DNA from: Sphingobacteriales bacterium
GTDB lineage: Bacteria > Bacteroidota > Bacteroidia > Chitinophagales > JADJOU01
Length of the DNA stretch: 60,902 bases
Assembly: GCA_021297855.1 (NCBI GenBank)
Contig: JAJTHM010000007.1
Coordinates: 1 to 60,902 of the forward strand
Direction: 5' to 3'
Both the position numbers and the translations under genes were made by a program. Below the pieces are notes generated by a model, which was not told the origin of the DNA, searched no databases, and saw nothing but the letters and a program-made list of their open reading frames with translations. Within the stretch, counting starts at the first letter, position 1. The number at the start of each line of letters is the position of its first letter. Positions 1 through 60,902 of this stretch are shown one piece after another.

Positions 1-6
1 ACTAAG

Positions 7-954
7 TTACTCTTCAATATTTTCCTTAATTTCATTTAGACTGATATATTTTCCTGCCTTTATCTCATCTTCTAGGACTTTATATTTTTCTTTTCCTTTT
101 TCGAGATAGTGCATGAGCATCATTCGTTCATAGGTTTCTTTAAACCAATGAATTCTCTGCAGAATCCTCGTGGAATAGAAAGTTTTCTTTTCTTTTTTAG
201 ACTCGATAAATTTCATTATGAAATTCCAAATGAGGTCTAAACCTAACTTTTCGATAGATGAAAATGCAAATATGCTTTCTGAAACATTCAAATCTGACTT
301 CAATAGGTGAACAGAATTTTCAATCTCTTTTTTTGATAAATTGGCGGCATTCAAAAGTTCGCCATCCGCTTTATGAATAATATAAAAATCTGCTACCTCC
401 ATGATTCCTTTTTTAATTACTTGCAATTCATCTCCTGAGGCTGGCATGAGAAGAAGGATAAACGCATCACATAGGTTTTTGACTATAGTTTCTGATTGTC
501 CTACCCCTACCGTTTCTACTAGGATGATATCATAGCCCGCTATTTTAGCTAGTTCGATATTTTTGTGGGTGTTGATTCCCAGTCCACCCAGTCTATTCGA
601 GCTAGGGGAAGGACGGATAAATACGTTATCCATACTGCTCAATTCGGTCATTCTAGTTTTATCGCCTAAAATACTACCATGGCTTAGTTCGCTGCTAGGG
701 TCTATAGAAAACACAGCGAGTTTATAACCAAGATGATGAAGATAAACACCTAATGTCTCAATAAAACTACTCTTGCCAACACCAGGAATTCCGCTTATAC
801 TTAAAACAATTGAGTTAGAAAGTTTTTCTTGATTTTTGTTTATGAAATTATCTGCGATTAGGTTATCCTCCAAACGAGTACTCTCATTGTAGGTAATCAT
901 TCTAGCGAGCGCAGCTATATTTCCTTGGAGTACTCCTTCCTCTAGGCTTTGCAT
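7..954 (-). CDS. meaB: MeaB/ArgK-family G3E GTPase, methylmalonyl-CoA mutase chaperone
   Basis: This is a 315-residue P-loop GTPase of the MeaB/ArgK family, which guards and reloads the B12 cofactor of acyl-CoA mutases in the cytosol. The Walker A motif GIPGVGKS is at residues 55-62. The segment RPSPSS, the G3-like stretch ETVGVGQSE and a conserved C-terminal helical part are all present, and the length is typical. The base-recognition motif reads HKAD instead of the usual NKAD, a mild oddity. The start ATG is well placed. It lies 16 bases after the next minus-strand gene, so the two are probably co-transcribed, although no functional link is obvious. No mutase subunit lies in the window. The family assignment is firm; the exact partner mutase is inferred from the family. 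Confidence 0.9.
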   Translation of the reverse strand: MQSLEEGVLQGNIAALARMITYNESTRLEDNLIADNFINKNQEKLSNSIVLSISGIPGVGKSSFIETLGVYLHHLGYKLAVFSIDPSSELSHGSILGDKTRMTELSSMDNVFIRPSPSSNRLGGLGINTHKNIELAKIAGYDIILVETVGVGQSETIVKNLCDAFILLLMPASGDELQVIKKGIMEVADFYIIHKADGELLNAANLSKKEIENSVHLLKSDLNVSESIFAFSSIEKLGLDLIWNFIMKFIESKKEKKTFYSTRILQRIHWFKETYERMMLMHYLEKGKEKYKVLEDEIKAGKYISLNEIKENIEE

Positions 955-970
955 AATAAGCTATTGAAGT

Positions 971-2323
971 TTACTGAATTCTTATTTCACTTGAAAACAC
1001 ATCAAACTCTTTCTCTTTTTCTAATAGATAATTGCGCTTTTCCGTGTCCTTCACTAACTCTAGAATGGGATTAGTCCCCTCGCTCATCGCCTCAAAAAAA
1101 GGTTCATTATGATATTGGGCTCCTGTGATAGGGGCGCTCATCCAATCGCTATTTCTTTTGACGAAACGCATATTGTTATCAATAAACATAAACTGGTTAT
1201 ATCGATATTTATCCCTCGTTACCCCTCTATGTTTATACCAGAAACTCTGCGTGAGAGGAAAATTAAATTCTTCGTTTTTAAATAAGGTGGTAGTTTGTTC
1301 TTCCCCTATTGCCTCCATTAAACTATGATACATAAATCTACTGCTCACAGGGGTATCAATTGTTTTAGCAACTTGGCCTCCTGGCGGCAACCAAAATAAG
1401 GGCACTCTATTACCCCCATCATTTACATTGGAAAAGTGGTAATACCAATCTTGTTCGCCAAAATTATCTCCGTGGTCTGCACAGAAAACAACTAGGCTAT
1501 CTTTATCTTGATGTATATCTTTCACAAACTGATTCAAATCATTTTTGATGATTTGATAACTCGTCATCTGCCGTTGATAAATAAGATCAGCATATTTTTG
1601 ATCGATGACTCGATGGTTATTTATAAGAAAGTTTTGATTGACAATTTTGAATAATGTAATGGTCTCCATCGTCTTCTCCCATAGACTTTTCCCGGTCAAA
1701 CCGAAGGTGTCAGCCACATGATATGGAAAATGAGTTTCCATAAGGTTGATGAAGAAAAAGCAAGGTTGATTTTTTGCATCATTTTCTTCTATGAGCTGTC
1801 TGACTTTATTAAAATTATCCAAGTGGGTATTTTGTCCCCAACAGGTAGCGACTTCAAGATCTTCACTCAGTTTGTCACTGATGACATCTTTAGAAAAAAG
1901 CATTTTACGCACTCTAGGCTTACCTATAGATAGCAAAAGACGCATGGTCTTTTTCAGCTTGGGAGTCACTATTTTCCACACTTTATGTACCTCATCAAAA
2001 CCTCGATCCAGTCCAAAAATATCGGTTGTCACAGGATTGGCAGTCACCTGAATCGTTTTATAGCCTTTTTCTTTCATTTTATCTGCCAAGGTAGGAATGT
2101 CACTGCGCAGTCTCCTAGTATGCGTATCTGCTCGATGCTCGTGTACGTTGAGACCAGTAAACATGCATGAAGTAGCGGGTAAGGTCCAACAGGCTGAGGA
2201 GCGGGCTTGAGTGAATTGAATGCTATTGGCCTCCAAATAAGGCATATCTACCCCATTTTGATATACAGAATCTTTGCGAAGACTGTCTGCTACTATTAGA
2301 AAGATATGTTTAGGCTTTTCCAA
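971..2323 (-). CDS. Alkaline-phosphatase-superfamily hydrolase (sulfatase-like fold, Thr nucleophile)
   Basis: The 450-residue protein has the sulfatase / phosphoethanolamine-transferase fold. The first metal-binding Asp is in IVADS (D13), and the nucleophile segment ACWTLPATS places Thr47 where arylsulfatases carry the formylglycine Cys or Ser of CxPSR. A second metal cluster is visible as ADHGDNFGE, with a further His in the HFSNV segment. There is no signal peptide or membrane segment, so it appears cytosolic. The Thr nucleophile argues against a classic formylglycine sulfatase and towards a phosphodiesterase or phosphotransferase-like enzyme. The substrate cannot be told. A TAnnTTTG element lies just upstream on the minus strand. 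Confidence 0.75.
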   Translation of the reverse strand: MEKPKHIFLIVADSLRKDSVYQNGVDMPYLEANSIQFTQARSSACWTLPATSCMFTGLNVHEHRADTHTRRLRSDIPTLADKMKEKGYKTIQVTANPVTTDIFGLDRGFDEVHKVWKIVTPKLKKTMRLLLSIGKPRVRKMLFSKDVISDKLSEDLEVATCWGQNTHLDNFNKVRQLIEENDAKNQPCFFFINLMETHFPYHVADTFGLTGKSLWEKTMETITLFKIVNQNFLINNHRVIDQKYADLIYQRQMTSYQIIKNDLNQFVKDIHQDKDSLVVFCADHGDNFGEQDWYYHFSNVNDGGNRVPLFWLPPGGQVAKTIDTPVSSRFMYHSLMEAIGEEQTTTLFKNEEFNFPLTQSFWYKHRGVTRDKYRYNQFMFIDNNMRFVKRNSDWMSAPITGAQYHNEPFFEAMSEGTNPILELVKDTEKRNYLLEKEKEFDVFSSEIRIQ

Positions 2324-2339
2324 GGGATAAAATTCACGG

Positions 2340-2347
2340 CAAATGTA
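2340..2347 (-). promoter_or_regulatory. Putative Bacteroidota -7 promoter element
   Basis: On the minus strand this reads TACATTTG, matching the TAnnTTTG -7 consensus of Bacteroidota primary sigma factor. It lies about 16 bases upstream of the ATG at 2323. I see no convincing -33 TTTG at normal spacing, so the call rests on the -7 box alone. Confidence 0.45.
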
Positions 2348-2408
2348 AGGATTCTATAGATTATGTTTATAAAATTATAAAAAGACTTAGGTTAAAGGCT
2401 ATGTTTAT

Positions 2409-2416
2409 TAAATTTG
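2409..2416 (+). promoter_or_regulatory. Putative -7 promoter element for the 2441-15134 run
   Basis: TAAATTTG matches the TAnnTTTG consensus and lies 24 bases before the ATG at 2441. It also shows why the upstream TTG at 2414 is an unlikely start: that codon would overlap the promoter. Confidence 0.5.
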
Positions 2417-2440
2417 TTGATTAATTTATTTAGCCTTTCA

Positions 2441-4882
2441 ATGAAAGTATTTTTTTATGTATTGAGTCTCTTTTCCTCTATCCTTGTTTTTGGGAATGAC
2501 TTGCAAGAAATTCCAAGAAAATACTTCGACCTGTTACATACTGATTTAGAGTTAAAACCCCTTTGGAAAGAGCATCGGATGGAAGGCAAGGCTAGATTAA
2601 CACTTGTACCTTACTTTTATCAGCAAAATAAGTTAATTCTTGATATAAAATATTTAGATATTCAGAGCGTAGTATTAAATGGCTCTAATAAGCCCTTGTC
2701 CTATACGTTTGATAAATCCAAACTTAATATTGATTTGGATAAATTCTATACTAACCAAGATACTCTGATGGTGGTCATAAGTTATATAGCCAACCCTGAT
2801 AGTATAGTAGATTCCGCTGGCAATGCTATCAAAGACGAAAAAGGCCTTTATTTTATCAATACCGATGGGAAACAAAAAAATGTTCCTACCCACCTATGGA
2901 CGCAGGGGGAGACACATTCTAACAGCAGTTGGTTCCCAACCTTGGACCACCCTTCTGAAAAACACACCCAGAGATTGAAGGTCACCTATGAATCGAACTA
3001 TGTATCGCTTGCGAATGGTAAATTAATTTCGAGCAAAGACAATAAAGATGGAACGAAAACCGATATTTGGGAGCAGACTATTCCACATTCAGTGTATTTA
3101 ACTGTGCTGGTCATCGGTGATTATACTATAGTCAAAGATCAATGGCGTGGCAAGGAAGTATCGTATTATATGGAACCTCAATACAAAACTGTGGCACGCG
3201 CAATATTTGGGCGAACACCAGAGATGATGGAATACTTCTCCACACTATTAGGTGTCGATTTCCCTTGGGACAAATACGCTCAAGTCATCGTACATGATTT
3301 TACCGCTGGCGCTATGGAGAATACTTCTGCTGTCACATTCAATACCATGTTTCAAAAAGATGCGCGCGAACTGGTAGATGGAAATGATGATGAGACTGTA
3401 GCCCATGAGCTTTTCCATCATTGGTTTGGCAATATAGTCACCTGTAAAACATGGACACATCTCACCTTAAATGAATCTTTTGCTAATTATTCCGAATACT
3501 TATGGACAGATTATAAGTATGGTAGGGAAGAAGCGGAGTATCATTGGACACAGGATATGTCGCCTTATTTTTCTTATAGCAGCAGTAAGAAAGAACCCCT
3601 GATACGATATTTTTACAAGAAGCCAGATGATATGTTTGACCTCATTTCCTACAATAAAGGAGGTAAAATATTGCACATGCTAAGAAATTATGTAGGAGAT
3701 GAAGTTTTTTTTAAATCTCTCAACCTCTACTTAACTAGATTCAAATATAAAACAGCTGAGTATTCAAATCTCAGACAGTGTTTTGAGGAGATATCTGGGG
3801 AAGACCTCTACTGGTTTTTTCAGCAATGGTACGATAATGGGGGTCATCCAATCTTAAATTCTAGCTATACCAAAACTCCTGACAGCACTATACTCATTGT
3901 CTCTCAAAGACACAACTTTGACTCAAGCCTTATATATAAGCTTCCTATGGATTTATATATATACACGGGGGATATTCTGAAGCGGGAGCGCATAGTCCTA
4001 ACGAAAAAAAAGGATACCTTTATAATCAGAGAAAAAGATGTAAAAACAATAAGTATAGATGGCGCCAATTCATTAGTTGCGGTAAAAATCGAAGCACGTG
4101 AAGTCAATGATTGGCTATTTCTTTTAGAAAATTCTAGCAGCTACATTGACCAGTCCAAGGCACTGAAGAAACTAGCTATTCACAAAGATAAAGACAAGGT
4201 AAAGGACGCAATTTATAATTTACTTTCCATAGATAAAAACAGATTACTTCATGAGGTGATAAAATCAATAGATAAAAAATGGTTGAGCAGAGATCCGCGG
4301 TGGAAGGATAAGTTGATGCTAATCATAAAGTCGAACAAATCGGGAAGAGTAAAATCAACAGCTATAGACAAACTAGCCGAAAATGAAGATATCAGCGGAC
4401 TAGATAGTCTCATCATTCCATTATTAAATGATTCTTCCTATTATGTTGAAAATGCTGCGCTCAAATTTTTAAATAAACTGGATTCGAACAAAGCCTTGAA
4501 ATATGCGTACGACAGAATCTACAGCAATAGCTATAGTATTTTAAATACTGTTTTCGAGATTATAAGTCAATCGAAAAATCCAAGAGAAATCAGCTATTTT
4601 GAGAAGGCCATCGAAAAAGCACAAGGTTACAAAAAACTAGCAGTATATACGAATTACGGAACATTTATAGCTAGTCTCAATGAAAAAATTATCGCAAATT
4701 ATATAGAGCGATTTGAATCTATGACCACTTCAAGTGACGAAACAGATCGATATTGCAGTAAGTCGGCACTGCGAATGCTCAAGGCTGAACTCGTCAAAAA
4801 AGAAGAGGAAGTAGCCAAAAAACATGTAGAAGAAATTGATCGAATTCTGGACAAAGCGAAAAAAGACGAAGACGATTTTTAA
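2441..4882 (+). CDS. M1-family zinc aminopeptidase with C-terminal HEAT-like region
   Basis: This is a secreted or periplasmic M1 metallo-aminopeptidase of about 813 residues. I chose the ATG at 2441, which gives a clear signal peptide (MKVFFYVLSLFSSILVFG). The substrate-binding GAMEN motif precedes the zinc site HELFHH, with H322, E323 and H326 and the third ligand Glu345 in LNESFANY, so the HExxH-(18)-E spacing is exact. The catalytic domain ends near residue 480. The C-terminal third is helical and looks like HEAT-type repeats, ending in a charged coiled-coil-like tail. It removes N-terminal residues from peptides. It is the first gene of a long plus-strand run; the next gene starts 9 bases on. 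Confidence 0.92.
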   Translation: MKVFFYVLSLFSSILVFGNDLQEIPRKYFDLLHTDLELKPLWKEHRMEGKARLTLVPYFYQQNKLILDIKYLDIQSVVLNGSNKPLSYTFDKSKLNIDLDKFYTNQDTLMVVISYIANPDSIVDSAGNAIKDEKGLYFINTDGKQKNVPTHLWTQGETHSNSSWFPTLDHPSEKHTQRLKVTYESNYVSLANGKLISSKDNKDGTKTDIWEQTIPHSVYLTVLVIGDYTIVKDQWRGKEVSYYMEPQYKTVARAIFGRTPEMMEYFSTLLGVDFPWDKYAQVIVHDFTAGAMENTSAVTFNTMFQKDARELVDGNDDETVAHELFHHWFGNIVTCKTWTHLTLNESFANYSEYLWTDYKYGREEAEYHWTQDMSPYFSYSSSKKEPLIRYFYKKPDDMFDLISYNKGGKILHMLRNYVGDEVFFKSLNLYLTRFKYKTAEYSNLRQCFEEISGEDLYWFFQQWYDNGGHPILNSSYTKTPDSTILIVSQRHNFDSSLIYKLPMDLYIYTGDILKRERIVLTKKKDTFIIREKDVKTISIDGANSLVAVKIEAREVNDWLFLLENSSSYIDQSKALKKLAIHKDKDKVKDAIYNLLSIDKNRLLHEVIKSIDKKWLSRDPRWKDKLMLIIKSNKSGRVKSTAIDKLAENEDISGLDSLIIPLLNDSSYYVENAALKFLNKLDSNKALKYAYDRIYSNSYSILNTVFEIISQSKNPREISYFEKAIEKAQGYKKLAVYTNYGTFIASLNEKIIANYIERFESMTTSSDETDRYCSKSALRMLKAELVKKEEEVAKKHVEEIDRILDKAKKDEDDF

Positions 4883-4891
4883 ATAAGACCT

Positions 4892-6037
4892 ATGCTGTTA
4901 TATGATGATTTAATTACCTGGGAAAATATGCTGCCACTCACATTTACGCGAAGTACTGCGGAGTGTCGTGTGGGCATACTCACGATTCAGGAGAAATGGG
5001 AAAAATATTTTAATTCCCCAGTAGAATTAGAGTATGCGAAAGACTACTTAAAAAACACTGGTGGTAAAATTAGCTCAGATATTAAAGTAGTTTCTCACAT
5101 ATTGCCTAATATGGAGCTGGTAAATGCTATAAAGTCATTACACGAGAATAGTATTCTGGTTCATGAAAATACGGAAATTGCCTCTAAAAATAAAGGGATA
5201 AATCCAACCTTAATAGCTTATACTGGAACGATTTCTTTCATTCATTTTCCTTGGGATATTTTTTTGCAGAATGATGCCGAGATAAGAAAAGATTTTGAAT
5301 TAATTACTGCTGTCAGAACCAGCGCGCACATTGGTTCTGACAACAAGATACTTGGCGAAAATATTTTTATTGAACCAGATGCTAAGGTTCATTGCAGCAT
5401 AATCAATACAAATACAGGACCCGTATATATAGGTAAAAATGCAGAAGTAATGGAAGGGGCGATTATTCGCGGACCATTTTCTCTAGGTGAGAATGCTCAA
5501 GTAAAAATGGGCGCTAAAATATATGGTGCCACAACTATTGGCCCTGGGTGTAAAGTAGGAGGCGAAATAACTAATTCTGTTTTCTTTGCTAACTCCAATA
5601 AGGCGCATGACGGCTATATAGGAAACTCTGTCTTAGGAGAATGGTGCAATCTCGGCGCTGATACAAATTCTTCTAATTTGAAAAATAACTATAGCATGGT
5701 TGAAATTTACAATTACCATAAAGGTGCTGTTATTGAAACTAGTCAGCAATTTCTCGGATTGATTATGGGAGACCACTCAAAGTCTGGCATCAATACGATG
5801 TTTAATACAGGGACTGTCGTTGGTGTGTGTGCGAATATTGTTGGAGCCGGATTTCCTAAAAAACACATCCCATCTTTCAGTTGGTCGATTTCCGAGAAGA
5901 TACGACCATATGATTTGGAAAAGGCATTTGAAACTATTCATGTGGTCTATGGCAGGCGTAATAAAAAACTAACAGAGAGAGAAGAATTTATTTTAAGAAC
6001 CATTTATAATTTGACCATATCAAATAACCCAGCCTAA
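4892..6037 (+). CDS. GlmU-like sugar-1-phosphate nucleotidyltransferase / acetyltransferase (Bacteroidota variant)
   Basis: The 381-residue protein resembles the alternative GlmU family of Bacteroidota, thought to make UDP-GlcNAc for peptidoglycan and surface glycans. The N-terminal ~140 residues start with LLYDDLITWENMLPLTFTR and replace the canonical GxGTRM nucleotidyltransferase loop. From about residue 145 to 320 there are left-handed beta-helix hexapeptide repeats (IGENIF, VKMGAKI, IGPGCKV type). It lacks the classical GlmU N-terminal signature, so the activity is inferred from the family. It sits between the M1 peptidase and tpiA with gaps of 9 and 11 bases, as in an operon. Confidence 0.75.
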   Translation: MLLYDDLITWENMLPLTFTRSTAECRVGILTIQEKWEKYFNSPVELEYAKDYLKNTGGKISSDIKVVSHILPNMELVNAIKSLHENSILVHENTEIASKNKGINPTLIAYTGTISFIHFPWDIFLQNDAEIRKDFELITAVRTSAHIGSDNKILGENIFIEPDAKVHCSIINTNTGPVYIGKNAEVMEGAIIRGPFSLGENAQVKMGAKIYGATTIGPGCKVGGEITNSVFFANSNKAHDGYIGNSVLGEWCNLGADTNSSNLKNNYSMVEIYNYHKGAVIETSQQFLGLIMGDHSKSGINTMFNTGTVVGVCANIVGAGFPKKHIPSFSWSISEKIRPYDLEKAFETIHVVYGRRNKKLTEREEFILRTIYNLTISNNPA

Positions 6038-6048
6038 GACTAAATTCT

Positions 6049-6819
6049 ATGAGTGAGAAAAAAATTATAGTAGCAGGCAATTGGAAGATGAATAAAACTT
6101 ACCTAGAAGCCAAAGAATTTATCGCGAAGTTAAACCAGCTACCCGAGTTAAAAACAGAAACAATTATAGCTGTCCCAAATTTGTATGTCGATACTTTATT
6201 TATTAATAGTCAGAGATCAAACATCGCTCTCGCTTTACAAAACTGCTCTTCCTTCGAAGGAGGAGCCTACACCGGAGAGGTATCTGCTAAAATGATAGCT
6301 TCCCTCCAGTTGAACTATTGTATAGTAGGTCACTCCGAGCGAAGACAATATTTTGGGGAGACTGATGAAACTATATCAGCAAAAATAACGCAGCTAATTC
6401 AATACAATGTCAAACCTATATTTTGTATTGGCGAGACGCTCCAAGAAAGAGAGCAGAATGAAACGTTTAATGTGCTAAGAAGACAATTGATGAGAGGTTT
6501 GAAAAATATAGCCTCTGATAAAGTTGAAAGTATCCTTATCGCTTATGAACCAGTTTGGGCTATAGGTACAGGAGTTACAGCCACCAAGGAGCAAGCAGAA
6601 GAGGTGCATAAATTTATATGTCAATTATTATCAGAACTATATACTTCGGATTTAGGAAATCAGATTCCTATTCTATATGGAGGCAGCTGCAATGAGAAAA
6701 ATGCAAAAGAACTATTCTCTCAGCCCCATATATGGGGAGGCCTTATTGGAGGAGCTAGCTTAAATCTAGATACCTTTTATACCATAATGCAAATAGCGGA
6801 AGAAATTAATGAGCACTAA
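6049..6819 (+). CDS. tpiA: Triosephosphate isomerase
   Basis: A full-length 256-residue TIM-barrel enzyme of glycolysis and gluconeogenesis that interconverts dihydroxyacetone phosphate and glyceraldehyde 3-phosphate. All signature residues are visible: N11 and K13 in AGNWKMNKT, the catalytic His95 in VGHSERR, the catalytic Glu167 in AYEPVWAIGTG, and the phosphate-binding GGSC and GGLIGGAS loops. Its 3' end overlaps the next gene by 11 bases, which suggests translational coupling. Core gene; no anomalies. Confidence 0.97.
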   Translation: MSEKKIIVAGNWKMNKTYLEAKEFIAKLNQLPELKTETIIAVPNLYVDTLFINSQRSNIALALQNCSSFEGGAYTGEVSAKMIASLQLNYCIVGHSERRQYFGETDETISAKITQLIQYNVKPIFCIGETLQEREQNETFNVLRRQLMRGLKNIASDKVESILIAYEPVWAIGTGVTATKEQAEEVHKFICQLLSELYTSDLGNQIPILYGGSCNEKNAKELFSQPHIWGGLIGGASLNLDTFYTIMQIAEEINEH

Positions 6820-7846
6820 AAAAAATATTCTTTGCCTCGGTGGGTCTAGAAATCAGACGAGTCAGCTACATCAAATAGCTCAATATCTCGAAGCTGATTA
6901 CAATATATTTTATAGTCAAATTTTTGGGGAAGGTTTTTTATTTAAGGCCGCAGCTGAGATTGGTTTTTTTGATAATACAGTTCTTGGACGCGATAGTTCA
7001 TTTACAAAAGCATCTCAACAATATATCAAAGCACATGACTTAAACTATGACTACAGAGGACAAAGTAAAGGTATAAAATATGACCTAGCACTCCTCTCGA
7101 CAGATATGATAGTTCCTAAAAGTTTTAAAAACATAAAAACGGTTTGGATTCAGGAAGGCATGATAGACCCAATAACCAGTTTCGGTCGATTGGTAAAAAA
7201 ACTAGGATTACCGGCTTATGCTACTGCTAGCACTGCGCTGAATGGCACTTCAAACAAAGCCGATTTATACTTTGCCATGTCGCGAGGCTACAAAAATTAT
7301 TTCAAGGCATATGGAACAGAAAGTAGTAAAATTTTAGTTACCGGTGTTCCTAACTTTGACAACATACATTCTCTTATGAATACTACCTATAATGAACGTG
7401 GGTTCGTATTGGTAGCTACCTCTGATATCAGAGAGCTAGGCGGGAATGATGACAGAATTTTCCTTATCAAGGAAGCCATCAGAATTGCGAATGGAAGAAA
7501 GCTGATTTTCAAACCCCACCCAAATGAAAGTATTGAGCGGGTAATATCAGAAATTAAGTCTGTCCATCCCAATGCCTGCATTATAACTGAGCCTATTATC
7601 GATATTTTGATAGCCCATTGTGATGTTCTGATCACTCAGTACTCCTCATGCGTATACCAAGGGTTGGTGCTCGGGAAGAAAGTATACAGCTATTTTCCTA
7701 TTGAGGAATTGGAAATAAAAAAACCAATACAAAACGGTGGGAAAAGTGGCGAAATCATCGCAAGAATAGTTGGTGAATTCATGGAATACGAAGGCGATAA
7801 GAAGGATTTTATTAAAACTTCCCCTTCAGTAAAAATGTATCTATAA
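6809..7846 (+). CDS. GT-B-fold transferase, CDP-glycerol glycerophosphotransferase / epimerase-like
   Basis: This 345-residue cytosolic protein has the C-terminal half of a GT-B nucleotide-sugar enzyme: FKPHPNE followed by the DVLITQYSS segment and the VLGKKV strand. These resemble CDP-glycerol glycerophosphotransferases and UDP-GlcNAc 2-epimerase-type proteins. The N-terminal Rossmann part begins ILCLGGSRNQTSQL. No membrane segment is present. It overlaps tpiA by 11 bases and precedes a SpsF-like nucleotidyltransferase and a glycosyltransferase-flippase fusion, which suggests assembly of a surface glycan. The acceptor and donor cannot be read from sequence. Confidence 0.6.
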   Translation: MSTKKNILCLGGSRNQTSQLHQIAQYLEADYNIFYSQIFGEGFLFKAAAEIGFFDNTVLGRDSSFTKASQQYIKAHDLNYDYRGQSKGIKYDLALLSTDMIVPKSFKNIKTVWIQEGMIDPITSFGRLVKKLGLPAYATASTALNGTSNKADLYFAMSRGYKNYFKAYGTESSKILVTGVPNFDNIHSLMNTTYNERGFVLVATSDIRELGGNDDRIFLIKEAIRIANGRKLIFKPHPNESIERVISEIKSVHPNACIITEPIIDILIAHCDVLITQYSSCVYQGLVLGKKVYSYFPIEELEIKKPIQNGGKSGEIIARIVGEFMEYEGDKKDFIKTSPSVKMYL

Positions 7847-7878
7847 GAATAATCCATATAAGACAAAACAAACACATA

Positions 7879-8673
7879 ATGACGAAAGTAATAACCATAG
7901 TGCAAGCTAGAATGAGTTCCAGCAGACTCCCTGGCAAGGTTATGAAATCTATAATGGGCAAACCTGTCCTTCAGCTACAGTTGGAGCGGATGTATTATTC
8001 CAAGCTCTGTGGTCAGATCGTAGTCGCTACCTCAAAGAATAAAAATGATGATATCATTGAGGATTTTTGTGATAAAAATAACATTGCTCTATTCCGAGGA
8101 GATGAAGATGATGTGCTTGATAGACACTATCAATGTGCCATACAATACCAAGCCGATGTTATAGCTAAAATTCCATCTGACTGCCCTTTAATTGATTCAA
8201 GAATTATGGATAAAGTCTTTGACTACTTTCAACAGAATCAATTTGACTTTGTTTCAAATCTACATCCAGCCAGCTATCCCGATGGGAATGATGTAGAAGT
8301 GTTCACCTTTTCCGCTCTTGAAAAAGCGGCAAAAGAAGCGAGTAAAAAGCTCGAACGTGAACATACAACACCTTATTTTTGGGAAAATCCTCAGTTATTC
8401 AAACTTGGAAATGTACTTTGGGACAAGGACTTAGATTATTCAATGAGTCACCGCTTTACATTAGATTACCAAGAAGACTTTCTATTTATTCAACGTGTAT
8501 TTGAAGAGCTCTATTCAATTAATCCCAACTTTTCATTGGATGATGTTTTAAATCTTCTTATAACTAACCCAGAAATCTATAAAATTAATGCAAACTATGC
8601 AGGGGTGAATTGGTATCGAAATCACCTAAGTGAGCTCAATACAATTCAGTCTAACCAAACTAAAATAATTTAG
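7879..8673 (+). CDS. SpsF/acylneuraminate-cytidylyltransferase-family nucleotidyltransferase
   Basis: The 264-residue protein opens with ITIVQARMSSSRLPGKV, the nucleotide-binding signature of the CMP-sialic acid / CMP-KDO synthetase family, in its SpsF-like branch. Other conserved stretches include RGDEDDVLDR and the metal-binding SDCPLID. It likely activates a sugar or polyol for the surface glycan made by its neighbours. The substrate is unknown. It lies 32 bases after the GT-B-like gene and 17 before the fusion gene. Confidence 0.75.
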   Translation: MTKVITIVQARMSSSRLPGKVMKSIMGKPVLQLQLERMYYSKLCGQIVVATSKNKNDDIIEDFCDKNNIALFRGDEDDVLDRHYQCAIQYQADVIAKIPSDCPLIDSRIMDKVFDYFQQNQFDFVSNLHPASYPDGNDVEVFTFSALEKAAKEASKKLEREHTTPYFWENPQLFKLGNVLWDKDLDYSMSHRFTLDYQEDFLFIQRVFEELYSINPNFSLDDVLNLLITNPEIYKINANYAGVNWYRNHLSELNTIQSNQTKII

Positions 8674-8690
8674 CAGACTAGATATTTTCA

Positions 8691-11075
8691 ATGCATCTAC
8701 CTAGCGTATATATTCAGATTCTTCATTACAATAATGCACATTTTCTAAAGGAGTGCATAGATAGTGTTTGTCAGCTTGATTATCCAAATTTTAGCGCTGT
8801 CATTGTAAATGACTGCTCTTCCGACGACACAAAAGATGTTTTGAATACCATTCACCTTCCTGAAAACATACATGTAATTCATAATGCCAAAAGACTAGGA
8901 AGGGTCGAAAACTATCAGTTTGCCTTTAGTCAGCGGAAACAGGCAGAATGGCTTATCAATTTAGATAGCGATGATTATTACACTTGCAGCAGATGGGTAG
9001 ATGAAGCGATGCAAATTGTTCATCGTAATCCTTCAGATAATATAACCCATATTCAATCAAACTTTTTGGCCCGAATTGGTATTAATCATATTCACATCCT
9101 CAAAGACTACGGCAATGGGTATTATTTAATTTCTGGAATAGATTATATTAGGCTTTGCATAAAGCATTATGGTTTTTCGCACCTCAGTAGTATATTCAAG
9201 ATTGATTTGGTCGAAAAGCATGGTGCCTATTCAGATGACTGTTTACACACTGATTTTCTAACTGCAGCCAGAGCTGCCTTACTAGGAAATGTGATCATAG
9301 GGTCAAAAGAAATAGGTATTTGGAGAAAACATGATGGAAATCAATCCAGTCAGAGATACAGCCATGAGGAATACGCAAAAAATCAAGTATCATACTATCG
9401 ACTTTTTGAATGGTGCGAGGATTATCTTTCGTATAAAGAGATTAAAAATCTCATCAATAATTTTGAGAATAGAGAACAAGACCGAAAACTCATGTCAACG
9501 ATTCAGACAAGAGATTTTAGTTCATTAAGAAGTTTTATCCAACAGGAAAAGCTCTCATTTTGGTCGCTCATTCAGAGTGTTTCAAGAGTTTTTCTCTCAG
9601 ATTTTGGTTCTGAAAAACTGTCGAATATTAGTCACGGTATATTCACTCGTGGATTATCTGTATTGATTACTCTCCTAAGCCTCCCCTTTATTCTAAAATA
9701 CTTAGGCATAGATGAGTATAGCTGGATTGGCATTTACACTACTATTGCGAGTGCTTTGTATATTTTTGATTTTGGACTTACTAATATAATTACCAAAGAG
9801 ATAAGCCAAATAGGATTTCAATCTAGAGATAGATTGAAAACCGTCATAGCAACTCAAGAAATTTTGTATTTGTCTATTGGTGTCTTTATCAGTGCTGCTT
9901 TAATTCTATCCTCTAATTGGCTACTAAGCCATTGGTTTTTTGGCAATTCAGCAGTAGGTAATACTAAAAATATTCTCTGGCTAATCGCTATAGCCATATT
10001 GGTGCAATGGCCACATTCCTTCTACACAGGTGCATTATTCGGTTTAAATAAACAAGCCGTATCCAATTATACTCAGCTTGGTCTCACAGCAGTAAAAAAT
10101 GTTGGTATTCTTTTTCTTTTTACTCTATTTACTGCCAGCATAGAGCTGTTTTTTTATTGGCATATTTGCATTTCACTTGTCACCATTCTCATACAAAAAA
10201 TACTAATCTACAAAGAGGTGCGGTTTGTCAATTCTTTTCAGTACTTCTCGCTTAATAATCTAAACCAACTAAAGCGCCTTGCTATAGGAATATCCATAAT
10301 TAGTCTCTTTGGATTTATCTATAGTGATATGAATAATTTTTTATTAACTCGCTGGTTGAGCAAATCAGAATTTGGATATTACGCTATTCTCTATAATATT
10401 CTTATGGCCTTTATCATGTATTGCGCCACAGTAAAAAGTGCGCTTTTTCCATATATTTCCAAAGCTGTGCATTCAGAGTTTTTGAATGCAATTCAAACCA
10501 ACTACACCAAGCATTTTCAACTCATTAGTTATAGTCTTATCCCTTTATGTGTTTTATTAATAATTGTGCGTGATGATTTCTTAATAACCTGGTTGCAAGA
10601 ATATAATACAGCCGAAAAGCTAAGCACCTCCTTTAGCTATATAATTATAGGGAGCCTATGCAATGCGCTGATGATAATTCCGTGGACTTATCTGATTGCC
10701 ATGTCCAAGACTAGATTTTTAATTTACCTAACTGGATTCCTCGCCTTAATTTCAATACCCTTACTTTATATTTTGATCAATCTACTTTTATTTGAAGGAG
10801 CCTCCCTATATTGGTTGATAATCAACCTTATTCCCTTGCCTTTTTTGATCTATCACGTTAATTCACTCAATAAAATTAATAATCAAAACCAAATAATTCA
10901 TTCCATAATTATACCCTTGATTATTTCTATTGTAATTTTTCTTTCTACTAAAATTTTATCGGATTCAATGAACTTTAGCGCCCTTTCTAGCATTTTTCTA
11001 GCTATATTTTCTTTAGTCAGTATCTACATCTTTTTATTCTTCTTAAAATATTTTAAACTAAGGCACAATTTTTAA
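8691..11075 (+). CDS. Fusion of a GT2 glycosyltransferase and a Wzx-type polysaccharide flippase
   Basis: The 794-residue protein joins two activities normally found apart. Residues 1 to ~280 form a GT-A family 2 glycosyltransferase: YIQILHYNNAHFLKECIDS at the start, VNDCSSDDT for nucleotide binding, and NLDSDDYY as the DxD metal motif. From ~300 onward about a dozen hydrophobic segments match a MATE/Wzx-type oligosaccharide flippase (SNISHGIFTRGLSVLITLL, the DFGLTN loop). It would sit in the inner membrane with the transferase domain in the cytosol, coupling sugar addition to lipid-linked glycan export. The reading frame is continuous and there is no internal stop, so the fusion is real unless the sequence has an error. 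The precise substrates are not recognisable. Confidence 0.8.
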   Translation: MHLPSVYIQILHYNNAHFLKECIDSVCQLDYPNFSAVIVNDCSSDDTKDVLNTIHLPENIHVIHNAKRLGRVENYQFAFSQRKQAEWLINLDSDDYYTCSRWVDEAMQIVHRNPSDNITHIQSNFLARIGINHIHILKDYGNGYYLISGIDYIRLCIKHYGFSHLSSIFKIDLVEKHGAYSDDCLHTDFLTAARAALLGNVIIGSKEIGIWRKHDGNQSSQRYSHEEYAKNQVSYYRLFEWCEDYLSYKEIKNLINNFENREQDRKLMSTIQTRDFSSLRSFIQQEKLSFWSLIQSVSRVFLSDFGSEKLSNISHGIFTRGLSVLITLLSLPFILKYLGIDEYSWIGIYTTIASALYIFDFGLTNIITKEISQIGFQSRDRLKTVIATQEILYLSIGVFISAALILSSNWLLSHWFFGNSAVGNTKNILWLIAIAILVQWPHSFYTGALFGLNKQAVSNYTQLGLTAVKNVGILFLFTLFTASIELFFYWHICISLVTILIQKILIYKEVRFVNSFQYFSLNNLNQLKRLAIGISIISLFGFIYSDMNNFLLTRWLSKSEFGYYAILYNILMAFIMYCATVKSALFPYISKAVHSEFLNAIQTNYTKHFQLISYSLIPLCVLLIIVRDDFLITWLQEYNTAEKLSTSFSYIIIGSLCNALMIIPWTYLIAMSKTRFLIYLTGFLALISIPLLYILINLLLFEGASLYWLIINLIPLPFLIYHVNSLNKINNQNQIIHSIIIPLIISIVIFLSTKILSDSMNFSALSSIFLAIFSLVSIYIFLFFLKYFKLRHNF

Positions 11076-11139
11076 CCCAAATGAAACTTCTTATCAATAA
11101 TCTATCTTCTACTCTATTTAGTTTTGCATAAACCAACCC

Positions 11140-12582
11140 ATGCGATATTTTATCTTATTTGTTCTGTCTATTTTCACTTTCAATTTGTCGTCACAGGTCT
11201 CTTTGCGCTTTGAAAATAGAAAAATATATTTAGGTGAACTCGATATTAATAATGCCTATGGAATAAATTTTAGCTATGAAAACATTTCCGATAAACCTAT
11301 TATGCTGAGTTATGAACCTATTAGCAACTTGATCAATGCCACCTATAAAAAGGAGGCTATTCTCCCTGGAGAAAAAGGTAATGTCAAAATAAACTTCTAT
11401 CCTGAACAAGAAGGACCCTTTAACGAGAAATTATATATCATAGTAAATGAAAAAGAAAAAATAGAGCTAAGCCTATACGGTACAGTTGCCACTATTTCTA
11501 AATCGTATAAGTCGCTTACTGAAAGCAATAAATTATTCGGCGACCGAGATATTGCCTTTATGGTTGTCGATGCCCAAACATTTGTGGGGATACCCTATGC
11601 CAAAGTTTTTATTAAAAATGTGACGAATCAAAAGAGCTATATTGGTGTAGCCAATAGATTTGGAGCTTTGATCAATAGAATACCTGAAGGTAAATATAGC
11701 ATACAAGCCCTTGTTAAAGATTATGGGAAAGACGTTCTTGATATAAAACTGGATCCTAATCGCAATATAGCTTTTATTCTACTTGATAAACCCGAGCTAA
11801 AAGATACGATCCTAAAGAGAGATAGTATTCCTGTTTTAGCCTCCTTTAAAACCGATAGTACTGCCATTTTGGATTCACTTGAAGGCTCTCCACCCATGGC
11901 ATATATAAAAGATGTTGATACGAAAGCCCCATACTATGATCCCAAACCAAATACCTCTCCGGAAATAGCAATAGGACTCCCTGCGAGCACCAGCCCTTCT
12001 ACAAGCTTATCCAATCGGAAAACCTTAAATCTCATTTTACTCATCGACGTGTCCAAATCTATGGAAAAACCCAATAGAATAGGTATTCTAAAGAAGAGTA
12101 TCATACATCTCGTCAAGAATTATCAGCCTCAAGATTATATGGCTATTCTTACATTCAACGATCAAGTAAATGAACTCATGGAGCGCAGCCAAATAATACA
12201 AAAGGAAAAAGCTATCGTCAGTGTGAGTTCGATTTTGCCCTCTGGAACTACTGATGGAGTTTTAGGAATTGATAAGGCATTTGAAATTTTACAGAAAAAC
12301 TATATGCCAGAGGCTATAAATATGGTGATTATAGCCACCGATGGCAAAATTAATAAATATGCCTTCGATGATAAGGCTATGCTAGAAAAAATTGAAAAAA
12401 TGAATGAAAATGGCATTTTAACTTCTGTGGTAGGATTTGGCACTTCCCAAAATCAAAAAACAAAGCTCAGTCAAATGGCTGAGGCAGGAGGTGGAGTTTA
12501 CATCGATATGAACCTAGACACGGAAAATTTAGAAAGTGTTTTGCTTGACGATATATATTCTACCTTGCTACAAGTTAAATAA
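11140..12582 (+). CDS. Secreted VWA-domain protein with DUF1573-like and carboxypeptidase-regulatory-like domains
   Basis: The 480-residue protein has a signal peptide (MRYFILFVLSIFTFNLSSQ), then an Ig-like domain resembling DUF1573 (LGELDINNAYGINFSYENIS) to about residue 125. A carboxypeptidase-regulatory-like beta-sandwich follows (VVDAQTFVGIPYAKVFI) to ~225, then a linker. A von Willebrand A domain starts near residue 297 with the MIDAS motif DVSKSM. It is probably an exported adhesion or envelope-organising protein that binds a ligand through a metal ion. The gap to the preceding gene is 64 bases. The function is not specific beyond the domains. Confidence 0.75.
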   Translation: MRYFILFVLSIFTFNLSSQVSLRFENRKIYLGELDINNAYGINFSYENISDKPIMLSYEPISNLINATYKKEAILPGEKGNVKINFYPEQEGPFNEKLYIIVNEKEKIELSLYGTVATISKSYKSLTESNKLFGDRDIAFMVVDAQTFVGIPYAKVFIKNVTNQKSYIGVANRFGALINRIPEGKYSIQALVKDYGKDVLDIKLDPNRNIAFILLDKPELKDTILKRDSIPVLASFKTDSTAILDSLEGSPPMAYIKDVDTKAPYYDPKPNTSPEIAIGLPASTSPSTSLSNRKTLNLILLIDVSKSMEKPNRIGILKKSIIHLVKNYQPQDYMAILTFNDQVNELMERSQIIQKEKAIVSVSSILPSGTTDGVLGIDKAFEILQKNYMPEAINMVIIATDGKINKYAFDDKAMLEKIEKMNENGILTSVVGFGTSQNQKTKLSQMAEAGGGVYIDMNLDTENLESVLLDDIYSTLLQVK

Positions 12583-12598
12583 TTGATATTTGCAAGTG

Positions 12599-13804
12599 AT
12601 GAATACACAGATGAATTGGTTTCTTAGCTTCCGCTTTTTTACAACCGTAGCTATGCAAATGAAAATGACTATTTTAGGTTATTTTCTGTATAAGATTAGT
12701 GGTACTGCTTTGGCTTTGGGAATGCTTGGATTGTATGAAGCTTTGCCAAGAATTTTACTGGCCCTTCCCGCTGGATATCAAGTAGAACGCATGGAAAAAC
12801 GAAAAGCTTTGATTATAGTAGTTGGAAGTTACTTCATTCTAGCCTTGTTCATGTACTTTGCTATGACTTATTTCCACAATCAAAATTCTATCATCAAGAA
12901 TTGTATCTTCTTGGGCGTTTTTTTGATGGGCGTCATAGGTAGCATGGGCATGGGGGCTTCCGTAGCTTTGCTATCGTCTATCATACCTCGCGACCAAATG
13001 GCTCAATACTCTGCTATGAGCAGCAATGCATGGCAAATCGGCGCTGTCGTGGGACCTATTCTGGGGGGTTATCTTATTAAATATACGGGTTCTGAAAATG
13101 CATTTCTTGTGGTCGTTTTTTTTCTATTCATATCCTTGTTTTCTATCCTTAAACTGCCTAAATATGAAAGTCAATTAACAAATGATTTTAGTTTTCACGA
13201 TTCCTACTTAAAAATGAAAGAAGGCTTGGTATATGTATTTGAAAACAAAGTGATGCTATGGGCTATTTCCTTGGATTTATTCGCTGTTCTCTTTGGAGGC
13301 TGCGTAGCTCTACTTCCTATTTTTGCTACCGATATATTAAAAGTAGATAGCGACGGATTTGGCCATCTTCGAGCCGCTATGCCGCTAGGGGCAGCAATTA
13401 CTATGTTGTTTCTTGCACGAAATCCTATACGACAAAATACTGGTAAATGGCTCATTATTTTTGTTGGGTTGTTTGGTTTAGCTACTTTAGGTTTTGCACT
13501 ATCCACCTCTTTTTTCGTTTCCCTAGCTTTATTGTTTTTGATGGGAGCGTTTGATGCCGTCAGTGTCGTTATTCGCGGAGCCATACTCATGCTAGAAACA
13601 CCAGATCATATGCGTGCTCGTGTAACCTCGGTCAATTCTATGTTCATCTCTTCTAGCAATGAAATAGGCGCATTTGAAAGTGGTTTTGCAGCGCAGATTT
13701 TAGGCACTGTTCGCTCTGTTGTGTTTGGAGGTAGCATGACATTGTTATTTGTCACTATCGCTTGGAATAAAGCGAAAGCACTTAAAAATTATTCTATGAA
13801 GTAA
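12599..13804 (+). CDS. Major facilitator superfamily transporter (EntS/MFS_3-like)
   Basis: About 401 residues with roughly 12 hydrophobic helices, typical of an MFS drug or siderophore exporter. The best start is ATG 12599 (MNTQMNWFLSF); an earlier TTG at 12590 is unlikely. Between helices 2 and 3 is the loop YQVERMEKRKA, an A-motif variant. The PILGGYLIKYTG segment after helix 5 fits motif C-like antiporter features. It is an inner-membrane protein of unknown substrate. The gene begins 16 bases after the VWA gene and ends 9 before DUF1287, so it is part of the long run. Confidence 0.85.
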   Translation: MNTQMNWFLSFRFFTTVAMQMKMTILGYFLYKISGTALALGMLGLYEALPRILLALPAGYQVERMEKRKALIIVVGSYFILALFMYFAMTYFHNQNSIIKNCIFLGVFLMGVIGSMGMGASVALLSSIIPRDQMAQYSAMSSNAWQIGAVVGPILGGYLIKYTGSENAFLVVVFFLFISLFSILKLPKYESQLTNDFSFHDSYLKMKEGLVYVFENKVMLWAISLDLFAVLFGGCVALLPIFATDILKVDSDGFGHLRAAMPLGAAITMLFLARNPIRQNTGKWLIIFVGLFGLATLGFALSTSFFVSLALLFLMGAFDAVSVVIRGAILMLETPDHMRARVTSVNSMFISSSNEIGAFESGFAAQILGTVRSVVFGGSMTLLFVTIAWNKAKALKNYSMK

Positions 13805-13813
13805 TTAGTATTT

Positions 13814-14383
13814 ATGCGCCTTTTACTATTCCTTTTATTTTCAATTCAACTTCATTCTCAAAATACATCAACGAAAATTTCCCTAGCGGATGCTGCTTTA
13901 CTGCTTACTAAAGACCAAGTCATCTATGATCCCGCCTATGTCGTTCTAAAATACCCTATGGGCGATGTGCCAGCAAATAAAGGTGTTTGCACCGATGTAG
14001 TCATTCGCGCTTATAGACAATTGGGAATCGATTTACAGAAACTAGTTCATGAAGATATGTCACGAAATTTTTCACTCTATCCCAAAACATGGGGCAGAAA
14101 AAAAGCAGACAAAAATATAGATCATCGAAGAGTTTATAATTTGATGAAATTCTTTGAGCGATACGGAACTGTCAAGGAAATAACGAACCAAGCCAGAGAT
14201 TATCAACCAGGAGATATTGTATGTTGGTTATTAGGAGGCAAGTTGTCTCATATCGGCATTGTATCAGCCGTAAAATCAAATGATGAAAAACGCTATCAAA
14301 TAGTTCACAATATAGGTTCAGGACAGGTGTTGGAGGATATGCTTTTTGATTATGAAATTATCGGACATTATCGTTATCCTTAG
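13814..14383 (+). CDS. DUF1287 domain protein (putative exported NlpC/P60-like hydrolase)
   Basis: The 189-residue protein begins with a short signal peptide (MRLLLFLLFSIQLHSQ). The DUF1287 signature is plain: YDPAYVVLKYPMGDVP, then GVCTDVVIRAYRQLGID, with the Cys and the later HIGIV segment fitting a papain-like cysteine-hydrolase arrangement. DUF1287 proteins are thought to act on the cell envelope, but the reaction is unproven. The stop is one base before the following M15 peptidase start, which suggests coupled expression of two cell-wall-related enzymes. Confidence 0.85.
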   Translation: MRLLLFLLFSIQLHSQNTSTKISLADAALLLTKDQVIYDPAYVVLKYPMGDVPANKGVCTDVVIRAYRQLGIDLQKLVHEDMSRNFSLYPKTWGRKKADKNIDHRRVYNLMKFFERYGTVKEITNQARDYQPGDIVCWLLGGKLSHIGIVSAVKSNDEKRYQIVHNIGSGQVLEDMLFDYEIIGHYRYP

Positions 14384-14384
14384 T

Positions 14385-15134
14385 ATGAAATTTATTTATT
14401 TTTTTCTTGCTTCAACTCTTTGGTTACAATCTCAGATTCCAATTCCTGTGCAAAAGCTGATGAAATATTATCCGCAGATAAAAAGTTATGAAAATGGCAG
14501 ATTGATTTTTCAAGACCATTCCACCATTTTATATGATGATGGTAAATCAAAGTCCCATAAGGAACTTTTAGAAAATGCAGATATAGAAGATATGTTCAAG
14601 CTGGCATATTCAAAAGGCTCAATTTCTAAAACTATATCCAGAAACAATGACCCAGGGCGATACCGCAATGAAGCATTTTTTCGAAAAATCTATGGCAATT
14701 CTGCAAAAGAAGTTGAGAAAAATTTAACAGAAATAATTTGGTGCCCTAAGTTGGTGAATCAGAAAATTCGAGTATCCAAAGTAAATGGGTTAGATAAAAA
14801 ACTAGAAGCTATTTCCAAAGAACTAGATGAACACCCAGAATTAAAAAAATATTTGACTAATGCAGGTGGTACATTTAACTGGCGATACATCAGTGGCACG
14901 AAACGACTCAGCCAGCATAGCTTCGGAGCCTCTATCGATATCAATGTTAAATTTTCGCACTACTGGCAGTGGGATAACAAGTCAACCAACGAAGACATTT
15001 CCCTAAAATATAAAAATCAAATTCCACAAATCATAGTTGACATTTTTGAGAAGCATGGGTTTATTTGGGGTGGTAAATGGTATCACTACGACACCATGCA
15101 TTTTGAATATAGACCTGAGTTGCTTGAGGAATAA
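14385..15134 (+). CDS. M15-family D-alanyl-D-alanine carboxypeptidase-like metallopeptidase
   Basis: I place the start at ATG 14385, giving 249 residues with a signal peptide (MKFIYFFLASTLWLQSQ); upstream TTG codons lie inside the DUF1287 gene. The M15 zinc site is visible as SQHSFGASIDIN, with a His and an Asp six residues later, and WYHYDTMHFEY carries the second His. A WRYISGTKRLS segment precedes it. These enzymes cleave peptidoglycan stem peptides in the periplasm. It follows DUF1287 by one base, forming a wall-remodelling pair, and ends the plus-strand run. Confidence 0.88.
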   Translation: MKFIYFFLASTLWLQSQIPIPVQKLMKYYPQIKSYENGRLIFQDHSTILYDDGKSKSHKELLENADIEDMFKLAYSKGSISKTISRNNDPGRYRNEAFFRKIYGNSAKEVEKNLTEIIWCPKLVNQKIRVSKVNGLDKKLEAISKELDEHPELKKYLTNAGGTFNWRYISGTKRLSQHSFGASIDINVKFSHYWQWDNKSTNEDISLKYKNQIPQIIVDIFEKHGFIWGGKWYHYDTMHFEYRPELLEE

Positions 15135-15136
15135 AT

Positions 15137-15562
15137 CTAAATAGCCTTGACCATACAAATTAACTCCTGTTCAGTTTTATAAAATTCTATACAAGGCGAA
15201 GATGTATCTACCTTTCCTGATTTCAATATCTGATCAAAGGTAGGCCCTATATGCAAAATATTTTTATTCCAATATTCTATACAAATCGCATAGTAATCAC
15301 CAGAAATAATAGTAAAAACAGGAAGTGATTTTTCTCTAGCTTCTCCATCATACAATTCTGTATATGCCGCATAGTAATTCATGGCTCCATTTTCGTTGAT
15401 GACCAATCCATAACAATCTCGCTTCTGCCCCTTGTTCTCTAGCTTCTCTGCGAGTCGTACAAAAGCCTCCCCTATGCCCTTGCCAAAGTCTTCTGCCTTC
15501 TCGATGATGACTATTATTGGGGATTCTAATTTATAAGCCTCAATGGGATTCATTTTGTTCAT
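15137..15562 (-). CDS. GyrI/effector-binding-domain-like protein
   Basis: A 141-residue soluble protein without a signal peptide. Its alternating strands and the central YYAAYTELYDGE region followed by DYYAICIEYWNKNI resemble a stand-alone GyrI-like small-molecule-binding domain (effector part of AraC/BmrR regulators). That resemblance is suggestive only. The start overlaps the upstream membrane-protein gene by 23 bases, so it is the last gene of a four-gene minus-strand operon. No catalytic motif is visible. Confidence 0.55.
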   Translation of the reverse strand: MNKMNPIEAYKLESPIIVIIEKAEDFGKGIGEAFVRLAEKLENKGQKRDCYGLVINENGAMNYYAAYTELYDGEAREKSLPVFTIISGDYYAICIEYWNKNILHIGPTFDQILKSGKVDTSSPCIEFYKTEQELICMVKAI

Positions 15563-16391
15563 ATGCTTTAGGGGGATTTATGAATTTTGAAAAATAAAGA
15601 ACGATACCATAGCCTATCCATATTAAATAATCTATTCTCATTAAAAAATAATCCAATACAATAAAAATTATAAACAAACAGAGAAGAATTCGATCAAATT
15701 TCTTAGTAAAAACCCCAGAAATGAATGAAACCTGTATAATAAAAACCATACAATACAAACTTTGAGAAAACATGGTAGAATTAATCAAAAAATATATTAG
15801 ACGTGAAAAATAATCATTGGAATCATATACTAAATGACGTAAGTGTTGTTCTAATAAAATGCAGCTCATTTGTTCATTATTAAAAATAGCCCTTGTTCTT
15901 AATTTCCAAAGTCCAGCGCTAAAAAAAATGAAAATAAAAAAATATCTATAGCAGTTAAAAGTAAAATAAAAGCCTATCGCGTCCTTAAAATAAAACACTA
16001 AGCTAAATAGGGCTAGCATTATATAACCCTCAAAATGTATTAAGGTAGTACTGTCAATTAGCAAACCATATAAGAACAAAACAGAACTTGTTAAAACTGA
16101 GATAATTTTAATCCACCTTTTATTTTCCATAAATGTAATTAAAGAAAACAATAGAATAGGCAGTAGGACAACCAAACAATCAATCACAAAACGAAGTACA
16201 GCGCTTTCTGATAATGCTTGGCAGAAAATAGGATTTAAAAATAAAAATTGCACTATATCTAATCTTGGTACAAATAATATGGGTTTAAGTTGGGTTAAAA
16301 AAACATTGTTCGAATAGAGAACATAGCACTGGTATAGGTTTACTATTAAATAAACAATCCCCATTTTTTTGTAAATCGCGCTCCAACTCAT
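15540..16391 (-). CDS. Polytopic membrane protein, HTTM-like
   Basis: The 283-residue protein has about seven to eight hydrophobic helices. The segment FFSAGLWKLRTRAIF recalls the HTTM family (vitamin-K carboxylase-like membrane domain), where an AGLxK pattern is common. It lacks a recognisable C-terminal lumenal domain. It overlaps the upstream gene by 4 bases and the downstream gene by 23, which indicates a tight operon. The function is unknown; HTTM is a tentative fold-level guess. Confidence 0.6.
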   Translation of the reverse strand: MSWSAIYKKMGIVYLIVNLYQCYVLYSNNVFLTQLKPILFVPRLDIVQFLFLNPIFCQALSESAVLRFVIDCLVVLLPILLFSLITFMENKRWIKIISVLTSSVLFLYGLLIDSTTLIHFEGYIMLALFSLVFYFKDAIGFYFTFNCYRYFFIFIFFSAGLWKLRTRAIFNNEQMSCILLEQHLRHLVYDSNDYFSRLIYFLINSTMFSQSLYCMVFIIQVSFISGVFTKKFDRILLCLFIIFIVLDYFLMRIDYLIWIGYGIVLYFSKFINPPKAYEQNESH

Positions 16392-16885
16392 TCTTTCTTT
16401 AAAATAAATTTTTTTCCTTGATATATATAAAATCTCTCGTAAAAACCGACTGAATTGACCCTGATTCCTAAAACTTTACTAGCATAATCTAGTATAAACG
16501 TATCGAATACGCTGCGCTGTGGAGCGCGCAATCTAGTTTTCCTTAAGCCCTTACTTTGAAAATATCCGTGTTTATTGCTCAAATTTATTTCATTGGATTC
16601 ATATTCTTGAAAGAAAAAAAATAGGCTTTCTTGGTCAAAAGTATTACAATGGCTTAATTTAAAACTTGAATCCCCATTTACGACAATTTGAGGTAGGGCA
16701 TAAATTTTGTTCTTAGTATAGACTCTGCTATACATTCCATAATGGATAAGAGGATATGCGGTCAATCCTTGTTTAAAATTTAAGTATAGACTCCCCAATA
16801 TAAAAATTATTAACCCAAAAAATAGAATTGGGTTGAATTTATAGAGTCGATAAATAAATAACGGTCTTACTCTTCTATAGTCCAT
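16388..16885 (-). CDS. Hypothetical membrane-anchored protein
   Basis: A 165-residue protein with one clear N-terminal membrane helix (ILFFGLIIFILGSLYL), followed by a mostly polar region with strands, ending KKFILKKE. It is probably anchored in the inner membrane with the bulk outside. I recognise no family. It overlaps the DUF2061 gene by 19 bases and the HTTM-like gene by 4. A small protein next to an HTTM-like protein suggests a two-part membrane module, but that is inference. Confidence 0.6.
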   Translation of the reverse strand: MDYRRVRPLFIYRLYKFNPILFFGLIIFILGSLYLNFKQGLTAYPLIHYGMYSRVYTKNKIYALPQIVVNGDSSFKLSHCNTFDQESLFFFFQEYESNEINLSNKHGYFQSKGLRKTRLRAPQRSVFDTFILDYASKVLGIRVNSVGFYERFYIYQGKKFILKKE

Positions 16886-17274
16886 AACTTAATTTTATTC
16901 CAAATTCGCTCATGAATATAATACAGAACTACTTTGGTTAGAAATTCAGTAGCGCCAATTTTAAGACCTATCAAAGGGTCGCCAGTATATATCCATGAAA
17001 TTAGAATAGTATCAATAGATCCTACAAATCGCCAGGTGACTCCTTTAACTAGACTAATTTTTCGCTGGCCCACCTTATCCCCAAACGTCTTGAAGTAAAT
17101 ACGCTCATGCACATAGTAGAGAACTATCTTAGTCAATACTTCCGTCATCCCTATCTGCAATGCACTCAGAGGATTCCGGGTATAAAAATAAGAAATAATC
17201 ATAGTGTCGATAGTGCCGACTATTCTCCATGAAATTCCTTTCAAAAAACTTCTGTATCGTTTATCTTTGGGCAT
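16867..17274 (-). CDS. Tandem DUF2061 membrane protein
   Basis: The 135-residue protein consists of two copies of DUF2061. Copy one begins RSFLKGISWRIVGTIDT near residue 8 and copy two begins ISLVKGVTWRFVGSIDT near residue 73. Each is followed by a hydrophobic stretch (IGMTEVLTKIVLYYVHERI and IGATEFLTKVVLYYIHERI). DUF2061 proteins are usually a single unit of about 70 residues, so this is an internal duplication and likely a four-helix membrane protein. It is the first gene of the minus-strand operon ending at 15137. The role is unknown. Confidence 0.85.
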   Translation of the reverse strand: MPKDKRYRSFLKGISWRIVGTIDTMIISYFYTRNPLSALQIGMTEVLTKIVLYYVHERIYFKTFGDKVGQRKISLVKGVTWRFVGSIDTILISWIYTGDPLIGLKIGATEFLTKVVLYYIHERIWNKIKLWTIEE

Positions 17275-17320
17275 AATATAAGTAAAAGTATATATTATTT
17301 AAATTTTGTATGAACTAAAT

Positions 17321-17623
17321 ATGTCTAGAAAATTTTTATATACCTTTTCTGGTAAACTATGGCAGTATCAGGCTCCGAAAGGAGGATGGTATTTTATCTC
17401 CCTACCTATAGAGATGTCTAAAGAAATCCGTGAAATTTTCCAACATCAAGAAGAGGGATGGGGGAGACTCAAAGTCAATGCTGAAATAAGTGGTATAAAA
17501 TGGGATACCGCCATTTGGTATGATAGTATAAAAGCGACTTATCTGCTGCCGATAAAAAGTGAGATTAGAAAGAAGTCGATGTTGAATCTTGAAAATTTAT
17601 TAGAAATAAAAATTTCAATTTAA
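17321..17623 (+). CDS. DUF1905 domain protein
   Basis: About 100 residues from ATG 17321 (an upstream TTG at 17306 is less likely). The DUF1905 pattern is visible: KLWQYQAPKGGWYFISLP, a middle VNAEISGIKWDTAIWYD, and the tail LLPIKSEIRKK. DUF1905 is a small beta-barrel-like domain of unknown function, often found with a YdeI-like part, which is absent here. It is divergent from the DUF2061 operon, with a 46-base spacer that must hold both promoters. Confidence 0.8.
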   Translation: MSRKFLYTFSGKLWQYQAPKGGWYFISLPIEMSKEIREIFQHQEEGWGRLKVNAEISGIKWDTAIWYDSIKATYLLPIKSEIRKKSMLNLENLLEIKISI

Positions 17624-17651
17624 CCCAAAATCCGCATTAGAAAAGCGGATT
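17621..17651. repeat. Copy A of a dispersed hairpin repeat
   Basis: Begins at the DUF1905 stop codon. It forms a stem of AATCCGC with GCGGATT around the loop ATTAGAAAA. A second copy, inverted, is found at 43815-43848, matching at about 29 of 31 positions. Both copies sit at the edge of intergenic structured regions. Confidence 0.65.
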
Positions 17652-17657
17652 CGTATA

Positions 17658-17700
17658 AGAGTTTTATGGTCAATATTTTAGAATATCTGACCAAAACTCT
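17658..17700. repeat. Imperfect inverted repeat
   Basis: Arms AGAGTTTTATGGTCA and TGACCAAAACTCT pair with a two-base bulge around a 15-base AT-rich loop. The 17624-17832 gap holds no gene. Besides this it contains copy A of the dispersed hairpin and a minus-strand terminator. No U-tract follows this hairpin on the plus strand, so I do not call it a terminator. Confidence 0.5.
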
Positions 17701-17776
17701 ATCACGGGGTTAATCCCACCTATCGCACTATCCTTTTCCTTCGTCAAAGTCTATTGCGTAATGTGGGTTTAACAGA

Positions 17777-17812
17777 ACTAAAAACGCCCCAAATCCAAGA
17801 CCTGAGGCGTTT
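17777..17812 (-). terminator. Rho-independent terminator for the 17833-18240 gene
   Basis: On the minus strand a stem AAACGCC ... GGCGTTT (arms at 17806-17812 and 17782-17788) is followed by a short T run ending in AG. It lies about 20 bases past the stop codon. Confidence 0.7.
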
Positions 17813-17832
17813 ATAATAAGTTTAAAATTTAA

Positions 17833-18240
17833 TTAATCTTTAGATCCACCTAATTTACCTACAGTGAACCAAATAGCTATACCAGCTAAAGCATACATAA
17901 TGAAAGAAATGCCTGCATCTGTCAATGCGGTAGTCATACTATTACAGTTTCCAGTTCCCATCATATAAAAATGCATAGCAAGGGTGCTTAATGCACCTAT
18001 CACGCCGCCATTAATAGCCGCTGTTTTGAGACTTGAGCTTGCCCCAGCGAATTTGCTAAAAATAAATGAGAGTGCTGCTCCACTGAATAAACAACCTAAA
18101 GTGGTATGCATCATACTCGGTGTAGCGCCTTCTGCTACTGGCCAAATATTAGGAAACAACGTACCATAAAATAACCAACCTCCGAACAAGAAAACTAATG
18201 CCGCAGCAATAGTGCCTATTAATAAATTTTTTACATTCAT
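17833..18240 (-). CDS. Four-helix membrane protein, DUF1761-like
   Basis: A 135-residue protein with about four transmembrane helices (LLIGTIAAALVFLFGGWLFY at the start, a helix at ~47-65, two more to the end). The arrangement and the N-terminal GGWLFYGTLF segment resemble DUF1761 membrane proteins. The function is unknown. It has its own promoter-like -7 box upstream and a terminator downstream, so it looks like a single-gene unit. Confidence 0.65.
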   Translation of the reverse strand: MNVKNLLIGTIAAALVFLFGGWLFYGTLFPNIWPVAEGATPSMMHTTLGCLFSGAALSFIFSKFAGASSSLKTAAINGGVIGALSTLAMHFYMMGTGNCNSMTTALTDAGISFIMYALAGIAIWFTVGKLGGSKD

Positions 18241-18266
18241 GATTTTAAATTTTTGGGTTTAGAACA

Positions 18267-18274
18267 CAAATGTA
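18267..18274 (-). promoter_or_regulatory. Putative -7 promoter element
   Basis: TACATTTG on the minus strand fits TAnnTTTG and lies about 26 bases before the ATG at 18240. Confidence 0.45.
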
Positions 18275-18451
18275 ATTTTTAACTTAAAATAAATTAAATA
18301 AACTTTTCCACAATCAAATTTGTACGAGGCAAACAACAATACGAAATTATTTTAATAATCTCAATATCTATACTTTGCGTCTTAGTGCCTTAATTCATAG
18401 ATATGATTGATTCTGAGGTATTCATATTTGCTTCGCAGGAGTGGCTATAAA

Positions 18452-20335
18452 CTATAACTTCTCAAAACTCCTCTTGATATAATCATTTAATTCAGAGCCT
18501 TTTAACAAGCCTTGAGATAAACGAGCGATATCAAAAGCGCTTTGAATCATCCCTTTCTTTTTATCGGCATCTTTTTCTTCCAAAATTTTTGTCGAAATTG
18601 GGTGGTTTTCATTGACTATCAAGTCGTAGGAATCTGGAAAGCCTCCCATCGCCATGAAGCCTCCGCCTCCAGTTGCTTGCATGTCCTTCATTCTGCGCAT
18701 AAACTCACTCTGCGTGATAAGGAAAGGAGCAGCCTCCGAATCCAAAGCTTGAAGTTGAAGGTGGAAAGTCGCCTTAGGTATGACTTCTTCTATCGTCGTT
18801 TTGAGAGATTCTTTCTCTTTCTCTGATAATTTAGAAATTTGATTGTCTTCCTTCTTAATCAGCTGATCTACAGGAGCAGAGTCCACACGAGCAAAAGAAA
18901 CTTTCTCATTTTCTCCTTCTATTTTCTGAATCAAATGCGCTACTATAGGGCTATCTAGATGCACTACGGTATATCCTTTCTCCTCAGCAGCAGCTATATA
19001 GCTATATTCCTTCTCTTTATCCGAAGTATATAGAACTATTGTTTTTTCGTCTTTGTCTTTATGAGTATCCTTGATAAGATCCTTCAATTCATCCCAAGTC
19101 TTAAACTCACCTTTAGTCGTCGGGAATAGAGCAAATTGCATCGCTTTTTCATAAAACTTAGCTTCACTCAGCATTCCATATTCTATGACTATTTTAATAT
19201 CATTCCACTTAGACTCGAAATCCTCTCTATTATCTTTGAAGAGTGACTGCAGCTTCTCCGCTACTTTTTTAGTCACATACTCAGATATTTTCTTGACATT
19301 ACTATCCGCCTGCAGATAAGAGCGCGATACATTCAAAGGAATATCGGGCGAATCAATAACTCCTCGGAGCATGGTCAAAAATTCAGGAACTATCCCCTCG
19401 ACATTGTCGGTGATGAATACCTGATTTTGGTAGAGTTGGATACGGTCCTTCTGAACTTGTAAATTTGGGGAAAGCTTAGGGAAGTATAATATCCCGGTGA
19501 GGTTGAACGGAAAGTCCACGTTGAGGTGGATGTGAAAAAGGGGTTTTTCGAATTGGTAGGGATAGAGTTCATTGTAAAATGTTTGATAGTCCTCGTCTTT
19601 TAAATCAGCTGGTTTTCTAGTCCATGCCGGACTTGGGTTATTGATAATATTGTCCACTTCTACTTCCTCGGGTTTAGCATCTTCTGCTGCGCCTTCAGGT
19701 AAGGGTAGATATTCTTTTTTCATACCGAACTTAATTGGAATCGGCATGAACTTATTGTACTTATTGAGTAGAGTTTTGATTCTGGCTTCATCGAGAAATT
19801 CTTCGGACTCCGCATTGATATGCAATACGATTTCGGTGCCTCTGTCTATTTTAGTATCTGGCTCTAGCGTATATTCAGGACTACCGTCGCAACTCCATTT
19901 GACTGCTGGCGCATCTGTATGAGACTTGGTTATAATATCTACCTTATCGGCCACCATAAAGGCAGAATAGAATCCAAGACCGAAGTGACCTATAATCCCA
20001 CTATCCTTTGAGTCTTTGTATTTATTGAGAAATTCTTCTGCACCAGAAAAAGCCACTTGATTGATATATTTCTCCACCTCTTCCGCACTCATACCCAGTC
20101 CTTGATCTATGACGTGAAGGGTCTTGGCTTCTTTATCTATCTTAATTTCGATAATAGGATTGCCATATTCTGACTTAGATTCACCTTTGCTGACAAGGTG
20201 TCGGAGTTTGAGCGTAGCATCGGTTGCATTGGACACTAACTCTCTTAAGAAAATCTCATGGTCGGAATAGAGAAATTTCTTGATAAGGGGAAATATGTTT
20301 TCGACATCTACTTTTATTTTTCCTTTCGTACTCAT
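18452..20335 (-). CDS. htpG: HSP90-family chaperone HtpG
   Basis: A full-length 627-residue HtpG. The N-terminal GHKL ATPase domain carries RELVSNATDA (residues 31-40), DQGLGM near 78 and the GHFGLGFYSAFMV lid region at ~116-128. The middle domain has the catalytic Arg region LNVSRSYLQ, and the C-terminal dimerisation domain ends without a eukaryotic MEEVD. It is a cytosolic ATP-driven folding chaperone. It stands alone, with more than 550 bases to the upstream gene. No heat-shock operator was recognised upstream. Confidence 0.97.
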   Translation of the reverse strand: MSTKGKIKVDVENIFPLIKKFLYSDHEIFLRELVSNATDATLKLRHLVSKGESKSEYGNPIIEIKIDKEAKTLHVIDQGLGMSAEEVEKYINQVAFSGAEEFLNKYKDSKDSGIIGHFGLGFYSAFMVADKVDIITKSHTDAPAVKWSCDGSPEYTLEPDTKIDRGTEIVLHINAESEEFLDEARIKTLLNKYNKFMPIPIKFGMKKEYLPLPEGAAEDAKPEEVEVDNIINNPSPAWTRKPADLKDEDYQTFYNELYPYQFEKPLFHIHLNVDFPFNLTGILYFPKLSPNLQVQKDRIQLYQNQVFITDNVEGIVPEFLTMLRGVIDSPDIPLNVSRSYLQADSNVKKISEYVTKKVAEKLQSLFKDNREDFESKWNDIKIVIEYGMLSEAKFYEKAMQFALFPTTKGEFKTWDELKDLIKDTHKDKDEKTIVLYTSDKEKEYSYIAAAEEKGYTVVHLDSPIVAHLIQKIEGENEKVSFARVDSAPVDQLIKKEDNQISKLSEKEKESLKTTIEEVIPKATFHLQLQALDSEAAPFLITQSEFMRRMKDMQATGGGGFMAMGGFPDSYDLIVNENHPISTKILEEKDADKKKGMIQSAFDIARLSQGLLKGSELNDYIKRSFEKL

Positions 20336-20889
20336 TGTTATAAGTTTTAAATTTTTAAGTGTTTTATTTTAAGTAAAGCAAATGGGATGCCAAGGGGGAT
20401 TTTCTGACAAATTGACAAGGAAGTATGGTTGATGGTTTATACATAATACCGAGATGAAAAAAATATAGGAGTCCAACCCGATTATAAATCACATTGGTAT
20501 TATACCAATTCTATTTCGTTTAGATAAGGTTCATTATGCTGCGAGAAACAAGCAGCAATGCATTTCGTCATGGTTATGTCTATCAAACCCCGTATTAACA
20601 AAATGACATGATATACAATTGATAAATTTTAGATGGAGTCTAATCCTTATTGGTAAATTCCGTGGCAATTTATATTTCTCGCATGTGAGAAATTACCTCA
20701 ATACATACCGTATATTATCATAATATAAGCTGTTTATCTTTAATCTTACAATCATTCTCCATAAGCATTTAGCTAGAACCCGGAGTCCTTTTGCTTGGAT
20801 TAGTCAATCAAATTTGCAACAATCATCTAATAAATACTCAACCAATGCAATTATGATTCAATATCCTGCCCCAAATTTTAGATTAAATA
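20336..20889. other. Gene-free 554-base gap with three small inverted repeats
   Basis: No credible ORF. Three short perfect inverted repeats are present: TTGGTA/TACCAA at 20494-20508, TGCTGC/GCAGCA at 20537-20557, and ATTTCTC/GAGAAAT at 20674-20693. None has a T-tract, so no terminator is called. The first 100 bases should contain the htpG promoter, but I see no clear TAnnTTTG there. Confidence 0.5.
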
Positions 20890-21891
20890 CTATTCACTGC
20901 GAATAAATAATGTTTTTCCGTTAGCGTATTCATTTCCACTCATAAAGTTATAATGGATTAATTGACCGATGATTTCGTTTTTTTCTCTAATAAAATACAA
21001 ATTTTTATCCGTTAAAACCTGTTTTTCAATGTTTAATTCTGTATTCTGATTTTTATGGTAGCTGAAACTCCTTTCCTGCGAATTGGTTATCTTAAAACAA
21101 GGTAGGCTTTCTACGCTTCTTAAGAAATTCTCTGCGATTTGAGATTGAATAGCTTGTTTTGAAACACTGCTAAATTTTTTTAGTGACGTGGAGTCTCCCT
21201 CTGCCCCAATACGTGTAATTATATCATTTTCTATATTCCATTTTTCCCTCGAGGTATAAAAATTTTTTCCGTTTGAAAAGTAATTCTTAGTTATCTTAAT
21301 ACTATAATAATCTGATTGAAGAGTTTCTTCTTTTTCTATTTCCAAACTAACTTCATTTACTGTAGATAGTTTTATCATATTATCTGAATAAGAATAATAA
21401 TCTGTACGCGTTTTTACATCATTGTTAAAGTACTCTCTTCTAATCCTTCTATCATTATGATAATAAACCTTTTCAAATCTAGTGAATAGATAGTTTTCTG
21501 CTTCAAAATTGGGAAACAACCGCTTGAAAAGAATCAAGTTCGCCTCTCGGTCTGCTATTCCTATATCTTTCGTTAGCTTTAAGTTAAAGTTAGTAAATAA
21601 ACAATCATTTCTATCAGAACTATTAACCTTACTAGAGTCAAAATACATAGTGCTATAAAAAAACAATTTATGGTTTTCTTTATTAACTTCCATTCTAATA
21701 TTTAGCTCTACACCGTTGAATGAAACTATCGTTTCAGCATCTATACCTCTACTACTAGTTTGTACCTTTCTTGCCTCAAAAAGTATAAATTGATTCTTTG
21801 AATTATAATATTCTATGTATTCGATTGTAGCAGATTTGACCATCTGAGGTAAGAATAAAACACATAAGGACAATAGATATCGATGCATCAT
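20890..21891 (-). CDS. Hypothetical exported protein
   Basis: A 333-residue protein with a signal peptide (MMHRYLLSLCVLFLPQMVKSA) and a largely beta-strand, Lys/Asn/Tyr-rich body, suggesting a periplasmic or outer-surface protein. No catalytic motif, repeat or known domain is recognised. It stands alone, with a decayed region on one side and the long gap on the other. Start codon is the ATG pair at 21891/21888. Confidence 0.6.
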   Translation of the reverse strand: MMHRYLLSLCVLFLPQMVKSATIEYIEYYNSKNQFILFEARKVQTSSRGIDAETIVSFNGVELNIRMEVNKENHKLFFYSTMYFDSSKVNSSDRNDCLFTNFNLKLTKDIGIADREANLILFKRLFPNFEAENYLFTRFEKVYYHNDRRIRREYFNNDVKTRTDYYSYSDNMIKLSTVNEVSLEIEKEETLQSDYYSIKITKNYFSNGKNFYTSREKWNIENDIITRIGAEGDSTSLKKFSSVSKQAIQSQIAENFLRSVESLPCFKITNSQERSFSYHKNQNTELNIEKQVLTDKNLYFIREKNEIIGQLIHYNFMSGNEYANGKTLFIRSE

Positions 21892-22069
21892 GTTTGAAAT
21901 TTTATTCGAAAATCGACCTATTTGAATGAAAATAAACTGGAAAAAAAAACGGCTTTGTCAACATTACTATACATAATATTGGAAACATGTTAATAACTAT
22001 ATTGTTGATTATAAAACATTTACAACTTTAAAACATATTATTCCTGCCAAATTATGTCAAGATACTATT

Positions 22070-22117
22070 TTAATTCGTCTGATAATAATTCATCAAATCT
22101 CGATAAAGAACCGCTTC
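22070..22117 (-). pseudogene. Remnant of a uvrB 3' end
   Basis: On the minus strand this reads EAVLYRDLMNYYQTN then stop, matching the UvrB C-terminus EAALYRDQMYYYQTK encoded at 23479-23523. The nucleotide match is about 37 of 45 bases, in the same orientation, so the two segments are direct repeats. An in-frame TGA sits two codons upstream, so it is only a tail. It brackets a 1.4-kb segment together with intact uvrB. The rest of 21892-22281 shows nothing except a -7-like TAATTTTG at 22232-22239. Confidence 0.65.
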
Positions 22118-22281
22118 TTTTTTTCAGCTGGTCATATTTTCTAATTAGTCTCGGAGTCCCGTGCAGAAGACTCATAGCGGAGAAAATGTAATGGGCGGAA
22201 ATTTACTTATTTATTTTGACTACATTTATTGTAATTTTGCTTGAATAAATATATATGTAAGTATTAGAGAAAAAAAATGTC

Positions 22282-22473
22282 TTGATACATAAAATAAGAT
22301 CTATAAATAATGAATCTTTATTGGATGACCTTATGCATGTACTTGAGAAAGTATCCATTTCCGAAGATTTTAAAAATCAATGGGATAAAGCCAATACTCC
22401 TGAAATTTTTCTTCAAAATATGAAATCTAGATTGTCAAAACTAGCGGATAAGTATGGTAAGATTTCTACATGA
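22282..22473 (+). CDS. Antitoxin-like small ORF
   Basis: A 63-residue acidic/helical ORF directly upstream of a split toxin gene and overlapping it by 20 bases, the usual order and overlap of a type II toxin-antitoxin pair. The only upstream start is TTG at 22282; the ATG at 22277 runs into a stop after two codons and the next in-frame ATG is well inside. The 5' end may therefore be damaged. No DNA-binding motif is obvious. A -7-like box lies at 22232-22239. The role is inferred from position. Confidence 0.45.
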   Translation: MIHKIRSINNESLLDDLMHVLEKVSISEDFKNQWDKANTPEIFLQNMKSRLSKLADKYGKIST

Positions 22474-22904
22474 AGTAGAAGATTATTTAGAAAACCTTAT
22501 TGAGATTCTCTATCAAAAAGAATATTTTGGATTTGAAGAATCATCTTATGAATATGTTTTGAGCGTAGTTAATTATACCATAAGCGTATTAGTAATAGTC
22601 CAATGTCGCATGGCTCATTGCACTAAACAAATACAGCTAAGGCATTTACCATAGCAAGGTTTTAAAATGGGTTAGACCATTTTAAAACCGCTATTGGTAT
22701 TAGGTGTTGGAAAACATTCAAACAGTCAAAACTAAAATTACACCCGAAGAACTAAGTCATCGAGGTAGTTTCTATATAACATATCAAAGCTCCAAGAGAA
22801 CGACATGGTATATATTTTATGATAGAGAGGACTTGAATTTTCTTATCACATATATCTCAAACAACCATTTAAAAGAATCAGCTGTTATAGAATTAAATTC
22901 ATAG
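22454..22904 (+). pseudogene. RelE/ParE-like toxin gene split by a ~127-bp element
   Basis: The N-terminal half starts MVRFLHEVEDYLENLIEILY and runs to SVVNYT. The C-terminal half begins LENIQTVK and contains RTTWYIFYDRED and ISNNH, the hallmarks of a Bacteroidota RelE/ParE-type toxin family. The halves are in different frames and separated by sequence that encodes nothing. Removing 127 bases restores the frame. The split toxin is almost surely inactive. The antitoxin-like ORF overlaps its start. Confidence 0.65.
22573..22702. mobile_element. MITE-like inverted-repeat insertion with TTA target duplication
   Basis: The outer ends read TTA-TACCATAAGCG and CGCTATTGGTA-TTA, so 11-base terminal inverted repeats (9 of 11 match) are flanked by direct TTA triplets. 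Inside the right half is a strong hairpin: GGTTTTAAAATGG and CCATTTTAAAACC around GTTAGA (22658-22689), extended by TACCATAGCAA/GCTATTGGTA. It has no ORF and interrupts a toxin gene. The mobilising transposase is not in the window. Confidence 0.55.
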
Positions 22905-22972
22905 ATTTTTGTTCTCCTTCCCCTTTGCTAGTGTTTCTTGACATTAAGAATTTCTCCAAACATATTCTAATT

Positions 22973-23428
22973 TTATTCATTCTTTTGCTTCATATAGATT
23001 AACAAGTCAAGAATGTGTTGTTGAGTATGGCTAGGGAAAATTAAATGAAAATACCACAATCCATCTGCTAGACTGTTGTGTTTAAGTCTCCATTTCACTT
23101 CTAATAAGTCAAGAATAACATCTGTTAAGTCATCAATGGCATCTCCCATGCCATTATCACTTGAGTCGTTTATGTTCTTTATGTCAAGTCTGGTTTTGTA
23201 TAGTCCAAAGTCTGGGAAATTATTTGTTACATTTTTTCTAATTTCGGAATACTCATTTTCTACAAACTCTGGGTAGTCAGTCTCGTCGAACTTATATTCT
23301 ATTTCAAAATAAAGGCTATAAATTTTCACAAGATTTTTTTCCAACAATTTCTCTTTGTCAGTCGGGGAAAAGTTTGGATAAAGTCCAAACTTTGCAATCT
23401 CGTCAATAGTCAGAATTAAATCCTTCAT
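22973..23428 (-). CDS. DUF5063-like protein
   Basis: A 151-residue acidic soluble protein, helical throughout, resembling DUF5063 (pattern GDAIDDLTDVILDLLEVKW followed by LWYFHLIFPSHTQQHILDLL). The function of that family is unknown. It sits 20 bases past the uvrB stop on the same strand and may be read through from uvrB. It lies inside the 1.4-kb segment bracketed by the duplicated uvrB tail, so it is a likely acquired cargo gene. Confidence 0.65.
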   Translation of the reverse strand: MKDLILTIDEIAKFGLYPNFSPTDKEKLLEKNLVKIYSLYFEIEYKFDETDYPEFVENEYSEIRKNVTNNFPDFGLYKTRLDIKNINDSSDNGMGDAIDDLTDVILDLLEVKWRLKHNSLADGLWYFHLIFPSHTQQHILDLLIYMKQKNE

Positions 23429-23448
23429 TATGAAGTATAATTTATATA

Positions 23449-25482
23449 TTACTTCCCACTCCTATTCAAACCATCCAACTTAGTCTGATAATAATACATC
23501 TGATCTCGATATAATGCCGCTTCTGCGAAGTGGGTTTGACGAGCAGCTTTTTGCATTTTATCTCTGGCCGCTTTGACTTTGCGTTCGAGTTCTTCTTTGC
23601 TCTGGTATTCTTCCTCGCCCTCTTCCGCTACCATACTCGTAGGCATAGCATCAATTTCTTCGTATTCACGGATATTGAGTACAGAAGTCTGCTTAAATAT
23701 TTCCTCATTTGATTTTAATATCGTCGTAGGCGTGATGCCATGCTCCAAATTATACTTGATCTGAATATCTCTTCTACGCTCTGTTTCATCTATGGTTCGC
23801 TGCATAGAATTGGTGATTTTATCCGCATAGAAAATAACCAGTCCATTTGAATTTCTTGCTGCTCTACCTGCTGTTTGGGTAAGGGAACGTTCATTTCTTA
23901 GGAATCCTTCTTTATCGGCATCTAGGATAGCTACTAGTGACACCTCAGGTAGGTCTAAACCCTCTCGTAGGAGGTTGACCCCGACCAAAACGTCGAATTT
24001 CCCCATGCGCAGTTCACGAAGAATTTCAACCCGGTCCAAGGTATCCACCTCGCTATGGATATATCTGGATTTTACACCTGCATTATAAAAATACTCGGTC
24101 AATTCTTCTGCCATACGTTTCGTCAAGGTGGTCACTAAGACACGCTCATTTTTCTGAACTCTTAATTCTATCTCGTGCATCAAATCATCTATCTGATTGA
24201 GAATAGGCCGCACACTGATAGAAGGATCAAGCAATCCTGTAGGTCTTACGATTTGTTCAACAATGACACCTTCCGTTTTTTCTAATTCCAATTTACCTGG
24301 CGTAGCACTCACATAGATCCGTGGAACTTGAAAAGATTCAAATTCATAAAACTGCAAAGGTCGATTATCCATAGCCGATGGTAAGCGAAATCCATACTCG
24401 ACTAGATTCGTCTTGCGCGCTCTATCGCCTGCATACATGGCGTGCAACTGCGGTATGGTCACATGTGATTCGTCTAGAATTATAAGAAAATCTTCAGGAA
24501 AATAATCTATCAAACAGTATGGTCTATCTCCTGCTTCTCTCTTATCTAAATAGCGTGAATAATTCTCTATCCCACTGCAGTAGCCAAGTTCACGCATCAT
24601 TTCTATATCGAAATTGACTCGCTCCGTTACACGAGCTGCTTCAATATGTTTACCTATAGATTTGAAGTATTCCACTTGTTTGACCAAATCATCTTGTATT
24701 TTATGAATACTTTCTATCAATAAATCCTTGGGGGTTACGTACATATTCGCTGGGAATATCGCCAACTGCGAACTCGATTCAATTTTTCTATTCGTTATAG
24801 GGTTGAAACTCTCTATCGACTCTATTTCGTCATTATAGAACTCTACACGCCAGCCCATATCGATATAAGGTAGAAATACTTCGACGACATCGCCTACCAC
24901 TCGGAAATTTCCTCGTGCGAGTTCAGCGGTGGTTCTAGAATATAGCGCATCGACTAGTTTAGCGAGAAAAAAATTGCGCGTCATTTTCTGACCTACAGCT
25001 ATTTGAATCACTCCTTTTTTATACTCATGGGGGTTCCCCATACCATAAATACAAGACACGGACGCCACAACTAGAACATCATTTCTACCAGATAAGAGCG
25101 ATGAACTCGTGGACAACCTTAGTTTCTCTATCTCTTGATTAATAGATAAATCCTTTTCTATATAAGTATCCGAACTAGGCAAATAGGCCTCTGGCTGATA
25201 ATAGTCATAATAAGAAACAAAGTATTCGACAGCATTCTCTGGAAAAAACTGCTTAAACTCACCATAGAGTTGCGATACAAGCGTTTTATTGTGCGTGATA
25301 ATGAGCGTAGGTTTTTGAATCTTCTCTATGACATTCGCCATTGTAAAAGTCTTACCCGAACCTGTCACACCTAGCAATACCTGATGATCTAAACCTTGCT
25401 CTAAACCTTGAATCAATTCTTCAATTGCTCTAGGCTGGTCTCCAGCAGGTTTGTACGAAGATTCGAGTTTAAATTTTTTCAT
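23449..25482 (-). CDS. uvrB: Excinuclease ABC subunit B
   Basis: A full-length 677-residue UvrB, the damage-verifying helicase-like subunit of nucleotide excision repair. Walker A GVTGSGKT is at residues 38-45. The beta-hairpin segment YYDYYQPEAYLP, the DESHVT box, the SATPG motif and the helicase motif VI TQTAGRAARN are all present. The C-terminal UVR domain that binds UvrC ends the protein. It shares a 61-base spacer with a divergent gene to its right. Its 3' end is duplicated as a remnant at 22070. Confidence 0.97.
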   Translation of the reverse strand: MKKFKLESSYKPAGDQPRAIEELIQGLEQGLDHQVLLGVTGSGKTFTMANVIEKIQKPTLIITHNKTLVSQLYGEFKQFFPENAVEYFVSYYDYYQPEAYLPSSDTYIEKDLSINQEIEKLRLSTSSSLLSGRNDVLVVASVSCIYGMGNPHEYKKGVIQIAVGQKMTRNFFLAKLVDALYSRTTAELARGNFRVVGDVVEVFLPYIDMGWRVEFYNDEIESIESFNPITNRKIESSSQLAIFPANMYVTPKDLLIESIHKIQDDLVKQVEYFKSIGKHIEAARVTERVNFDIEMMRELGYCSGIENYSRYLDKREAGDRPYCLIDYFPEDFLIILDESHVTIPQLHAMYAGDRARKTNLVEYGFRLPSAMDNRPLQFYEFESFQVPRIYVSATPGKLELEKTEGVIVEQIVRPTGLLDPSISVRPILNQIDDLMHEIELRVQKNERVLVTTLTKRMAEELTEYFYNAGVKSRYIHSEVDTLDRVEILRELRMGKFDVLVGVNLLREGLDLPEVSLVAILDADKEGFLRNERSLTQTAGRAARNSNGLVIFYADKITNSMQRTIDETERRRDIQIKYNLEHGITPTTILKSNEEIFKQTSVLNIREYEEIDAMPTSMVAEEGEEEYQSKEELERKVKAARDKMQKAARQTHFAEAALYRDQMYYYQTKLDGLNRSGK

Positions 25483-25538
25483 ATTTGATTAGGAGTGTGA
25501 AGATAATTTATAATTCTTTATTTGGAGTCTAATTTCGT

Positions 25539-25546
25539 TAAATTTG
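25539..25546 (+). promoter_or_regulatory. Putative -7 promoter element
   Basis: TAAATTTG fits TAnnTTTG and lies 21 bases before ATG 25568. A TTTG at 25521 could be the -33 element, but the 14-base spacing is shorter than usual. Confidence 0.45.
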
Positions 25547-25567
25547 TTATTAGAAAAAAAACTAACC

Positions 25568-26638
25568 ATGAAATCTATTGCAATATTTATTTCCATTTTT
25601 GTATTTCAACATCTATCCTCACAGGTTTATCAAATAGACCCCTGTCCAAGACTTCAATACAAAGCTGAAAAGGAAATTATGAGAGACAACTATGTTGGTG
25701 CCATTCAGAAGTATAATGAAGCTTTTCAATATGGGAGACTTCAAAATTCATCTATTCAACTATATCTCGAACTCTTAGACAGAGACAGCATTCTTACACA
25801 TCAGTATTTCGATAGCCTTCAATATTATTTAGCCCTATATAATCAGCCAATTGAAAAGTACAGTTATAGCAAACTTGTTCAAGCGGCTATACAGAATAAA
25901 ACCACTAGAAAATATCCTTTGAAAAATGTGAAGAAAACCTTTACCTGTAGCGAATTTGAAGGTAAATTAGAGCGTATGGCTTATGATGATAAAAATGTGC
26001 GGGAACAAGCTATGAAGTTTGTTTCACAAGTAGAAATATACAATAGAGAGCCTCACAAGTCAAATATATGGAATACTGATTCTGTCAACTATCTAGGACT
26101 TTGTCTATTGCTTAAAGATGAAAAATATATAGGCTGTTATAATGCCATCTTTGAAAAAGATGCTTTAATGAATCATCTTCTAAAGCATGGAAAAGATACT
26201 AATTTTTTGTCCTTGGATAAAATCATGTTAGAACTTTGTAGTAAGGGTCTTTTAGACAAAGCTAAAACAATAACGAATTTAGACCAACATTATAATCAGA
26301 GCAGACACCACTTTCATAATTCAGCATATAATCTTGATAATTCAATACTATGTGTCAACCAAAATTTAATCTACAATCAGTTAGATAGTAAAGAATTGGA
26401 AGTGTTAAACAATCGTCGTGCGCAGTTTAATTTGGAACCATACGAACATACGGTAGCTAAATACATTTGGCAGTTTGAATACGGTTATGATAAAAAGATA
26501 ATTTTAACTCCTGTCAATGTTTTCAATATGAATCCGAGCGAAGAGGCTGATTTTTTACTGGAAATTAAGGCTAAAACGGATAAGAAAATTGTTGTACATA
26601 AGTTGAAAAAGGGATTTCCTTCTGAAAAATATAAGTGA
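25568..26638 (+). CDS. Hypothetical exported protein with TPR-like start
   Basis: A 356-residue protein from ATG 25568, with a signal peptide (MKSIAIFISIFVFQHLSSQ). Residues ~25-60 (AEKEIMRDNYVGAIQKYNEAF) look like one TPR helix pair. The remainder is helical with several conserved-looking Tyr/His patches, but no family is recognised. It is divergent from uvrB and followed by 336 bases without a gene. Upstream TTG at 25544 overlaps the promoter and is rejected as a start. Confidence 0.6.
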   Translation: MKSIAIFISIFVFQHLSSQVYQIDPCPRLQYKAEKEIMRDNYVGAIQKYNEAFQYGRLQNSSIQLYLELLDRDSILTHQYFDSLQYYLALYNQPIEKYSYSKLVQAAIQNKTTRKYPLKNVKKTFTCSEFEGKLERMAYDDKNVREQAMKFVSQVEIYNREPHKSNIWNTDSVNYLGLCLLLKDEKYIGCYNAIFEKDALMNHLLKHGKDTNFLSLDKIMLELCSKGLLDKAKTITNLDQHYNQSRHHFHNSAYNLDNSILCVNQNLIYNQLDSKELEVLNNRRAQFNLEPYEHTVAKYIWQFEYGYDKKIILTPVNVFNMNPSEEADFLLEIKAKTDKKIVVHKLKKGFPSEKYK

Positions 26639-26840
26639 ACTTTAGTATTAAACCGCATTTTTACTACTAATTTTGCGAGTCTATTCACATAATCATGTCT
26701 TTTAATGTTTTCGCTGCACATACCATTGATTGACTAAATATTATAAATTAAGAAAAACCTATTATTTTTGTAAATCTGTAAAATTATATATTTTTTTAAT
26801 GTGATTTTTAGACTTAATTCTAAATGCTTTTGAAATCAAA

Positions 26841-26871
26841 TGGTCAAATTCGAAAAAAATTAAATTGACCA
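26841..26871. promoter_or_regulatory. Inverted repeat upstream of the SF1 helicase
   Basis: Perfect 7-base arms TGGTCAA and TTGACCA, separated by 17 bases, in the otherwise gene-free 26639-26974 gap. The spacing and position, about 100 bases upstream of the helicase start, suit a protein-binding site. No regulator is identified. The rest of the gap is plain AT-rich sequence. Confidence 0.35.
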
Positions 26872-26974
26872 AATATTTTTCAAATTTATACCCAAATCAT
26901 ACTTTTCACCCGATTCATTGAGGAAATTTTACGGAGATACTATCATTGGACATGATAAAATAAAACAAGAAGAG

Positions 26975-28729
26975 ATGGAACTCACCTCAGAACAATTGGC
27001 TATAATCCAATCGAATGGAGATATCAAAATCAATGCCGTAGCAGGCTCTGGTAAGACGACGACTGTCATAGAGTATGCTCGAACTAGACCACAGAGCAGC
27101 AAGATTCTATATTTAGCATTTAATAAATCTGTAAAATTAGAGGCAAGCCAAAAGTTTTCGGCTAAAGGTATGCGAAATGTAAAAGTAGAGACAGCACATT
27201 CTCTTGCCTATAAAAACATTGTGTATAAATATGGCTATATCGTAAAATCAACAGGATATCAAACATCGGAGATAGTAGAGCTTCTAGGAATAAAAGGTAC
27301 GGGCGAGAAACATATGGAATATGTCATAGCGAATCATGTATCGAAGTTTATCGCCTATTTCTGCAATAGTGATAAAACAAAAGTACAAGAACTGAATTAT
27401 TCAGAAACTATTAATGATCCTAAAGCGAAGGCTTTTGTGATAAAATACTATCCTTATATAGAGAAACAAACAAGAATTTTGCTCAGCAAAATGGATAAAG
27501 GGGAAATAGAGATAACCCACGATTTTTATCTCAAAAAATTTCAGCTATCGCAGCCCATATTGCCATTCGATTATATTCTATTCGACGAAGGCCAAGATGC
27601 ATCTGCGGCTATGCTAGATGTATTTCTAATGCAGAAAGCTGCCAAAGTCATAGTAGGCGACACCCATCAGCAGATATATAGTTGGCGCTTTGCCGTCAAT
27701 TCTCTAGAAAAAGCAAAATTTCAAACCTACCATCTCTCCAATAGTTTTCGATTCGGGCCGTCTGTGGCGAAGTTAGCTTTAGACGTTCTAAATTGGAAAA
27801 AAATATTGAATATAAAATGTGAAGCCATACTAGAAGGCAAAGGTGGAAAAGGAAAGCCCAAAACGAAAGCCTATATAGCTCGTACGAATCTAGGCTTGCT
27901 GGTCAAGGCTATAGATGTAGTGGTAGATGGGAGAATGGCAAAGAAGATTTACTTTGAGGGAAATTTCAATTCCTATACCTATGCAGATGATGGAGCCTCG
28001 CTCTACGATGTATTGAATCTATATAATGGAAAACGAGACCGTATTCGAGACAAACTCATAGCACTCATGCCAAGTATGACGGACCTCGAAGAATATGTAG
28101 AAAAAACGGAAGATGTGCAGCTAGGAATGATGGTAGAACTCGTTAAAGAATATGGGAATGAATTGCCAAAAATAATAAAAACAATAAAGGAAAAACACCT
28201 AGAAAATGAGGATAGAGATAAGGCGGAAATCATATTCTCCACCGTGCACCGCAGCAAGGGAATGGAATACGATGAAGTAGTATTGGTCAAAGATTTTATG
28301 ACTAAAGAAAAGTTGGAAACTCGAATAAAGGAAAATGGGGATAAGGAGGTGGATATAGCCAAACTCAATGAAGAGATCAACCTGCTCTATGTGGCCATCA
28401 CCAGAACTAAATGGAAGCTGCATATACCAGAAGAACTGATTGATATAGAATTTCCTGAATGCGATGAGATCAATGTAATTCCATTGGTAGAAAAAACAGT
28501 GAGTTATCAAAACGGAAAAAATACCAAATCACAAGAAAAAGCATACAATGTCCTTGAATTGCGAAAAAAACATGGCGCAGCTTATCGCCCTTGGACAGAA
28601 GATCAAGACGACGAATTGATAGAAATGTATGAGGAAGGCTATTCTATTAATGAATTGGCTGAGCACTTCGAGCGAACCAAAGGAGCAATATTTGCTAGAA
28701 TAAAGAAGCTGGAGTTAGACCCATATTAA
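26975..28729 (+). CDS. UvrD/Rep-like SF1 helicase with C-terminal SANT/HTH-like domain
   Basis: About 584 residues from ATG 26975 (the TTG at 26918 is less likely). Helicase motifs are clear: Q-motif LTSEQLAII, Walker A AGSGKTTT (residues 23-30), motif II FDEGQD, motif III GDTHQQIYSWR, motif V-like VHRSKGMEYDEVVL and motif VI LLYVAITRTK. It is shorter than UvrD and closer to the F-box-helicase/Fbh1-like branch. The last ~50 residues (RPWTEDQDDELIEMY ... RTKGAIFARIKKLEL) form a Myb/SANT-like helical domain that could bind DNA. It is probably involved in DNA repair or recombination. Confidence 0.85.
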   Translation: MELTSEQLAIIQSNGDIKINAVAGSGKTTTVIEYARTRPQSSKILYLAFNKSVKLEASQKFSAKGMRNVKVETAHSLAYKNIVYKYGYIVKSTGYQTSEIVELLGIKGTGEKHMEYVIANHVSKFIAYFCNSDKTKVQELNYSETINDPKAKAFVIKYYPYIEKQTRILLSKMDKGEIEITHDFYLKKFQLSQPILPFDYILFDEGQDASAAMLDVFLMQKAAKVIVGDTHQQIYSWRFAVNSLEKAKFQTYHLSNSFRFGPSVAKLALDVLNWKKILNIKCEAILEGKGGKGKPKTKAYIARTNLGLLVKAIDVVVDGRMAKKIYFEGNFNSYTYADDGASLYDVLNLYNGKRDRIRDKLIALMPSMTDLEEYVEKTEDVQLGMMVELVKEYGNELPKIIKTIKEKHLENEDRDKAEIIFSTVHRSKGMEYDEVVLVKDFMTKEKLETRIKENGDKEVDIAKLNEEINLLYVAITRTKWKLHIPEELIDIEFPECDEINVIPLVEKTVSYQNGKNTKSQEKAYNVLELRKKHGAAYRPWTEDQDDELIEMYEEGYSINELAEHFERTKGAIFARIKKLELDPY

Positions 28730-28781
28730 TCTTCTCTGTTAAATTACAAAAACTTCTTCCTAGTCTTCCTTTAATCTTATC

Positions 28782-28789
28782 TAAATTTG
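28782..28789 (+). promoter_or_regulatory. Putative -7 promoter element, nearly leaderless
   Basis: TAAATTTG fits TAnnTTTG, ends only 4 bases before the ATG at 28794, and would start transcription at or very near the start codon. Confidence 0.45.
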
Positions 28790-28793
28790 CTCT

Positions 28794-30209
28794 ATGGAAT
28801 CCATCAGTGCATTTGATATAATTAAAGTAGGAATTGGGCCTTCGAGTTCGCATACAATGGGACCTTGGGAGGCTGCATTAGCATTTTGTAAGTCTCTAAA
28901 AGAAGAGAATCGCCTAGCGGATGTAGTTGCTGTACACGTAGATTTGTATGGCTCTTTAGCAAAAACTGGTAAAGGGCATGGGACAGATTTTGCCGTGACA
29001 CTCGGTCTTTGCGGCTATGATTATCGAACGTTTGACACGACGAGTCTAGACAGTGTATTAGTAAAAATTGACACTGAGAAAAAATTAAAGTTAGGTGGTG
29101 CACATGAAATTCCATTTGACAATGCTATCCAATTTCATTTCAACTATACTCATCCTGAACATCCAAATGGGCTTTCCTTTGCTGCATTCTATACACAGGG
29201 TGACTCTTATAGAAAAACATATTTTTCCGTAGGTGGAGGGTTTATAAAAGAGGAAGGAATAGAAATCGCAGCAGATTCGAAATCGAAAAGTAAGTTGCCC
29301 TGCCATGATGGGGAGACCATTTTGCAAAATTGCCAGAAGCTAAATATAACCGTAAGTCAACTGGTGATGCTCAACGAATGTACTTGGTACACAGAAGAGG
29401 AGATAAGGGAAAAGGCCTTGTATCTTTGGAGTGAAATGCAAGACGCCATATGGCGGGGTAGTCAGCGCAATGGAATTTTGCCAGGAATTTTAAAAGTCAA
29501 ACGCAGAGCGAATGAAATCTTTCTCAAACTTACCGCTGGACAGAAATTAGAAAATATAGATGAATGCATTTCATTTTTACAACATTCCAAACGTGACTTC
29601 AATATCGTCAATAAGTGGGTCAGTGTATTTGCCCTAGCTGTCAATGAAGAAAATGCAGCCTATGGGCGCATCATCACAGCCCCAACCAATGGAGCTGCCG
29701 GTGTGCTGCCAGCCGTACTAATGTATGCTGTTTGTTTTCTCGATGATATAAATGAGAATAAAATTGTAGACTTCATAATCACTGCGGGTGAAATAGGTAC
29801 CTTATTTAAAAAATCTGCTACTATCAGCGCCGCTATGGGGGGCTGTCAAGCCGAAATAGGTGTTTCCTCTGCCATGGCAGCCGCCGCATTGACGGAAATA
29901 CTCGGTGGAAGTCCAGGACAGGTATTGATGGCAGCCGAAATAGCCATGGAGCATCATTTAGGTATGACGTGTGATCCTATAGCAGGACTCGTGCAAATTC
30001 CATGTATAGAGCGCAACACCATGGGCGCTATGAAGGCTATTACTGCTTCGAATATCGCACTAGAAAGTGATCCATCTCAAGCAAAAGTTTCGTTAGATAG
30101 CGTCATCAAAACCATGTGGCAAACGGCTCAAGATATGAATACCAAATATAAAGAAACATCTGAAGCAGGCTTAGCTACCAATATATCAGTTAATATTGCA
30201 GAATGTTAA
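28794..30209 (+). CDS. sdaA: L-serine ammonia-lyase, single-chain iron-sulfur type
   Basis: This 471-residue enzyme converts L-serine to pyruvate and ammonia. It is the fused alpha/beta form: the N-terminal domain begins ISAFDIIKVGIGPSSSHTMGP, and the catalytic domain has APTNGAAGVLPAV near residue 296. Three Cys that ligate the [4Fe-4S] cluster are at C351 (GGCQAEIG), C393 (TCDPIAG) and C404 (IPCIERN). The length is typical. The upstream -7 box suggests a leaderless or very short 5' end. Downstream comes gldD after 42 bases. Confidence 0.95.
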   Translation: MESISAFDIIKVGIGPSSSHTMGPWEAALAFCKSLKEENRLADVVAVHVDLYGSLAKTGKGHGTDFAVTLGLCGYDYRTFDTTSLDSVLVKIDTEKKLKLGGAHEIPFDNAIQFHFNYTHPEHPNGLSFAAFYTQGDSYRKTYFSVGGGFIKEEGIEIAADSKSKSKLPCHDGETILQNCQKLNITVSQLVMLNECTWYTEEEIREKALYLWSEMQDAIWRGSQRNGILPGILKVKRRANEIFLKLTAGQKLENIDECISFLQHSKRDFNIVNKWVSVFALAVNEENAAYGRIITAPTNGAAGVLPAVLMYAVCFLDDINENKIVDFIITAGEIGTLFKKSATISAAMGGCQAEIGVSSAMAAAALTEILGGSPGQVLMAAEIAMEHHLGMTCDPIAGLVQIPCIERNTMGAMKAITASNIALESDPSQAKVSLDSVIKTMWQTAQDMNTKYKETSEAGLATNISVNIAEC

Positions 30210-30251
30210 ATGAGTTGAAAGTCAAAAGATGAAAGTTAAAAGGATGATGAA

Positions 30252-30845
30252 ATGAATATTAGAAATTTTTTATACATAACACTTATCACTTGCCACTTAT
30301 CACTAATTGTAAGTTGTACGGAAGATAATATTCCTAGAGAAAAAGCTTATCCTCGTTTCTATTTTCCAAAAAAAGAATATAAGTCTCATACCTCTGAATG
30401 TGGCTTCAGCTTTGAGTTGCCAACTTATACACACATAGAAAATAAAGACTCATTTCGTAATCAACAATTAGTTTCTGACTCTTGCTGGTTCAATATTGTC
30501 TATCCAGACCTCAATGCAAAGATACATTTCAGTTATAAGTATTATGACGATGAAATGGTCTTAGCCAAATTGCTCGAGGATTCATATAAACTGACTTCAA
30601 AACACATGTCCAAAGCGAGTTTTATCAAAGACTCTGTTATTGATAAGCCCAATATCAAAGGACTCATCTACTCTGTCGGTGGGAACGCTGCTTCAGACAA
30701 ACAGTTTATTTTGACAGACTACAAAAATAAATTCATTCGAGGAGCTATCTATTTCGCTACTACACCCAATTATGATTCTTTGCGCCCAGCCATAGAATTT
30801 GTAGATAAAGATATTTATCATTTGATCAATACATTTAAATTTTAA
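30252..30845 (+). CDS. gldD: Gliding motility lipoprotein GldD-like
   Basis: A 197-residue lipoprotein whose lipobox LIVSC places the lipidated Cys at residue 22. The pattern PREKAYPRFYFPKKEY followed by CGFSFELPTYTHIE is the GldD signature. In flavobacteria GldD is required for gliding and supports type IX secretion at the envelope. Here it follows serine dehydratase, not the usual gldE, and precedes a glycosyltransferase by 10 bases. It fits with the CHU_C surface protein found later in the window. Confidence 0.8.
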   Translation: MNIRNFLYITLITCHLSLIVSCTEDNIPREKAYPRFYFPKKEYKSHTSECGFSFELPTYTHIENKDSFRNQQLVSDSCWFNIVYPDLNAKIHFSYKYYDDEMVLAKLLEDSYKLTSKHMSKASFIKDSVIDKPNIKGLIYSVGGNAASDKQFILTDYKNKFIRGAIYFATTPNYDSLRPAIEFVDKDIYHLINTFKF

Positions 30846-30855
30846 ATGCTTTTTT

Positions 30856-31965
30856 GTGGAATGGGTGCTTGGCATTTTATCTAGTATTTTTCTAATTCTT
30901 AGTCTCTCCAATTTATATAGAAAATACTATATAGTTACACGATACTTTCCAGATATTTCTACTCGATTTCCCTCGTTACCTTTATCAATAATACTTTGTA
31001 CAGATGGTTTTGCGCCACGCTTGCTCAATTACTTAGAAAAAATTCTAAACCAAAAATATTCTCCAGTTGAAATCATTGTAATTTGTAAAAATACTCCAGT
31101 TGAAATTCTGGAAGAACTGCACAAAAAATCATTAGAAAACGAAAAGCTGCAAGTTGAAAATATTTCCATTCTGGACATACCCTATACAGAGAAAAAACAA
31201 GCTTTGAATTATGGTATATCATTGGCTAAAAATGAATGGATAGTCACCATAGACGATGACTGCTATCCAGATTCTGAGCAATGGCTGACTTCCATCTCAC
31301 AGCATATTCAGCACTTCCATTCCGATATACTCCTTGGACTTTCGCCCTATATATCACAAGATGGGCTGCTGAATCAATGGATTCGCTTTGACGCACTTTA
31401 TGGATCTGCCAATTATTTATACTTTACCATTATAGGAAAACCATATATGGGTTTAGGCAGGAATATGGCCTTCAAAAAAGAGCTATGGTCTCAAGAGTAT
31501 TTAGGAGAGTATGGAACATTAGGAAGTGGCGATGATACTACCTTGGTAAATTTTTACAAATCGACCAAAAAAATAGATATATTTATTGACCATTTAGTTT
31601 ATTCATTTCCTCACACTAGTTTTATAGATTGGCTCAAACAAAAACTACGTCATATAAACAAAGGGAAATTTCTTGATAAGTCTCTCCAAATTGAACTTGC
31701 TAAGCCAATTCTATTCACTTATTTGTTTTGGTTTTGCATTTGGTTGTGGATGAGTTTTTTTGCTTTTCATTTTTTGATCTTTTTATTGATATTAGTCTTC
31801 GTATTAATAAAGACATTCTTCTATTTCAAAATATCGAAGCATATTCGCTGGAAGTCGAAACCAGTTTTTTATACTTTCCTATTTGATGCTCTACATAGCT
31901 TTTGCTTATTGATTTTCCCATTTCTCTCTATCTTTATAAAGTTTAAATGGAGAACCAATAACTAA
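30856..31965 (+). CDS. Membrane-anchored GT2 glycosyltransferase
   Basis: A 369-residue protein with an N-terminal membrane helix, a GT-A domain from about residue 45 (LSIILCTDGFAPRLLNYLEKI), a DxD motif in VTIDDDCYPD, and two C-terminal membrane helices. The topology resembles inner-membrane processive or lipid-linked sugar transferases. The start is GTG at 30856; the nearby ATG at 30846 is in another frame and stops early. It is 10 bases after gldD. The product is unknown. Confidence 0.8.
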   Translation: MEWVLGILSSIFLILSLSNLYRKYYIVTRYFPDISTRFPSLPLSIILCTDGFAPRLLNYLEKILNQKYSPVEIIVICKNTPVEILEELHKKSLENEKLQVENISILDIPYTEKKQALNYGISLAKNEWIVTIDDDCYPDSEQWLTSISQHIQHFHSDILLGLSPYISQDGLLNQWIRFDALYGSANYLYFTIIGKPYMGLGRNMAFKKELWSQEYLGEYGTLGSGDDTTLVNFYKSTKKIDIFIDHLVYSFPHTSFIDWLKQKLRHINKGKFLDKSLQIELAKPILFTYLFWFCIWLWMSFFAFHFLIFLLILVFVLIKTFFYFKISKHIRWKSKPVFYTFLFDALHSFCLLIFPFLSIFIKFKWRTNN

Positions 31966-31988
31966 GGTTATTACAAAAAATTTATTCC

Positions 31989-32492
31989 ATGGCTAAGACT
32001 ATAAACAAAATCGATCTATCAGACCCCAAAGGAGCTGAGCTGTTCTTTATGGGGATGAGCTCTGCTACAGGCATAGCTGTGCTATGCCATCAAGTCAATA
32101 AATACCTAGGAATCAAACTTTCATTTTATAGCAATTTGATGGCGCTAAATCAAGATACTATTCTAGATAGTCTTCCTATTTTTACCAGCTTCGAGCCGAA
32201 AGAAAATGTTATGGAAGTGAATACCGAAGCCAATGATGACGATTTTTTTGGTATTGCTCTTCCCACAAAAACAGAAGTTTCAAAATACCTTCTCATTCAA
32301 TGCAAAGGTGAAAAAGCAAACTTGTTTCCAAAAATTTCACAACTCGATTTTTTATTTATCTCTAACTACAGTCTGACAAAGTTAATGCCTACCATACAAC
32401 AAATACCAGAAGTAACCATTTCCTTTCCATTGCAAACTATGCACATAGGCAAGCGTCAAGACTATTTTAGAAAACTTTTTTACACGAATTGA
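31989..32492 (+). CDS. IPExxxVDY-like small protein
   Basis: A 167-residue soluble protein without motifs of catalysis. The overall plan, an N-terminal helix pair, central strands with LLIQCKGEKANLF, and the IPEVTISFP segment near the C-terminus, resembles the Bacteroidota IPExxxVDY family of unknown function. That resemblance is moderate. It lies 23 bases after the GT2 gene and 13 before ruvC, so it may be co-transcribed with them. Confidence 0.5.
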   Translation: MAKTINKIDLSDPKGAELFFMGMSSATGIAVLCHQVNKYLGIKLSFYSNLMALNQDTILDSLPIFTSFEPKENVMEVNTEANDDDFFGIALPTKTEVSKYLLIQCKGEKANLFPKISQLDFLFISNYSLTKLMPTIQQIPEVTISFPLQTMHIGKRQDYFRKLFYTN

Positions 32493-32505
32493 TGTTTACC
32501 CTTCT

Positions 32506-33057
32506 ATGTCAGAGAAAATCATATTAGGAATAGACCCCGGTACATTGCATTTGGGTTATGGCATTATCTCTGTCAAGAAAAATGTAATTACAACTGTGTG
32601 CCTCGGTGAGGTGCGCCTCAATAAACTAGAAAATCAACAACTCAAATTATTAAAGATTTATGAGAAAATCAAAGCGCTTGTACTAGAGTATAAACCCGAT
32701 GAATGCGCCGTGGAATGTCCCTTCTATGGAGAAAATGTCCAGAGTATGCTTAAACTCGGCAGAGCTCAAGGTGTAGCCATGGTGGCTGCGCTGTCGCTAG
32801 GTTTGCCAGTAGCAGAGTATTATCCTAAAAAAGTCAAACAATCCGTGACAGGCAATGGAAATGCGTCAAAGGAACAAGTGGCTAAAATGCTACAGACTCT
32901 ATGTAAAATGGACGTCATGCCTAAATCCCTTGATGCTACGGATGCCTTAGCGGTGGCTGTTTGTCATCATTTCAATTCTAGCACCACCATAGTAGGCGGC
33001 AAAAAATACAATGATTGGTCTTCATTCATATTAGACAATAAAAACAGAGTCAAGTAA
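32506..33057 (+). CDS. ruvC: Crossover junction endodeoxyribonuclease RuvC
   Basis: A full-length 183-residue Holliday-junction resolvase. The acidic catalytic residues are visible as D10 (LGIDPGT), E70 (AVECPFYG) and D143/D146 (LDATDALAV), and the conserved SMLKLGRAQGVAM helix follows the second. It cuts four-way junctions processed by RuvAB. The stop overlaps the next start (ATG at 33057) by one base, so the two are translationally coupled. Confidence 0.96.
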   Translation: MSEKIILGIDPGTLHLGYGIISVKKNVITTVCLGEVRLNKLENQQLKLLKIYEKIKALVLEYKPDECAVECPFYGENVQSMLKLGRAQGVAMVAALSLGLPVAEYYPKKVKQSVTGNGNASKEQVAKMLQTLCKMDVMPKSLDATDALAVAVCHHFNSSTTIVGGKKYNDWSSFILDNKNRVK

Positions 33058-34394
33058 TGCGTTTTTCTGATTTTGAAAATAGAATTCAAAAACAATTTCC
33101 ATCTGACTGGCAAGAATTTCTAGCTAGTCTCGAAAAGGAGCCTATCACTTCTATTCGCTACAATCCGAGAAAAGTGAAGGGTGAAATCAATGCGAATATC
33201 CCATGGGCTCTAAATGGAAAATATCTCGATGAAAGACCGATCTTTACCTTTGATCCGCTTTTTCACCTAGGGGACTACTATGTGCAGGAGTCGAGTTCTA
33301 TGTTTATTGATTATATTTTGTCGCAGATAAAAAACGAAATTTCACTGAATAAAGTGTTGGATCTTTGTGCAGCGCCTGGAGGTAAGAGTACCATAGTCTT
33401 AGACCATTTAGAAAGTCATCAATTCCTCATTTCAAATGAATTGATTTCTCAACGAAATTTAGTGTTACGCGAAAACCTTACTAAATGGGGCTATCCAAAT
33501 TTCCTCATTATAGAAAACAAACCAGCCGATTTCAAATCATTTAACCAATATTTCGATTGTATTTTGTTAGATGCGCCTTGTTCTGGCGAGGGTCTATTTC
33601 GCAAAGACAAAAATGCCCGTGACGAGTGGAGTCTAGGAGTTGCAAATATGTGCAGCGAAAGACAATATGATATATTCAAATCTATCTGGTCTAGCCTCAA
33701 AGAAGGTGGAATTATGATATATAGTACATGCACTTACAATCCTGATGAAAATGAGCTCCTACTTGAAAAACTTTTAAGTGATGGTTTTTTATTTGAAACT
33801 ATTGAGATAGAAATAAAAGATGAATGGAATATCGATACCATTTATACCCAAAATACCACGGGATATCGATTTCTTCCTCACAAGATGAAGGGAGAAGGGT
33901 TTTTCTGTTCGGTATTGAGGAAAAAAGGTCATTATATTTCCCCTTTAAAAAAACCAACTAAAGACCATATCAATCCCTGGCTTCTTCAATATCTTGACTC
34001 CAATCTATTGAAAGGCCATAGTAGCTATAAATTCAAGAATTCACTCTTCCTTGCGCCTAGTAACCTTTTGGATGAATTGCCTTTGCTGTCCAACCAATTC
34101 TATGTCAAGCAAATAGGCATAGAAGTAGGGCGTTATAAAGGCGTAGAAATAGAACCACAACAGGGTTTGGCTCTGCTTATGCACGAAAAAAAAGGCTTGC
34201 CATTGGTTGATTTAAACCTAGAGCAAGCACTTGTCTATTTATCATTGGAGGAGCTAAATTTAAATCTGTCCGATGGTCTTCACCTTTTGACTTATGAAAA
34301 CCAAACCTTGGGGTTCGCCAAGGTAGAAAAATCAAAGTTTTTCAATCTATATCCTAGCGGGTGGAAGATTCGTTCGAAACTAGGATATAAGTAA
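33057..34394 (+). CDS. NOL1/NOP2/Sun-family rRNA m5C methyltransferase (RsmF-like)
   Basis: A 445-residue SAM-dependent RNA cytosine-C5 methyltransferase. SAM motif I is VLDLCAAPGGKST (near residues 100-112), motif IV carries the DAPCSGEG Cys, and motif VI has the catalytic Cys in YSTCTYNPDENE. The C-terminal ~150 residues form a PUA-like part typical of RsmF, ending SGWKIRSKLGYK. It likely modifies 16S rRNA. Coupled to ruvC by a one-base overlap. Confidence 0.9.
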   Translation: MRFSDFENRIQKQFPSDWQEFLASLEKEPITSIRYNPRKVKGEINANIPWALNGKYLDERPIFTFDPLFHLGDYYVQESSSMFIDYILSQIKNEISLNKVLDLCAAPGGKSTIVLDHLESHQFLISNELISQRNLVLRENLTKWGYPNFLIIENKPADFKSFNQYFDCILLDAPCSGEGLFRKDKNARDEWSLGVANMCSERQYDIFKSIWSSLKEGGIMIYSTCTYNPDENELLLEKLLSDGFLFETIEIEIKDEWNIDTIYTQNTTGYRFLPHKMKGEGFFCSVLRKKGHYISPLKKPTKDHINPWLLQYLDSNLLKGHSSYKFKNSLFLAPSNLLDELPLLSNQFYVKQIGIEVGRYKGVEIEPQQGLALLMHEKKGLPLVDLNLEQALVYLSLEELNLNLSDGLHLLTYENQTLGFAKVEKSKFFNLYPSGWKIRSKLGYK

Positions 34395-34411
34395 GCAATT
34401 ATTAAAAAATT

Positions 34412-34705
34412 TTATGCAATTTCTGTTGATGGTATCTGAATTCCCTCTTTGATAGCCTTATCATATATGGGCTTTAACTCTCTATATTCAGAAGTAGTTT
34501 CATTAAATTCCATGTCAATAATATCATTAACATTATTGTGAATATCATCTACATTTATTGATATTATGAATTTGTCCTCATATTTATAGCAACAAAGATT
34601 AATGTAATAATTGTCCATAAAAGTATGAACACATGGTAAGTCATCCACGTGTCTCCATGTCAGACTGTTAGACACAACTCTTTTTAAAACACTTTTTAAC
34701 TCCAT
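34412..34705 (-). CDS. Hypothetical small protein
   Basis: About 97 residues from ATG 34705 (a TTG at 34720 is less likely). It is acidic, soluble and begins MELKSVLKRVV, with a YKYEDKFIISINVDD strand pair. No family is recognised. It lies 19 bases after the next minus-strand gene's stop, so the two may form a two-gene unit convergent with the methyltransferase. Confidence 0.5.
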   Translation of the reverse strand: MELKSVLKRVVSNSLTWRHVDDLPCVHTFMDNYYINLCCYKYEDKFIISINVDDIHNNVNDIIDMEFNETTSEYRELKPIYDKAIKEGIQIPSTEIA

Positions 34706-34739
34706 TCTCTTTGATAACAATTTATATTAATAATAAGTT

Positions 34740-35252
34740 TCAATTTTTTTCTCTCAAATAGGTCTCGATTTTGTGCAAATCGCCTATAAATCTCGTAATA
34801 TTTGGCTTAATGGTGGGGTCAAATTTTGATTTTTGTAGTGCCGTCTTATAATCTCCAACGAGACCTTTATGTTCTTGGAATTTAGTCCGTTCTTCTTCAA
34901 AACAACATTTCCACATATCAGTTAGAATTACTTCAAGCTCGCCTATAGCCTCAACCCTAACTCTATCATCATATTTTGAATTTGTTAGAATTGTTGTAAC
35001 ATGTTTAATTTTATTCAAGGCATAGTTACAGTGTATTAAATGTTCCTTTTTTTTCAAATTTCTATTGGCAAAATCTAAAGCCCAACCATCTAAGATAGAT
35101 TTAATTACAGTAAATGTCAAACTTAAGGAAACCCCGAAATAGTTCGGCATATTAACATAAAACACCGTCCCAATAACTATAGCAATAATAGCTGGAATTA
35201 AAAGTCTTGCAATAAAATTTGGAGGATTATTATTGAAAAAACCTTTGCTCAT
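34740..35252 (-). CDS. Hypothetical membrane protein
   Basis: A 170-residue protein with a hydrophobic hairpin at residues ~12-50 (LLIPAIIAIVIGTVFYV, then VSLSLTFTVIKSILDGWALDF) and a helical, charged C-terminal ~115 residues that would be cytosolic. No family is recognised. It is followed by the 97-residue gene on the same strand and may be functionally paired with it. Confidence 0.55.
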   Translation of the reverse strand: MSKGFFNNNPPNFIARLLIPAIIAIVIGTVFYVNMPNYFGVSLSLTFTVIKSILDGWALDFANRNLKKKEHLIHCNYALNKIKHVTTILTNSKYDDRVRVEAIGELEVILTDMWKCCFEEERTKFQEHKGLVGDYKTALQKSKFDPTIKPNITRFIGDLHKIETYLREKN

Positions 35253-35302
35253 TTTTGAATTAAATTAGTATAATTCGCCAAATATTATCTAAGTCAATGA
35301 TA

Positions 35303-36850
35303 CTACTTCGTAAATTCCATTAATTCCAAAGCTTCTTTGCTATCTGGACTAAGCAAAATAACTTCGTCTAGAATTATCTTAGCTTTCGCTTTATCATTTT
35401 CATTTTTAATGGCAATTTTAGCTAAATAAAGTTTAGCAGCTACGACTCTGACTTTATTTTTTTCTTCATTGCCAGCAACCATTTCTAAATACTTGATATA
35501 ATCTTCCTTCGCAGAAGCTGTGGACTGCTCTGGGTCAATATAGACCTTACATTTACCTTTCATATAGTATGCCTCAGAATAATTTGGAGACAGTTCTAAT
35601 GCCTTCGTAAAGATTGCATCAGCTTCATCATATTTTGCATTTTTCATCAATGCAGAACCCAGATTTAAGAAATCCGATGCCGTCGGCTCTGGCATTTCCG
35701 TTACCTTTTTATAAAACTCCAGCTCCTCTGCCGGCATCTTCGCTTTTTTAAATGCATCTGCTATACTTTTTACCACATCCTTATCTGTAGGATTCAGTTC
35801 TATCGCTTTTTTAATTGTAGCGACACCTTTATCTTTATCTCCTAAGGCGATATAAGATTTACCTAAAAACTCATAGTCACTGGCTACGATTCTTTCCCGA
35901 GGCTGTGTTTCTAAAAATTTCTCTAGAAAGGTGATCGCTTCCTGATATTTGCCAGTCTCATAATACGAATAGCCAATCAATCTATTTAAGTAATTGTACT
36001 TGTTGTCGCCTTTGATAATTTCATTAATTTGTTCAATAGCTTTTTCATAGTTTTTGGCTTTAAAATAAATATTAGCTAAAGTCGCCATATCTTCAGGACT
36101 TTTATCGCCTATTTGAATCAGTTTTTGCTGATACATTTCTGCTGTATCATAGATTTTATATCTCTCATAAATTTGGGCTAAGTAAGTTAATGCTAAGACA
36201 TTATTCGGTTCTAATTCGAGCGCTTTCTTTAAATTGGGTAAAGCTTCTTTGTAAACTTTCATTCTAAAATAAACCCTACCTATTTTGGCATAAGGCAGCG
36301 CGGTATTTGGGGCATACTGCTGCGCATATTCATATTGTGTATTGGCACTACCTCCATCTTGGGTGCTTAGGTATGCATCTCCCCATACTATTCTAAAATC
36401 TGCATTGGTTTTAGCCATATCAGATGCCTTTTTAGCCCATGAAATAGCTTCGTCTCTTTCTTCTGCTGAAGAATTGGCTATAACTCTTGAAATAGCAACG
36501 AAAATTCCTGTATTTTTATTCTTTGTTTCATTGGCTGCTTCTTCGAATAATTTACTTGCTCCTGCCTTGTTCTTAGCATTCAGCTCCAACCAACCTAGTC
36601 CTATTTTTCCGTATGGTTTGGTAGCTATAGAATTAAAGGTAGCTTTGGCAGCTTCGATATTTTCTTGCTTCATTTGCGCAAATCCTTTATAGAAAACATC
36701 TTCATCGTTAGAGGATTTTGCGAATTCTTTTTCAGCTGAAACCCAGCGCTCATCGTGGATCATTTGTAATCCTATAGTTGATTGAGCCAATGCGTTGGTC
36801 ATGGCTAGAGAGGTCGCTAGAAGGATAAAAATTGAAATTGATTTGTTCAT
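35303..36850 (-). CDS. Exported tetratricopeptide-repeat protein
   Basis: A 515-residue protein with a signal peptide (MNKSISIFILLATSLAMTNALAQ) and at least nine TPR units, visible as repeats of the type YAKIGRVYFRMKVYKEALP and FLNLGSALMKNAKYDEADA. It is probably a periplasmic scaffold. In Bacteroidota such proteins often lie beside a PstS-like lipoprotein near TonB/ExbBD genes, and here too the neighbour at 37006 is PstS-like. A -7 box lies upstream at 36887, so it has its own promoter. Confidence 0.88.
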   Translation of the reverse strand: MNKSISIFILLATSLAMTNALAQSTIGLQMIHDERWVSAEKEFAKSSNDEDVFYKGFAQMKQENIEAAKATFNSIATKPYGKIGLGWLELNAKNKAGASKLFEEAANETKNKNTGIFVAISRVIANSSAEERDEAISWAKKASDMAKTNADFRIVWGDAYLSTQDGGSANTQYEYAQQYAPNTALPYAKIGRVYFRMKVYKEALPNLKKALELEPNNVLALTYLAQIYERYKIYDTAEMYQQKLIQIGDKSPEDMATLANIYFKAKNYEKAIEQINEIIKGDNKYNYLNRLIGYSYYETGKYQEAITFLEKFLETQPRERIVASDYEFLGKSYIALGDKDKGVATIKKAIELNPTDKDVVKSIADAFKKAKMPAEELEFYKKVTEMPEPTASDFLNLGSALMKNAKYDEADAIFTKALELSPNYSEAYYMKGKCKVYIDPEQSTASAKEDYIKYLEMVAGNEEKNKVRVVAAKLYLAKIAIKNENDKAKAKIILDEVILLSPDSKEALELMEFTK

Positions 36851-36886
36851 GATTTGTTATATAATTTGAATCTAAGAATGAGTCAA

Positions 36887-36894
36887 CAAATGTA
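36887..36894 (-). promoter_or_regulatory. Putative -7 promoter element
   Basis: TACATTTG on the minus strand, matching TAnnTTTG, about 36 bases before the TPR gene start. Confidence 0.4.
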
Positions 36895-37005
36895 AGGTTT
36901 ATTTATTTTATGATATTTAACCAAATTATGAAATTAGTGATTTTTTGAGGTGGTCCCTGTCTCCGCGAAGCACTTTTCTTGTATAATTAAAACCCCTCGT
37001 CTATT

Positions 37006-37962
37006 TTACATCGTTTTTCTAGTCTCCACCACCCTGGTAACGACATTGGTAGGAACTAAGCCTGCCTTGAGTACTATCCGCTGCCCTACCTCGCCTGTCA
37101 TAAAATTTAAGAAGCCTCTACCCAATCCAGCACCATTTTCCTTCAACGTAGCGCGCATCAATCTGCGCATAGGATACAGGTGAGAAGCTATATAGCCAGG
37201 ATGTGGCGGATAGTAGTATTGGGAATTCAAGGCATCTCTTATTTCGACAGGAAAAATGGTCTTAGAAAACGCCAGATTTTCCTCATCTTGATTATCACTT
37301 ATCCAGTTCACCCCTATCACTCCTAGTGCGTTTTTCGTGTTTTGCACATAAGTCATGACCTCTTTATTGGTAGTCTGGGCAAATGCTTGAGTGGTAAGCG
37401 TTTTTCCTCTCAACAGGCTATCTTGAATATATTCTACCGTACTAGAAGCTGCATTGTCAAATACCAAGGTGATTTTACCACTACCTCCGCCTTGCTTCAG
37501 TTGAGAAAAATCCGTTATGGTTCCAGCACATATATTCGCCAGTTCTTCAGTAGTCACCTGGAGACCTTTTCTGCTATTATTCGCTATGATAGCCACGGCG
37601 TCTTTAGCTATGAAGCTATTCTTTGGCCAATATTCTTTTTGCTTATAAAACGCCTCAAAATAGGAGGTATCTACTTGACTCGCTGTGATAATCATGCGCA
37701 CACTGTCTACTGCCATGGCTTTTACCACTTCTGCTGCTGGTTTGTATATAATATTAATCTTAGCCTCAGGATAATAGTTTTCAAAAACCATCACCTCACT
37801 ATCCAATAAAGGCTTGTAATTTTCATCCGCTACAATTGTTATTCTGCCAGAAGTAGGTGTGTCGGTTAAAATTTTTTTGTCATCGCAAGAGGATAAGGAA
37901 AGAAAAAGCACAAAGGATAAAATAACACTTATCTTATACATAAATTTAATTTTCAATGACAT
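37006..37962 (-). CDS. PstS-like substrate-binding lipoprotein
   Basis: About 318 residues from ATG 37962, preceded by GGGGAGAAG that could act as a ribosome site; ATG 37941 (MYKISVIL) is an alternative. The lipobox LSLSSC gives a lipid-anchored protein. The body is a periplasmic-binding fold of the PstS type (GRITIVADENYKPLLDSEV, then ITDFSQLKQGGGSGKITLV and an N-terminal-type VFDNAASSTVEY loop). It lacks a neighbouring PstCAB transporter, so it more likely takes part in TonB/ExbB-linked or sensing functions. The start overlaps the small membrane gene by 17 bases. Confidence 0.8.
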   Translation of the reverse strand: MSLKIKFMYKISVILSFVLFLSLSSCDDKKILTDTPTSGRITIVADENYKPLLDSEVMVFENYYPEAKINIIYKPAAEVVKAMAVDSVRMIITASQVDTSYFEAFYKQKEYWPKNSFIAKDAVAIIANNSRKGLQVTTEELANICAGTITDFSQLKQGGGSGKITLVFDNAASSTVEYIQDSLLRGKTLTTQAFAQTTNKEVMTYVQNTKNALGVIGVNWISDNQDEENLAFSKTIFPVEIRDALNSQYYYPPHPGYIASHLYPMRRLMRATLKENGAGLGRGFLNFMTGEVGQRIVLKAGLVPTNVVTRVVETRKTM

Positions 37963-38146
37963 CTTCTCTCCCCTTAAATGCGCGATAAACTCTAAAAATA
38001 CCATAGATAAATAACAAAGCAGAAAATGCATAGGTTTGTATTTCTGACAGCTGGGTGATACCTCGGTAGAGAAATATAACAAGAGCTAATGCTACAAAAC
38101 ACAATGCAATAAAAAGTCTGAAAAAGAAAATCAGTTTGGAGGGCAT
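37946..38146 (-). CDS. Small two-helix membrane protein
   Basis: A 66-residue protein with two hydrophobic helices (LIFFFRLFIALCFVALALVIFLY and YAFSALLFIYGIFRVYRAF) joined by a short loop. No family name is certain. It sits one base after the DsbD-like gene and overlaps the PstS-like start, so it belongs to the same operon. Confidence 0.65.
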   Translation of the reverse strand: MPSKLIFFFRLFIALCFVALALVIFLYRGITQLSEIQTYAFSALLFIYGIFRVYRAFKGREDVIEN

Positions 38147-38147
38147 A

Positions 38148-39761
38148 TTATTTTGATTTGTATTTTAATGCACAGTCTAAGAATGCCTTAAAATCTTCAA
38201 CTGAGTTATATCCACTTAAAGGCTTATTAATAATACGACCCGTTTCAGGGTCAACAATAACATACTGTGGCTGAGTGACTTCATGAAAATTTTTCTTTTG
38301 CATTTCTGTCCAAATATCTCCTTCTTTGGTCATATTTTTACCCAAAGTTTCCGAGTATTTTTGACGGTCTGCCGGCAATTGAGTTTTTTCATCTACATAC
38401 AATGATGAAATAACAAATTGATTTTTCATCACATCGTGGATAGTTGGATTGGTCCATACATTTTCTTCCATTCTTCTGCAGTTGACACAAGCCCAACCAG
38501 TAAAATCCAACAATAATGGTTTGCCTTCTGCTTTGGCTAGAGCCAATGCTTTTTCATATTCATTCTTGTGTGTTTCTAATTCCTCTTTCACACCTAAAAT
38601 GCTATAGTCCTTAGGCGGTGGAAATCCTGAAATATAATTTAATTTTCCTCCGAAGAAATCCGTTGCGAGATAGCCTACAAAGAATAATGTAAATATGGCT
38701 AGCACATAGGTGACTTTGGTTGGTACTATTTTATATCCTTTTTTAAAGGCAAATTTTCCAATCAGATACAGTGCCATTAATAAAAATATTATTATCCAAA
38801 TAATAACAAATGGTTCTCTTTTTAACAATCCCCATCGCATGACTAGATCAGCATTAGATAAGAATTTAAAGGCAAACGCCAATTCGATAAATCCGAATAC
38901 ATTTTTTACAATATCCATCCAAGAGCCTGATTTAGGTAGGTTTTTGACCAAATTTGGGAATAAGGCAAACAATGCAAATGGAAGTCCTAGTCCTAAACCA
39001 AAACCAGAAAAAGCAGGTGTAATATATTTGGCATTATTTAAATTTCCAAGTACCAACCCCAAAATAGGTCCTGTACAAGAGAATGAAACAATGGCAAGCG
39101 TAAAGGCCATAAAAAAGATACCAATAAAATCACCTGTGTTGGATTTACTATCTAATTTATTGGCTAAAGCTGAAGGCAAGCTAATATCATAAAAGCCAAA
39201 TAGAGAAAATGAGAATACAAGAAATATGACAAAGAAAATTAAATTAACCCATAAATTGGTGGAGAAATTATTTAGTGCATCCCCACTGAGTCCCAAATTA
39301 AATGGTAAACTCAGCAAAACATAAACTAAGAAAATGGCAAATCCATAAAGTATAGCATTTTTTGTTCCTTTCTTCGCATCACCAGAACCTTTGAGAAAGA
39401 AACTCATAGTCATAGGTATCATAGGGAAGGTGCATGGAAAAAATAGAGCTGCGAATCCGCCTAATATTCCTAAACCAAAAGCAGACCATATACTCAACTT
39501 ATCTTCGCGCTTATTACAATCTACCAATGGAGCTCCGAAATCGCCATAATTTTCATTTTCTTGTGAAGAAACTTCTGCGACATCTGCAGATAAAGCGGTT
39601 GAATCTGCATTCTTGGCCTCTTCTTCAGCAAAAAGTGCATCGAGTTCTGCATCACTTGAAATTTGTGAGGTATCTTCTTGAGCCAATGATTTGGTCAAGG
39701 AAAAGTCCGGTAAAGCCAGTGCAAAAGCAAATGCGGCTAGGAGTATGAAAATTTTCTTCAC
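38148..39761 (-). CDS. dsbD: DsbD-type thiol:disulfide interchange protein, membrane plus thioredoxin part
   Basis: A 537-residue inner-membrane protein carrying the transmembrane and C-terminal thioredoxin domains of DsbD. A signal sequence leads into an acidic stretch, then eight helices with the redox Cys pair C110 (FPCTFPMIP) and C229 (SFSCTGPIL). The thioredoxin-like domain has C425 and C428 in GWACVNCRR. It moves electrons from cytosolic thioredoxin to the periplasm. The N-terminal periplasmic domain is missing here and is encoded by the next upstream gene (39793-40245). Confidence 0.9.
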   Translation of the reverse strand: MKKIFILLAAFAFALALPDFSLTKSLAQEDTSQISSDAELDALFAEEEAKNADSTALSADVAEVSSQENENYGDFGAPLVDCNKREDKLSIWSAFGLGILGGFAALFFPCTFPMIPMTMSFFLKGSGDAKKGTKNAILYGFAIFLVYVLLSLPFNLGLSGDALNNFSTNLWVNLIFFVIFLVFSFSLFGFYDISLPSALANKLDSKSNTGDFIGIFFMAFTLAIVSFSCTGPILGLVLGNLNNAKYITPAFSGFGLGLGLPFALFALFPNLVKNLPKSGSWMDIVKNVFGFIELAFAFKFLSNADLVMRWGLLKREPFVIIWIIIFLLMALYLIGKFAFKKGYKIVPTKVTYVLAIFTLFFVGYLATDFFGGKLNYISGFPPPKDYSILGVKEELETHKNEYEKALALAKAEGKPLLLDFTGWACVNCRRMEENVWTNPTIHDVMKNQFVISSLYVDEKTQLPADRQKYSETLGKNMTKEGDIWTEMQKKNFHEVTQPQYVIVDPETGRIINKPLSGYNSVEDFKAFLDCALKYKSK

Positions 39762-39792
39762 AAAAATGGGTGTTTACAAAATGAGATAAAAG

Positions 39793-40245
39793 CTACTTGA
39801 CAGCAGCGTTAAATTCAAAATCTGTCGGAGGAAGACATCGCTTAGGGTCACAAATTTGGTAACCTATAGTGCCGGCGATAGATTTTTGCTTGCCAAATTT
39901 TACTTTCTGAACAAACACAACCGTGCCTTCATAATAATTCAATTTGTTTTTAAAGCCTTCTTCTGCTTTGGATATTTTCTTTCCTATTTCTCTTGCTTTG
40001 CCTACAGCTACTACGTCTTTATCCTTGAAGGTAAAGGTAGGTGGAATCAGCATTTCATCTCCTGGATCTTGTGACCAAATATGCCATGTGGGAGCTAAAG
40101 TGGCTTTGAACGCAACATCTGCTGTGTTAGGGCCTGTTTTTTTTACCACAACAGTCCACTTGATTTGAGAAGTATTAGCATTTGCCTGTGCAGAAAGTCC
40201 TAGCGAAACTAAAACGAAAGAGAGCGTAATAATAAATTTATTCAT
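39793..40245 (-). CDS. Stand-alone DsbD N-terminal (alpha) domain protein
   Basis: A 150-residue exported protein with a signal peptide (MNKFIITLSFVLVSLGLSAQ). It matches the immunoglobulin-like alpha domain of DsbD, including the cysteine pair C132 and C137 in YQICDPKRCLPPTDFEF. It lies 31 bases upstream of the DsbD core gene on the same strand, so the two halves are made together and presumably work as one electron-transfer unit. Confidence 0.85.
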   Translation of the reverse strand: MNKFIITLSFVLVSLGLSAQANANTSQIKWTVVVKKTGPNTADVAFKATLAPTWHIWSQDPGDEMLIPPTFTFKDKDVVAVGKAREIGKKISKAEEGFKNKLNYYEGTVVFVQKVKFGKQKSIAGTIGYQICDPKRCLPPTDFEFNAAVK

Positions 40246-40314
40246 TGTTGTTTGATTTACTGATTGGAACGTTTAAATATTGATAAAGTTTGATTTCAAA
40301 GGGATATTTAACAG

Positions 40315-40653
40315 TTAGCTAAAGCTGGTACCACAGCCACAGGTAGATTTAGCGTTGGGGTTTTTAAAGATAAAGCCTCGATTATTGAGTCCTGTTTCAT
40401 AGTCCACCTCTAAATTGAGTATCATAGAAGCCTGTGATTTATCAATAATTATCGAAAACCCATCCAACTGCTCTACTACATCGGAGTCTTGTTTGTCATC
40501 AAATTCGAAAATATAAGAAAATCCTGCACACCCACCATTCTTGGCGCCCAATCGCAGAAACTTATGCCTATTTTGAGGCTCATTCTCAATCAGTCGCTTG
40601 ATCTGATTGATAGCTCCGGGTGTAAATTTTACAATATTGCCTTCTAGGTTCAC
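40315..40653 (-). CDS. HesB/IscA/ErpA-family iron-sulfur assembly protein
   Basis: A 112-residue A-type carrier. The three conserved cysteines are visible: C42 in KNGGCAGFSY and C105, C107 in STCGCGTSF. It delivers or stores [Fe-S] clusters for apo-proteins in the cytosol. Length is standard. It stands alone, 69 bases from the DsbD alpha-domain gene on the same strand. Confidence 0.93.
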   Translation of the reverse strand: MNLEGNIVKFTPGAINQIKRLIENEPQNRHKFLRLGAKNGGCAGFSYIFEFDDKQDSDVVEQLDGFSIIIDKSQASMILNLEVDYETGLNNRGFIFKNPNAKSTCGCGTSFS

Positions 40654-40738
40654 GTTAATAAATTAAATCACACTAAAATTATTGATATGACTAGAACGAA
40701 ATATCCTTAATTTGCGTTTCAAAAATAGACAAAAAAGA

Positions 40739-41269
40739 ATGAGCGACTTCAATTTTTATGAATTATTAAAACTTATTATTCCTCAGATAGGTATCTTAGT
40801 TCTAGTCTATATGTTTTTAAATCATTGGCTAGAAAGAGATAATATTTCACAAGCCAAGAAGCGGAAAGACGAATTTAACAAACTCATACTCCCAAATCAG
40901 ATTCATGCCTTTGAACGAATGGTTTTATTCATGGAGCGAATTGCCCTTAGTAGCATTATACCTCGTCTCAATCAGCCCGATTTGACTGCACAAGAGTTCC
41001 AATTCATCCTCACACAGGAGATTAGCAATGAGTATCAGCACAATTTATCTCAACAACTTTATATACCAAATCAGACTTGGAGTATGATTTCTCTTGCCAA
41101 GGATCAAATTATTCAAGAAATTATTCAAACGGCACAGTCACTTCCTAGCACTGCCGGGTCTAAAGATTTGGCCATGAAACTTCTGAGAGAATCGGCCGCA
41201 AGCAGCGGCAAGCTCTCTACTAGAAGTGTCATAGAAGCGCTCAAGAAGGATTTATATAAATTGGTATAA
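40739..41269 (+). CDS. DUF7935-like membrane-anchored protein
   Basis: About 176 residues from ATG 40739. An N-terminal membrane helix (LIIPQIGILVLVYMFL) is followed by a long helical region rich in charged residues, with HAFERMVLFMERIALSSIIPRL and an SLAKDQIIQEI stretch. It resembles the Bacteroidota DUF7935 family of unknown function. It is the first of four closely packed plus-strand genes running to the lytic transglycosylase. Confidence 0.6.
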   Translation: MSDFNFYELLKLIIPQIGILVLVYMFLNHWLERDNISQAKKRKDEFNKLILPNQIHAFERMVLFMERIALSSIIPRLNQPDLTAQEFQFILTQEISNEYQHNLSQQLYIPNQTWSMISLAKDQIIQEIIQTAQSLPSTAGSKDLAMKLLRESAASSGKLSTRSVIEALKKDLYKLV

Positions 41270-41274
41270 ATACA

Positions 41275-42015
41275 ATGAGACCGATTCTTTGGCTAGTCCT
41301 TTTTATTAGTATAGTTTCATGTGAATCGAGTACACGCATTTCTTCGATTGAAAATAAATCTCTAAAAGTAAAAGGAAATGAAATATCAAGCAAATCCGAG
41401 ATAGAGTCCTTTTTAAATCCATACAGAAAAGAATTAGCCAGAAAGATGAATGACACTTTGGCATATTCTGAGCAAGAACTTACCAAGAAAAAAATAGAAA
41501 GTACCCTAGGAAACTGGGTAGCGGATGGTATGCTCTGGTACACAAAAATTAAACTAAACAAGGAGGCCGATATAGCTATCTACAATTCTGGTGGACTTCG
41601 CATTAAATCCATACCTTCTGGTCCTATTTTACTAAAACACATATTTGAATTGATGCCTTTTGAAAATGAAATGGTCATAATCGATATTGATAGCAACGAT
41701 TTTAAAATCATTTTAGAACGCATAGCAGAAAAAGGTGGATGGCCGGTATCCAAAGGATTCCATTTACAGTTGTCTCTTGATAATAAAATTTTGGATTGGA
41801 GCATAAATGGAACAAGAAAACTCTATTACAAGGTTATTGTGAGCGACTATATAGCTACTGGTGGCGATGGCATGAATAATTTGATAAATAAGCCTAGAAC
41901 AAGTCTAAACGTGCTAATAAGAGATGTACTCATTTCTTATGCAAAAGATCAAAAAAAACTAACCGCAAATATTGAAGGAAGAATAGTAAAAGATAAAGTA
42001 AATGCTGACGAATAA
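41275..42015 (+). CDS. 5'-nucleotidase C-terminal domain lipoprotein
   Basis: A 246-residue protein with a lipoprotein signal (LFISIVSC). It matches the C-terminal (substrate-specificity) domain of UshA-type 5'-nucleotidases: TLGNWVADGML, then DIAIYNSGGLRIKSIPSGP, and SDYIATGGDGM near the end. The catalytic metallophosphoesterase domain is absent, and in Bacteroidota it is usually a separate neighbouring gene. None is present here: the next gene is DUF2480. The partner may be elsewhere. Confidence 0.8.
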   Translation: MRPILWLVLFISIVSCESSTRISSIENKSLKVKGNEISSKSEIESFLNPYRKELARKMNDTLAYSEQELTKKKIESTLGNWVADGMLWYTKIKLNKEADIAIYNSGGLRIKSIPSGPILLKHIFELMPFENEMVIIDIDSNDFKIILERIAEKGGWPVSKGFHLQLSLDNKILDWSINGTRKLYYKVIVSDYIATGGDGMNNLINKPRTSLNVLIRDVLISYAKDQKKLTANIEGRIVKDKVNADE

Positions 42016-42505
42016 AGTAGAAACGAAGCCTATCATTCAAATTGATATAGAACAATGGATTCCAAAAGAGTCTGATCTTCAATTTTTAGACTTGAAGGAA
42101 TTTTTATATAAGGAAATGATTCTAAAGGAAGCGGAGTTTCGTGAGCTTATAGATAAGAAAGATTGGAAAATTTATAGTAATCGATATACGCTTCTTTATG
42201 TTTCTAATCGAGCCATCATTCCTCAATGGGCTTACTTAATCATAGCGAATAAGCTTAAAGAGGTCAATAGTATCTGTTTCATGAAAACGGAAAATTATAA
42301 AGAGGAAATTTTGCTTTATGAAATTCATAACAAAGATTATTCTGAATTTCAGGGAAAGCGTCTATTAATAAAGGGATGTAGCAGGGAAAAACTGTCACTT
42401 CAACCCTTTATTTTACTCGCACAGAAGTTGACTCCTATAGTAAAGGCCTTATCTTTTGGTGAGTCATGCAGCACAGTGCCTCTATTTAAAAATGAAAATA
42501 TCTAA
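42002..42505 (+). CDS. DUF2480 family protein
   Basis: A 167-residue soluble protein. The DUF2480 pattern is visible: IIQIDIEQWIPKESDLQF, LKEFLYKEMILKEAEFREL and a central IIPQWAYLIIANKL. The function is unknown; the family is largely confined to Bacteroidota. It overlaps the preceding nucleotidase-domain gene by 14 bases and precedes the transglycosylase by 3 bases, so the four genes form an operon. Confidence 0.85.
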   Translation: MLTNKVETKPIIQIDIEQWIPKESDLQFLDLKEFLYKEMILKEAEFRELIDKKDWKIYSNRYTLLYVSNRAIIPQWAYLIIANKLKEVNSICFMKTENYKEEILLYEIHNKDYSEFQGKRLLIKGCSREKLSLQPFILLAQKLTPIVKALSFGESCSTVPLFKNENI

Positions 42506-42508
42506 TTT

Positions 42509-43411
42509 ATGACCGCGAGTACAAAAAAGATTTTATATAGTATCATAGGAGTATTATTACTAGTCAATTTTCTTTTACTTCTAAGTACCAATACGAAGAA
42601 CGAAAATAGCATTTCATTTCAGATGATTAATTCTGTAGTGAAAAATAAGGTATACGATTTTGCAGGTGAAGCTGTCCCTATGCAGGATCCAGAAGTTTTT
42701 GAACGATTGGATAGAGAGCTTTCTAGCAATGTGTATTGGCAAGGAAATACCTTGCAAATTCTTAAACTATCAGAAAAATATTTCCCCATCATAGAGCCTA
42801 TCTTAAAGGAGAATGGCATTCCAGATGATTTTAAATATTTGGCGGTAGCGGAAAGTGGGCTGCGACATGTGACCTCCCCATCAGGGGCCGCGAGCACCTG
42901 GCAAATCATGAAAACGACTGGAAAAGAATACGGACTAGCTATTAATGATGAGATTGATGAGCGCTACCATATAGAGAAATCCACGAGGGCAGCCTGTCAA
43001 TACCTAAATTCGGCGTATTTAAAATACGGTAATTGGACACTGGCTGCGGCATCTTACAATATGGGTATGGCAGGACTTCAAGGCAAAATCAATGAGCAAT
43101 TGGAGGACAATTACTACAATCTTTGGTTGAATCAAGAAACATCCAGATATGTCTTCCGACTCATCGCATATAAGGAAATACTTCAAAATCCTAAATCGTA
43201 TGGATTCATTTATCAATATGGTGTGGACGCCTATCCATCATTGACCTCTGAGTTGAAATCTGTGCCACTCCCAATCTATGATCTGGCACTTTGGGCCAAG
43301 GATAACCAGACAAACTACAAAACCATAAGGACTTTAAACCCCTGGATAAGAGGAAACAAAATTACATCGGTGCGAGATACAGCCATACAAATTGCGGTAC
43401 CTACGAAATAA
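42509..43411 (+). CDS. Membrane-anchored lytic transglycosylase (SLT domain)
   Basis: A 300-residue protein with an N-terminal membrane anchor (ILYSIIGVLLLVNFLLLL). The SLT domain spans about residues 100-230. The catalytic Glu115 is in AVAESGLRH, followed by SGAASTWQIM and the AAASYNMGMAGL stretch typical of Slt/MltE-like enzymes. It cleaves peptidoglycan glycan strands to anhydro-ends in the periplasm. A short C-terminal region follows, with no LysM domain apparent. Ends 48 bases before tRNA-Phe. Confidence 0.9.
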   Translation: MTASTKKILYSIIGVLLLVNFLLLLSTNTKNENSISFQMINSVVKNKVYDFAGEAVPMQDPEVFERLDRELSSNVYWQGNTLQILKLSEKYFPIIEPILKENGIPDDFKYLAVAESGLRHVTSPSGAASTWQIMKTTGKEYGLAINDEIDERYHIEKSTRAACQYLNSAYLKYGNWTLAAASYNMGMAGLQGKINEQLEDNYYNLWLNQETSRYVFRLIAYKEILQNPKSYGFIYQYGVDAYPSLTSELKSVPLPIYDLALWAKDNQTNYKTIRTLNPWIRGNKITSVRDTAIQIAVPTK

Positions 43412-43436
43412 TATTTATGTGTTTAAGAAAAAAATC

Positions 43437-43444
43437 TATCTTTG
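43437..43444 (+). promoter_or_regulatory. Putative -7 promoter element for tRNA-Phe
   Basis: TATCTTTG fits TAnnTTTG, 15 bases before the tRNA 5' end. No strong -33 box seen. Confidence 0.5.
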
Positions 43445-43459
43445 CACACTCAAAAATTT

Positions 43460-43532
43460 GGTGCGGTAGCTCAGATGGTAGAGCAATGGACTGAAAATCC
43501 ATGTGTCGGCGGTTCGATCCCGCCCCACACCA
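43460..43532 (+). tRNA. tRNA-Phe (GAA)
   Basis: A 73-base cloverleaf. Acceptor 5' strand GGTGCGG pairs with CCACACC at 43525-43531, with one C-A mismatch at the fifth pair. D arm GCTC/GAGC (43469-43484), anticodon stem ATGGA/TCCAT with GAA at 43493-43495, T arm GGCGG/CCGCC around TTCGATC, discriminator A at 43532, CCA not encoded. Followed by a terminator hairpin and by partial copies of its own 3' half. Confidence 0.95.
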
Positions 43533-43544
43533 CTTCCAATTTTT

Positions 43545-43577
43545 ATCCTCAACTTTTATAGTTGGGGATTTTTTTTT
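43545..43577 (+). terminator. Rho-independent terminator after tRNA-Phe
   Basis: Stem ATCCTCAAC (43545-43553) with GTTGGGGAT (43561-43569), one G-T wobble, then a run of T. A degraded copy lies at 43685-43715. Confidence 0.85.
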
Positions 43578-43604
43578 GACTGAAAAGCAATGTGTCAACG
43601 GTTC

Positions 43605-43654
43605 CCTGTCTGACGACGAGGCAGGCCTGTATGCTTGAACGCAGTTCAGGCAGG
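43605..43654. repeat. Palindromic repeat insertion in T loop of pseudo-tRNA unit 2
   Basis: A 21-base unit starting CCTGTCTGACGACG and ending AGGCAGG, followed by a 29-base variant that also starts CCTGT and ends CAGG. Both fold as hairpins with CCTG/CAGG ends. They sit exactly between GGTTC and GATCC of the tRNA T loop. Confidence 0.7.
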
Positions 43655-43742
43655 GATCCCGCCCCACACCACTTCACAATTTTTATCCTCGACTCTTTTG
43701 TTGGGGATTTTTTTTGACTGAAAAGCAATGTGTCAACGGTTC

Positions 43743-43805
43743 CCTGTCTTACGATCAGGCAGGCCTGTCTTACGATCAGGCAGGCCTGTCTGACGACGAG
43801 GCAGG
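43743..43805. repeat. Three tandem 21-base palindromic units
   Basis: Three head-to-tail copies at 43743, 43764 and 43785. The first two share the centre TACGATC and the third has GACGACG, identical to the unit at 43605. Each has CCTGTCT and AGGCAGG arms. A REP-like repeat family is the likely explanation. Confidence 0.75.
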
Positions 43806-43814
43806 CTTGAATGC

Positions 43815-43848
43815 AAAATCCGCATTTCTAATGCAGATTTTGGGTTAA
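43815..43848. repeat. Copy B of the dispersed hairpin repeat
   Basis: AAAATCCGCAT and ATGCAGATTTT arms around TTCTA, then GGGTTAA. It is the reverse complement of copy A at 17621-17651. The remaining bases to 43985 show no gene or further repeat. Confidence 0.65.
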
Positions 43849-43985
43849 TTAAGGTTCTTAATGAGTGACTTCTATCCTAAAAATTGGAGTAATGGACATT
43901 GGTGGAGGTGATTTTTAGCATTTATCATTCGAAATTCCGATTTTTTAAGTTATCTTTAAATTTTAAAATCCTAATATTTAGACCT

Positions 43986-44294
43986 ATGGCTTCTAAAACA
44001 GCAGCGCACATTCTTGGTTCCTCCCTTAACCTTCTAAGTATCTGCCTTATAATTTTGACTTCTATACATCTGACTAAGAGTTCTCAACAACATTTAATCG
44101 ATGAATTAACTTGTGTTCTAGCTTTTATATTAACTGCTACCTCGATATTGTCATTTAATTCCATCCGTAAAGATAATTTGAACCATGAGCGCTATGCTGA
44201 ATACTTATTTATGGGATCCATAATAGGAGTTTTAGGAATAGTAATTTACATTGTACTCTATTTCTGGATGACAGGAACTATTCCTTTCAATTAG
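43986..44294 (+). CDS. Small three-helix membrane protein
   Basis: About 102 residues from ATG 43986, with three hydrophobic helices (ILGSSLNLLSICLIILTSI, LTCVLAFILTATSILSF and IIGVLGIVIYIVLYFWM). No family is recognised. It lies between the tRNA-derived repeats and the C39 remnant and ends one base before that remnant's inferred 3' border. The real start could be the earlier upstream codon at 43899, but the ATG at 43986 gives a cleaner helix. Confidence 0.55.
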   Translation: MASKTAAHILGSSLNLLSICLIILTSIHLTKSSQQHLIDELTCVLAFILTATSILSFNSIRKDNLNHERYAEYLFMGSIIGVLGIVIYIVLYFWMTGTIPFN

Positions 44295-44513
44295 AATGCA
44301 TACTTAGGATAGTCTCTGCCGCTCGACTTACCCCTTCGTGACCCGTATAGCTCAGTTCCCTTAAAAACTTACCATCAAAGGTCTGCCCATACCACTTGGC
44401 TATCATACTGAGGCAGAGCCTGTCCGCCATACTTGTCCGCCTCTGGAGGAGGAGGATAGCTCGCAGTCCATCTGATCTCGCTGGGGAAAGTATGGGAAAG
44501 AAATAGGTGTCAA
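44295..44513 (-). pseudogene. Remnant of a C39-peptidase ABC exporter (LanT-type) N-terminus
   Basis: Read on the minus strand, the segment gives FPYFPQRDQMDC and, 47 bases further on in another frame, CLSMIAKWYGQTF, then FLRELS and EGVSRAAETI. These match the C39 cysteine-protease domain that begins peptidase-containing ABC exporters (DCGPxCLxMIAKYYG ... LRELS ... REGVS ... AAE). Catalytic Cys in QMDC is kept, but a 38-base-net repeat insertion shifts the frame and the coding sequence stops at AETI, so only ~60 codons remain. Not detected as an ORF, found by reading the gap. It directly follows the permease gene of the lanthipeptide cluster. Confidence 0.7.
44417..44462. repeat. Palindrome-like repeat inserted in the C39 remnant
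   Basis: On the plus strand it starts CCTGTCCGCCATACTTGTCC and ends with a GGAGGAGGA purine run. It begins with the same CCTGTC as the palindromes near tRNA-Phe and breaks the frame between the two conserved Cys of the C39 domain. Confidence 0.5.
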
Positions 44514-44549
44514 ATTCGCAAATTTTATATAAACAACATTGCTAATTAT

Positions 44550-45308
44550 TTATAGCTTTTTTTTATTAAATTTTTTATCAACTAAGCAATTAATTGCAAA
44601 TATACCTAATCCAAATATCGCTATACTAATTATTATAAAATCTAAATAATTTTCTTTATTAGTAAAGTTATAAATTATATTTGAAGGATATGATATTGGA
44701 TAATAGATTGAAACATTTTTTAGAGCAATAAATAAATTTACCATTGTCATAAAAACAAAAAGAACTAAAGGATAAATTATACTTTGAACCCAAATTGTAA
44801 CTAAAGAGTAAATAATAATTATTCCCAAAGAACCTAAAAATATAAGTAAGACCATTATAAATAGGTTTGGATTAGTGAAATTTATTAAAACCTTGAATTC
44901 TGGTCTTGTTACTTTCAATAGAAGCATCACAAATATTCCATAGAAAATCAATACTACGTTTGAAAGCAAATTATATATTAGTAAAAGTGTAAATTTATTA
45001 TTCAAAATTGTTGTTCTCCTAATTCCCATTGAAAACATATTTTTCCAATTATTTGTATAATTCTCAACACCAAATACTGAATAAACTAATAAAATACAAT
45101 TTATTGGTAAAAACATTAATGACCAAGTATCTACTAAGTCAATAAAAAATGGAAGCCAAACATCATTAGGGAAATTTTTAGCGTCACGAATAAAATAACT
45201 AGAGGAAATGAGAAGTACTACTAATAATGGAAAGAGAAGTAAAACCTTGAGACTGACAAAAGATTTATTTTTTAGAATCTCAGCTTTTAAAATGTTTATT
45301 TGTATCAT
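44550..45308 (-). CDS. ABC-2-type permease of the lanthipeptide cluster (immunity-like)
   Basis: A 252-residue inner-membrane protein with about six helices (first near residues 22-42, FVSLKVLLLFPLLVVLLISS). The polar loop ENYTNNWKNMFSMGIRR resembles the EpiE/MutE type permeases that pump lantibiotics out of the producer membrane. It starts 2 bases after the ATPase stop, so translation is coupled. It has no catalytic residues. Very AT-rich like its neighbours. Producer self-protection is inferred from position and topology. Confidence 0.75.
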   Translation of the reverse strand: MIQINILKAEILKNKSFVSLKVLLLFPLLVVLLISSSYFIRDAKNFPNDVWLPFFIDLVDTWSLMFLPINCILLVYSVFGVENYTNNWKNMFSMGIRRTTILNNKFTLLLIYNLLSNVVLIFYGIFVMLLLKVTRPEFKVLINFTNPNLFIMVLLIFLGSLGIIIIYSLVTIWVQSIIYPLVLFVFMTMVNLFIALKNVSIYYPISYPSNIIYNFTNKENYLDFIIISIAIFGLGIFAINCLVDKKFNKKKL

Positions 45309-45310
45309 AT

Positions 45311-46213
45311 TTAGTCGTTTTTTGTAAATTTTAAGAATACACTTTCTAAATTGTTTGATTCAGTTGAAATATCCCTGATTTCAATATTATTGTCCACTAA
45401 TTGCTTTATTAGTTTATTTAGTATTTTGTTATCCACTAATTTATAGGATATAATACTATCATCAGTTGAAAACGGCTGAAGATTAAAAACTTTATTAATT
45501 ATATTAATAGTGTTTTGATTATTATTTGTTTTTAATTTTAATTCAACCTTTTGATTTAAAAACAAATCAGAAATTTTTCCATTATATTGAGATTGACCAT
45601 TATTTATAATAGCTAGTTCTGAAATTATTTTCTCAATTTCAGATAATAAATGACTTGATAAAAAGATAGAAATTCCAAAAGATTTATTTAAATTGAAAAT
45701 TAAATTTCTTATATCAATTATACCATGAGGGTCTAATCCATTTGTTGGTTCATCTAGTATCAATATTTTTGGTTCGTTTAAAAGTGCATTAGCGATTGCT
45801 AGCCTTTGTTTCATGCCAAGAGAAAGCTCATTTGTTTTCAATTTTCCGTCTAACCCAACTATCTCTAAGTATTTAGGTATATTTTTTATAGGTATATTGC
45901 AATATAACTGTTTAATTTTTAAATACTCAAATAAAGTTAGATTTGGATATAAAGTAGGCATCTCTACAAATGCACCAATTTGACTAAGAATTTCATTTTT
46001 GTTATAATACAAATCTTTATTAAAAATAAATACTTTTCCGGGAGGTACAGGATAAAGCCCAAGTATAATTTTTATTAAAGTTGTTTTTCCCGCTCCATTT
46101 GGTCCAATTAGTCCGAAAATAGAATCGGACGACATATTTAAGTTAAATGAATCAAATAATGTTTTGCTTTTATTGTACTGGTAGAAGAGGTCACGTATTT
46201 CTATTATATTCAT
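45311..46213 (-). CDS. ABC transporter ATPase of the lanthipeptide cluster
   Basis: A 300-residue ATP-binding subunit. Walker A GPNGAGKT, signature ELSLGMKQR and Walker B ILILDEPTNGLDP are all intact. The overall form, with an extra C-terminal domain of about 80 residues, matches BcrA/EpiF/MutF-type immunity ATPases. It energises the permease encoded next. It starts 7 bases after lanM on the same strand. Very AT-rich codon use sets it apart from core genes such as uvrB. Confidence 0.88.
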   Translation of the reverse strand: MNIIEIRDLFYQYNKSKTLFDSFNLNMSSDSIFGLIGPNGAGKTTLIKIILGLYPVPPGKVFIFNKDLYYNKNEILSQIGAFVEMPTLYPNLTLFEYLKIKQLYCNIPIKNIPKYLEIVGLDGKLKTNELSLGMKQRLAIANALLNEPKILILDEPTNGLDPHGIIDIRNLIFNLNKSFGISIFLSSHLLSEIEKIISELAIINNGQSQYNGKISDLFLNQKVELKLKTNNNQNTINIINKVFNLQPFSTDDSIISYKLVDNKILNKLIKQLVDNNIEIRDISTESNNLESVFLKFTKND

Positions 46214-46220
46214 TCGTTTT

Positions 46221-48974
46221 TTATTTAAATTCTAAAATTGATTCTGATTTGTTAAGTGATAAATTTATTAATGTATAACACAATCCTCCAATTCCAGTAA
46301 AAAGTTCAACTGGTAAAAAACTGTATTCATATCCTGGATTAAAATTTTTCTTTGAAACACTGAAATAGAAATTATTTTTTAAAATTTCAAAGTCACATTT
46401 TTGCAAAAAATTTAGCTGATATAGTTTTTGAGCAATAAGTATATTTCCACTATCCCCATGACATAAACAATCATTTTTATTAAAACAATTATTAATAAAA
46501 TAATTTATACCTCTAAGTACATCGATTGAATAATCTTCATCTTTAGTCAAATTATATATTAGAGCCCTAGAAAATATAATGCCGGGTGTTCCATTACACC
46601 AACCTTCATGATATGAATAACTTGAATCTAATGACCAAGAACCATTTGAATTGTCGAAAAAAGTATTTTCGTACTTAACTAATTTTTTAATCTCATGTAA
46701 CAATTCTGAATTATCAATTATATTCAGATTTATTAAATTTGAAAACGCATAAGCGATTCCAGCTGCACCATGTGCAAAGCCTATTTTTAAACTATTTGAA
46801 TTTATAGCAATATTGATTTCAAATTTAACTTTACTGTATATTTTATGAAGAATTTGATCTACAATGTCTAAATTTAAAGAATGAGATCTTATCTTAGTAA
46901 AACACATTATATCGCCACATAAACCATTAAGTAATCCAATATCATTTTGCAATTTAATTTCATCATAAACTAAAATCAAGTATTTTATTTTTTTAATAAA
47001 CCAATCAATCTTACCAATGTTGCTGTCTTTCATTTTATCCAACATAAAGAGATACTCTGTAATTCCACCATTAAAAATACCAGTTTCTGGTCTAAAAAAA
47101 TTAACAGTAACATTGTTTAGATAAATTCTTTCAAAGTAAGAGCTAAAAATCTTTTCTTTAATGCTTGCAAATTTAAGATCTTCTGATTTTGTATATTCCT
47201 GAAATAAATATAACAAACCGCCAAGTCCTGAATAAATAAAAGGACTAATTGGATAAATTTGCATCATTCTTTCTTTCTCGTCAAATGTTGAAAACCAACC
47301 AATACTATTTTGTTCAGATATTGAATTCTCAATTATTATATTGAAAATATCACTAATTTTTTGGTTTAAATCAAATTTACGGACTTTCTGTTTTGAATTA
47401 TCTTCTGAGTTTGTAACTAGGTTGTTTTTTGTAAGTAACTCTTTAATAATCTTAATTTGAAAATCTAGATCTTCCATACCAAGCGAATCAATTTTATCTT
47501 TTACAATAGCTATATTTTTTTTATTGAAAAAATTGTGATAAATTTTATTGTTTGAATGTAGATTTTTAGAGTTTAGATATGTGTAGAAATATGGAATGTC
47601 ATAATTAAGTAACTGAATGCACTCATCTGAAAATACAACTTTTAAAAGCTTATTGTATATTGGGTCGTTTCTAAATTGTTTTAACAATTTAACTCTATTT
47701 GTAGAATCCCATATATTAGTTGGATATGAAATATCACTTATAGCTTTACCATATTCTTCAGTATTCCTTAATAAAACTCTAATTTTAAGTTTTGATAAAT
47801 TAGAGAGAATGAATTTCTTAATATTTCCCTCATTATTTGAAAAATAATTATAAACTGTTTTAAATCCATAAATAATATGTTTTTCATATTCCTTAGGATA
47901 AATTTTTTTGCCATTAAATATAGGAAGATTTGAAGATTCAACTTTTTTACTAATTTCTTTTCTAACTGGCTTTGTCGTACCTTCTATAATAAATGATTTT
48001 TCGAAAACATCTTCTACGCCACTTAACCCACCTAGATTTACTTTAGAATCATCTCTTATTGTAAAAACGCCGAGTAATTGCGATTGCATAACTGAGATTT
48101 GCACTAATTTAGTTATTAGTTTATTTGATTCGTTTTTGAAAGGAAAAATATCATATACATTTATTGGATTTACTAATGTATCTAAATCAATCAAGACAGG
48201 GTCTTCGCCAGAGCAAATAATATTTTCATAGTGTATATCACACGAATTCATTATGTATAATAAAAATAAATGAATACCAATTTTTATATAGAAATTTTCA
48301 ACTTCTTCTGTTGTATTACATTCTTTATATTCGATTGACTCTACAAAATGAAAACATCCAAAAGATAAGATTTTTAATTTTTTAAAATTTTGTTTTAAAT
48401 CACTGTCTAATTTTGCTAACAATTTATTGTAAAATATTTCTTGTTCACCCGACCTTGGCTTATAATAAAGTGATTTTTCATTATTAAAGTTAATTTTTAA
48501 CACGCACTTATTTCCATTATGTAAATCTCCGTAGTTTGACTGAATTGTTTCAATTTTTACTTCTCTGTCATACTTAAAGTATTTACAAATTAGGTCTAAG
48601 CTACAATAAATATTATTGTATGTCAAAATTGTATTTTCGCCCCAGTTTTTTATTAATTTTATACAGTCAGAGTATAATAATTTGTGTTTATTGAAAAAAA
48701 TGAATTTCGTTTTTTTGTCTCTAATTATTGTGTGAATATATTTATTTGAAGGAATTTCTAGTTCGTTTAAATAGACTATCATACTCTTATGCAATATTTC
48801 AAACAAATTTTGAAATAACACTTCTAAAAATCCGTTTTTTAACACCCCCTCATCTACAGTTTGGTTTGTCTCAATAAGAATTGAAAGTACATAATTATAT
48901 TCTATAAAAACTTCATCACTAATAAAGTCAATATAATGTGCATTTTTGTTTTTTACTAAATCTGATATAAACAT
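46221..48974 (-). CDS. lanM: Class II lanthipeptide synthetase LanM
   Basis: A 917-residue bifunctional enzyme that dehydrates Ser/Thr and cyclises them with Cys. The N-terminal DUF4135 dehydratase has LYYKPRSGEQEIFYNKLL and the kinase-like SCDIHYENIICSGEDP followed by LIDLDTLVNP. The C-terminal LanC-like cyclase has H735 in GFAHGAAG and zinc ligands C793 (GWCNGTPG), C838 and H839 (CLCHGDSG). The length fits LanM. It acts in the cytosol on the precursor encoded just upstream. The AT content is markedly higher than in neighbouring core genes, suggesting transfer. Likely co-transcribed with the two ABC genes. Confidence 0.92.
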   Translation of the reverse strand: MFISDLVKNKNAHYIDFISDEVFIEYNYVLSILIETNQTVDEGVLKNGFLEVLFQNLFEILHKSMIVYLNELEIPSNKYIHTIIRDKKTKFIFFNKHKLLYSDCIKLIKNWGENTILTYNNIYCSLDLICKYFKYDREVKIETIQSNYGDLHNGNKCVLKINFNNEKSLYYKPRSGEQEIFYNKLLAKLDSDLKQNFKKLKILSFGCFHFVESIEYKECNTTEEVENFYIKIGIHLFLLYIMNSCDIHYENIICSGEDPVLIDLDTLVNPINVYDIFPFKNESNKLITKLVQISVMQSQLLGVFTIRDDSKVNLGGLSGVEDVFEKSFIIEGTTKPVRKEISKKVESSNLPIFNGKKIYPKEYEKHIIYGFKTVYNYFSNNEGNIKKFILSNLSKLKIRVLLRNTEEYGKAISDISYPTNIWDSTNRVKLLKQFRNDPIYNKLLKVVFSDECIQLLNYDIPYFYTYLNSKNLHSNNKIYHNFFNKKNIAIVKDKIDSLGMEDLDFQIKIIKELLTKNNLVTNSEDNSKQKVRKFDLNQKISDIFNIIIENSISEQNSIGWFSTFDEKERMMQIYPISPFIYSGLGGLLYLFQEYTKSEDLKFASIKEKIFSSYFERIYLNNVTVNFFRPETGIFNGGITEYLFMLDKMKDSNIGKIDWFIKKIKYLILVYDEIKLQNDIGLLNGLCGDIMCFTKIRSHSLNLDIVDQILHKIYSKVKFEINIAINSNSLKIGFAHGAAGIAYAFSNLINLNIIDNSELLHEIKKLVKYENTFFDNSNGSWSLDSSYSYHEGWCNGTPGIIFSRALIYNLTKDEDYSIDVLRGINYFINNCFNKNDCLCHGDSGNILIAQKLYQLNFLQKCDFEILKNNFYFSVSKKNFNPGYEYSFLPVELFTGIGGLCYTLINLSLNKSESILEFK

Positions 48975-48989
48975 AAAAATATAATAATT

Positions 48990-49032
48990 AAAAAATGCTA
49001 TAGGTTAGTTTAAAATCAACATAACCTATAGC
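48990..49032 (-). terminator. Hairpin between precursor and synthetase genes, likely attenuator
   Basis: Perfect 11-base arms GCTATAGGTTA (48997-49007) and TAACCTATAGC (49022-49032) with a 14-base loop, followed on the minus strand by ATTTTTT. It sits between the precursor stop and the lanM start, where partial termination would give more precursor than enzyme. Confidence 0.75.
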
Positions 49033-49070
49033 ACCGAACTCTGTTTTACAAATGAACAACTATATAGTAA

Positions 49071-49328
49071 TTAATTACTTATAGTTGCTTCTACTGCAGT
49101 TACATCATCCTGTGACACAATAGGACCGAATGGGTTGCATGATTTTGCTGTTTCACCATCAGCACTCACACCACAAATCCATCCACATCCTTTTCTGTCA
49201 GAACTAAACCATGAGCCTTTAACTTGGATTATTATCTCCTCATCATTTAATTCTCCTCCTTTAACTTGATTTAAATCAAAATTTGGGCTACCGATTAGAG
49301 CTTCTAAATTTTCAAATGATTTTTTCAT
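49071..49328 (-). CDS. lanA: Lanthipeptide precursor peptide
   Basis: An 85-residue peptide immediately upstream of lanM. The leader has a double-glycine-type site. One candidate is QVKGG with G24-G25; a second, better fitting the ELNDEE...VxG pattern, is QVKGS at G38-S39. The core that follows the second site starts WFSSDRKGCGW and has C48, C52 and C64, together with S42, S43, S55, T60, S63, S72, T77, T82 and S84 that could be dehydrated. Three Cys allow up to three thioether rings. No homologue is recognised, so the ring pattern is unknown. The start is ATG 49328. Confidence 0.8.
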   Translation of the reverse strand: MKKSFENLEALIGSPNFDLNQVKGGELNDEEIIIQVKGSWFSSDRKGCGWICGVSADGETAKSCNPFGPIVSQDDVTAVEATISN

Positions 49329-49411
49329 TTTTATAAATTTTATTTGTTTACAATTCCCTTTCGGGGGTATAGTTATTTCTCTATGACGAAAGAGGGTCGG
49401 TTTACATTCGG

Positions 49412-49609
49412 TAGTTTACTACCTCAGGCAGTATATGTCTAAAACCTGCTGCTTATTTCTATACCGACGTTTTAGCCGGCATGGCTTGCGCGCACGAGTA
49501 TAGCAGTTCTCGATAGTTTATACGACATACAGGTCGGTTTTTTTGGTTTTCTCCCCTTCTGCTTATTATACAGTTTGCAGTTTCGCTAGTTTATACCACA
49601 TAGAGGTGG
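49412..49609. repeat. Three hairpin-bearing repeats upstream of the precursor gene
   Basis: Units at 49412 (TAGTTTACTACC), 49514 (TAGTTTATACGACATACAGG) and 49587 (TAGTTTATACCACATAGAGG). In units 2 and 3 the stem pairs CGAC/GTCG and CCAC/GTGG differ by a compensating G-C to C-G swap, so pairing is conserved while bases change. They lie in the gene-free 49329-49765 gap. Unit 1 is the most diverged. Confidence 0.6.
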
Positions 49610-49712
49610 GTAAAAATAAGCCAAAAAATCTCAAGAAGCTTTCGCGAATACCCCCTATAGGTTTTTTAGCTTGTTTACTATAACAAAGATAGAGAGGGGA
49701 AATGACAAATGC

Positions 49713-49763
49713 AATTACTTTTGAGAAAAAATAATTACTTTTACAAATAAAATAATTACTAAA
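49713..49763 (+). promoter_or_regulatory. Three phased direct repeats, likely operator of the XRE gene
   Basis: AATTACTTTT at 49713 and 49733, and AATTACTAAA at 49754. Spacings of 20 and 21 bases are about two helical turns, so a protein could bind all three from one face. They end 2 bases before the XRE start, a usual place for an autoregulating site. Confidence 0.55.
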
Positions 49764-49765
49764 AT

Positions 49766-50131
49766 ATGGATTTAGTCTTAGAGAATATAGTCAAATATAG
49801 AAAAGAAAAGGGATATAGTCATGAAGTTATGGCTAATCTGCTAGAAATAGCTCAACCAACATATTATAAAATAGAAAGTGGGAAAACTGAATTGTCACTT
49901 AAAAGATTATATCAAATTGCTTCAGCCTTAGAGCTTGGCATCGAAAAGCTAATTGGCATCGAAGCCAAACAAATGGTACATCAAGTAAAAGATACAGGTG
50001 TAGGTATTCAAAACATAGAAAACCAATACAATCACATGAAGGAATCCTACGAAGAACATATTAAGAGCCTCAAGGAAGAGATAAACTATTTAAGGACTTT
50101 GGTGCGCGGAGCATCAGACACAGTTGATTGA
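49766..50131 (+). CDS. XRE-family HTH regulator with coiled-coil tail
   Basis: A 121-residue DNA-binding protein. The HTH_3 domain covers about residues 7-62, with helix-turn-helix in SHEVMANLLEIAQPTYYKIESGKT and ELSLKRLYQIASALE following. The C-terminal ~45 residues (MKESYEEHIKSLKEEINYLRTL) are a coiled coil for dimerisation. It is divergent from the lanthipeptide operon and may regulate it or itself through the phased repeats just upstream. Target is inferred, not shown. Confidence 0.85.
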   Translation: MDLVLENIVKYRKEKGYSHEVMANLLEIAQPTYYKIESGKTELSLKRLYQIASALELGIEKLIGIEAKQMVHQVKDTGVGIQNIENQYNHMKESYEEHIKSLKEEINYLRTLVRGASDTVD

Positions 50132-50159
50132 AAACCCTATGTTGAGTATAGAACAACCC

Positions 50160-50460
50160 ACCTCAAAATAAAGCTGTCGCACCTTTTTCCTCAGTCAGCG
50201 GAGGTTTGACCTCGGCTGTCCTCCAAAATAGCTCGAAAAGCGGACAAAAATGCTCGGAGCGAGAAGTAAAAACCTGCGCTCGCCGAGGTTTTTTATGCGC
50301 CGACCGAGGTAAAAGCACCGATAAGGGAGGAAAAAGCTCGGTCATCTCTATTTTTTTCTCGGTCGGCTGAGGTTTGACCTCCGCCGACCGAGCTTTGACC
50401 TCCGACCGCCGAGCTCAAAGGTAGGGGGGGGGTACCTCAGAGGTGGGGGGTCGCTGTGTT
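50160..50460. repeat. GC-rich palindromic repeat region
   Basis: Gene-free stretch much richer in G+C than its surroundings. It holds the palindrome GAGGT-TTG-ACCTC twice (50201-50213 and 50370-50382), each inside a longer stem. The best runs 50358-50392 with arms CTCGGTCGGC and GCCGACCGAG, 10 plus 5 pairs. GACCGAG/CTCGGTC at 50302 and 50337 forms another. A G9 and a G6 run follow (50424-50432, 50445-50450). It sits downstream of both flanking convergent genes. The remaining 50461-50578 shows nothing. Confidence 0.6.
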
Positions 50461-50578
50461 AACTCTCACATTTACAGCATTTTGTGATAAAGCGCGAGTT
50501 ATCCGCAATCTGGAGATAAATTAAGATACGATACTATAAATACGGGACGGGTTTTGGCTTAAACTAAAGCAATATAAT

Positions 50579-53500
50579 TTACCTAATCAAGGTAATACTT
50601 CCCTTCTTTTCGCGTTTTTCACCGTTGAGATACTCCACCTGTGCGGAGAAGCTGTAAACTCCACTTGGCTGAGGTTCTCCCTTATAATTGCCATCCCAGC
50701 CTTGGGTGAGGTGACTGGCCTCATACACTTTCTCTCCCCAGCGATTGAAAACCAGTAAGGAGAATTTCTTTATGCCATTACCATATACATTAAGTTTATC
50801 ATTGAGTCCATCATTATTGCCAGGTGAGAAAGCACTCGGCACGAAGAAATCTAATGGGTCAAATACGGGTACATTAATTTTAGACCTAGCCTTACAATCT
50901 TTATGATAGGTCACCTCAACTTCGTACAGTGTAGTTGAATAGGGAGAAGCTTTAGGCTGTTTACAGTCCGTACAGCTTAGTCCTAAACTAGGAGTCCAGT
51001 TGACACTCCTAGAGGCAGGTATTAAGCCACTCATAGAAAAAGTATCAAAATATAAGCTAACTTCATTTCCCATGGTTAGAGTATCTGGCGCAGAAGCATC
51101 CCTCTTCGCAGTGATCAGAAGCTCTTCGGGCTCATTGATTATATTTTTACGACTCGCCACACAGTTATTACTATCTCTAACAGATACGTTATATTCCTTG
51201 CCTGAAAGGCCCGTAAACTTGCTCGTACTAAAATAATGTAATCCACCATCTATGCTATAGTCGTAGCTGCTTCCCAATTTAGGCGTTCCACCATTGGCAT
51301 TAATCACGATGACGCCATTGCTATATTTAGGACAAGATACGTGTTCCAAATTGACATCATCTAGGGTCAACTCCTTTGGTTCTCTTATTTCCTGTTCTAC
51401 ATAGGCCTTGCAGAGATTGGCATCTGTTATAGTCAGTCTGTATGGGTTAGGCTGCAACGCTGGTTTCAAATTTATTTGCTTTGTTTTATTTTCTAAACCA
51501 TGACTCCATGCATAACTCAGATTTGAGAATCCACCAGTTGTTTCAATGTCTATTTCTCCATCAGCAGCCTTATAACAGGTAATCTGTTTTACCCGCACAG
51601 CACGCGCTATAAATGGATTGGGCTGTGTAAGTGTAAATGGTTGAGCTTTAGGACAACCCTTCGCATCTATCAATCTAACTATATGCACGCCTGCGGGTAA
51701 ACCGACGGCGCTGTCTGTGTACTGTTCATTTGGTGGTGAATTCCAGACAATATTGCTATATGGAGCTTGACCACCAGTAACAGTAATCTTAATAGATCCA
51801 CTAGCCTCCCCATAACATTTTGGATGTTTTAAATTATTGCCAAATGAGGTAATAAGTATATCTGTTGGTTCGTATAGATTAGATGCTCCTGTAGCTTTAC
51901 AGCCCACAGCATCCGAAACGGTGTAGGTAAATGTGCCAGCAGCCAAGGTTCTAAAATTGAGTGATCTGTCTTGACTTCCATTGTCAGAACTAAAGTCGTA
52001 GACCAGAGGCAGCGGTGCTTTATTGGCTGGGTAAATGGAGTTTATTGTAATAGAACCGTTTGAGAGACCAAAACATTGCACGCTATCAACTGTCACCTTG
52101 GTTATTCTTAACTGATACATCGTATCCAAAATGATAAATGGACTTTCCGCTCTACAGCCTCTGGCGTCTGTGACGATAACCTTGTACTCCGCCAAACCTC
52201 GCAATAAGTTTGCTGTAGCGGCATTATACTTCAATTTGTCCATGGTATCTATGCTGCCATTTAGCTGATCTTTCATAACCCATACAAAGTTGTAATTAAC
52301 CGTAGGATTCCCCCCTGTAAAACGGGAAACATTCATGCTGCCATTATTTACTTCTATGCAGTTTGCGTCCCGTGGGACATCCAATCCAATACTAAATGGT
52401 TGTGGCTTATTTAAGCTGTGGGTAAAGCTGTGTGTACATCCTTCAAAATCCGTTACTCTCAAAGTATAGGTCCCAGAATCTAGATTATCAAAAATTACAT
52501 TGGTATCCTTTGTGAAGATTTCTTTAATCTGAGAAGTATTTTTTATCAACTCATAATGATAGTTCGCCGAACCGGTTGGTATATTTCCTCTTTCTCCTGT
52601 TTTGATCTTCACATTAAATTTGCCATCAAAGGTGTAGTCACAATTTGGATTATCCGCTTGTACCAAACTCAAAACGAGTGGTTGTGGCTCTGTGACAGTA
52701 AATAGATACGGATATGCGCAACGCTTACCGCTCGCTATATTATTGTAGTTTACAATTATATTTTTTATCCCTCCTGTCATGCCTCTCAACTCGTTCGATA
52801 ACGTATCTGAGTTCGTACCAGGCTTATTTATAAACCCAAGATTGGAAAGCAGGGCTGGATTGATGCTCGTTACTTGGATATTAGTAGGAAGCTTTGTGGT
52901 ATCTCCATTGCATCGTGTCTGCACTGGAAGTACCAATACAGAAATAGAATCCGGAGTAGGGACGCTATAATTCCAAGTCACTATACAGCCCAAGGCATTG
53001 CGAACTCGGACAGTTTTATTTACACCAGATACTTGAGTCGTATCGCATGAATCTCTTTTATACCCACTACCAAAATCATAATCAAACGGAGTGAATTTAT
53101 CAACTGCACTAACACAAACTTTTCCATCCGATGTTCCAAGGCAGCTAGGCATTTGACTTGATGTGATTCCTTGAATAGCATTATTTTGAGGAATATCTAT
53201 AGAAGATATGACCGTATCACAACCTTTATTCGATTGTATTCTGACAAGATAAAACCCTGATTTCAAATTTTGGAAAATAGCGGTATCTATTGGATAATGA
53301 TTGGATTTCGTGATAACTTCCAATGATGGATTAGTTAAACTATTTTGGTGAAGCGTATAGGTATAATTTGCTGTGGTAGCATAGTTCTGACTATCTATTG
53401 CACCTATGGTTATTTTACCAGTAGAAGAGTCATAACATTTTACTGAATCAAGCTTTAATGCATACTTCCAATTACAAATAATATCACGCACCATCACGCT

Positions 53501-56500
53501 GTCACAGGTTTTACAGCCATTTTGGTCTGTGACACATACATAATACATTTGCTTATTCAACCCAGCGATAGTATGGTCTAGGGCTGCTGTGGTTGTACCT
53601 GCGGCTCCGTTCACAGGGGCGCCATTTTGTCTTGTCCATTTATAGTTGAAATTGGCGGTACCCCCGCTAATAAATGCAGTAGCACTGCCGTCACTTCCTC
53701 CTACTATGGAGGCATTAACCCGATTTATAGAATCAATTGTCAAACTTTTTATTGGCTCAGTCACTTTAAAACATGCAGTAGCAATACAATTATTTACATC
53801 GGTAACTGTCACACACAAACTATCGGCATATAGACCTACTAAATGATTGAAATTAGGAATGGGTGCATTTTGACTATTCACGCCAGACCATTGGTACACA
53901 TAGCTCCCTCCGTTTAGAGTACCTCCATTTCCCTTCACTTTTAGTTCCCCAGAATTCTCCCCCTTACATTTTACAGGCAAAAGGCTCTCTAGCACCACAG
54001 TCAGCGTATCTGGAGCCATATGATTAAATGTCTTTCGCCCCATACAACCCGTAACTCTATCCGTTATCGTGCAAACTATTATTCCTTCCGGTCTATTGAT
54101 AATTTTGTAAAAAGTATCCGTAAATGAACTAGGGGACCAAGTATATTTATAGTTACCAGAGCCTGTAGAACTTAATACCACAGCCCATACACTGTCTGCA
54201 TTCCCTCCTTTACATCTTATCCCACTCGTAAATATATTGGAAGTTATGGTATCCATTTTTGCTGATAAAACCCCTGTGGATGTTCCAGTGCAGGATGCAT
54301 CTGATTTTAAAGAAATAAGTACTCTAAAAGTATCTGGGGCTAGATTCACAATTGAATCATTAATAGCTCCTGTAATCACCGTTCCAGGCAAAGGCTCTTT
54401 TCTCCAAACAAAATTAAAGCTGTCTGCCATGCTTCCAACGGGGAGTATAGCTTTGATCTTTCCATTGCTAGCCGTGCAGAGGGAGGAATCTATTTTCAAA
54501 CTCACAGGTATATTATTATTGACTGTAATTACTACCGTATCTGTTGCATTGCATGGTCCATTGACAGCAGAGATAACATAAGTATGCTGACCCGTGCCTG
54601 GATTAATCAGCAAGGTATTGGTAGTCTGAGGGGGGGTTGGCATGCCATGATTTCCTGTTGTAGAGGATAGCATCTGCCAATTCATAGTGGTTCCGACTCC
54701 CCCTGTCACAGTAGCCGTTAAACTTATATTTGCTGTAGAAGATCCACTAACGCAGTATACACGCTTGCCAGAATTAATTTTTACTTTAAAGTTTTGATCT
54801 ATATTTAGACGAACCAAGGCCGTATCAAAACAGAGACTCGTCCCTACTGTGGCGATAAATACACTATCTTTTTGCGTCACCCTTCCTATAGCCCTCGGAT
54901 TACTCACATTTGTTATGAGATTTGATGGCGTCCATATAGCATTGAGGAGATTGGTAGGTGTGCTATCTACAGTGCAGAACTCAACCTGCAACTGTGGTTT
55001 AGCCGAAGTACCTCCCGACCCAATATAGGCATTGTTGCTATTCTCTGCATCCTGGCCAACTGCTGTGGCGAGCTTAGTCGCAATTTGATTTCCCGAAACG
55101 GTTCCCATTGTACGAATGATATTTGGCGTAGCGGCAGATGCAGTATTTCTGCAATGTGTCTCGACCACCAAATTAGATACTCCATCCCAATCGAACCCAT
55201 TTACAATAGGAAAACGGGCTCCTGAGAAACCTGCTACGAATGATTTCTGTTGAGGGCTGAATATAGTAAACATGGGAATATTGAGCGTTCTAGCATCGAA
55301 AGACATAGTAGACCCAATTCGAACTTCCAATCTATCAATGATTGCAATATTTATCGTTTGCAGATTAAACGCTATAGACTTAATAATACCAGGTCTAACT
55401 CCGGCGTTAATTAGCTCTGCTCTCGTATAGATAATTCTTGTGGTAGCTCCCTGTGCAGCTCCCGTGGTATTCAAAGGATGCGGATAATGCGGATTTAATC
55501 CAGTTGGATAAACCGATGAAACACCCGCAGTTACATCTTTTATAATATCTGGAGATGCGCAAGTATAGATAGATGGTCCACAGGTTTTGGGTATCACATT
55601 AATGGAAAGCATGGTCGTATCACCAGGGCATAATAATTTTCGATTACTCAGTCCACTGGCTACTGGTCTGACCCCATTCATATTAATGCGAATAGAATCA
55701 GTCAATATACAATTAAATCTACTCGTAATCTCCACTGGATAGGTTCCCGACTTCAATGCAATTATCTTAGGACTCGCTATGCTTGTGCTAATTTTATTCG
55801 TAGCAGGATTATAAATACTTCCCAAAGACACAGGATCTATCCATTTATAGGTATAGGGTGTATCACTAATTTGAGTAAACAAGCCCACCTGAACCGTATC
55901 GTGTAAACACAAATCTGTTAATTTGGGGGCTAAGGTATAATTGAATCTGGGGATTACAATTACCCGCAAACTATCAATAATTGTGCAGCTCTGGGTGCTA
56001 TCGATACCATCGATTCCTTTTACAACATAGGTGGTAGAACTAGTAGGTGCTAAATCGACCTCACTACTATCTGGTTTCTTAGCCCAAAAAATTCCTGTTT
56101 TGGGGGTCCAGCTATAGTTTGTAGCTCCATTTACACTGGCTTTCACGGGCTTTCCACCGATACAATAATAGAGGAGTCTATCTTTTACGCGAACTGCTGT
56201 CCGGAAGTTTAAGGTGAGATTGTAAAATCTAGAAATCTTATTTCCTATAACATCGCAATAATAATATTCTAATAAAAAGCGCTCTGTTCCCACTCCTACA
56301 GCTGAATCAAAGGTTATGGTACCAAAAATGGTATCCGTAAAATTCATTCTGATCTTATTTTCAACATATTTAAAGTTAACAATGGCATCAGACTTAGGTA
56401 TTTCAATCACCTTGGTCAAAAGGTTTTGGTTCGGAGCACCCACTAGCTTAAATGTTACCCTTGTTTTCCCTTTGCCACAAATATCAACTTTGTCGAATGC

Positions 56501-57502
56501 AATTTTGTTTGCACTCACCAATGAATCCTCCACTACTCCTGGAGCGTATATATCTGGACAAGCTTCTCTAACCGTTATCTGCACATCTCGACAAACGTAT
56601 CCGACTTTGACACGCGTATAGCCTCCGCTTCCATTGGGTATAGCCCTCCACTCTTCTACAGCTATGGCCATGACAGCATCTTGCACCCTATCGGGGATAC
56701 AGGAATATTGACCCGTTTTCGCGTCGAAATTTATACCATTGACTGTATACATAAAATTTGTAGGAGATAGCCCAGCTGCCCATGTGCAACATGGATTTTT
56801 TAATAGAGCTGCATCATTAGGATTTGGAGCTTCATTTAGAAATGGGCAAATTAAAACATATGCTAATGAATCTCGTATGACTTGCTTATTATTGATCGTA
56901 ATATAGCGCGAGTCAAACGTATCTACCGCGCCATGATTGTATGTATTGAGTCTCATTCTGCACCAATATGGAATTGGAGGACTTCTAAAAATGGTAGAGT
57001 TATTGTGATAATTAGTATTTAAGGCTGCTTGAACCCATGCATTTTGCCATGTTTGACCAGTCGTAATTTCCAAATTTCTACAACATTCTTGATATCCTAC
57101 GAAGACCCAACCTGAATTCTTTCCAAATGTATAGTCCACTTTATAAATCCAACGTTCAACACCTTTTGTTCCATTGGCGAGCATAGGAGTTTGTCCTGGA
57201 CAATTCGTAGCAGGCTTTACAGGAACATCTGGAGGCTGACACTGAGGGGTTACCTCTTGTTTACTCAATAGTGTCATTGGAATTTCAGCTTTGAAGCCCG
57301 CCTTCCTAACACTCAAATTGGTATTAATAAAAAAAGTAATCCCTGAGCAGGATCTGTATAAAGTTACTGTAAATCTATATTTGGCGGTATTTGAATCTAA
57401 TAGGCGATACGAAATATCTGCACCAAAAAAGTGATCTGCCTTCACCTGACTTTGAAAGCCGAGAAGAACGAGCAGGGTAGTTATAGCTTTAAACTTCTTC
57501 AT
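50579..57502 (-). CDS. Giant CHU_C surface protein with SprB-like repeats
   Basis: About 2307 residues from ATG 57502, which gives a signal peptide (MKKFKAITTLLVLLGFQS). The earlier in-frame codon at 57532 overlaps the promoter. The N-terminal ADHFFGADISYRLL region is the usual opening of Bacteroidota surface proteins with PKD-like domains. The middle holds at least eight SprB-like repeats of the pattern CxGxxxGxxxxxxxGG (such as CYGEASGSIKITVTGG and CPKYSNGVIVINANGG). The end carries the CHU_C sorting domain with FSPGNNDGLND and NRWGEKVYE. It is exported by type IX secretion and probably acts as an adhesin or motility surface component. Confidence 0.9.
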   Translation of the reverse strand: MKKFKAITTLLVLLGFQSQVKADHFFGADISYRLLDSNTAKYRFTVTLYRSCSGITFFINTNLSVRKAGFKAEIPMTLLSKQEVTPQCQPPDVPVKPATNCPGQTPMLANGTKGVERWIYKVDYTFGKNSGWVFVGYQECCRNLEITTGQTWQNAWVQAALNTNYHNNSTIFRSPPIPYWCRMRLNTYNHGAVDTFDSRYITINNKQVIRDSLAYVLICPFLNEAPNPNDAALLKNPCCTWAAGLSPTNFMYTVNGINFDAKTGQYSCIPDRVQDAVMAIAVEEWRAIPNGSGGYTRVKVGYVCRDVQITVREACPDIYAPGVVEDSLVSANKIAFDKVDICGKGKTRVTFKLVGAPNQNLLTKVIEIPKSDAIVNFKYVENKIRMNFTDTIFGTITFDSAVGVGTERFLLEYYYCDVIGNKISRFYNLTLNFRTAVRVKDRLLYYCIGGKPVKASVNGATNYSWTPKTGIFWAKKPDSSEVDLAPTSSTTYVVKGIDGIDSTQSCTIIDSLRVIVIPRFNYTLAPKLTDLCLHDTVQVGLFTQISDTPYTYKWIDPVSLGSIYNPATNKISTSIASPKIIALKSGTYPVEITSRFNCILTDSIRINMNGVRPVASGLSNRKLLCPGDTTMLSINVIPKTCGPSIYTCASPDIIKDVTAGVSSVYPTGLNPHYPHPLNTTGAAQGATTRIIYTRAELINAGVRPGIIKSIAFNLQTINIAIIDRLEVRIGSTMSFDARTLNIPMFTIFSPQQKSFVAGFSGARFPIVNGFDWDGVSNLVVETHCRNTASAATPNIIRTMGTVSGNQIATKLATAVGQDAENSNNAYIGSGGTSAKPQLQVEFCTVDSTPTNLLNAIWTPSNLITNVSNPRAIGRVTQKDSVFIATVGTSLCFDTALVRLNIDQNFKVKINSGKRVYCVSGSSTANISLTATVTGGVGTTMNWQMLSSTTGNHGMPTPPQTTNTLLINPGTGQHTYVISAVNGPCNATDTVVITVNNNIPVSLKIDSSLCTASNGKIKAILPVGSMADSFNFVWRKEPLPGTVITGAINDSIVNLAPDTFRVLISLKSDASCTGTSTGVLSAKMDTITSNIFTSGIRCKGGNADSVWAVVLSSTGSGNYKYTWSPSSFTDTFYKIINRPEGIIVCTITDRVTGCMGRKTFNHMAPDTLTVVLESLLPVKCKGENSGELKVKGNGGTLNGGSYVYQWSGVNSQNAPIPNFNHLVGLYADSLCVTVTDVNNCIATACFKVTEPIKSLTIDSINRVNASIVGGSDGSATAFISGGTANFNYKWTRQNGAPVNGAAGTTTAALDHTIAGLNKQMYYVCVTDQNGCKTCDSVMVRDIICNWKYALKLDSVKCYDSSTGKITIGAIDSQNYATTANYTYTLHQNSLTNPSLEVITKSNHYPIDTAIFQNLKSGFYLVRIQSNKGCDTVISSIDIPQNNAIQGITSSQMPSCLGTSDGKVCVSAVDKFTPFDYDFGSGYKRDSCDTTQVSGVNKTVRVRNALGCIVTWNYSVPTPDSISVLVLPVQTRCNGDTTKLPTNIQVTSINPALLSNLGFINKPGTNSDTLSNELRGMTGGIKNIIVNYNNIASGKRCAYPYLFTVTEPQPLVLSLVQADNPNCDYTFDGKFNVKIKTGERGNIPTGSANYHYELIKNTSQIKEIFTKDTNVIFDNLDSGTYTLRVTDFEGCTHSFTHSLNKPQPFSIGLDVPRDANCIEVNNGSMNVSRFTGGNPTVNYNFVWVMKDQLNGSIDTMDKLKYNAATANLLRGLAEYKVIVTDARGCRAESPFIILDTMYQLRITKVTVDSVQCFGLSNGSITINSIYPANKAPLPLVYDFSSDNGSQDRSLNFRTLAAGTFTYTVSDAVGCKATGASNLYEPTDILITSFGNNLKHPKCYGEASGSIKITVTGGQAPYSNIVWNSPPNEQYTDSAVGLPAGVHIVRLIDAKGCPKAQPFTLTQPNPFIARAVRVKQITCYKAADGEIDIETTGGFSNLSYAWSHGLENKTKQINLKPALQPNPYRLTITDANLCKAYVEQEIREPKELTLDDVNLEHVSCPKYSNGVIVINANGGTPKLGSSYDYSIDGGLHYFSTSKFTGLSGKEYNVSVRDSNNCVASRKNIINEPEELLITAKRDASAPDTLTMGNEVSLYFDTFSMSGLIPASRSVNWTPSLGLSCTDCKQPKASPYSTTLYEVEVTYHKDCKARSKINVPVFDPLDFFVPSAFSPGNNDGLNDKLNVYGNGIKKFSLLVFNRWGEKVYEASHLTQGWDGNYKGEPQPSGVYSFSAQVEYLNGEKREKKGSITLIR

Positions 57503-57529
57503 AATATTTACTATTTTCTTTTCTTTGTG

Positions 57530-57537
57530 CAAAATTA
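57530..57537 (-). promoter_or_regulatory. Putative -7 promoter element
   Basis: TAATTTTG on the minus strand fits TAnnTTTG and lies 27 bases before ATG 57502, supporting that start. The rest of 57538-57730 shows no gene. Confidence 0.45.
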
Positions 57538-57730
57538 GTCTTATATTCTGATAAAAAATCTATCAAAAAATAGCCTTTGTTAACGCCATTTTGGTATATA
57601 TCTTCTTACAAATATAGGTAAAAACCAATGATTAATTAACTAAATGAGTGTATTTAAGACTATAAATTCTAGCCAATTTCACAATAATAATATTCCCCAA
57701 GTGATTCCTTCGGATTGGAGATTCTAAAGA

Positions 57731-59809
57731 TCAATTAATTTTGACATCCTTTATTTTAAATTGGCCTGATTTTGTATCTTTAAACCAAGTAATATCAAAA
57801 TCTCCAAACTGAGTGTACATCTTAGTAGTATAAGAATTCTTATCCTCGGAGGTCAGTTTATTTAATTTGAAATCGAGTTGGATGCCATTAGGATTTAATT
57901 GATTATTCGATGGTTCTATTAGAATATTACCATCGTCTGTCAATCTAAATATTGGATTCAAAAAGGCCAATTCCTTGGGCAAATTGACTGATAAGGTCTT
58001 ATTTAGAGATAGTTTAGAGCTATTCACGGATATTTTCGCATTCTTTTTAATCAAAGACAAAATTTGTTCTTTGTTAAATCCGAATTCTGTGATTACCTTA
58101 TTCGATTCTTCTTTTTGCAACTTACTGAGGCTTTCTTTTTGCTTTTTCAGATTTTCAAATTTGAAGGCCTCTGTATCTACCCAGTTTACTCCTTCATCAG
58201 AGACCATTATGGCACGCACGGTCACGATATCTTCAACCCCTTTTATCTTTCCGAACATATCTCGTTCTATCTCCATACTTTCAAAAGAGTTTTCTTCATA
58301 GGGTAGGATAGCGGGCAAGGTTTTATCTACTTTTATTGCCACATAATCGTCGCGCATCATATCCGTAAATTGTATGCATAGAATCAAGCTGGCATTGCTC
58401 AGTCTTTTATCACTTTGATTAATAACAGATAGTTTGAGTTTATTGCCCATCAAGCTTGGCTTGACCTTTAGCTGCAGATAATGATGTTCGGGTAGTATTT
58501 TTCGGAAATCCTTCCCAAAGGCTGTTTCGCAGAAGCGGATATCGGATATGATATAATCCCACTGTGATTGATTTCTGCGTCGTTGGAAGTGATCCAAGAC
58601 TTTGCTCTTGCCCATTTCAGGATTATTCGATGCATAATATAGTTTGGCCAATTGCAAGTCTGGGGTAAAGAACCCACCTCCTAGCATGGTTGTTTTATAC
58701 ATTTCAGTTATTTGATTCCCTTCTTTTGATTTTCTCAGATATGATCTGGTTTGGTAAGGGTCAAAATTATTTTGGAGAAGGTCAGCCTGCTTTGGATAAT
58801 ACGCTGCACTTTCTTCAAACAACAATTTTGCACTTTTCATATCCCCTTTTTTGAGGTAATATACTCCCTTTAAGAGTAAGGCTGGGGCAGAATAACCAGG
58901 ATTATCATTTATAAATTTGTCTAGAAAAGTTAAGGTAAAATCAGGGCTTATTGGCTTTTCTCCAAGTTGAATATTGGGTTGAGCAGCATTGGGCATAGAA
59001 GCCACCATAGCTAGTCCCTTTAGTATATGTGCTTCTTTGTCATAGGGGGCTTTTTCTATTGCTTTATTCGCCTCATTCTCTACGACATCCCATTGGGCAG
59101 TTTTTATTGCCAGATAACCTTTATCTCTATGCAGACATACCCTGTCCCATTCATCATAGTATTTATAATACACGGTTGAATACTCGTATAGTTGTTTAAG
59201 TAGTTTTGTTTTTAATTCTCGTATCTCTGACTTAACCTCCTCGCTTACCTTCTTGCTTTCAAGATATTCTTCATAGGTTCTTTTACTCAGGTTAGGGTCA
59301 AATTGTATAGCATCCGTTGGGATAGGGCTGGCCAGACCAGCAGGATTGATTCCACTTCCAGCAGCCAAGGTATATTCTCTAATTAAATCCCAATAATCAG
59401 GCTGGTCTTGCAGCTTCGTTTGACGGGCATAAATCTCCATGGTTGTTTTTAGAAGTTTTTTTCGAGCCTCTAAAACTTCTGGAGCCACGTTTCGATAATC
59501 TTGCTTGCTTATTTTTAGAAGGTATTCTTCCAAATTATTATTGCTAATAATAGCCTGATCTATCTCATGGATGACGCGAATGGTCTTATCAATATCATAA
59601 ATAGAATCGCGGGATTTATTTAGACTTATGTTATCATCAAACGTCTGGATTACAGGCTTAAAAATCTTTTCAGCCTTAGCCTTTTGCTCAGCGAAAAGCT
59701 GCTTATCTCTATAAACTTTATATTTTTGATATCCAAAATGAACGATGAAAACGAAAGCTAAAACTACACTCAGTTTTACCCATTTACTTTTCCACCATTC
59801 TGAAATCAT
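57731..59809 (-). CDS. Membrane-anchored TPR-containing protein
   Basis: A 692-residue protein with a single N-terminal membrane helix (VKLSVVLAFVFIVHFGYQ) and a large exported body. The central part (residues ~230-340) contains TPR-type helices such as VVENEANKAIEKAPYDKEAH and PALLLKGVYYLKKGDMKSAKL. The last ~250 residues are beta-rich. No enzymatic motif. It lies 6 bases after the Omp28-like gene and may assist the giant surface protein downstream, an inference from position only. Confidence 0.65.
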   Translation of the reverse strand: MISEWWKSKWVKLSVVLAFVFIVHFGYQKYKVYRDKQLFAEQKAKAEKIFKPVIQTFDDNISLNKSRDSIYDIDKTIRVIHEIDQAIISNNNLEEYLLKISKQDYRNVAPEVLEARKKLLKTTMEIYARQTKLQDQPDYWDLIREYTLAAGSGINPAGLASPIPTDAIQFDPNLSKRTYEEYLESKKVSEEVKSEIRELKTKLLKQLYEYSTVYYKYYDEWDRVCLHRDKGYLAIKTAQWDVVENEANKAIEKAPYDKEAHILKGLAMVASMPNAAQPNIQLGEKPISPDFTLTFLDKFINDNPGYSAPALLLKGVYYLKKGDMKSAKLLFEESAAYYPKQADLLQNNFDPYQTRSYLRKSKEGNQITEMYKTTMLGGGFFTPDLQLAKLYYASNNPEMGKSKVLDHFQRRRNQSQWDYIISDIRFCETAFGKDFRKILPEHHYLQLKVKPSLMGNKLKLSVINQSDKRLSNASLILCIQFTDMMRDDYVAIKVDKTLPAILPYEENSFESMEIERDMFGKIKGVEDIVTVRAIMVSDEGVNWVDTEAFKFENLKKQKESLSKLQKEESNKVITEFGFNKEQILSLIKKNAKISVNSSKLSLNKTLSVNLPKELAFLNPIFRLTDDGNILIEPSNNQLNPNGIQLDFKLNKLTSEDKNSYTTKMYTQFGDFDITWFKDTKSGQFKIKDVKIN

Positions 59810-59815
59810 GGGTTT

Positions 59816-60688
59816 TTAGTTCTTTACTTTTGTCTGAGATGTCTGCATGACTTCGTTGGTTGAAGCATTAGAAATAAAACTAACTAAATATAAATTCTCG
59901 GCTTTGTATTTCGTTAAAGAAAAATCTTCTAATTCAATTCGTTTAAGAAATACACGACCTTTTTTATATCCTCCTCCATCTTCTGTAGCTTTTTTAAGAG
60001 AATTGCCAAGGGCGTTAGTAAGCATTTTTCTCAAAACATGTTCATGTTCATAAGGATCTAAAACGATACTTCCACTTTTCTGTGGCGCATCCAATTTATT
60101 TTCTATGAGCATAATTGAAAAATTCAAATCCTCCGCAATATCCTCTAACATTGTACACTCAATCTCTAAGACGGATTTGCCAGCCTTATTATCGAAATAA
60201 ACTCTAGATTTCACATTCACCTTTACGTCGCTATTGATTACTGATTCCACTCTTTGCTTCAATTCAAATCTACCTTGAACTATTGAACCATCGAACTGTT
60301 TTCTATCAATAGTCCCTGAAGGCAGTGAGCTCACCAAAAAAGTATTTGCTAGTAATCTTGCCTCTTCTGTAGTGAAGTCGAGGTCCGGGTTTCCCTCTTC
60401 TACTGGTTTTGCCAATACATTCCCCTTTGGATGAAGACCTACGGCGGCTACCCTACTGCCAAATTGGGTTAAAATTTCTTTCACTATTCTATGTCCGTCT
60501 GGGCAATTGACGCAGCTAGCACCTGTATATTCCTCCAATAAAACGACCCTAGATTGCGCCGGGGGAAGGCTTGCAATTGTGTAAGTAGAGTCGACAGAGA
60601 CAATAGCTACTCTCGCTGGCAAAACTTCTTTGCATGATTGTATAGCCCAAATAAAAAGTGATGTTATTAATACCGCAAAAAGACGCAT
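59816..60688 (-). CDS. Omp28-related thioredoxin-like lipoprotein
   Basis: A 290-residue protein with a lipobox AIQSC (lipidated C19). The N-terminal domain is thioredoxin-like with C59 and C62 in GASCVNCPDGH, followed by a beta-sandwich typical of Omp28-related proteins of Bacteroidota (EHEHVLRKMLTNALG is a family hallmark). Probably attached to the outer membrane. It heads the minus-strand pair with the TPR protein and has a -7 box upstream. Confidence 0.82.
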   Translation of the reverse strand: MRLFAVLITSLFIWAIQSCKEVLPARVAIVSVDSTYTIASLPPAQSRVVLLEEYTGASCVNCPDGHRIVKEILTQFGSRVAAVGLHPKGNVLAKPVEEGNPDLDFTTEEARLLANTFLVSSLPSGTIDRKQFDGSIVQGRFELKQRVESVINSDVKVNVKSRVYFDNKAGKSVLEIECTMLEDIAEDLNFSIMLIENKLDAPQKSGSIVLDPYEHEHVLRKMLTNALGNSLKKATEDGGGYKKGRVFLKRIELEDFSLTKYKAENLYLVSFISNASTNEVMQTSQTKVKN

Positions 60689-60706
60689 ATAAAAATTTTA
60701 GAGTGA

Positions 60707-60714
60707 CAAATTTA
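60707..60714 (-). promoter_or_regulatory. Putative -7 promoter element
   Basis: TAAATTTG on the minus strand, about 18 bases before ATG 60688. Confidence 0.45.
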
Positions 60715-60831
60715 ACCCAAATTTTAAGAAAACGTATGCTTTATGACAAAAGAGAGCTAACTTAGCGCCTGTGAGCAAGGCCTATGTTTAAAATGGTGAT
60801 TTAATCCCCTCCCAAATTTTGGTTGAAATGC

Positions 60832-60856
60832 AAAAAGGCTTCGTTTACGCGAAGCC
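60832..60856 (-). terminator. Rho-independent terminator of a gene beyond the window
   Basis: On the minus strand stem GGCTTCG/CGAAGCC with a 6-base loop is followed by TTTTT. It would end a gene to the right of the window. Confidence 0.75.
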
Positions 60857-60902
60857 CTTTGAGACAATAAATGATGAAACACAAGTGTTATCTCGTATAG
60901 AA

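Follow-up and report, generated by a model that had tools for sequence, protein, structure and literature searches.

The window, a stretch of 60,902 nucleotides from the 3.1-Mb draft genome of a Sphingobacteriales bacterium, carries an array of broken tRNA copies next to its tRNA-Phe gene. We propose, with a probability of about 0.65, that this array consists of tandem, ORF-less units of a homing-type mobile element that invades tRNA genes. Because there is no nuclease gene in the window array, its origin from such an element is proposed by analogy: no nuclease link is visible inside the window, and the nuclease-bearing loci lie outside it. At the level of sequence comparison, the anatomy of these loci, their recurrence, the coupling of nuclease to tRNA isotype, and the existence of empty and occupied sites at two loci of the 3′-type are established.

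Broken tRNA copies in the window and in the host genome

The initial annotation placed the structure at 43578-43805. These coordinates are correct, and the structure begins further upstream, with the intact tRNA-Phe gene. Its parts are as follows.

43460..43533, + strand: intact tRNA-Phe(gaa), the target gene (ARAGORN, Rfam)
43534..43577, + strand: trailer with terminator-like hairpin and T run (sequence reading; trailer comparison with empty-site relatives)
43578..43604, + strand: unit 1 left half, tRNA-Phe from the anticodon arm to GGTTC (repeat finders, alignment)
43605..43654, + strand: T-loop palindromic insert of 50 nt, the 21-mer CCTGTCTGACGACGAGGCAGG plus a 29-nt imperfect palindrome (sequence reading, repeat finders, pattern scan)
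43655..43672, + strand: unit 1 right half GATCCCGCCCCACACCAC, 18 nt, second copy of the tRNA 3′ end (repeat finders, alignment)
43673..43715, + strand: unit 1 trailer, a terminator-like stretch (sequence reading, trailer comparison)
43716..43742, + strand: unit 2 left half (repeat finders, alignment)
43743..43805, + strand: three tandem 21-nt palindromes with no GATCC half behind them (sequence reading, TRF)

Two partial tRNA-Phe copies 3′ of the real gene, as first described, were seen directly and by repeat finders. The left halves of units 1 and 2 are identical to each other and differ from tRNA-Phe at 4 of 27 aligned positions. Because the same four changes are present in both, the units are copies of one another. 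By alignment, the 18-nt 3′ end in unit 1 is identical to that of the intact tRNA-Phe. TRF detected the 138-nt tandem 3′ of tRNA-Phe with a score of 441, and the tRNA was the sole Rfam match. The proposed cut between GGTTC and GATCC applies to the first copy; in the second copy the GATCC half is missing. The 21-base tandems were found as reported, three 21-mers in copy 2 and one in the insert of copy 1. Immediately 3′ of the array, at window 43815-43850, there is a second palindromic repeat, AAAATCCGCAT...ATGCAGATTTT, which recurs in the genome, including at window 17620-17651.

An ABC transporter, a LanM-like lanthionine synthetase (DUF4135 + LANC_like) and a small precursor-like ORF are encoded at window 44550-49328. 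This lanthipeptide-type cluster lies between the tRNA-Phe array and a SprB-repeat/CHU_C gene (50579-57532). In the relatives G001, G002 and G003 the cluster is absent, because a gene with the same C-terminus as the SprB-repeat/CHU_C gene is found about 0.3-0.6 kb past tRNA-Phe. A 21-nt tandem, GAGCTTTGACCTCCGACCGCC, with 2.2 copies by TRF, is present at window 50369-50415, just downstream of the SprB-type gene.

Duplication of a 3′ end beside a tRNA is the usual mark of tyrosine-integrase elements. The arrays might thus be scars of ordinary tRNA-targeting elements of this kind, each displaced 3′ end being an att remnant. The duplicated ends fit this explanation, as does the lanthipeptide-type cluster between the array and a downstream gene that directly follows the tRNA in three relatives. 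However, the units are about 100-450 nt long and hold a GIY-YIG gene only or nothing, too short for an integrase, and in the elements of the 5′-type described below it is the 5′ end that is displaced. Moreover, the broken copies hold both flanks of the site together with the palindrome, and no integrase is evident by eye in the window's ORF list over 36-54 kb around the array. We consider an integrase origin very improbable.

The array was initially regarded as an unusual hotspot. We examined 30 of the 31 tRNA matches in the host genome (the 31st was under the family cut-off), and partial copies of the tRNA itself were found nearby at 14 of these 30 loci: two Met, Ile, Pro, Asn, Arg, Phe, Ala, two Val, His, Gln, Ser and Glu. 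Since shuffled tRNAs gave one match among 600 queries, chance is excluded for the partial copies. Thus, the tRNA-Phe array is one of 14 such loci and not a singular hotspot. The plan of the window, in which CCTG...CAGG stands between GTTC and GA, is repeated at the Ser, Val, His, Gln and Glu loci. At tRNA-Ser, one contig ends with two units and another begins with six; we take the two sets to be one array.

The CCTG...CAGG palindrome follows the T-loop GTTC in broken Ser, Val, His, Gln, Glu, Ile and Phe tRNA copies of the host genome. The same palindrome also occurs in D loops, at other tRNA positions and in non-tRNA repeats. A pattern scan of the host genome gave 47 rows, as compared with 1 for the reversed-pattern control. 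With contexts judged by eye, 24 of the 47 rows (23 sites) are inside broken tRNA copies and the remainder outside, where the flanks of the palindrome are varied, again by eye. For a TCCCGAT-type palindrome the counts were 20 and 0 in the control. Therefore, insertion of the repeat at one exact target, as suggested by the initial annotation, is borne out for the T-loop GTTC of seven tRNA species but not for the D-loop cases or for the half or so of the 47 rows that are outside tRNA copies.

Such dispersal would be expected if a REP- or MITE-like palindromic repeat with its own transposase inserts into the loops of tRNA pseudogenes, the tRNA copies being a local tandem duplication and the nuclease a passenger. 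REP/RAYT systems are described as having short dispersed palindromic repeats (PMC3733652), and the host genome resembles them in this respect. In contrast to REP/RAYT, many of the palindromes here occupy specific loops of broken tRNA copies that adjoin a GIY-YIG gene.

GIY-YIG nuclease genes beside tRNA genes

In the host genome, GIY-YIG genes adjoin tRNA-Glu, tRNA-Met and tRNA-Val and are followed by a broken copy of that same tRNA; a further GIY-YIG gene is beside tRNA-Leu, at a contig start. The tRNA-Phe anatomy was found around a short GIY-YIG gene in the window's genus (L038/L152) and in another family (L049/L146). In one named MAG record (L439), a tRNA-Phe element with a CCTG palindrome in the T loop has the plan of the window plus the nuclease.

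Linkage was measured with a Pfam GIY-YIG probe, which is independent of tRNAs, in 24 relatives and the host genome. In this first set, ORFs of up to about 240 aa were scored, giving 62 short-ORF loci; UvrC, exonuclease fusions and other long ORFs were set aside, and one 195-aa match in G068 was left out. A second nuclease within a counted locus (L129m) was also left out of the linkage count, and L157 had no A1 match. Over all 62 loci, a tRNA on the same strand was present at 41. Strong members, defined by at least 80 bits against A1, a profile of tRNA-linked members, accounted for 43 of the 62 loci, and 37 of these 43 have a same-strand tRNA within 700 nt; because A1 was built from tRNA-linked members, this split by score is not independent of tRNA linkage. 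Four of the other strong members are at contig edges and two have no tRNA (L114 and L162), although a broken tRNA copy is present at L114. Unlike the tRNA-linked family, the low-scoring GIY-YIG loci of the same genomes are not near tRNAs in 15 of 19 cases; the four with a tRNA are degraded or truncated copies (L155, L156 and L159) and a divergent member (L131). As a control, we used 10 UvrC or other long-ORF loci, one from the host-genome scan and nine from relatives, and none has a tRNA in its 3.2-kb region.

A second set was chosen with A1 among the order-scan matches listed. It comprises 109 loci, namely 29 new ones, eight of which (8/109) repeat places of the first set, and 80 further regions. 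A tRNA was found at 95 of the 109; 13 are at contig edges and one has none. The median distance between nuclease and tRNA was 47 nt for the first set; for the A1-chosen set it was 39 nt. Of the 123 distinct loci, 121 include sequence on the far side of the nuclease. In 113 of these 121, that side carries the same tRNA a second time, with a score more than 4 points higher than the best of 20 shuffles. In a few of the 113 positives (for example L108, L116, L180, L193, L213 and L217), either this second copy is almost complete or the real tRNA had been mistaken for it. The second copy is missing at 8 of the 121 loci. One of these, L137, has copies between tRNA and nuclease, and its array contains a nuclease unit as well as ORF-less ones.

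In a scan of named genomes, all of the best 80 of 421 confirmed matches have a same-strand tRNA within 700 nt, and a second tRNA copy is present in 69 of these 80 and absent in 11; at least four of them (L379, L380, L392 and L394) are places already seen in the earlier sets. For example, in Algoriphagus pacificus (L451) a tRNA-Arg copy contains three palindromes, of which one is beyond position 9, one at the D loop and one in the T loop, and a tRNA copy of Flavobacterium xinjiangense (L383) contains two. Assembly artefact as a general cause is ruled out by this recurrence in other genomes, including the cultured A. pacificus, F. xinjiangense and Chryseobacterium koreense. A dispersed palindromic repeat with a passenger nuclease leaves the same-strand nuclease at 37/43 loci, and at 80/80 of the best of 421, unexplained.

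Several other features of these loci should be mentioned. At L162 (G000:C134, about 2460-2760), the GIY-YIG gene of the family has no tRNA beside it and separates two parts of a gene that is transposase-like (IS91-like by eye). It is flanked by the inverted repeat CCCCGTTACAAATTT/AAATTTGTAACGGGG and adjoins an ORF that is XerD-like by eye. Like the loci that lack a second tRNA copy, L162 speaks against the element reading. In the tRNA-Asn type (L117, L126 and L132), the nuclease ORF extends into the broken tRNA copy and ends in LAQLVRVPHVRD-like residues, which we take to be encoded by tRNA sequence. Many GIY-YIG units are at contig ends (L128, L139, L150, L154, L163, L195, L206 and others), and the arrays may break short-read assemblies. 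Family members also stand beside tRNAs in records labelled as Parcubacteria, Wolfebacteria and Chlorobiota MAGs (L420, L447 and L396), reflecting either transfer between phyla or misbinning.

The loci are of two mirror types. In the 3′-type, the nuclease is downstream of the intact tRNA and is followed by 3′ fragments; in the 5′-type, the nuclease stands just upstream of that tRNA, with 5′ fragments ahead of the nuclease. Among inserts of 16-90 nt in the broken copies (L213, the tRNA-Thr and tRNA-Stop rows and inserts outside this range being excluded), 37 of 45 are in or at a loop, as compared with 16.5 expected if they were uniformly placed. All 16 T-loop inserts belong to the 3′-type and all 16 D-loop inserts to the 5′-type, a split that is partly forced because a 3′ fragment often has no D loop and a 5′ fragment often has no T loop. 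Of the 37 loop inserts, 26 gave a better fold than their shuffles did (p<=0.05), as did 3 of the 8 inserts outside loops. With short inserts included, the fraction was 30/75; short inserts seem unstructured because the aligner splits palindromes that replace a stem. In the loop-insert cases the palindrome is about 14-22 nt from the displaced tRNA end.

The nuclease is mostly 80-100 aa long, and its gene is on the strand of the tRNA. Pfam PF01541 (GIY-YIG) was detected in all five proteins searched, with an overlapping T5orf172 match in one, and no DNA-binding or other further domain was found by Pfam in these five. In sets of 38 and 52 sequences, Y17, R27 and E63/E65 are invariant. The Tyr, Arg and Glu of the GIY-YIG domain are catalytic. 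An AlphaFold2 model of the nuclease had a pLDDT of 93. Both by sequence and by fold, the best PDB matches are UPF0213 and SLX1 (1zg2, 1ywl and SLX1); the Foldseek E-values are weak (0.006 and above), with a probability of 1.00 for the top ten. The match to I-TevI is far weaker, and the nuclease is nearer to SLX1 than to the I-TevI/UvrC (HEase/UvrC) lineage. The NCBIfam model for group I intron endonucleases matched two of the five proteins, far under its cut-off. Prokaryotic SLX1-like GIY-YIG proteins are described as typically having no auxiliary domains, and largely vertical descent of the SLX1 family was inferred in the same superfamily study (PMC1564403).

On a tree of 120 nuclease proteins, the tRNA isotype changes 39 times, as compared with 76-91 times in 100 permutations and 74-87 times when isotypes are permuted within host families. 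Host family changes 56 times, with 65-77 changes in permutations. Because isotype tracks the nuclease tree, the link to a given tRNA species descends together with the protein, which is what a homing enzyme should show. This tracking is also unexplained if the nuclease is a passenger of a palindromic repeat. The idea that the loop interrupted by the palindrome tracks the nuclease clade was unsupported (13 changes over 36 loci, with 11-19 in permutations). The independence of this loop from the nuclease tree counts against the element reading and favors the palindromic repeat; the resemblance of the nuclease to SLX1/UPF0213 and not to a known lineage of homing enzymes also counts against the element reading.

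Of the genomes sampled, 240 of 396 from the order (E<=1e-9) and 172 of 395 from the phylum (E<=1e-18) contain a member of the nuclease family; for the phylum, tRNA context is known for those matches that coincide with loci already studied. Five tandem nuclease copies are present in each of G674 (315-nt spacing) and G619 (450-nt spacing).

Empty and occupied sites in close relatives

Occupied and empty alleles of one site were found among close relatives at tRNA-Phe and at tRNA-Arg (G022 versus G099, G111 and others). At tRNA-Phe, G001 and G003 are empty and G002 is occupied. The G002 trailer behind the broken copy matches the G001 and G003 trailers with scores of 38 and 40 (shuffle maxima 29 and 32), whereas the trailer of the intact G002 tRNA-Phe is unlike them (19 and 20). 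At tRNA-Arg, the distal trailer of the occupied G022 matches G099 (52, shuffle maximum 33) and G111 (48, 24). Its proximal trailer matches the occupied G079 (68, shuffle maximum 28) and none of six relatives without a nuclease unit at tRNA-Arg. For G069, G117, G086 and G093, no significant match was obtained with either G022 trailer at tRNA-Arg, so that a significant match is present in 2 of the 6 relatives only; the trailer test covers two loci. The downstream flank is beside tRNA-Arg in G069, G117 and G086 but not in G093. In G099, 325 nt of the G022 tRNA-Arg locus are absent, precisely between the two copies of the tRNA 3′ end.

At both loci the distal trailer is similar to that of empty relatives, as in the gene-end replacement by fungal mORFs described below. 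The simplest reading of these sequences is that, at the two 3′-type loci tRNA-Phe and tRNA-Arg, the element entered the tRNA gene itself and supplied the end that was cut off. A palindromic repeat with local duplication leaves the new trailer on the intact tRNA at these two loci unexplained. The initial annotation had suggested that recombination was directed by the tRNA; tRNA-directed insertion is now backed by the empty sites of relatives, which indicate that units with a nuclease went into the tRNA gene at tRNA-Phe and tRNA-Arg.

In the ORF-less window array, this replacement of the trailer was not seen. Trailer 1 of the window (43534..43577) matches G001 and G003 with scores of 55 and 55 (shuffle maxima 31 and 32), and trailer 2 with scores of 53 and 38, the shuffle maxima being 31-34 over both window trailers. 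Both trailers are therefore native-like, as a plain local duplication of the native tRNA end would also give, and cannot tell element entry from local duplication at this place. For this reason, we lowered the probability of the element reading from 0.7 to the value given above and slightly raised that of the palindromic repeat, which we still regard as rather unlikely.

At tRNA-Asn, G069 has four ORF-less 96-nt units, which separate the tRNA from the upstream region and are missing in G022, G099, G111 and G079. In G117 a palindrome-bearing stretch occupies the same place. An ORF-less array in this position would suit a functional system of tRNA-derived RNA, in which decoy fragments or dosage arrays act against tRNA-cutting toxins or defenses and are amplified by a SegB-like nuclease. 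SegB of T-even phages, a free-standing GIY-YIG homing endonuclease often associated with tRNAs, is described as driving tandem amplification of a tRNA locus (PMC13096335), which lends this explanation a precedent. However, most of the amplified copies are broken and could not work as ordinary tRNAs, and the sites differ among close relatives and are often empty. A functional RNA system of this kind seems improbable to us.

A proposed homing cycle and its relation to known systems

We propose that a complete element, about 100-450 nt in size, would consist of, in order, a tRNA end that regenerates the gene, a trailer/terminator, the GIY-YIG gene, a copy of the other part of the tRNA, and the palindrome. 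Entry would occur in a loop of the tRNA gene. Elements of the 3′-type would enter in the T loop around the junction of C56 and position 57 (or in the anticodon arm) and push the old 3′ end downstream, and those of the 5′-type would enter in the D loop and push the old 5′ end upstream. The adjoining tRNA would remain intact, its missing end having been provided by the element. The end pushed away would persist as the broken copy, interrupted by the palindrome.

The homing cycle might proceed as follows. The nuclease would cut the matching tRNA gene without an element, and the break would be repaired from an occupied allele, by which the element is copied in. The end carried by the element would then restore the tRNA, and the old end would be displaced, a step that the empty sites support. 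Further rounds or unequal exchange could then generate tandem arrays, many units of which lose the nuclease gene; the window array may be such an ORF-less stage. Because the intact tRNA retains the presumed target, self-cutting must somehow be avoided. The role of the palindrome is the least certain part of this proposal. It may hide the broken copy from the nuclease, or it may block recombination with the intact tRNA, or it may form a hairpin substrate for the SLX1-like enzyme.

Fungal mitochondrial mORFs, as described for Allomyces atp6 and for Glomus atp6, atp9, cox2 and nad3, the atp9 case being GIY-YIG, offer a comparison: a free-standing endonuclease ORF enters a gene and brings its own copy of the gene end, and the native end is displaced downstream (PMC3630166). 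The present elements share with these mORFs the replacement of a gene end by an endonuclease ORF (PMC3630166). Unlike them, their hosts are bacterial tRNA genes, and either end can be replaced; furthermore, they have a palindrome in the displaced copy, are about 100-450 nt long, are often tandem and ORF-less, and are linked to isotype. SegB resembles the present elements in being a GIY-YIG enzyme tied to tRNA genes with tandem copies. In contrast to these chromosomal elements, SegB belongs to phages and amplifies whole tRNAs, and a regenerated end, a broken copy and a palindrome are absent from its description in that source (PMC13096335). Gene-end replacement is known from fungal mitochondria, and tandem amplification linked to tRNAs by a GIY-YIG enzyme is known from T-even phages; the present elements are apparently undescribed. 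In the open-access literature, we found no description of tRNA-linked GIY-YIG elements in Bacteroidota; one may exist elsewhere.

These elements are apparently widespread, small, selfish and undescribed. We also put forward, as a tentative and somewhat doubtful extension, that they form a phylum-wide undescribed class of selfish elements in which an SLX1-like nuclease would act on hairpin or branched DNA of tRNA genes. Such an element would enter at the loops of the cloverleaf and regenerate the tRNA, the palindrome would prolong the tRNA hairpin, and targeting would depend on structure together with isotype. Because tRNA genes are essential and nearly invariant, an element that enters and repairs them has a target that can hardly be lost. 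If the homing-element reading holds, it would account for a large number of small GIY-YIG genes, tRNA pseudogenes, tandem repeats and contig breaks among Bacteroidota, and it would provide a testable system for an SLX1-type nuclease turning selfish.

What the first reader, a model, noticed from the sequence alone, without database searches (positions are those of the whole stretch)
44295..44513. Hidden remnant of a C39-peptidase exporter (LanT) at the end of the lanthipeptide operon
Translation of the gap yields QMDC and CLSMIAKWYG, plus FLRELS, EGVS and AAETI, the conserved steps of the C39 protease domain, in two frames. A CCTGTC-type repeat insertion caused the frame break. The cluster therefore once had a leader-cleaving exporter and has lost it here. 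The peptide may now be silent, or be exported by a transporter elsewhere.
Basis: partly seen in the sequence, partly recalled or inferred. Interest (0 to 1): 0.8.

Follow-up and report, generated by a model that had tools for sequence, protein, structure and literature searches.

The report
Broken exporter scar beside lanthipeptide genes
Next to genes for making a lanthionine antibiotic-like peptide, this bacterium keeps only the first fragment of the export-and-cutting machine; the fragment looks like a copy of the front end of the cell's own bacteriocin exporter, which is itself broken elsewhere in the draft genome, so the peptide probably cannot be released in the usual way.

Summary
On the minus strand, 44307-44513 encodes the start of a C39 peptidase domain in two frames (30.7 and 13.0 bits; best of 20 shuffled windows 10.3). 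It follows a class II lanthipeptide operon. In relative G167 an intact C39 exporter occupies that place.

The interpretation needs correction. The fragment is not recognisably the foreign cluster's own LanT: the lan genes have 23-25% G+C, the fragment 47-61%, and its main part is 85% identical in DNA to the genome's single C39 exporter. The same insert (50/51 bases) sits in a C39 fragment on contig C72, beside another bacteriocin-like precursor whose 5' region is also shared. So a foreign lan block lies between two resident-type ends. The insert is not the dispersed CCTGTC palindrome; loss of about 90% of the gene matters more than the frame break. The only other C39 exporter is split between contigs by an IS, with a 9-bp target duplication.

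All three partial copies in this genome are 5' ends; 2 of 170 exporters elsewhere have a nearby partial copy, again only the 5' end, suggesting scars of cassette insertion at exporter genes. Mechanism inferred, not shown.

The parts
44463..44513 (-). C39 remnant, N-terminal piece up to and including the catalytic Cys codon; candidate TTG start at 44513, no ATG; 18/39 nt identical to the resident exporter upstream of ATGGACTGC
44410..44462 (-). insert-bearing stretch (net +38 bp against the intact gene, frameshift); 50/51 bases identical to the copy on contig C72
44307..44409 (-). C39 remnant, resident-exporter-like piece (72/85 nt identical to the C69 exporter); carries a short deletion (LAGLS) and ends at about codon 57
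44550..45308 (-). ABC-2 permease, lantibiotic-immunity type (LanE/G-like, weak)
   Evidence: G167 counterpart
45311..46213 (-). ABC ATPase, lantibiotic-protection type (LanF-like; 42% to G167)
46221..48974 (-). LanM, class II lanthipeptide synthetase (TIGR03897 474.8 bits, cut-off 304); LanC zinc-ligand motifs (recalled) present
49071..49328 (-). lanthipeptide precursor, 85 aa, double-Gly motif VKGG; core GWICGVSADGETAKSCNPF resembles G167 core GWVCTISGECNGGSCCNPF
49303..49536 (-). 5' region shared with the C72 bacteriocin-like precursor: 187/235 (80%), 93% without one 33-bp gap and one 1-bp gap
43460..43533 (+). tRNA-Phe; left border of the island that is absent in same-genus genomes
43899..44294 (+). 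131-aa membrane-like ORF, convergent, ending where the remnant ends; no family found
49766..50131 (+). HTH_3 (Xre-type) regulator, divergent from the lan operon

Best explanation
The feature is a dead 5' fragment (about 55 codons, frameshifted) of a C39 peptidase ABC exporter, lying as the last 'gene' of a class II lanthipeptide operon in the slot where a relative carries its exporter. Most likely it is not the remnant of the incoming cluster's own LanT but the downstream edge of the resident bacteriocin locus. A foreign, A+T-rich lan block (precursor core, LanM, ABC pair) came to lie between resident-type sequence on both sides: the promoter/leader region in front and the exporter's 5' end behind. 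A working full-length exporter once joined there would have processed and exported the peptide (inferred). In the present assembly that is gone, and the one other C39 exporter (C69/C65, with HlyD and an outer-membrane factor) is interrupted by an IS in its ATPase domain. So the lanthipeptide, if made, should stay uncleaved inside the cell unless some other protease and exporter serve it. Shown: the fragment, its relatives, shared ends, base composition, island absence in genus mates, IS split with 9-bp duplication. Inferred: order of events, recombination at the exporter 5' end, and loss of export.
For: C39 signal above controls. Slot occupied by an intact exporter in G167, starting 10 bp after the permease and followed by HlyD. 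Main part 72/85 nt identical to the resident exporter; of 30 residues, 26 match the resident exporter and 10-17 match each of 13 other exporters. G+C 47-61% against 22.9-25.1% for the lan genes; 2754-bp backbone windows range 29.6-39.9. Both ends shared with C72 (5' region; insert 50/51), no hit for the interior. Single C39 exporter in the genome, split C69/C65 with AATTATAAT on both sides of the IS ends. All three partial copies in the genome are 5' ends. Island absent in G001-G003: tRNA-Phe to the next large gene is 346, 595 and 278 bp against 7046 here.
Against: The N-terminal 13 codons match the resident exporter at only 18/39 nt, so at least that piece has another origin, perhaps another C39 gene. 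Fragments near 100 bp give weak base-composition statistics. The assembly is a draft (134 contigs): the C72-C69-C65 order is inferred from IS ends and target duplications, not from a read. A weak match to the exporter's C-terminal part at C41:18098-18250 (41% over 51 aa, one stop) lies beside other ABC genes and was not resolved.
Confidence: 0.6

Rival explanations
1. One reading: the cluster arrived with its own LanT (and HlyD), which decayed in place by frameshift and deletion; similarity to the resident exporter comes from gene conversion or a shared recent ancestor.
For: Same gene order as G167 with C39 exactly here; in G309 a C39 exporter also belongs to the lan cluster; the N-terminal 13 codons differ from the resident exporter.
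Against: G+C of the fragment, including the N-terminal piece (47.1%), does not fit the 23-25% lan genes; the main part is nearest to the resident exporter; same insert at the same site in another bacteriocin locus; only 5' ends are found, no middle or 3' pieces apart from one unresolved weak match.
Confidence: 0.25
2. A sharper form of the best explanation: no complete exporter ever stood here. Cassettes travel with just the exporter's 5' end and recombine by homology, leaving 5' scars; the lan operon was parked at tRNA-Phe as such a cassette.
For: All partial copies are 5' ends: 3 of 3 in this genome, 2 of 2 found beside 170 exporters elsewhere, 0 in the other eleven 60-aa tiles; a 97-bp repeat (92/97) starting at the ATG flanks the YhcG gene at C69.
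Against: Rare (2 of 170); no recombinase or circular form seen; simple tandem duplication or unequal crossing-over would also leave 5' pieces.
Confidence: 0.3
3. Assembly artefact: the real genome has an intact exporter here and at C69/C65, broken only by collapsed repeats.
For: Draft of 134 contigs; C69, C72 and C65 all end about 125-135 bp inside IS ends.
Against: The window fragment lies inside a 60.9-kb contig, not at an end; the IS ends at C69/C65 sit inside the coding sequence with 9-bp duplications.
Confidence: 0.07

Closest known systems
Pneumococcal blp bacteriocin locus with broken BlpAB exporter (PMC12150690, passages read; Son et al. 2011 seen only in its reference list)
   Same: A bacteriocin locus whose peptidase-containing exporter gene is inactivated while the locus persists; export may then depend on another exporter
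   Different: There the lesion described is a 4-bp duplication with frameshift in blpA and ComAB substitutes; here about 90% of the gene is gone, the fragment is resident-type beside a foreign lan block, and the only substitute is IS-split
Class II lanthipeptide clusters with C39 LanT (LanM, LanFE, LanT; G167 and G309 here)
   Same: Precursor with double-Gly motif, LanM, immunity-type ABC pair, exporter slot behind the permease (G167)
   Different: Exporter and HlyD missing, only a frameshifted 5' fragment
Grasp-with-spasm peptide loci of Taibaiella soli (L229) and HGW-Bacteroidetes-7 (L172)
   Same: A 5' fragment of the C39 exporter lies upstream of a second set of peptide genes that ends in the intact exporter
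   Different: Different peptide class; the intact exporter is still at the locus

Membership tests
Peptidase C39 (PF03412) | Profile score over the gathering cut-off | tested here: not met
   16.3 bits against 22 for the main frame; above chance by own HMM and by tblastn/blastn
Peptidase C39 (PF03412) | Catalytic Cys, His and Asp (roles recalled) | tested here: not met
   Cys codon present in MDC; the sequence ends at about codon 57, before the part that holds HWNQNHF in the intact gene
LanT / C39 ABC exporter | C39 domain, transmembrane domain and ATPase in one frame | tested here: not met
   tblastn of G167 LanT and the own exporter finds only the first about 60 codons here; the other clear hit is the separate LanF-like ATPase
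Class II lanthipeptide cluster | LanM with dehydratase and LanC domains | tested here: met
   TIGR03897 474.8 bits, PF13575 and PF05147
Class II lanthipeptide cluster | Precursor with double-Gly leader and Ser/Thr/Cys core | tested here: met
   VKGG and GWICGVSADGETAKSC, aligned with G167 and G309 precursors; by motif, no family model matched
Class II lanthipeptide cluster | Dedicated C39 exporter | tested here: not met
Dispersed CCTGTC palindrome | Insert in the C39 fragment belongs to the repeat family | tested here: not met
   28 copies of the palindrome genome-wide; the insert core has two copies only
Integrative element at tRNA-Phe | Integrase and att repeats bounding the island | tested here: inconclusive
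   tRNA 3' copies beside tRNA-Phe, island absent in genus mates; no integrase seen by eye among the island ORFs, no copy seen at the far end

The most novel reading that the evidence does not exclude
In Bacteroidota the 5' end of a C39 bacteriocin exporter acts as the recombination edge of exchangeable peptide cassettes. Each new cassette brings its own copy of that 5' end, keeps the exporter whole behind the newest cassette, and leaves a 5' scar behind the older one; the lanthipeptide operon here is such a cassette that has moved to a tRNA-Phe site.
Probability: 0.3. Interest if true: 0.65.

Novelty: new variant of a known kind. Interest (0 to 1): 0.45.

Why it matters
Loss of the exporter decides whether a predicted lanthipeptide is ever released, so genome mining that counts LanM genes would overcount producers. 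If the 5'-scar pattern is general, exporter fragments become a readable record of which bacteriocin cassettes a strain has carried, and show how one exporter is shared by successive peptides.

Tried and rejected
Dispersed repeat as the cause of the frame break: rejected. Close relatives of the LanM in named genomes: none, so no intact sister cluster could be compared; the order search gave 5 of 396 genomes including this one, the best other 26% identical. Of the four others, C39 is in the cluster in G167 and G309 and absent from the fetched flank in G115 and G181. RNA fold of the shared 5' region: not remarkable (z -1.6 and -2.05). The insert folds no better than shuffles. Plasmid records: no match to the fragment. 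Further precursors sharing the 5' region: only weak generic start-region matches. G034 has one more decayed C39 5' fragment (L097), but the query that found it was the C39 end, so it cannot count for the 5' bias. In one search, G199 (120-aa frame) turned out to be a frame-broken but otherwise nearly whole exporter, and the G263 case is cut by the contig end; G391 matches only over the first about 165 residues and was found by the same biased kind of query.

Literature: searches listed no paper whose title or shown abstract describes exporter 5' scars at peptide cassettes; only passages of PMC12150690 and PMC12715929 and the outlines with abstracts of PMC9897764 and PMC9241761 were read.

Full report
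The observation. The stretch 44295-44513 encodes, on the minus strand, the start of a C39 peptidase domain in two reading frames. Against the genome's own C39 exporter the match is E=1.8e-13 by tblastn and 85% over 95 bp by blastn. With an HMM from 13 exporters, the two frames are the two best hits of the whole six-frame window, 30.7 and 13.0 bits; the best of 20 block-shuffled windows was 10.3. Pfam alone stays under its cut-off, as expected for some 55 codons.

Its surroundings. Upstream on the same strand lie a permease, an ATPase, LanM and an 85-aa precursor with a double-Gly motif. In G167 the order is precursor, LanM, ATPase, permease, C39 exporter, HlyD, so the fragment lies in the exporter slot. 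G309 has exporter and HlyD in the cluster too, in another order; G115 and G181 have no C39 in the flank fetched. LanM relatives are rare: 5 of 396 genomes of the order, this one included. Nothing of the exporter's membrane part, its ATPase part or HlyD is left in the window. The island lies between tRNA-Phe and a very large gene (a gliding-motility-type protein by its C-terminal end, label recalled); the distance is 7046 bp here and 278-595 bp in three of the four genus mates (the fourth, G004, was not measured). None of the four genus mates has a C39 or LanM match.

Where the fragment comes from. Downstream of the codons ATGGACTGC it is 72/85 nt identical to the resident exporter, upstream only 18/39 (Fisher p=2e-5), so it looks mosaic. 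Its G+C is 47-61%, that of LanM, ATPase and permease 22.9-25.1%, below the 29.6-39.9 of 2754-bp backbone windows. It carries an insert (net +38 bp) that has one other copy in the genome, on C72, 50/51 identical, in another C39 5' fragment at the same codon. That C72 fragment follows a bacteriocin-like precursor and a gene resembling CPBP proteases (weak), and the C72 precursor shares 187/235 bases of its 5' region with the lanthipeptide precursor. Between these two shared ends nothing matches. The simplest reading is a foreign lan block between resident-type ends.

The only other exporter. PF03412 finds one gene in the genome, on C69. It is cut at about codon 660 by an IS end; its C-terminal part, followed by a PD-(D/E)XK gene, HlyD and an outer-membrane factor gene, is on C65. 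AATTATAAT stands on both sides of the IS ends, and AATTGATAC likewise joins C72 to C69. So the three contigs are probably one bacteriocin export locus, and the exporter is interrupted in the assembly. On C69 a second 5' fragment, 92/97 identical to the intact gene from its ATG, lies upstream of a YhcG-type nuclease gene, with a ParE-type gene before it.

A wider pattern, weakly supported. All three partial exporter copies in this genome are 5' ends; searches with the membrane part and the ATPase part found no others except one unresolved weak match at C41. I then scanned 176 loci (this genome not among them) with 170 distinct full-length exporters for partial copies of any of twelve 60-aa tiles, counting only matches in open frames under 250 aa that do not reach a contig end. 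Two loci had one, both of the first tile: Taibaiella soli (L229) and HGW-Bacteroidetes-7 (L172); the other eleven tiles gave none (first seen, where 2 of 80 loci had one and three internal segments gave 0 of 80 each). In L229 the fragment directly follows a grasp-with-spasm gene set and the intact exporter follows a second, shortened set; in L172 grasp-with-spasm genes lie between fragment and exporter. This suggests scars of insertion at the exporter's 5' end. It is rare (2 of 170), the mechanism is not shown, and tandem duplication could give the same picture.

Function. Without the C39 exporter the leader would not be removed and the peptide not exported by the usual route; this follows from what is known of the family (recalled), and was not tested here. 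Pneumococcal blp loci are a known parallel, with a substitute exporter (PMC12150690, passages). Here the immunity-type ABC pair remains, so the strain may be a protected non-producer (inference).

Verdict.

Noticed in passing
window 43460-43814: tRNA-Phe followed by two further copies of its 3' half, with CCTGTC palindromes in the position of the T loop; in G002 a GIY-YIG gene is followed by a tRNA-Phe 3' copy with another palindrome at that position (L063 about 2097-2140).
   Followed up: partly
whole genome; window 43605-43805: The palindrome CCTGTCTNACGANNAGGCAGG has 28 copies with up to 2 mismatches, backward-read control 0; a Y1 transposase-like gene lies on C65 (L050 7248-7691).
   Followed up: partly
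L002 3220-3318 and 1613-2107: 97-bp repeat of the exporter's 5' end flanks a YhcG (DUF1016) gene, with a ParE-type gene upstream.
   Followed up: yes
L097 9838-9990: Decayed C39 5' fragment without the catalytic Cys in G034, between unrelated genes.
   Followed up: partly
L229 5720-5793 and L172 1628-1747: 5' fragments of C39 exporters beside grasp-with-spasm genes.
   Followed up: yes
window 49445-49612: The shared 5' region has a 33-bp stretch, absent at C72, that looks palindromic; and a repeat TAGTTTATACNACATA near 49516 and 49589.
   Followed up: no
window 50160-50430: G+C-rich stretch with many repeats of the kind CTCGGTCGGC at the right end of the island.
   Followed up: no

Follow-up and report, generated by a model that had tools for sequence, protein, structure and literature searches.

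Precursors of the mersacidin/lichenicidin and plantaricin C families (TIGR03898 and NF000539) belong to the class II, LanM-dependent type and combine glycine-type cleavage with a Cys-containing C-terminal core. The TxTxEC motif of mersacidin has been described as lipid II-binding (PMC7268733). For the whole phylum Bacteroidota, only the class I pinensins were named in a survey of 2020 (PMC7268733); these lanthipeptides of Chitinophaga pinensis are produced by separate LanB and LanC enzymes and not by a LanM. Two class II LanM cases, both from Prevotella, were reported among 1,136 genomes in a survey of the Bacteroidales (PMC10352776), and the location of class II clusters near mobile DNA is a described theme (PMC12715929). 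In the present sampling, a LanM above the cut-off was obtained from 6 of 395 Bacteroidota genomes, the genome studied here being one of them, while some LanM match, in several cases only partial, was found in 15 of 398 genomes of the same order. Class II LanM enzymes are uncommon but established in Bacteroidota. We know of no class II lanthipeptide that has been isolated from this phylum.

The locus analyzed here lies in the window, the whole stretch of 60,902 nucleotides of DNA under study, and was compared with a locus in a genome of the same order (G544, L112:10469-17872). In both, the genes are arranged A-M-F-E-T on one strand, with one permease and no LanG, and both encode a precursor with two glycine-type sites 13-14 residues apart. 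Identity between the two loci is 41.9% for LanF, 26% for LanE and only 24% for LanM, and the GC content at third codon positions (GC3) of lanM is 18% in the window versus 48% in G544. Furthermore, G544 has an intact LanT, a TIGR03898 mersacidin-type leader and a CTISGEC motif, none of which is present in the window. The original prediction of a precursor, a LanM and an ABC pair in the order A-M-F-E was borne out: all four ORFs are open and occupy positions 44550-49328 of the minus strand. As described below, a LanM scoring above the TIGR03897 cut-off and flanks collinear with a genus-mate agree with its view of a class II lanthipeptide locus in a Bacteroidota genome.

The LanM synthetase and its candidate substrate

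The lanM gene (46221-48974, minus strand) encodes a class II lanthipeptide synthetase of 917 aa with zero internal stops. Against TIGR03897, whose cut-off is 304, the protein scored 474.8 bits, and PF13575 (227 bits) and PF05147 (126 bits) were matched far above their cut-offs; a DUF4135 dehydratase domain and a LanC domain are thus combined in one protein, as in class II synthetases, and its fold is settled by these models. The solved structures nearest to it by sequence are those of LicM2 and CylM. In CylM, the residues D252, H254, D347, H349, N352, D364, R506 and T512 have been mutated (PMC4550811), and their counterparts in the window LanM are, in this order, D150, H152, D246, H248, N251, D263, R399 and T405. 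Together with the LanC-domain zinc ligands C793, C838 and H839, all of these residues are present, which agrees with the earlier statement that zinc ligands and dehydratase motifs are intact. Asp265 replaces a Glu that is invariant in 17 of 17 other LanM proteins compared.

The identity of LanM to anything found does not exceed about 28% over the aligned parts, and in a LanM tree the window protein forms a long branch that is unplaced. Two scans of genome contigs for relatives of this LanM gave no confirmed homologue, so that no close relative or donor can be named from them. A donor in the Bacillota, first suggested by LanF matches at 40-42%, was rejected, as the LanF of G544 scores higher and the LanM branch is long and unplaced. 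LanM-like proteins were also found in two other genomes of the order, G686 (L113, 7111-10314) and G495 (L115, 7418-10408); in both, non-ligand residues align at the LanC zinc sites, which may reflect lost cyclase function or a fault in the alignment.

An ORF of 85 aa (49071-49328, minus strand) is the lanA-like precursor gene. It shows the features expected of a LanA: the peptide is short and encoded beside lanM, its leader ends in a site of the glycine type, and its core has Ser, Thr and Cys. The glycine-type sites VKGG (residues 22-25) and VKGS (residues 36-39) are 14 residues apart and are followed by Cys48, Cys52 and Cys64. Two such sites are by themselves no proof of a chimeric peptide, because the G544 precursor has two as well. 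GC3 groups the precursor gene with lanM and not with the host genes, a comparison based on 86 codons only.

No family match was obtained for the precursor among the Pfam and NCBIfam models, TIGR03898 and NF000539 included, in keeping with the earlier remark that it could not be recognized. Nevertheless, its core can be aligned without gaps over 19 residues to the core of the G544 precursor (GWICGVSADGETAKSCNPF vs GWVCTISGECNGGSCCNPF), with none of 5000 shuffles being as good, and the two cores have the motif GW[IV]C..S........CNPF in common. Since G544 was found via its LanM and not via its precursor, this match is an independent test. The similarity to two precursor cores of G686 was weak (p 0.015 and 0.07). 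The G544 precursor itself belongs to the mersacidin/lichenicidin family (TIGR03898, 43 bits) and has the CTISGEC motif. At the corresponding position the window precursor reads CGVSADG, in which other residues stand in place of the Thr, Glu and second Cys, so that the lipid II-binding residues of TxS/TxEC are not conserved; a mersacidin-type leader (AWKD) is absent. The window precursor therefore lacks both the TIGR03898 match and the TxS/TxEC motif by which members of this family are assigned.

The exporter remnant and the LanFE-like pair

Directly downstream of lanE, a 5'-end remnant of an exporter gene is located at 44290-44520 on the minus strand. It matches the C39 peptidase profile PF03412 (E 0.002) and has 85% DNA identity to an exporter gene on another contig (C69) of the same genome. 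An insertion of ~50 nt splits the DCG motif, another 15 nt have been lost beyond this point, and nothing remains of the later parts of the gene. In place of intact C39 peptidase, transmembrane and ATPase domains, the C39 profile matches only residues 5-35 of an ORF of 47 aa. Because a complete C39 LanT occupies exactly this position in G544, we read the stub as what is left of the T in an A-M-F-E-T operon. Hence the set is incomplete, and its earlier description as complete does not hold: of the exporter/leader peptidase only a broken 5' remnant is left.

A search of the genome's own 134 contigs for C39 domains yielded none beyond the window stub and those on C69. For the exporter on C69, the match to the 137-position ABC_tran profile covers only positions 1-94; an IS end then follows, and the gene is thereby cut before the ABC signature. 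An intact LanT could lie in an IS-bounded gap of the assembly. On C69 (L047, 104-3318), a DUF1016/YhcG nuclease gene lies between two copies of the LanT 5' end, and IS-like sequence is found at both ends of the contig.

The two genes between lanM and the stub encode an ABC ATPase of 300 aa (45311-46213, minus strand) and an ABC permease of 252 aa (44550-45308, minus strand). For the ATPase, the best model was the lantibiotic-protection family TIGR03740 with 199 bits (cut-off 310); the LanF of G544 likewise stays below this cut-off with 217 bits. A Glu occupies the Q-loop position of the window ATPase, and this residue is invariant in seven LanF-type ATPases compared. The permease matched PF12730 with 27.4 bits and MutE with 28 bits (cut-off 145), and no second permease (LanG) was found in the cluster. 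We use the label LanFE-like because the ATPase scores below the TIGR03740 cut-off and the permease is weaker still. Of the proposed immunity-type ABC pair, the presence of a LanF/LanE-like pair was confirmed, but the scores fall short of the curated cut-offs and a LanG is missing.

Base composition, insertion site and shared ends

The A-M-F-E ORFs have a GC content of 24%, and their GC3 values (A 0.186, M 0.182, F 0.186, E 0.174) differ from that of the host genes (0.345 +/- 0.032 for 18 genes of the window). In the same comparison, the LanT stub gave 0.52 and the region 5' of lanA 0.44. That all four ORFs have stayed open at 24% GC suggests recent arrival or continued selection and not a dead locus.

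LanM searches in four genus-mates, three of which are 93-99% complete and one only 62%, found none. In the same-genus genome G002, both flanks are collinear with the window and the cluster is absent, its place being taken by ~0.6 kb with a small GIY-YIG ORF. The variable site is situated downstream of a tRNA-Phe gene (43460-43533, plus strand), and broken copies of the tRNA 3' half follow this gene both here and in G002. Integration at tRNA ends often leaves such repeats behind. The collinear flanks in a same-genus genome and a neighboring gene for an SprB/CHU_C type IX secretion protein support the Bacteroidota setting. Contamination or a chimeric contig was rejected as an explanation, since both flanks are collinear with the same-genus genome and the junction DNA on either side recurs elsewhere in the genome.

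Within 43460-43850, the broken tRNA-Phe copies are interrupted by 21-nt repeats (CCTGTCTGACGACGAGGCAGG), and a similar broken tRNA-Phe copy was seen after the GIY-YIG ORF of G002. On the other side of the cluster, the DNA between the HTH and SprB-like genes (50160-50420) includes a stretch that is GC-rich and of low complexity and contains TTTGACCTCSGYCGACC-type repeats.

The 200 nt upstream of lanA (49336-49535, minus strand) have a host-like GC content of 41.5%. Over ~155 nt this 5' region is near-identical, except for an indel of ~33 nt, to the DNA preceding the GG-peptide gene of a second, unrelated locus, which lies on contig C72 of this genome (G000, L110:300-1820), and full copies of it were found only in these two places when the own genome and 99 relatives were searched. 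The similarity between the two loci extends into the reading frame (MKKS...E), with a shuffle p of 0.003 for leader versus leader. At its downstream end, the C72 locus also carries a LanT stub, in which the same insertion as in the window occurs at the same position. The same 5' region and the same interrupted LanT stub mean that two loci in one genome have both ends in common and differ in their cargo. On C72, the cargo consists of a Cys-free peptide of 112 aa and a CPBP-like membrane protein and contains no LanM. The 112-aa GG-leader peptide gene adjoins that of the CPBP-like protein (L110, 447-1640), and the pair is possibly an unmodified bacteriocin with its immunity protein.

A search of Rfam with the shared 5' region gave no family match, and a scan of viral contigs for it likewise gave no match; its two copies are only slightly more stable in folding than shuffled sequences (z -1.6 and -2.2). 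Further upstream, a Bacteroidota-type promoter sequence, TTG-N20-TATCTTTG, is matched at 49684-49714 (minus strand). It is the only match in the window, 0.11 being expected for the window as a whole. A divergent XRE-type HTH gene (49766-50131, plus strand; PF01381) encodes a possible regulator and has a paralogue of 80% identity on contig C50, where it adjoins an IS end. Attenuator hairpins are common between lanA and lanM, and a hairpin with a T-run was found in this position (48978-49036, minus strand; z -3.6, no shuffle as stable), making it attenuator-like.

Interpretation of the locus

We consider it probable that the locus is a mosaic, derived from a class II lanthipeptide operon of the A-M-F-E-T type whose exporter has been lost, with a horizontally acquired A-M-F-E part placed between host-type ends. 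The gene order, the intact active site of LanM, the foreign composition, the shared 5' region, the broken LanT and the absence from the sampled genus-mates are features that can be read from the sequences themselves. The AT-rich block would have been acquired horizontally and settled in the variable region downstream of tRNA-Phe. Upstream, it would have been joined to host-type bacteriocin signals, namely the Bacteroidota-type promoter, the conserved 5' leader region of ~155 nt and, probably, the opening codons of a GG-leader gene; downstream, it would have been joined to a C39 exporter gene, now a stub. Several points stand against this explanation: A, M, F and E are all open, an intact LanT could lie outside the 134 contigs, LanF and LanE score below the immunity cut-offs, and LanM, a long unplaced branch, is at most about 28% identical to anything found.

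According to this mosaic reading, transcription would start from the host-type promoter, and the hairpin would yield much precursor and less LanM. LanM would then phosphorylate and eliminate Ser and Thr residues of the core, its LanC domain would join Cys48, Cys52 and Cys64 into as many as three (methyl)lanthionine rings, and LanFE would clear the product from the membrane of the producer. Lacking an intact C39 exporter, the cell would be expected to retain the peptide with its leader attached, neither matured nor secreted unless exported in trans. Barring such export, the system is probably silent in this strain or restricted to immunity.

A possible extension, which we regard as tentative, is that the shared ends form a bacteriocin expression platform with fixed ends, comprising the HTH gene, the promoter, the 5' leader region and the first leader codons on one side and the 5' end of the C39 exporter on the other, between which the peptide and the modification or immunity genes are exchanged. 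A foreign lanA-lanM-lanFE set might have been captured in this way and the precursor given a host leader start, resulting in a chimera with two glycine-type sites. With a core that lacks the lipid II motif, such a peptide would possibly address a new target.

It is unlikely that the strain is a working producer whose peptide is matured and exported by an exporter encoded elsewhere in the genome or missing from the assembly. The open A, M, F and E genes, the intact LanM active site, the promoter match, the attenuator-like hairpin and the near-complete LanT relative on C69 would all fit a functional system. However, the C69 gene is cut by an IS end before the ABC signature, no other C39 domain was found in the genome, and the core is devoid of the lipid II motif residues.

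Equally doubtful is an immunity remnant, in which LanFE is kept against the lanthipeptides of neighbors while lanA and lanM are passengers being lost. The exporter has indeed already gone, the ATPase is nearest to the lantibiotic-protection model and it carries the invariant Glu at the Q-loop position. On the other hand, lanM, the largest gene of the block, has neither acquired a stop nor lost a catalytic residue, and Bacteroidota have an outer membrane, which limits their need for protection from lantibiotics. That the 85-aa ORF encodes a peptide of the host, with a GG leader but no relation to the adjoining LanM, the true substrate being lost or encoded elsewhere, is very improbable: its 5' region and first codons do match the C72 peptide locus, which is without LanM, and no family model recognizes it, but its GC3 equals that of lanM and its core matches that of a TIGR03898 precursor in the same gene order in G544.

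New features of the locus are a LanM that is very distant, a precursor that lacks the residues of the lipid II motif, and a mosaic build between two host ends. The locus offers a testable case, in which a LanM far from all those compared has kept its active site and faces a core that resembles the mersacidin family yet is without its lipid II-binding motif residues. The ends common to two bacteriocin loci in one genome suggest a way in which peptide cassettes may be swapped under one set of host signals, and such swapping could help to explain how clusters start working in a new host.

A genome from another genus of the family has a GG-leader peptide gene that is followed by a gene for an unknown protein of 424 aa and, further on, by the start of a C39 exporter (G005:C21; L116, 2285-4893); this locus is perhaps a different RiPP cluster.
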